From: Candidatus Tectimicrobiota bacterium
GTDB taxonomy: Bacteria > JACPSX01
Assembly: GCA_016193065.1 (NCBI GenBank)
Contig: JACPSX010000126.1
Span: forward strand, 1 to 14,793
Direction: 5' to 3'
DNA length: 14,793 nt
Part shown: positions 1 to 14,793 of the stretch, one piece after another
How the letters are laid out: each line of letters starts with the position of its first letter
How positions within the stretch are numbered: the first letter of the stretch is position 1
The notes under the pieces: generated by a model
Database searches by the model: none
What the model was told of the DNA's origin: nothing
The model's input: the letters and a program-made list of their open reading frames with translations, nothing else
Translations under genes and position numbers: made by a program

Positions 1-360
1 TCCGACGTGAAGCTCGTAGAAGATGAAGTCCCGCAGCGGCGGACAGAACCAGCCGGAATCCTCCCAGGCAAAGTGCGGGTCCACGACACATGAGGGGCCG
101 TGGACCCCCTGGGGCTGGAATCGGGAAGCAGGATCGGGCCGTTCTTTTTTTCCGTCGAGCCTGTACACGTACAGGTCCCCGGGTCGGATCCTCTCCACCA
201 CGGCCTGGTAGTACCCCCGGTCCTCGCAGGTGAGGGGGATCAGCCTCTCCCGGGGTGCGCAGATGTGCACCTCGACCCTTTCCGCCTGGGGAGCCCAGAC
301 CCGGAACCGGCAGCGGCCCTCCCCGAGGTAAACGGCTCCGATGCTGTGTTCGGATCTCAC
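1..360 (-). CDS. treZ: Malto-oligosyltrehalose trehalohydrolase, N-terminal part (runs off the left edge)
   Basis: This is the first 120 codons of a gene that continues beyond position 1. The translation opens VRSEHSIGAVYLGEG and contains RFRVWAPQAERVEV at about residues 18-31, the N-terminal CBM48/E-set beta-sandwich of GH13 glucan enzymes. It then reaches DFIFYELHVG at the window edge, the entry to the catalytic barrel; YELHVG is typical of TreZ, whereas branching enzymes usually have YE(V/M)H.GSW. TreZ releases trehalose from maltooligosyl-trehalose made by TreY, a cytoplasmic route from glycogen to trehalose. The start is GTG at 360-358, chosen because GAGGAG lies 8 nt upstream and the GTG overlaps the glgB stop codon (GTGA), implying translational coupling. 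A GlgB or another GH13_10 enzyme is the alternative. The catalytic residues are outside the window. Confidence 0.82.
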   Translation of the reverse strand, partial: MRSEHSIGAVYLGEGRCRFRVWAPQAERVEVHICAPRERLIPLTCEDRGYYQAVVERIRPGDLYVYRLDGKKERPDPASRFQPQGVHGPSCVVDPHFAWEDSGWFCPPLRDFIFYELHVG

Positions 361-592
361 GTCCGTCTCTCCTCTCGCTTGAAGAACACAGCCGCCAGCG
401 GCGGCAGGGCAGCGTTCAGATCCCCCCGGTACTCGCTGGCGTTGCTGTCGAGTGCCTCCTTCCGGAACCCCCCGGTGGGAATCCCCACCCGATCATTCGG
501 CCTGAGCACCGGAGTAACGTTGCAGACGATCAGCATTCAATTCTCCGAGGAGGGCCTGGCGGAGGAAGAGGACGGCGCTCTGCTCCGCGGCG
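357..592 (-). pseudogene. glgB: Remnant of 1,4-alpha-glucan branching enzyme, C-terminal end only
   Basis: The frame 536-357 (59 codons plus TGA) reads LIVCNVTPVLRPNDRVGIP, then GGFRKEALDSNASEY and a final LPPLAAVFFKRE. This is the closing all-beta domain of GlgB (VCNFTPV..., GVP..G.., L.LPPLAA...). A TGA sits directly before its first ATG, yet the neighbouring frame upstream reads AAEQSAVLFLRQALLGE (about 590-541), resembling the GlgB stretch DAEQSVLSFLRR. Removing one A near 536-537 would give GELMLIVCN and join the two frames, so a single-base insertion is the simplest lesion. Upstream of about 592 the similarity stops, and the remaining 500 or more codons of glgB are absent. The stop overlaps the treZ start by 4 nt, so the gene pair was once intact. 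GlgB creates alpha-1,6 branches in glycogen; this copy cannot. Sequencing or assembly error is an alternative explanation. Confidence 0.7.
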
Positions 593-595
593 TAG

Positions 596-706
596 AGCCT
601 GCTGAAGGAGCATAGGGAATCGGGGAGCGTTCTCAACTGGCAGGACCGGCGCGCGGACCTCTACCAGATTCGCTACCGGGAGGATGAACATGACAGCGAG
701 GTCTGA
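596..706 (+). other. Possible 3' tail of an unidentified gene on the plus strand
   Basis: Between the glgB remnant and the convergent dac stop, the plus strand has an open stretch of 36 codons ending in TGA at 704-706. It reads SLLKEHRESGSVLNWQDRR followed by ADLYQIRYREDEHDSEV. Composition (charged, W and Y containing, no Cys or Pro clusters) and codon use (mostly G/C in third position) look like real coding sequence rather than an antisense shadow. It has no start codon, and an in-frame TAG precedes it at 593-595. I do not recognise the protein. If real, it is the C-terminus of a gene whose 5' part was lost at the same junction that truncated glgB. Confidence 0.25.
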
Positions 707-719
707 ACCGGAAATGGAG

Positions 720-766
720 CTCGCAATGCGAGGCTACCCGACTCTCCCCGGCCAGCGCTCAGCCGG
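720..766 (-). terminator. Candidate weak terminator hairpins behind the D,D-carboxypeptidase gene
   Basis: Two short inverted repeats follow or overlap the dac stop codon. One is CCGGC/GCCGG (748-752 with 762-766, 9-nt loop). The other is CTCGC/GCGAG (720-724 with 728-732, 3-nt loop). Neither is followed by a proper U-tract on the minus strand (only CTCCATTTCC), so intrinsic termination is uncertain. Confidence 0.25.
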
Positions 767-1649
767 AAGACTCATCCCGTTTCTCAACTAAGTCAATCTT
801 CTGGAAACCCAAGTTGAGCAGACGAATTGCCGACCGTCGCCGGCTCTCCGGATTTGGAGCGCCCATCACCACCGCGATGACCCGCATATCCCCCCTGCGA
901 GCCGTGGCCGTGAGGTTGAACCCCGAGCGGCGCGTGAAGCCCGTCTTGAGCCCGTCGGCTCCCGGGTAGGTTCGAACCAGAGGATTCACGTTTGCGATGG
1001 TCCGTTTGCTCTTTCCTATGTGAACGGTGGCCGCTGGTTGTGAAGCCCATTTCAAAACCCGATCATGGCGCGCGAGTTGCCGTCCCAGGCGCGCCATATC
1101 GTAAGCCGTGCTGAGATCGTAGATCCGGCCGCGCTGGCGGGGCAGACCGCTAACCGTCCGAAAGACGGTTTCTTTCATTTTGAGCTGCGCAGCCCGCCGG
1201 TTCATAATACGGGTGAAATTTTGAGTCGTATCGCCTATATACTCGGCCACGGCCACCGCGGCGTCGTTAGCCGAGGTGACGATCATGGCCTTGAGCAGGT
1301 CCTGCAAAGAAATCATCTGGCGCGGCTGCAAGTGAAGCGCACGACCCCCTGTTTGGCTGGCATTTGGGGAAATCCTCACGCGGTCCTGGAGGGAGATCCC
1401 TCCTTCCTTGATCCTCTCCAGGGCAATGAGCATGACCATCATCTTGGTCATAGAAGCCGGGGGCCAGCGCTTGTGGGAATTCCTCTCATAGAGAATTTCC
1501 CCGCTGTTGGCGTCCAGAACCACGGCGGCTTTGTAAGCCGAGGGGACCGCCACTATGGAGCGGGAGGGTTTGTTCTGTTTCTTCGGAGGATGGGCGAAAG
1601 CTGTCGAAACGGAAAGGAAAACCATCAGGAACAAAAGCAGAGTTTTCAA
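759..1649 (-). CDS. D-alanyl-D-alanine carboxypeptidase (peptidase S11, low-molecular-mass penicillin-binding protein)
   Basis: This periplasmic serine peptidase trims the terminal D-Ala from peptidoglycan pentapeptides. With the TTG start at 1649 the product has 296 residues. It begins with a signal peptide (MKTLLLFLMVFLSVSTAFA, residues 1-19). The three S11 active-site motifs are present: SMTK at 66-69 (nucleophile Ser66, Lys69), SAN at 126-128 and KTG at 235-237. It ends soon after the transpeptidase-like domain, so the PBP5-type C-terminal beta domain and amphipathic membrane anchor are missing; it may be a soluble periplasmic form. The frame is open back to 1763, but TTG 1649 is preferred: GGAGG lies 6 nt before it, the signal peptide begins there, and a strong promoter (1723-1751) lies inside the would-be extension. 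The gene appears monocistronic. Family assignment is firm; the exact paralogue (DacA, DacC or DacF-like) is not. Confidence 0.93.
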   Translation of the reverse strand: MKTLLLFLMVFLSVSTAFAHPPKKQNKPSRSIVAVPSAYKAAVVLDANSGEILYERNSHKRWPPASMTKMMVMLIALERIKEGGISLQDRVRISPNASQTGGRALHLQPRQMISLQDLLKAMIVTSANDAAVAVAEYIGDTTQNFTRIMNRRAAQLKMKETVFRTVSGLPRQRGRIYDLSTAYDMARLGRQLARHDRVLKWASQPAATVHIGKSKRTIANVNPLVRTYPGADGLKTGFTRRSGFNLTATARRGDMRVIAVVMGAPNPESRRRSAIRLLNLGFQKIDLVEKRDESSG

Positions 1650-1652
1650 CAA

Positions 1653-1661
1653 CCACCTCCC
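1653..1661 (-). promoter_or_regulatory. Ribosome binding site deciding the TTG start of the carboxypeptidase
   Basis: On the minus strand GGGAGGTGG precedes TTG TTG AAA. The second TTG (1649-1647) is 6 nt from GGAGG, the better spacing, and begins the signal peptide. Confidence 0.75.
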
Positions 1662-1722
1662 TTTTCCACTCGAAATTTCTTCACGAGAACCAACGCCGTG
1701 AGTAGCAGACGCAATGGGGGCA

Positions 1723-1751
1723 ATATTAACTACCGCTCTTTTCCATGTCAA
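1723..1751 (-). promoter_or_regulatory. Sigma70-type promoter of the carboxypeptidase gene
   Basis: The minus strand carries TTGACA (1751-1746), a perfect -35 hexamer, then 17 nt, then TAATAT (1728-1723) as a -10. Transcription would start near 1716, giving a leader of about 67 nt before the TTG start at 1649. The -35 box lies only 11 nt from the end of the inverted-repeat block at 1763-2003. Confidence 0.75.
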
Positions 1752-1799
1752 CCATAGGATCATCCTTGCCCACCCCCAGTTTCTGCATGTACTATTGCC

Positions 1800-1860
1800 A
1801 TCGGGCCTGCCTTCCTGCCCCTCGGTGCTCTTTCTCCGAGGGGTTGCCCCCGCAGGCGAT
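1800..1860. other. Nested two-stage hairpin inside the inverted-repeat block
   Basis: CCCCTCGG (1818-1825) pairs perfectly with CCGAGGGG (1836-1843) across a 10-nt loop. Outside it, GCCTGC (1805-1810) pairs with GCAGGC (1852-1857) across an almost symmetric internal loop (7 and 8 nt). ATC (1800-1802) can add three pairs with GAT (1858-1860). No U-run follows on either strand, so a simple terminator is unlikely. Confidence 0.55.
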
Positions 1861-1862
1861 CT

Positions 1863-1922
1863 AAGCGGTTGCGAGGAAGAGAACTCTCAATCCGGCCGAC
1901 ACAACTCACATCGCAAGCGCTT
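1863..1922. other. Second hairpin, 12-bp stem with one mismatch
   Basis: AAGCGGTTGCGA (1863-1874) pairs with TCGCAAGCGCTT (1911-1922) at 11 of 12 positions, enclosing a 36-nt loop that itself contains GAGA/TCTC. It begins 2 nt after the previous hairpin ends. Confidence 0.5.
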
Positions 1923-1998
1923 CGTGAGCCCAAGGGGGCTCCCCCGAGGAGTGGATGAGAGAGGGTAATAATTTCTCAGTGACAAACTGGGAGTGGGC

Positions 1999-2016
1999 AA
2001 GGAGATTCATCTCCTT
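1999..2016. repeat. 18-bp palindrome across the treT stop codon
   Basis: AAGGAGAT, a 2-nt centre, then ATCTCCTT is a perfect 8-bp inverted repeat containing the TGA of treT (2009-2007) and overlapping the right arm of the neighbouring inverted repeat by 5 nt. It is A/T-rich and has no U-tract on the treT strand, so it is at best a weak terminator or mRNA 3'-end stabiliser. Confidence 0.4.
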
Positions 2017-3248
2017 TTCTCGCCGCGCAGCTCCAGCACCCCGCGTGTCTGACGCTGTACGACGGAGAGGATCAAGACCATCCAGCTCTTCAGGTATTGA
2101 GTGAGCAGGAAGTTGGTGCGTACGTATTCTCTGCCCGCCTCTCCAAACCTTTGGGCCAGATCTGGATTAGCCACGAGCTCCTTTATACGGAAGGCTGTGC
2201 CTTCCACGGTGTTGACCAGAAAGCCCGTGACTCCCTGGATGATCTGGTTGCGGATTCCCCCGACGGCGCCTCCGATGACCGATTTCCCCTTCCACATGGC
2301 CTCCGTAACGACCAGGCCAAATCCCTCGCGCAGGGATTTTTGCACCACCACCGATGCGGCTCTCTGTAGAGCGTTGATCTCCACGTGGCTGTCCGGCGAC
2401 AGGTTCAGGACGTGGATGTCCTGGTCTCCTTGGGCTCGTTCCAAGACGAGCTGCAAGACTTTTTCTCCCTCGGGGTCATCGGCAGCGGAACCTCCGGCCA
2501 GGACGAGCTGGCAGTCCACGCTTTTCTTGGCGATCTTGTACGCGTCAATGACCCCAAGGGGGTCTTTGAGAAAATCAAAGCGGGATACCTGAAGGACGAT
2601 GGGCCTGGACGGATCGATGGAAAATCGGCCCAGCACCTTTCGGATCTCCTCGGAACTCAAGTCCCGGTTCTTGTCGCTCAGGGGATCGATGGCAGGGGGG
2701 ATAATGAACTGAGGAATCAGAAGTTCCTTGGCATAGTCCACCAGGTGGAACACGGCCGCGTCACACCTCTCGACCATGGGCCGCAGGAGGCCCCAGACTC
2801 CGATCTGCGCCAGGGAAAGATCAATGTGGCAGCGCCAGATGGTGCGCCTCCTGCCTCGTCTTTGGGTCCTGATCAAAGGGAGAGGTTGAGGGTCATGGAG
2901 CACTACGAGGTCGGCCTCCTTGTCCACGAGGTCGCGGTTGGCCATGGCCTCGGCACTATACAGGCGGAACATGCTGTCTGTGACCAGATCGGTGGCGCCG
3001 TGAAGGGCGTTATGGATCGCCTTGGTTACTTCAAAGAAAGCGGGCTTTGCGGTCATCACGCTCCACTGGGCCTCGATTCCCAACTCGTTCATCATGGGGG
3101 TCAGGCGGGCAAGGATCTCGGCAACGCCGCCTCCGACCCGAGTGGAGTTGATGTGCTGCACTTTGAGTCCACGCAGGTGGCGGGCCAGGGCGCGAATCTC
3201 GGCGATTTCCTCGGAGCCCACCACGGACTCGTAGGCTTCAAGATGCAT
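2007..3248 (-). CDS. treT: Trehalose glycosyltransferring synthase (GT4)
   Basis: TreT reversibly makes trehalose from NDP-glucose (ADP-, UDP- or GDP-glucose) and free glucose in the cytoplasm. The 413-residue product matches the family length (about 410-415). Characteristic stretches are HINSTRVGGGVAEIL at 32-46, HDPQPLPL at 118-125, WRCHIDLS at 138-145, QVSRFDFLKDPLGVI at 220-234, INALQRAASVVVQKS at 291-305 and REGFGLVVTEAMWKG at 307-321, with the GT-B donor-binding Glu residues E308 and E316. The ATG at 3248 overlaps the upstream DUF5752-like gene by 11 bp and has GGGGGAAAGG about 7 nt upstream. It is the last gene of the sugar-transporter operon. In Thermococcus litoralis TreT is likewise encoded among trehalose/maltose ABC transporter genes, which supports a role in using imported trehalose. 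An uncharacterised GT4 of different specificity is possible but less likely. Confidence 0.88.
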   Translation of the reverse strand: MHLEAYESVVGSEEIAEIRALARHLRGLKVQHINSTRVGGGVAEILARLTPMMNELGIEAQWSVMTAKPAFFEVTKAIHNALHGATDLVTDSMFRLYSAEAMANRDLVDKEADLVVLHDPQPLPLIRTQRRGRRRTIWRCHIDLSLAQIGVWGLLRPMVERCDAAVFHLVDYAKELLIPQFIIPPAIDPLSDKNRDLSSEEIRKVLGRFSIDPSRPIVLQVSRFDFLKDPLGVIDAYKIAKKSVDCQLVLAGGSAADDPEGEKVLQLVLERAQGDQDIHVLNLSPDSHVEINALQRAASVVVQKSLREGFGLVVTEAMWKGKSVIGGAVGGIRNQIIQGVTGFLVNTVEGTAFRIKELVANPDLAQRFGEAGREYVRTNFLLTQYLKSWMVLILSVVQRQTRGVLELRGEKRR

Positions 3249-3891
3249 CGGCCAGCCTTTCCCCCACCAGGGAGAGGATCTTTTCTTTGATCCCCCAGAG
3301 GTTGTACTGGTACGGGCTTATGGAGGCAATCCGCCGCGCCAGCTCGGATTCTCCCAGGGAGTCGCCGAGCCATTCCGAGAAGTCATTGGACTTCCTTCCC
3401 AGGCGGATGCGGGCCTCGACCAGGTGGAAGAAAAGGGAGTTGCGGCTGGCGTATTTCAGGCAGGAAAGGAATTCCTTCAGGTTGGCAGCCACGAGCCCCG
3501 TGGGGAAAAGAGCGCTGCGCTGCTCCAGGAAGAAGAATTCCGAGCCCGCCGGGATGCGGTCGAACCGTTCCCCTTCCCCGATGTGTCGTCCCAGGTAATC
3601 GACCAGGACCTCCCGGACCTCGCGCACCGTGTTGTATTCCCATGGGTCGATGCTGGCCAACTTTTCCGCCAGGACCTCCTGGTTCTGGGTGAGGAAGACC
3701 CAGCGGGCAAAATCGTTCATATAGTCCGAGGTCGTGAAGTGGCGGCGAAATAAGGAGTGGTGCATGTGATAAAAGATGGCCGAGCCGCTGACGGTGCGGA
3801 CGGCTTCCAGGAGGGATTTCAGGTTATCCGCTTTGATTCCCGTCCAAATTCGAATTCCCGTCTCGCTGTAAAACTCAAAGGGTGGTCCCAT
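3238..3891 (-). CDS. DUF5752-like protein with an internal two-fold repeat, trehalose-locus associated
   Basis: This is a 217-residue protein of unknown function, probably DUF5752 (named from memory). It starts at ATG 3891, 17 nt before the otsB stop, with a weak AGGA upstream, although the frame stays open far upstream because of the otsB frameshift. The start FEFYSETGIRIWTG resembles a family N-terminus. The chain is duplicated: residues 21-99 and 136-209 share NLK, (I/L)F(Y/F)H (39-42 and 153-156), DF..W (60-64 and 170-174) and LA..(L/I)ASI.P..YN followed by E/K-rich helices (74-94 and 184-204). Conserved aromatics and His42/His156 suggest a paired helical fold. No signal peptide or membrane segment is visible, so it is probably cytoplasmic. 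It lies between otsAB and treT with overlaps on both sides, which implies a role tied to trehalose metabolism, but no reaction can be assigned. Confidence 0.75.
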   Translation of the reverse strand: MGPPFEFYSETGIRIWTGIKADNLKSLLEAVRTVSGSAIFYHMHHSLFRRHFTTSDYMNDFARWVFLTQNQEVLAEKLASIDPWEYNTVREVREVLVDYLGRHIGEGERFDRIPAGSEFFFLEQRSALFPTGLVAANLKEFLSCLKYASRNSLFFHLVEARIRLGRKSNDFSEWLGDSLGESELARRIASISPYQYNLWGIKEKILSLVGERLADAS

Positions 3892-4605
3892 ATTGTTCTT
3901 CGATCCTTTCGAGAAGCTCGATGACCTGAGCGGAGTCTGCAAGTTGGAAAGTTGCGCTGGTAGGTTGTGTTCCAGTACCCACCCGCACAGTAAGCCCTCT
4001 TCCTCGGAGGGCGCGAAAGCCGTCCTCGTCCGTCTCGTCGTCTCCGATGTATATCGGCATCGCGTCGGCGGGGCTAAATTGTTCGAGAAGGAATAGAACG
4101 GCCTTCCCCTTGTCAATTCCGGGAGGCTTGATCTCGAGAACCATACGGCCCGGAGGATGGAGAGTTGTCCCTTTGAAATACCATCCGAGGCCCAGACAGC
4201 GACTTGTTCCAGAAGGCGCCGGGCCTCCCGTAGGTCGGCGTTCCGGTAGTGGATCGCCAGGCTGACCCCCTTATGTTCCAGGAGAAATCCCTTCTTGCCG
4301 GAAGCGGCGAGTTCCACCTTCCGGAGGATCTCGTCGAGATGGTGGCCGGACCATCCCGGCGGGAGGAGGGAATAGGTTGAGCCGGAAGGGGAAAGGATAA
4401 AGGCTCCGTGACAGGCAACGCGACAGATTCCAGGAACCGGCAGGAGAGACTTCAATTCGTCCATCGTCCTCCCCGAAATGACGCCGATCCGGAGGGACTT
4501 CCCGGCCGACAGGGACTCCAGGACCTTAAGGAGCCGGTCCGCAGGCCGGGCCTGGTCGGGGGTTGAGGCAATGGGGACAAGCGTCCCGTCATAGTCCAGC
4601 AGGAC
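3875..4605 (-). pseudogene. otsB: Trehalose-6-phosphate phosphatase (HAD), frameshifted and fused to truncated otsA
   Basis: OtsB dephosphorylates trehalose-6-phosphate. The first part, in frame with otsA, has HAD motif I DYDGTL (chimera residues 314-319, nucleophile Asp314) and motif II ISGR (353-356), and runs to QLSILRA near 4147. The family sequence then continues in another frame: MVLEIKPPGIDKGKAV from 4144, then IYIGDDETDEDGFRAL (motif IV) and a TGA at 3877-3875. One missing base between about 4149 and 4145, for example a C in the run at 4149-4151, would restore LRARMVLEI. OtsB has no own start here because it is joined directly to otsA at 4605. Without the correction, the metal-binding GDDETD motif is not made on the same chain as the nucleophile, so phosphatase activity should be lost. 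A sequencing error would give the same picture. Confidence 0.78.
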
Positions 4606-5535
4606 GAAGCGGCGGCGGAATTCAGGGAAAAGATCGAGAAATCGCTCTACGGCCAGAAGGCGCTCCAGGATCCCCTTTGTGTAGTCCAGGCGCTCCACCC
4701 CCAAGGCCATAATTTCGCAATGGAGATCGCGGCGGATTTTTTCCACCCGCTGCGTGGTCTGAGGTTGCCCGATAATCCGGTCGTGACAACCGACGTCGAT
4801 ACCGACGGGGAAGGCGCGGACCGCAGTGGTATTCCCGTTCCGGAATACCAGGCGGTTCTCTCTGTCCACCTGGGCCTTGAGGATCTGAGCCGTGCATTCA
4901 AGGAAGTTATCCGCGTAAGAATCCAGGTGGAAACCGAGGATCGTGCTCCCCAGGAGGCCTTGAAGAATCTCGGAGCGCCAGGGCAAGGTCTCGAAGACAT
5001 CGGGGTGGGGGAATGGAATGTGCCAGAAAAAGGCGATGAGCGCCTGCGGCCTCTGGTCCCGGATCAGGCGAGGGACGAGGGCCAGGTGATAATCGTGGAT
5101 CCAGGTGAAATCCTCTTCGCCCAGTTCGCTGATCACGGCATCTGCAAACTTGCCATTGACGCGTTCGTAGGCCTTCCACTGATCCAGGGAAAAACGACAA
5201 CGCCCCAGGAAATAGTGACACAGGGGCCAGAGAACCGTATTGGAAAACCCGTAGTAGAAGTTGGTGACATCTTTCTGGCTCAGGCCGATGAACTTGACCT
5301 GGTACCGGGGATCTTCTTCGGGGATGTTGAGGGATCCGATCTCGCGCTCGACTTCCCCTTCCCCCCATCCCATCCACACTCCTCCCTGGGTCAGAAGAAC
5401 GGGTTCCAGAGCGGAGACCATGCCGCCGATGGTCTTCTCGATCCGCCGCCCATCTTTTCCCATCCGGAAGACATAGGGCGTCCGGTTGGAGACGATGAGC
5501 AGCCGGCTCCCCGTGGGCAATCCTTGGCTGGTCAT
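4606..5535 (-). pseudogene. otsA: Trehalose-6-phosphate synthase (GT20), C-terminal half deleted
   Basis: OtsA makes trehalose-6-phosphate from UDP-glucose (or ADP-glucose) and glucose-6-phosphate. About 310 residues remain. They include LLIVSNRTPY at 12-21, the loop GGVWMGWGEG at 51-60, WIHDYHLALVPRLIR at 145-159, FFWHIPFP at 169-176, GFHLDSYADNFLE at 201-213 and GVERLDYTKGILER at 279-292 (acceptor and donor residues Arg282, Lys287). At FPEFRRRF (303-310) the sequence switches in frame to otsB VLLDYDGTLV. The missing part, about 150-170 residues in GT20 enzymes, holds the donor-nucleotide half with the DGMNLVAKEY motif, so the remnant should be inactive. The start is ATG 5535, with GAGGAGGG 8 nt upstream and a 4-nt ATGA overlap with the ATPase gene. 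The open frame runs on to 3238, which could lead to an annotation as one 765-residue enzyme. A bifunctional OtsA-OtsB ancestor, or two adjacent genes, then deletion, fits. Confidence 0.82.
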
Positions 5536-6614
5536 GATTGGGGCCCTCCTCTTCGTTGACCCGATTCCGCGTCAAACAGGTGAAACTTCTGGGCGCGGAA
5601 TCGGAATGGAACTTCGGCGCCGGGCGCGTTCCGGTAATCCGGCGGCGCCTTCGCGCACAGGACGTTTCCCCGCCAGGAAAATTTCACCCAGACTTCGGGG
5701 CCCACGGGCTCTGTGAGAATCAGGGTCCCCACCAGGGTCCCGCTGCGCCGGTCGGGCTCCAGGGTGATGTCCTCGGGTCGAATCCCGGCCTTGACCGCCG
5801 CCCGCATGCCGGCCCCGGAAGAAGCTCGCTCGGGAAGGGGCAGCCGCTCGGAGCCGATCGCAAGGCAGCCCTCTGCCAGCTCGGCAGCGAGGATGTTCAT
5901 GGGAGGAGTTCCGATGAACTGGGCGACGAACAGATCGGCGGGCCCGGCGTATATTTCCTGGGGAGTGCCGCACTGGGCGATTATTCCCCGGGAGATGACG
6001 GCCATGCGGTCGGACAGGGTCAGGGCTTCGGATTGATCATGGGTCACGTAGATCGTGGTGATAGGGAACTCCAGGTGCAGACGCTTGATCTCGGTGCGCA
6101 TTTCCAGACGCAGGCGGGCGTCCAGGTTGGAGAGGGGCTCGTCCATCAGGAACACCTTGGGCTTGCGCACGAGGGCCCGGCCCAGGGCCACGCGCTGCCT
6201 CTGCCCGCCGCTGAGCTCCCGGGGCTTCCTGCCCAGCAGCTCCTCGATCCCGAGCAGGCCGGCCACCTCCTGCACCCTGGCGGCGATCTCGGAGGCGGGG
6301 GTTTTGCGCATCCGCAAGGGGAAAGCGATGTTTTCCCGCACGGACAGGTGAGGATAGAGAGCGTAACTCTGGAACACCATGGCGACATCCCGCTCTCTGG
6401 GCGGGAGAGGATTCACCACCTGTTCATCAAAGAAGATCTTTCCCGCCGAGGCTTCGTCAAGGCCCGCGATGAGGTTGAGCAAGGTGGATTTTCCGCAACC
6501 GCTGGGCCCCACGAAAGTGAAGAACTCCCCTTCCCGGATGGTCAGATTCAGGTCCGAGAGCACGGTGGCGGCGCCGAATTTCTTCTCCAGGTTTTCGAGC
6601 CTGACGGTGGCCAT
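5532..6614 (-). CDS. Sugar ABC transporter ATP-binding subunit (MalK/UgpC/TreV type)
   Basis: This is the energising subunit of the carbohydrate importer encoded by the next three genes upstream; it hydrolyses ATP on the cytoplasmic face. The 360-residue length is usual for the MalK family. It has Walker A GPSGCGKST (36-44), a Q-loop glutamine at 82 in FQSYALYPHLSV, the signature LSGGQRQR (134-141), Walker B VFLMDE (154-159), D-loop SNLD (162-165) and the switch histidine His192 in YVTHDQSEA. A C-terminal TOBE/OB region of about 120 residues follows (KAGIRPEDI, GPEVWVKF). The ATG at 6614 has AAGGGG 7 nt upstream and lies 4 nt after the permease stop. Its stop overlaps otsA by 4 nt (ATGA). Substrate specificity comes from the binding protein; trehalose or maltose is inferred from the operon. 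Confidence 0.93.
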   Translation of the reverse strand: MATVRLENLEKKFGAATVLSDLNLTIREGEFFTFVGPSGCGKSTLLNLIAGLDEASAGKIFFDEQVVNPLPPRERDVAMVFQSYALYPHLSVRENIAFPLRMRKTPASEIAARVQEVAGLLGIEELLGRKPRELSGGQRQRVALGRALVRKPKVFLMDEPLSNLDARLRLEMRTEIKRLHLEFPITTIYVTHDQSEALTLSDRMAVISRGIIAQCGTPQEIYAGPADLFVAQFIGTPPMNILAAELAEGCLAIGSERLPLPERASSGAGMRAAVKAGIRPEDITLEPDRRSGTLVGTLILTEPVGPEVWVKFSWRGNVLCAKAPPDYRNAPGAEVPFRFRAQKFHLFDAESGQRRGGPQS

Positions 6615-6618
6615 GTTT

Positions 6619-7470
6619 CTACCCCTTGACGGCGCCCGCCGTCAGCCCCTCCACGATCCGGCGCTGGCAAAGGGCGGCCAGAACCAGGAGAGGGACAATA
6701 GCGACGATGGTGGCAGCGGCGATGTCTCCCCAGGGAACCTCCTGGACTCCCGGGAACAGGGCGATGCCCACGGGAACGGTCCGGGAGCGGGCCGTGGCGG
6801 AAAACGTGAGCGCGAAGAGAAACTCGTTCCAGGAGTAAATGAAGACAAAGATGGCGGCGGTGAATACGCCCGGAGCCGCCAGGGGCAAAACCGCGTGGAT
6901 CAGGGCCTGGAGGGGGGAACAACCATCCACTTGAGCCGCCGCGTAGATCTCGCGCGGAATCTTGTCGAAGAAATTGGTGAGGATCCAGATCGCCAGGGGG
7001 AGGGAGAACGTGGTGTGCAGGAGGATCAGCGCCCACGGCGTATCCCTGAGACCCAGGGCGCGGATCAGGATGTAGAGGGGACTGACGATGGCGATGGGAG
7101 GAAACATGGAGACGGAGAGGACCAGCGCGAGGATCGGCTTCCTGGCCGGGATTCGGACCTGAGAAAGGGCCATTCCGGCGGTCGCCCCGACGAGCAGCGT
7201 GAGAATCGTGGAGAGGGACGCCACCAGGGCGCTGTTCAGGACGAGCCGGGGAAAGGGCGACTGGGCGAAGACGATTCTGTAGTGCTCCCACGTCCAGCGC
7301 GCGGGGAGAAGCGGGGGGAGGGTCGTCAGTTCCGCTTCCGGCTTGAGGGAAGTAAGAAGTTGCCAGAGGAGAGGCCAGAGGGAGTAGAGTGTCACGACGC
7401 CCAGGGACAGACCGAAGAATGCCTTTCCCGGGCTGAGCTTGCGATGGAGGTCGGTGTTCCGGGCGCTCAA
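6619..7470 (-). CDS. Sugar ABC transporter permease (MalG/UgpE type)
   Basis: This is one of two inner-membrane channel subunits of the importer. With the TTG start at 7470 it has 283 residues, the usual MalG length, with about six hydrophobic segments. It carries the cytoplasmic EAA loop EIYAAAQVDGCS (about 174-185, continuing to LPLAAPG), which docks to the ATPase. The open frame reaches 7527, but TTG 7470 is preferred: GGAGGGAG ends 8 nt upstream, and the codon overlaps the stop of the preceding permease (TTGA), a typical coupling arrangement. The extension would overlap that gene by 61 bp with no added family similarity. No anomaly is seen. Confidence 0.9.
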   Translation of the reverse strand: MSARNTDLHRKLSPGKAFFGLSLGVVTLYSLWPLLWQLLTSLKPEAELTTLPPLLPARWTWEHYRIVFAQSPFPRLVLNSALVASLSTILTLLVGATAGMALSQVRIPARKPILALVLSVSMFPPIAIVSPLYILIRALGLRDTPWALILLHTTFSLPLAIWILTNFFDKIPREIYAAAQVDGCSPLQALIHAVLPLAAPGVFTAAIFVFIYSWNEFLFALTFSATARSRTVPVGIALFPGVQEVPWGDIAAATIVAIVPLLVLAALCQRRIVEGLTAGAVKG

Positions 7471-8348
7471 TAGGCTATCTCCCTCCGCAGAAACCTCAGG
7501 TAGGCTAGGCTTGTGAGCAGCACGCAAAGGAACGTGAGGACCGCCAGGGTGGACCCGTAGCCGAACTGCAGAGTCTGGAAGAGGGTCTTGTACGTGTACA
7601 CGGAGAGCGTCTCGGTGGTGTTGGCGGGACCTCCTCCCGTCAGGACGTAGATGGCGTCGAAAACGCGAAAGGCGTCCAGGGTTCGAAACAGCAGGACCAC
7701 CAGCAGGGCCGGTCGCAGCAGAGGCAGAGTGAGGCGGCGGAAGACCGCCCAGGCTCCCGCCCCGTCGACCTGGGCGGCCTGGTAGAGATCGCGGGGAATG
7801 GTCATCAGAGCCGCGCTGAGAAGAAAGGCGGCAAAGGGGGTGGTCTTCCAGACGTCCATGAGGATCGCGGCATGCAGGGCCAGGGTCCGGTCACCGAGCC
7901 AGTTCAGCGGGGAACTGACGAGACCCGAGCGGAGGAGCAGGAAGTTGATGAAGCCGAAATCCGCGTTGTACATCCATTCCCACATTCTGGCCGAAACCAC
8001 CGTGGGGATAGCCCAGGGGACCAGGAGCGCGGCCCGGACCCAGCCGCGGCCCCGGAAGGAGTGGCGGATGAGCAGGGCAATCGCCATCCCGAGGATAATC
8101 TCTGCGGTCACGGAGACGGCGGTGAAATAGGCGGTATTCAGCAGGCTCTGCCAGAAGCGGGGATCGTGGAGGGCGATCCAGTAATTCTCCAGACCCACGA
8201 AGCGCGAAATGTCGAAGATCAGAAGGCGGCGCTGGAAGCTCAGCCACAGTGCCCAGAGGATCGGGCCCAGGGCCAGCAGTCCCAGGATTCCCAGAGCCGG
8301 CAACACCAGGAGATGGCCGGCATACCGGGAAGACATCCCTTGCCTCAT
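7467..8348 (-). CDS. Sugar ABC transporter permease (MalF/UgpA type)
   Basis: This is the partner permease of the importer. It has 293 residues from ATG 8348, with a hydrophobic N-terminal segment (LLVLPALGILGLLALGPI), the motif LLVPWAIPTVVSA, and the EAA loop DLYQAAQVDGAGAWAVF followed by LPLLRP; LTGGGP in the last third is typical of MalF-like proteins. The start is uncertain. TTG 8369 would overlap the binding-protein gene by 17 nt, ATG 8348 follows that gene by 4 nt, and ATG 8336 has GAGG 6 nt upstream and may be the real one. The choice changes only a few polar residues before the first membrane span. Confidence 0.9.
   Translation of the reverse strand: MRQGMSSRYAGHLLVLPALGILGLLALGPILWALWLSFQRRLLIFDISRFVGLENYWIALHDPRFWQSLLNTAYFTAVSVTAEIILGMAIALLIRHSFRGRGWVRAALLVPWAIPTVVSARMWEWMYNADFGFINFLLLRSGLVSSPLNWLGDRTLALHAAILMDVWKTTPFAAFLLSAALMTIPRDLYQAAQVDGAGAWAVFRRLTLPLLRPALLVVLLFRTLDAFRVFDAIYVLTGGGPANTTETLSVYTYKTLFQTLQFGYGSTLAVLTFLCVLLTSLAYLRFLRREIAY
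7479..7486 (-). promoter_or_regulatory. Ribosome binding site for the TTG start of the second permease
   Basis: GGAGGGAG on the minus strand ends 8 nt before TTG 7470-7468. It lies inside the end of the upstream permease gene, so translation of the two permeases is probably coupled. Confidence 0.65.
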
Positions 8349-8352
8349 CCGG

Positions 8353-9657
8353 TCAGCTTTCCCGTTCAATGCTCAGGATCCTTCTGATCTGGGTCTCCGC
8401 GCCGGCCATGGCCCGGGCAGGGTCTCGGATACCGGCCAGGACGGCGCTGAACTCGGGCTGCAGGACCTGGGAGATCATCATGTAATAGGGGGTCACGGGC
8501 CTGGGCCGGGCCCTTTGGAAGACCTCGTAGAGCTCCGCGATGAACGGCTGTGCCCGGCGCAAGTCCGGGTCCCGGTAGAGGGGGACGCGGGTGGGTTTAT
8601 AGCCTAGCTCGATGGCCATCACCTTCTGCACGGGCTCCGAGGTGAGATACCGGACCAGCTCGGCGGCCAACTGGGGGTGTCTTGAGGAGGCATTGACCCC
8701 CAGGTGCCACCCGCCCAGCGTGGCGGCGCTGTGCCCGCCGGGGAACGCGGGTAGAGGAGACACTCCGATTTTTCCTCGCACCGGGGAGGAGGGTCTCTGG
8801 AAAATGTTCCAGGCATAGGGCCAGTTTCGCATGAAGACGGCGTTGCCGTCTCCGAAGATGCGGCGGGTCGGCTCCTCGATGGCGGAGGTAACCAGGGGGG
8901 GAGTAACGCCGTGGACCCGGATCAGGTCGCGCATGAAGGCCAGCGCCCCGCGGACCGCCGGCGAGTTCAGAAGAAGCCGGCCATCGGGACCTATCACCTC
9001 TCCGTTATTACTCCATATGTATTCCAGGACATTGCACACGAGCCCTTCGTATTGCTTCCCTTGCCAAATGAATCCGTACAGCTTGGGATTCCCTTCGCGG
9101 CGCAGGATGGCGCGGGCCGTCCGGACAAGCTCCGGCCAAGTCTTGGGCGGTGCATAGTCATACTTGGCCAGAAGATCTTTTCGAAAGTAAAGAAGCCCCG
9201 CGTCAATGTACCAGGGAGCCGCGTAGATCTTCCCCTCTGAGAGGTCCGGCCCCAGGGCCACCGGCAGGAATTGTTCTCTGTCAGCCGGAGGAAAAAACGG
9301 GGTCAGGTCGCGGATCCAGCCGGCGCGAATGAACTCCGGCACCCAAATGATATCCATGGAAAGAACGTCGATGTCGGCGGAACGCCCTTCCAGATTGATC
9401 ACGTAGAACTGGTGCTGCTCGTCCGTGGAGGCGGGGAGAACCTCATCCTTCACTCTGACTCCGGGGTGAGCCTCTTCGAAATCCCGCAAGATCCGCCGCA
9501 ATACCTCGGGATCTCCCGTGAGCTTCCCGTGCTTGAACACGAGAGTGATGGTCTTTTCCCCGCGCGCTGGAGCTTCCCCTCGTACAGTGCAGGAGGTCAG
9601 AACTCCCGGGAGAAGCATGACGAACAGGAGGCAGATCACCCGTTGCAAGATCGGCAT
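8353..9657 (-). CDS. Sugar ABC transporter substrate-binding lipoprotein (trehalose/maltose-binding type)
   Basis: This extracytoplasmic receptor delivers sugar to the permeases. Its 434 residues begin with a lipoprotein signal, MPILQRVICLLFVMLLPGVL followed by TSC, with the lipobox cysteine at residue 23. Family 1 binding-protein features follow: DFEEAHPGVRVKDEV, the region DIDVLSMDIIWVPEF, APWYIDAGLLYFRKDLL, KTWPELV, the hinge-region FGDGNAVFMRNWPYAWN, and late GGWHLGVNASSRHP. The DVLSMDIIW...EG.IYA.PWY.D.G.LYYR pattern is common in ThuE/TMBP trehalose-maltose receptors. ATG 9657 has GGAGAAGGGA about 6 nt upstream. It is the first gene of the operon that ends with treT, so trehalose is the likeliest ligand; maltose, sucrose, palatinose or another alpha-glucoside is possible. 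Confidence 0.9.
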   Translation of the reverse strand: MPILQRVICLLFVMLLPGVLTSCTVRGEAPARGEKTITLVFKHGKLTGDPEVLRRILRDFEEAHPGVRVKDEVLPASTDEQHQFYVINLEGRSADIDVLSMDIIWVPEFIRAGWIRDLTPFFPPADREQFLPVALGPDLSEGKIYAAPWYIDAGLLYFRKDLLAKYDYAPPKTWPELVRTARAILRREGNPKLYGFIWQGKQYEGLVCNVLEYIWSNNGEVIGPDGRLLLNSPAVRGALAFMRDLIRVHGVTPPLVTSAIEEPTRRIFGDGNAVFMRNWPYAWNIFQRPSSPVRGKIGVSPLPAFPGGHSAATLGGWHLGVNASSRHPQLAAELVRYLTSEPVQKVMAIELGYKPTRVPLYRDPDLRRAQPFIAELYEVFQRARPRPVTPYYMMISQVLQPEFSAVLAGIRDPARAMAGAETQIRRILSIERES

Positions 9658-9709
9658 CTCGGGTCCCTTCTCCGGCAGAGGCAGGACAGAGCGAGGATTC
9701 GCAAAGCTA

Positions 9710-9738
9710 AGAATACCAAACCAAGAGGGAAATAGGAA
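9710..9738 (-). promoter_or_regulatory. Weak candidate promoter for the sugar transporter-treT operon
   Basis: The minus strand has TTCCTA (9738-9733), a 17-nt spacer, and TATTCT (9715-9710), 3/6 and 4/6 matches to the sigma70 boxes. It is the best-spaced pair in the 113-nt gap upstream of the binding-protein gene but not strong; an activator-dependent or alternative-sigma promoter is possible. Confidence 0.25.
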
Positions 9739-9742
9739 GGGC

Positions 9743-9762
9743 GGCCGCCGTTCGCGGCAGCC
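9743..9762 (-). terminator. Candidate terminator hairpin after the glycosyltransferase-channel unit
   Basis: On the minus strand GGCTGCCG, loop CGAA, then CGGCGGCC forms an 8-bp stem with one G-U pair, 8 nt downstream of the channel gene's stop (9771). A pyrimidine-rich but discontinuous tract follows (CCTTCCTATTTCCCTC), so termination may be partial. It separates this unit from the transporter operon. Confidence 0.45.
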
Positions 9763-9770
9763 TTGACCCG

Positions 9771-10484
9771 TTAGAGATGAGAGATTCCGCTCTTCTTTTC
9801 CCCGTGCGGGGTCTCACCTCTCCCAAAGTGCTCCTCCAGAAACGCGCGGGCTTTGTCCTGTGCACCCAGACCGAAGGCCAGAGCCAGGGCGAGAATGACT
9901 CCGCCGAAGGTAATCGCGAAGGCGACCACGATGAGGTTTCGGGCCAGGCCCAGTTGCTCCAGGGCCATGGCGACGGTGAAGGCCAGTATGGTGACTCGCA
10001 CTCCTTGGGCGATCCATCGGGAGTGGCGCAGGTTGGCATTGACGGCGGCAATCAGAGTGGCCCGGCCGATGAAGTTACCGAGCAAGAACCCGATGAACAG
10101 GATGACCACAGCCACCAAAAGGTCGGGGAGAAATGCGAAAAAACCTGAGGTGAGCCGATCCGTTGCCTTCATTCCCAGGGCCTCCAGGGCGGCCACCAGG
10201 AAAATGATCAGGACAGTCCAGTAGACCAGCCGGCTGAGAAAGAGCGAAGGTGCCTCCCCAATCGCTCCCCCGAGCAGGCTGTCCGAGAACCCCAGGCGTT
10301 GACTGGCCTGGTCGATCTTGCCTGCCCTGAGAAGACGAATCATCAGATAGCGGATCAGCAGCGCGACCAAAAAACCGACGACCGCAATCATGAGGGCTAC
10401 CAGCAGGTTGGGAAGGAACAGAGCAAGCTTTTCTCCAAAGAGGCGAAGGGAATTACTCGCTGCCTGGCTCAAATAATCGATCAT
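9771..10484 (-). CDS. MscS-TM repeat membrane protein (CmpX-like, possible mechanosensitive channel)
   Basis: This integral inner-membrane protein of 237 residues has about five hydrophobic segments (roughly 23-46, 84-104, 118-142, 161-179, 184-206). Two copies of the conserved TM helix repeat (PF05552 type) are clear: FLPNLLVALMIAVVGFLVAL at 23-42 and FLPDLLVAVVILFIGFLLGN at 118-137. The last segment, FGGVILALALAFGLGAQD (193-210), resembles the pore-side helix seen in this group. It lacks the large cytoplasmic MscS beta domain, so gating is not assured. The start is ATG 10484, with AGGAGG 8 nt upstream; the frame is open to 10523, but that would overlap the upstream gene without a better RBS. 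It lies 2 nt behind the compatible-solute-type glycosyltransferase gene, suggesting a role in osmotic downshift. The family is fairly sure, the function inferred. Confidence 0.8.
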   Translation of the reverse strand: MIDYLSQAASNSLRLFGEKLALFLPNLLVALMIAVVGFLVALLIRYLMIRLLRAGKIDQASQRLGFSDSLLGGAIGEAPSLFLSRLVYWTVLIIFLVAALEALGMKATDRLTSGFFAFLPDLLVAVVILFIGFLLGNFIGRATLIAAVNANLRHSRWIAQGVRVTILAFTVAMALEQLGLARNLIVVAFAITFGGVILALALAFGLGAQDKARAFLEEHFGRGETPHGEKKSGISHL

Positions 10485-10486
10485 GG

Positions 10487-11782
10487 TTATTTCCTCCTGG
10501 CCTCGGAGTCGCCTTCTTTCCAACGATCCCTAAGGTAATCTTTGTGACTTTGGAAAGTCAAGGCGAGCTTCTCGATCACATCCTCGGCCTCTTCGGAGCT
10601 GCTGGCGCGGGTGGAGAGGACGAGGGAGGCGATTTTAGCAAGATAGAGAGGGACGAGACTCCTGAGGAGGTGATCCCGGTTCATGACCCGGAAGTGATGG
10701 GCAAGGGCAAATTCGTAGATGATTTGGGTCCAGAGTTCGTCATCGATGGAAAACTTCTCGGGGGGGGCCTGTCCTTCCTGGGTGAGACGCTGGAGAATTT
10801 CCGGGGTGAGGATGGTTTGCCACAGAGGGGACAGCTCCCGGAGACCCAGGCGAAAGTTGTCGATCATCCGCTCGATGTTGACGTCTACGGGTTCGGACCC
10901 TACGGCGTGCGGGAAACCGAAGAGCGGAACCTCCTCGGAGTGATTGACTCGCTCCCAATAAGGGAAAAATTCATCCATCAGGCTGAACACGGAGCCCACC
11001 ACCTGGGTCATCATCGAGGCCAGGTGAACGCCGGGATCTTTGGCATCGTGGATCTTGGCGCCGAGGAACGACTGGCAGACCCTGGCGTTCGTGGCCAGCG
11101 CGATGGTAGTCATCCAGATGTCGATCCCGAAACGGGCCACGTCGGTCTCCCAAACATTCCGGCTCAGGAACTCGTCCACAAGCTTTTGGGAAAAACCGAA
11201 GTCGCCTCCTATGGGCTGGCGCACCCGCTTTCCGTAGAGGGCGCGGGTCAAAGGATAGACGATCGTATTCGTGATGGTGCCGTCGTACTTGTGGCGCATG
11301 TAAAGGGGCGATACATAGTCGAAGCCTTCGGACAGCACAGGTCTCAGGAGCAGCTCCATCCACTCGGGAGTGATACTCCGCAAGTCGGAATCCACGACGG
11401 CGCAGGCCCTGACCTGAAGAGCTCTGGCGATTTCGAAAATGGTCCGAAAGGAACTTCCCTTGCCTGGAATCCCGTGATAGGGGGTGATGATTTTCTCCAG
11501 GGGATTCACGGAGGATTGGAGCAGAAGAGCCCGGGGATCTCCCAAGGTAGCGCTGCGCACGACGTCCGTCGTCCCGTCGCTGGAGCCGCCGTCGGAGTTC
11601 ACCAGGACGGCCCGGAAAGAGGGGAAATGCCTTGCCAGCCCGGCACTCACTGCCCTGACTACATGGGCAATTGTCTTGGAGTTGTTGTAGCTGGGAATGC
11701 CGATCAGGATGTCGGCCGCGCCTATCCGGGCTATTGCTTCTTCTTTGCTCTCAGCAGACTGTTCGGAGCTGTGTGGATCCAT
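10487..11782 (-). CDS. GT-A glycosyltransferase of the glucosyl-3-phosphoglycerate / mannosylglycerate synthase type
   Basis: This probable cytoplasmic enzyme transfers a sugar from a nucleotide donor to a glycerate-type acceptor, making a compatible-solute precursor. Its 431 residues show a GT-A fold: IGIPSYNNSKTIAHVV at 28-42, SDGGSSDGT at 63-71, PGKG at 106-109, the metal-binding DSD at 131-133, RQPIGGDFGFS at 188-198, FGIDIWM at 218-224 and KIHDAKDP at 243-250, the last carrying a candidate metal-ligand histidine. The PGKG, DSD, QP(I/L)GG(D/E), GID and K.H order is that of GT81 GpgS and Rhodothermus-type MGS. A long helical C-terminal part (about 280-431) follows, as in MGS. The start is ATG 11782 without a convincing Shine-Dalgarno. 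The gene overlaps the RBS of the downstream channel gene. Donor and acceptor cannot be decided from sequence; another glycosylation role is possible. Confidence 0.72.
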   Translation of the reverse strand: MDPHSSEQSAESKEEAIARIGAADILIGIPSYNNSKTIAHVVRAVSAGLARHFPSFRAVLVNSDGGSSDGTTDVVRSATLGDPRALLLQSSVNPLEKIITPYHGIPGKGSSFRTIFEIARALQVRACAVVDSDLRSITPEWMELLLRPVLSEGFDYVSPLYMRHKYDGTITNTIVYPLTRALYGKRVRQPIGGDFGFSQKLVDEFLSRNVWETDVARFGIDIWMTTIALATNARVCQSFLGAKIHDAKDPGVHLASMMTQVVGSVFSLMDEFFPYWERVNHSEEVPLFGFPHAVGSEPVDVNIERMIDNFRLGLRELSPLWQTILTPEILQRLTQEGQAPPEKFSIDDELWTQIIYEFALAHHFRVMNRDHLLRSLVPLYLAKIASLVLSTRASSSEEAEDVIEKLALTFQSHKDYLRDRWKEGDSEARRK

Positions 11783-11860
11783 GCGCGATTTACTTGGTCA
11801 TTTATCTCCGACCGTTGAGATTTCAGGGTCTACCTGCCGGCTGTTGAGCTACCGTTTTTT

Positions 11861-11889
11861 AAATTAACACTTCGACGGGGAATGCACAA
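11861..11889 (-). promoter_or_regulatory. Weak candidate promoter for the glycosyltransferase-channel unit
   Basis: The minus strand has TTGTGC (11889-11884), 17 nt, then TAATTT (11866-11861) inside the only AT-rich patch of the 179-nt gap 11783-11961. Each box is about a 3/6 match. No strong terminator for the upstream amidohydrolase gene was found in this gap. Confidence 0.25.
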
Positions 11890-11961
11890 GGGAGTCCTCT
11901 GAGGCATCGACGAACATCGAAGGGCGCAATACGACCCGGCGGGGGAAAGAGGGCAGGTGCT

Positions 11962-13143
11962 TCACCGGGAGGGGATTCCACCATTCAAGTAAGAGAAGGT
12001 CGTGGCCACGGCAATTTGGATCCCAGGAGCCAGGGCCTGATCGTTAAAGTCAAAGTAAGGACTATGCAGGGGGACGCTCTCGGCTCCTGCCGGCGTGGTC
12101 CCCAGGAGGCAGATCGCACCGGGAACACTTTCCAGAAATGGGGAAAGCTCTTCCGTGCCCGGAGCCGGATGGCCCAGGTTCTGGAGGTGATCCGGCCCCC
12201 ACAGTGCTTCGGCTCCCTTGCAAATCTGGCCGGCAAAAGCGGCATCTTGGCGGGGCATGGGAGTCCCTGCCTCGTAGTCAACCTGGCAGCGTCCTCCGTA
12301 AGCTCCGCAGACCCCGGCGACGAGGGATTCCATGGCGCCTCGCAAGGCGTCCCTCTGGCCGGCGCTTTCGATCTGGATCATACCCTTGATCTGCACGGAA
12401 TCCGGGATCACATTGGGGGCACTTCCTCCCTGGATGGTTGAGAGGGTCACTGCGGAGCTTGCGAAACGGCCCGTCAGAGATTGCAGGCCGTTAATCACCT
12501 GGGCGGAGAGAAAAATCGGATCAATGACCGTCTGCGGGAAAGCCGGATGACCGCCTCTTCCCTGGATCTGGATCTGGAAGGAGTCTGTTAGAACCGCTGC
12601 ACCGTCCGTCAGCGCCACCTTGCCCAGAGGGACCTCCGGCGAACTGTGGATGCCCAAAATGGCCTCAATCCGAGGAGAGTCCTGCAAAACCCCGGCCTCG
12701 ATCATGGCCTTGGCTCCCCCTCTGCCCTCGTCAGCGGGTTGGAGAATGAATTTCACATTCCCGCGCAACCGGTCTTTCATCAAGCTCAAAATCTTGGCAG
12801 TCCCGAGGGAGATGGCCAGATGGCCGTCATGGCCGCAGGCGTGCATGATGTCTGCTTTCTTGGAAGCATGGGAGAAATTGCTGCGCTCTTGAATGGGGAC
12901 CGCATCGAGCTCCGCCCGGATGGCGAGCGTCCGGCCCGGCAGGGAGCCCCGCAAGAGGCCCACCACGCCGGTCTTGGCCACCCCCCGGTTAACGTCCAAC
13001 CCCAGGGTCTTGAAGTAACGGGATGCAACCTCGGCGGTGCGGACTTCCTCGAAGGCGAGCTCCGGGTGGGCGTGAATATCGCGCCGCATCTTCACCAATT
13101 TGGGAAGTACCCGATCGATTTCCGAATACAGGGTCTTTTTCAT
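11962..13143 (-). CDS. M20-family metallo-amidohydrolase (M20D: amino-acid N-acyl / hippurate hydrolase type)
   Basis: This cytoplasmic dinuclear-metal peptidase family cleaves N-acyl or related amide bonds of amino acids. The 393-residue length is typical. It has RRDIHAHPELAFEE at 20-33, RAELDAVPI at 76-84, HACGHDGH at 101-108 (metal ligands Cys103, His105), QPADEGRGGAKAMIEAG at 135-151, GIHSSPEVPLG at 164-174 (His166) and a late PLHSPYFDFND with the last histidine ligand. A dimerisation/lid domain with GRGGHPAFPQ lies between. The usual catalytic pair Glu-Glu (PAEEG) is Asp138-Glu139 here, and the usual EDF before the final ligand is EEL. ATG 13143 has GGAGGA 3 nt upstream. It appears monocistronic, diverging from uvrA. 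Substrate cannot be predicted; hippurate hydrolase, N-acetyl-amino-acid deacylase and IAA-amino-acid hydrolase are all in this group. Confidence 0.87.
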   Translation of the reverse strand: MKKTLYSEIDRVLPKLVKMRRDIHAHPELAFEEVRTAEVASRYFKTLGLDVNRGVAKTGVVGLLRGSLPGRTLAIRAELDAVPIQERSNFSHASKKADIMHACGHDGHLAISLGTAKILSLMKDRLRGNVKFILQPADEGRGGAKAMIEAGVLQDSPRIEAILGIHSSPEVPLGKVALTDGAAVLTDSFQIQIQGRGGHPAFPQTVIDPIFLSAQVINGLQSLTGRFASSAVTLSTIQGGSAPNVIPDSVQIKGMIQIESAGQRDALRGAMESLVAGVCGAYGGRCQVDYEAGTPMPRQDAAFAGQICKGAEALWGPDHLQNLGHPAPGTEELSPFLESVPGAICLLGTTPAGAESVPLHSPYFDFNDQALAPGIQIAVATTFSYLNGGIPSR

Positions 13144-13262
13144 AGTTCCTCCATGAGCCGGCCTTTATTTTCTTTCTATCTTTCTGTTTTCTCCGGCCGT
13201 CGCGGCCCTTGTTGACGTTTTCTGATGGGGCCTGGTTCAGCTATGTATCGGCACCTGGGGCG

Positions 13263-13278
13263 CTGGAATTCACTGCAG
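13263..13278 (+). promoter_or_regulatory. LexA-like half-site pair upstream of uvrA
   Basis: CTG, ten bases, CAG (CTGGAATTCACTGCAG) matches the CTG-N10-CAG skeleton of the gammaproteobacterial SOS box, but the inner bases are not the TGT...ACA of the consensus. It lies about 145 nt before uvrA and 65 nt upstream of the candidate -35. A chance match is quite possible. Confidence 0.2.
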
Positions 13279-13293
13279 AAAATCGAGGGGAGG

Positions 13294-13330
13294 CCGGGGC
13301 AGAGGACCGGGCCCGGCCCACCGGCCCCGG
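13294..13330. repeat. GC-rich inverted repeat upstream of the uvrA promoter
   Basis: CCGGGGC (13294-13300) pairs with GCCCCGG (13324-13330), and the loop contains the perfect palindrome CCGGGCCCGG (13307-13316). It lies between divergent genes, so it is not a terminator for either. It may be a cruciform-prone spacer or a binding site. Confidence 0.35.
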
Positions 13331-13342
13331 ACAGAAATTGTC

Positions 13343-13370
13343 TTTACTCGGGTTTGACCTGAGATACAAT
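13343..13370 (+). promoter_or_regulatory. Candidate sigma70 promoter of uvrA
   Basis: TTTACT (13343-13348, 4/6) and TACAAT (13365-13370, 5/6) are 16 nt apart in the only AT-rich part of the 279-nt gap 13144-13422. The start would be near 13377, giving a leader of about 46 nt. The rest of the gap holds a pyrimidine-rich run (13163-13193) and the GC-rich inverted repeat; no gene was seen. Confidence 0.5.
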
Positions 13371-13422
13371 AAAAAAATTGGCAAGGTTTTCCCGCTCGCG
13401 AGCCGGGAAGGAGTCCAGTTCC

Positions 13423-14793
13423 ATGGCGCCCCCCAGCAAATCCATCATTATAAAGGGAGCCAGGCAGCACAACTTAAAGAACCTGGATCTGGAAATCCCC
13501 CGGGACCGTCTCGTGGTCATCACGGGGCTCAGCGGTTCCGGGAAATCCTCCCTGGCCTTCGACACCCTGTACGCGGAAGGACAGCGACGCTATGTGGAAT
13601 CCCTCTCCACGTATGCCCGCCAGTTTCTGGAGCAAATGGACAAGCCCGATGTGGAATTCATCACGGGGCTTTCTCCTGCCATTGCCATCGAACAGCGCAC
13701 GACAAGCCACAACCCGCGCTCCACGGTCGGAACCGTCACCGAGGTCTACGACTATCTGCGCCTTCTTTACGGCCGCACCGGCCGCCCTCACTGCTGCCGG
13801 TGCGGCAAGCCAATCAGCGCTCAAACGGTGCAGAACATCGTGGACCGGCTCCTGGCTCTGCCCGCGGGCACCGCAGTCCACCTCCTGGCCCCTGTGGTCC
13901 GGGACCGCAAGGGGGAATTCCGGCGGGAAATCGAGGAGATGGTGCGCCGGGGATTCGTCCGGGCTCGAATTGACGGCACCGTGCGCGACCTTTCAGCAGC
14001 CATTGTCTTGCCCAAGAACAGGAAACATTCCATCGAGGTCGTGGTTGACCGGATCTTTCTCAAAGAGGGGGTTGCCGGCCGCCTGGCGGATTCCGTGGAG
14101 CTGGCACTCAAGGTGGGGGATGGACTGCTCCTCGTATCGACTCTGGGAGCCGGGGGGGAGGAAGAGGAGTTCTTGTGCAGCGAGAAGATGGCCTGCCTGG
14201 ATTGCGGGATCAGCGTCCCGGAACTGTCCCCCCGCATGTTTTCTTTCAACAGCCCCCACGGCGCCTGCCCCCAGTGCGGGGGTCTCGGCAGCCGGCGGGT
14301 GATTGACCCGGACTCCGTGATCTCCGATCCGCGCCTCACCTTACGGCAGGGCGCCATCGCGCCCTGGGCAAAGAAGAGTTCGCTGGCGTTTCATCAGAGT
14401 CTGGCCGCAGTGGCCGATCACTATGGGTTTGACTTAAACGTTCCGTTTGGTGAACTGGACGAGCGTGCTCGCAGACTCCTGCTCTACGGTTCCGGAGGAG
14501 AGAAAGTCCGCTTCTGGTACGAGCGGGGTGGAAGGCGCCACACGTACGAGAAGGAGTTCGAAGGGGTGATACCGGCCCTGGAGAGGCGCTACCGCGAGGC
14601 GGAGTCGACCGAGGATCGGGGAGAAATCGAGCGCTTCATGGGAGTGCGTCCTTGCGAGGCGTGCGGGGGGATGCGCCTGAGGCCCGAGAGCCTGGCCGTT
14701 ACCGTGGGAGGTCTCTCCATCGGGCAGATTTGCCGGCTTTCCCTGGCCGGGGCGCTGGAATTTTTCCAGGATGTTCCCATGACGGCCTTGGAA
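13423..14793 (+). CDS. uvrA: UvrABC excinuclease ABC-type ATPase subunit A, N-terminal part (runs off the right edge)
   Basis: UvrA is the damage-recognition ATPase of nucleotide excision repair and loads UvrB at lesions. The first 457 codons, about half of the usual 940, are present and open to the window edge with no frameshift. Residues 8-20 (IIIKGARQHNLKN) open the first ABC domain, with Walker A GLSGSGKS at 35-42 and DTLYAEGQRRYVESLS after it. The first zinc-binding CxxC is Cys124/Cys127 (HCCRCG), and later pairs are Cys258/Cys261 and Cys282/Cys285 (CPQCGGLG). RPCEACGGMRLRPESLAV starts at 409, before the first signature region. ATG 13423 has AAGGAG 9 nt upstream. It is divergent from the amidohydrolase gene and has a candidate promoter at 13343-13370. 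Confidence 0.97.
   Translation, partial: MAPPSKSIIIKGARQHNLKNLDLEIPRDRLVVITGLSGSGKSSLAFDTLYAEGQRRYVESLSTYARQFLEQMDKPDVEFITGLSPAIAIEQRTTSHNPRSTVGTVTEVYDYLRLLYGRTGRPHCCRCGKPISAQTVQNIVDRLLALPAGTAVHLLAPVVRDRKGEFRREIEEMVRRGFVRARIDGTVRDLSAAIVLPKNRKHSIEVVVDRIFLKEGVAGRLADSVELALKVGDGLLLVSTLGAGGEEEEFLCSEKMACLDCGISVPELSPRMFSFNSPHGACPQCGGLGSRRVIDPDSVISDPRLTLRQGAIAPWAKKSSLAFHQSLAAVADHYGFDLNVPFGELDERARRLLLYGSGGEKVRFWYERGGRRHTYEKEFEGVIPALERRYREAESTEDRGEIERFMGVRPCEACGGMRLRPESLAVTVGGLSIGQICRLSLAGALEFFQDVPMTALE

Follow-up and report, generated by a model that had tools for sequence, protein, structure and literature searches.

A dispersed family of gene-less hairpin elements with a preferred position upstream of predicted promoters in a Candidatus Tectimicrobiota genome

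Results

Hairpin-rich block between treT and dac

The window analyzed here is a 14,793-nucleotide stretch of contig JACPSX010000126.1 (assembly GCA_016193065.1). In it, a treT-like glycosyltransferase gene (2007-3248, minus strand; the name comes from an earlier sequence-only reading, not from a family scan) lies upstream of dac (759-1652, minus strand; probable start near 1652), which encodes a D-alanyl-D-alanine carboxypeptidase (Peptidase_S11). Relatives of treT are spread over different phyla. The predicted dac promoter, also on the minus strand, has a -35 box TTGACA (1746-1751) and a -10 box TAATAT (1723-1728) separated by a 17-bp spacer. Between the treT stop codon and this promoter, which is intact, lies a block dense in hairpins.

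The sequence-only reading had placed the block at 1763-2003, with 20-nt outer arms at 1763-1782 and 1984-2003 that are complementary at 19 of 20 positions (95%); the arms are exactly as described. The predicted folding energy of the 241-bp block is -110.2 kcal/mol on the plus strand (z = -4.43) and -111.7 kcal/mol on the minus strand (z = -4.00). On both strands the block was more stable than each of 200 dinucleotide shuffles. That reading had also recognized no known ncRNA class in the block, and we agree: a scan of the whole window against Rfam 15 gave no family at the gathering threshold, and at permissive thresholds the block and ten of its copies gave chance-level matches only, none of them credible.

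Dispersed copies in the host genome

The repetitive nature of the block is not visible from the window alone. The host assembly comprises 2.9 Mb in 294 contigs (C numbers below refer to these) and is 86% complete. A BLASTN search of the block against it gave 46 matches dispersed over many contigs. The copies, of 66 to 450 bp, carry no transposase gene; a dispersed, multicopy repeat with no coding capacity is what is expected of a MITE. An inner module that the window copy lacks (module C, described below) gave 35 matches of its own. The terminal repeat is common to dozens of copies, and many copies have decayed ends.

The block had no match in a DNA search of 59 other genomes, nor did a 26-base degenerate core pattern occur in 84,980 species genomes or the IMG/VR viral contigs. 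The host is the sole genome of its phylum among the genomes searched; as far as searched, the family is confined to it. Contigs C29, C61, C84, C117, C144, C152, and C276 start or stop inside family copies. Because many contig ends fall inside copies, the true copy number is probably higher than counted, and gaps in the assembly could hide an autonomous partner.

Terminal repeats and target duplications

Comparison of the copies gives CTTGCCCACYCCCAGTTT as the true terminal inverted repeat of the family, a nearly symmetrical sequence present at both ends, as in MITEs. Because this repeat occupies 1765-1782 and 1984-2001 in the window, the element runs from 1765 to 2001: the hairpin-rich block reported at 1763-2003 is real, but the element boundary lies two bases further in on each side. 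This short form of 237 bp is assigned to the minus strand so that its module B reads 5' to 3'. The terminal repeat on the treT side (1984-2001) reads CTTGCCCACTCCCAGTTT on the minus strand, and that on the dac side (1765-1782) reads CTTGCCCACCCCCAGTTT on the plus strand. The outermost two bases of each 20-nt arm are paired by chance and form part of the target duplication.

That duplication had been missed in the sequence-only reading, which saw no obvious one. The 10 bp at 2002-2011 (GAGATTCATC on the plus strand) match those at 1755-1764 (TAGGATCATC on the plus strand) at 7 of 10 positions; the first of these contains the treT stop codon (2007-2009), the treT reading frame ending at 2007. 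The window copy's duplication is degenerate. It is perfect (10/10) in two other copies, CGATCCGTCC at C14 and ATTTCTCGGT at C153, and reaches 9/10 in five copies and 8/10 in one (C201). As a control, mismatched pairs of flanks were compared, and only 3 of 650 had at least 7 identities, one of the three being the same element entered twice. The duplication is of constant length, 10 bp, again as in MITEs, and the ten bases have no obvious consensus. The perfect duplications show, on sequence grounds, recent insertion of some copies. A 66-bp copy at C15:3617-3682 consists of the two ends only and has a 9/10 duplication, and the two ends alone therefore seem to be enough for mobility. With its dispersed copies, terminal inverted repeats, and 10-bp target duplications, the block matches the first of the options raised before, a MITE with secondary structure.

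Modular interior and a covarying stem

Long copies of about 400 to 460 bp contain modules B (116 bp), C (about 200 bp), and D (about 150 bp; 38 matches), together with small G+C-rich palindromes, and module content varies widely among copies. In the window copy, module B, the family's most repeated part, is present (1835-1950, minus strand) and module C is absent; comparison with long copies identifies 1783-1834 (minus strand) as a linker plus a remnant of the right arm of C. The position of module D differs between copies: it is found within the loop of B or else behind B, in the opposite orientation relative to it.

The inner stem of B is formed by AAGCG-C-TTGCGA (5' arm, 1911-1922) and TCGCAA-C-CGCTT (3' arm, 1863-1874), both on the minus strand. 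Among 30 copies, 98.5% of the cells of this stem were paired. Five pairs had changed on both sides, accounting for 18 cells, and there was one single-sided standard change; the covariation score was reached by 0 of 500 shuffles. At least five stem sequences occur (AAGCG/CGCTT, AAGGG/CCCTT, GAGAG/CTCTC, GACAG/CTGTC, and AACGG/CCGTT). G-U was found in one cell of 330, and this near absence points to pairing maintained at the DNA level or restored by one arm copying the other. The covarying paired bases expected of a structured RNA are thus present in this stem, with pairing at the DNA level at least as likely an explanation. Of the four hairpins parsed earlier, that at 1863-1922 coincides with the covarying stem, and the family also supports pairing of 1934-1950 with 1835-1851; for the local hairpin at 1800-1860, no support was found in the family. 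The idea of a new structured RNA at a single syntenic site fares less well than the stem itself: although the pairing covaries, it is a mobile repeat that carries the structure, and no homologue was found outside the host genome.

Module D, with ends GAGACCGGG...CCCGGTCTC at L201, L204, L206, L213, L214, and other loci, occurs in both orientations relative to B; it is a repeat in its own right and may be an independent mobile hairpin. Variants of module B with the stem AAGGG/CCCTT at L032, L033, and L037 are without recognizable main-element terminal repeats, and this subfamily may move on its own. The outer arms of B (1944-1950 and 1835-1841 in the window) contain a two-by-two mismatch in an otherwise paired outer stem. 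The mismatch, kept in nearly all copies, consists of CCTCGG on both sides in the same reading direction. A copy at C61 without module B has a single CCTCGG at that place, as if B had been inserted with, or deleted between, a CCTCGG direct repeat.

Fixed distance to predicted promoters

The -35 box of the predicted dac promoter starts 13 bp outside the element end, a relationship absent from the sequence-only reading. Matches to TTGACA of at least 5/6 were scored outward from 49 element ends, and the offset of their start was recorded. Promoters were predicted from consensus alone in one fragmented genome, with statistics drawn from about 160 kb surrounding the copies; the orientation of some contig stretches is uncertain, which leaves local distances unaffected. 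A -35 box was found at offset 13 in 18 of the 49 ends, in most cases followed after 17 bp by a -10-like box. Offset 12 was found in three ends and offset 15 in one, and nearly every remaining offset in 0 to 2. Given the TTGACA background of 0.4% per position, the P value for offset 13 is about 6e-31. Decoys with the reversed terminal repeat gave 9 of 148, but this set was contaminated because the terminal repeat is nearly symmetrical; once the real ends were removed, the number was 1 of 119.

Similarity to TATAAT peaked at the 17-bp spacing (2.79 of 6), followed by 15 bp (2.66), with most other spacings at roughly 1.2 to 2.0. The target at C182, TTGCCA-17-TATAAT, has a strong -10 box but a weak -35 box. 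An open reading frame follows 28 of 29 promoter-side ends, starting 45 to 336 nt downstream. A Pfam scan of 20 of these downstream frames gave unrelated housekeeping and metabolic genes, including those for S20, FAD synthetase/flavokinase, GlnE, AnmK, DAHP synthase, and aconitase. Because the other copies lie at dozens of unrelated genes, there is no support for the earlier proposal that the block originated as a 3'-UTR regulator of treT or dac.

In seven of eight two-ended copies, a promoter lies on exactly one side; in the eighth, the end of the contig leaves one side with only 10 nt of flank. Among single-ended copies, a promoter is on the visible side in 22 of 34. The third or so without one would be expected if their promoter lay on the other side. 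With module B's strand as reference, the promoter adjoins the left end of C123, C201, and C246 and the right end of C14, C153, and the window copy; the orientation of insertion is therefore free. We rejected the possibility that TTGACA is part of the element: it lies outside the duplication, the 13 intervening bases vary, and it is found by either end. Near C95:3309-3850, the promoter TTGACA-17-TAATAG, which precedes an apparent tRNA gene with anticodon CAT, has a D-B-C composite upstream of it.

If TTGACA is numbered -35 to -30, the duplicated bases are at about -48 to -39. This is the promoter region contacted by the alpha subunit of RNA polymerase.

Candidate transposases

No transposase with the family's ends was found in the host assembly, which is 86% complete and broken at copies. 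The Mutator model PF00872 had no match in the host genome. The single match to the ISLre2 model, below the cutoff, was the ISKra4 gene described next; a p-MULT 3 partner may lie in an assembly gap.

One ISKra4-family gene, on C242, scores above the cutoff, and it is the sole one in the host genome. We rejected it as the partner: its ends are unrelated to the family's, being 21 bp long (GGGTGTGCGACAAATTTGTGG), and its duplication is 9 bp. Elsewhere in the genome no convincing copies of these ends were found. The insertion sequence itself (L196, C242:1950-3780) has perfect 21-bp terminal repeats and the 9-bp duplication CAGCCATCT. TTGCAT lies 16 bp outside one of its ends, the distance reported for such elements, with a poor -10 box. 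It adjoins a second transposase gene, C242:868-1581, which is the sole DDE_Tnp_1 match and was rejected as an IS4-type partner; it is IS1380-like by eye, and the family's ends are not found nearby.

Discussion

Origin of the family

The family is very probably one of non-autonomous transposons, a bacterial MITE, whose insertion is positioned by promoters, 13 bp upstream of the -35 box. A transposase supplied in trans, presumably of the DDE type, would recognize the 18-bp terminal repeats and insert the element into target DNA through joints staggered by 10 bp. A sigma70-type promoter would position the target complex, most likely through promoter-bound RNA polymerase rather than a DNA word, placing the joint 13 bp upstream of the -35 box and sparing the promoter core. 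The window copy would have landed at the treT stop codon, ahead of the dac promoter, and the insertion parted treT from that promoter with damage to neither. The interior is a mosaic of hairpin modules, with insertions into and losses from one another; of these modules the window copy retains B and has lost C. That the transposase is Mutator-like (p-MULT) is a tentative suggestion, with the chances somewhat against it. The exact 13-bp spacing hints that the element selects its insertion site by reading the transcription machinery.

The transposase might instead read TTGAC as a DNA word at a distance of about 13 bp. The link to promoters would then be a by-product of TTGACA serving as the -35 box, aided by selection against intragenic insertions. 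TTGAC is the sharpest conserved feature of the targets, the ten duplicated bases being without obvious consensus, yet similarity to TATAAT is also raised at the 17-bp spacing, and some targets, such as that at C182, have the strong box at -10 and the weak one at -35. We regard this explanation as rather unlikely, and we give a lower chance to the most far-reaching version of the preferred one. In that version, the family would be a new class of modular hairpin transposon in which hairpins insert into each other's loops, pairing is kept by arm copying, the target is found through contact with promoter-bound RNA polymerase immediately upstream of -35, and the transposase lineage is unrelated to the known promoter-targeting ones.

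A multicopy structured ncRNA or RNA-level regulator, acting as a terminator, processing site, or small RNA for its neighbors, would fit the very stable fold of both strands, the strong covariation of the B inner stem, and the intergenic position. It is improbable, since copies upstream of a promoter are outside the downstream gene's transcript, insertion in both orientations leaves no constant strand, module content varies freely, the scarcity of G-U is unlike usual RNA stems, and there is no Rfam match. Lower still we place a repeat maintained by the host, an insulator or a nucleoid or UP-region element, selected upstream of promoters and with a mobility that is ancient and now irrelevant. 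Selection of this kind would not fix a distance to one base while the intervening sequence varies completely; the perfect 10-bp duplications point to recent insertion, and the inner modules, and with them upstream spacing and content, vary widely. The exact placement upstream of housekeeping-gene promoters and the many copies with decayed ends are what such a repeat would predict.

The family's dozens of natural insertions define the preferred position to the base, and they can be used directly to ask whether promoter-bound RNA polymerase is what a transposase reads. As a very small cassette that goes in next to promoters and leaves them whole, the element could also serve as a genetic tool. 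A separate question, raised by the covarying hairpin modules, is why base pairing should be preserved in a mobile DNA element. In bacteria, only a few Mutator-type families have been described as targeting promoters in transposition; the present family adds a second geometry, 13 bp with a 10-bp stagger, in a lineage without a relative among the genomes searched.

Comparison with known systems

IS231 and other IS4-type elements are formally similar to the family, with terminal repeats that begin CATGCCC (the family's begin CTTGCCC) and duplications of 10 to 12 bp (the family's are 10 bp). To our knowledge, they do not target promoters, and no IS4-type transposase with matching ends was found in the host genome. 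Among bacterial MITEs, BOX has a modular make-up that resembles the family's. Correia, QMITE, BOX, and MITEAba12 (review PMC10969869) share with the family a short, gene-less, intergenic form with terminal repeats, duplications, and stable hairpins. The family is G+C rich rather than A+T rich. The passages of that review considered here cover MITEs that carry promoters or sit near genes, but none whose insertions keep a single set distance from a promoter of the host. Our literature search for promoter-targeted MITEs gave no precedent beyond PMC3942029.

Guerillot and colleagues (PMC3942029) reported that TnGBS and ISLre2 (p-MULT 3) insert 15 to 17 bases upstream of the -35 box, and they proposed contact with RNA polymerase. 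Like these elements, the family lies at a fixed distance upstream of -35 in sigma70/sigmaA promoters, makes a short duplication, and has terminal inverted repeats of similar length that start with C. Unlike them, it lies at 13 bp, duplicates 10 bp, and is found in both orientations, theirs being one; it is also small, with a hairpin interior and no transposase gene, whereas they are full IS or ICE elements. The 10-bp duplication sets it apart from p-MULT families generally, whose duplications are 8 or 9 bp (PMC3942029). In the ISKra4 group (p-MULT 4), several promoter-targeting members combine near-perfect terminal repeats with promoters on either side (PMC3942029), as the family does, but distance and duplication length differ, and the one ISKra4-type transposase gene of the host genome does not have matching ends. 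Because the distance (13) and duplication (10) depart from those of p-MULT elements and no transposase with the family's ends was found, we file the family not as a p-MULT member but as a MITE-like element with promoter-targeted insertion.
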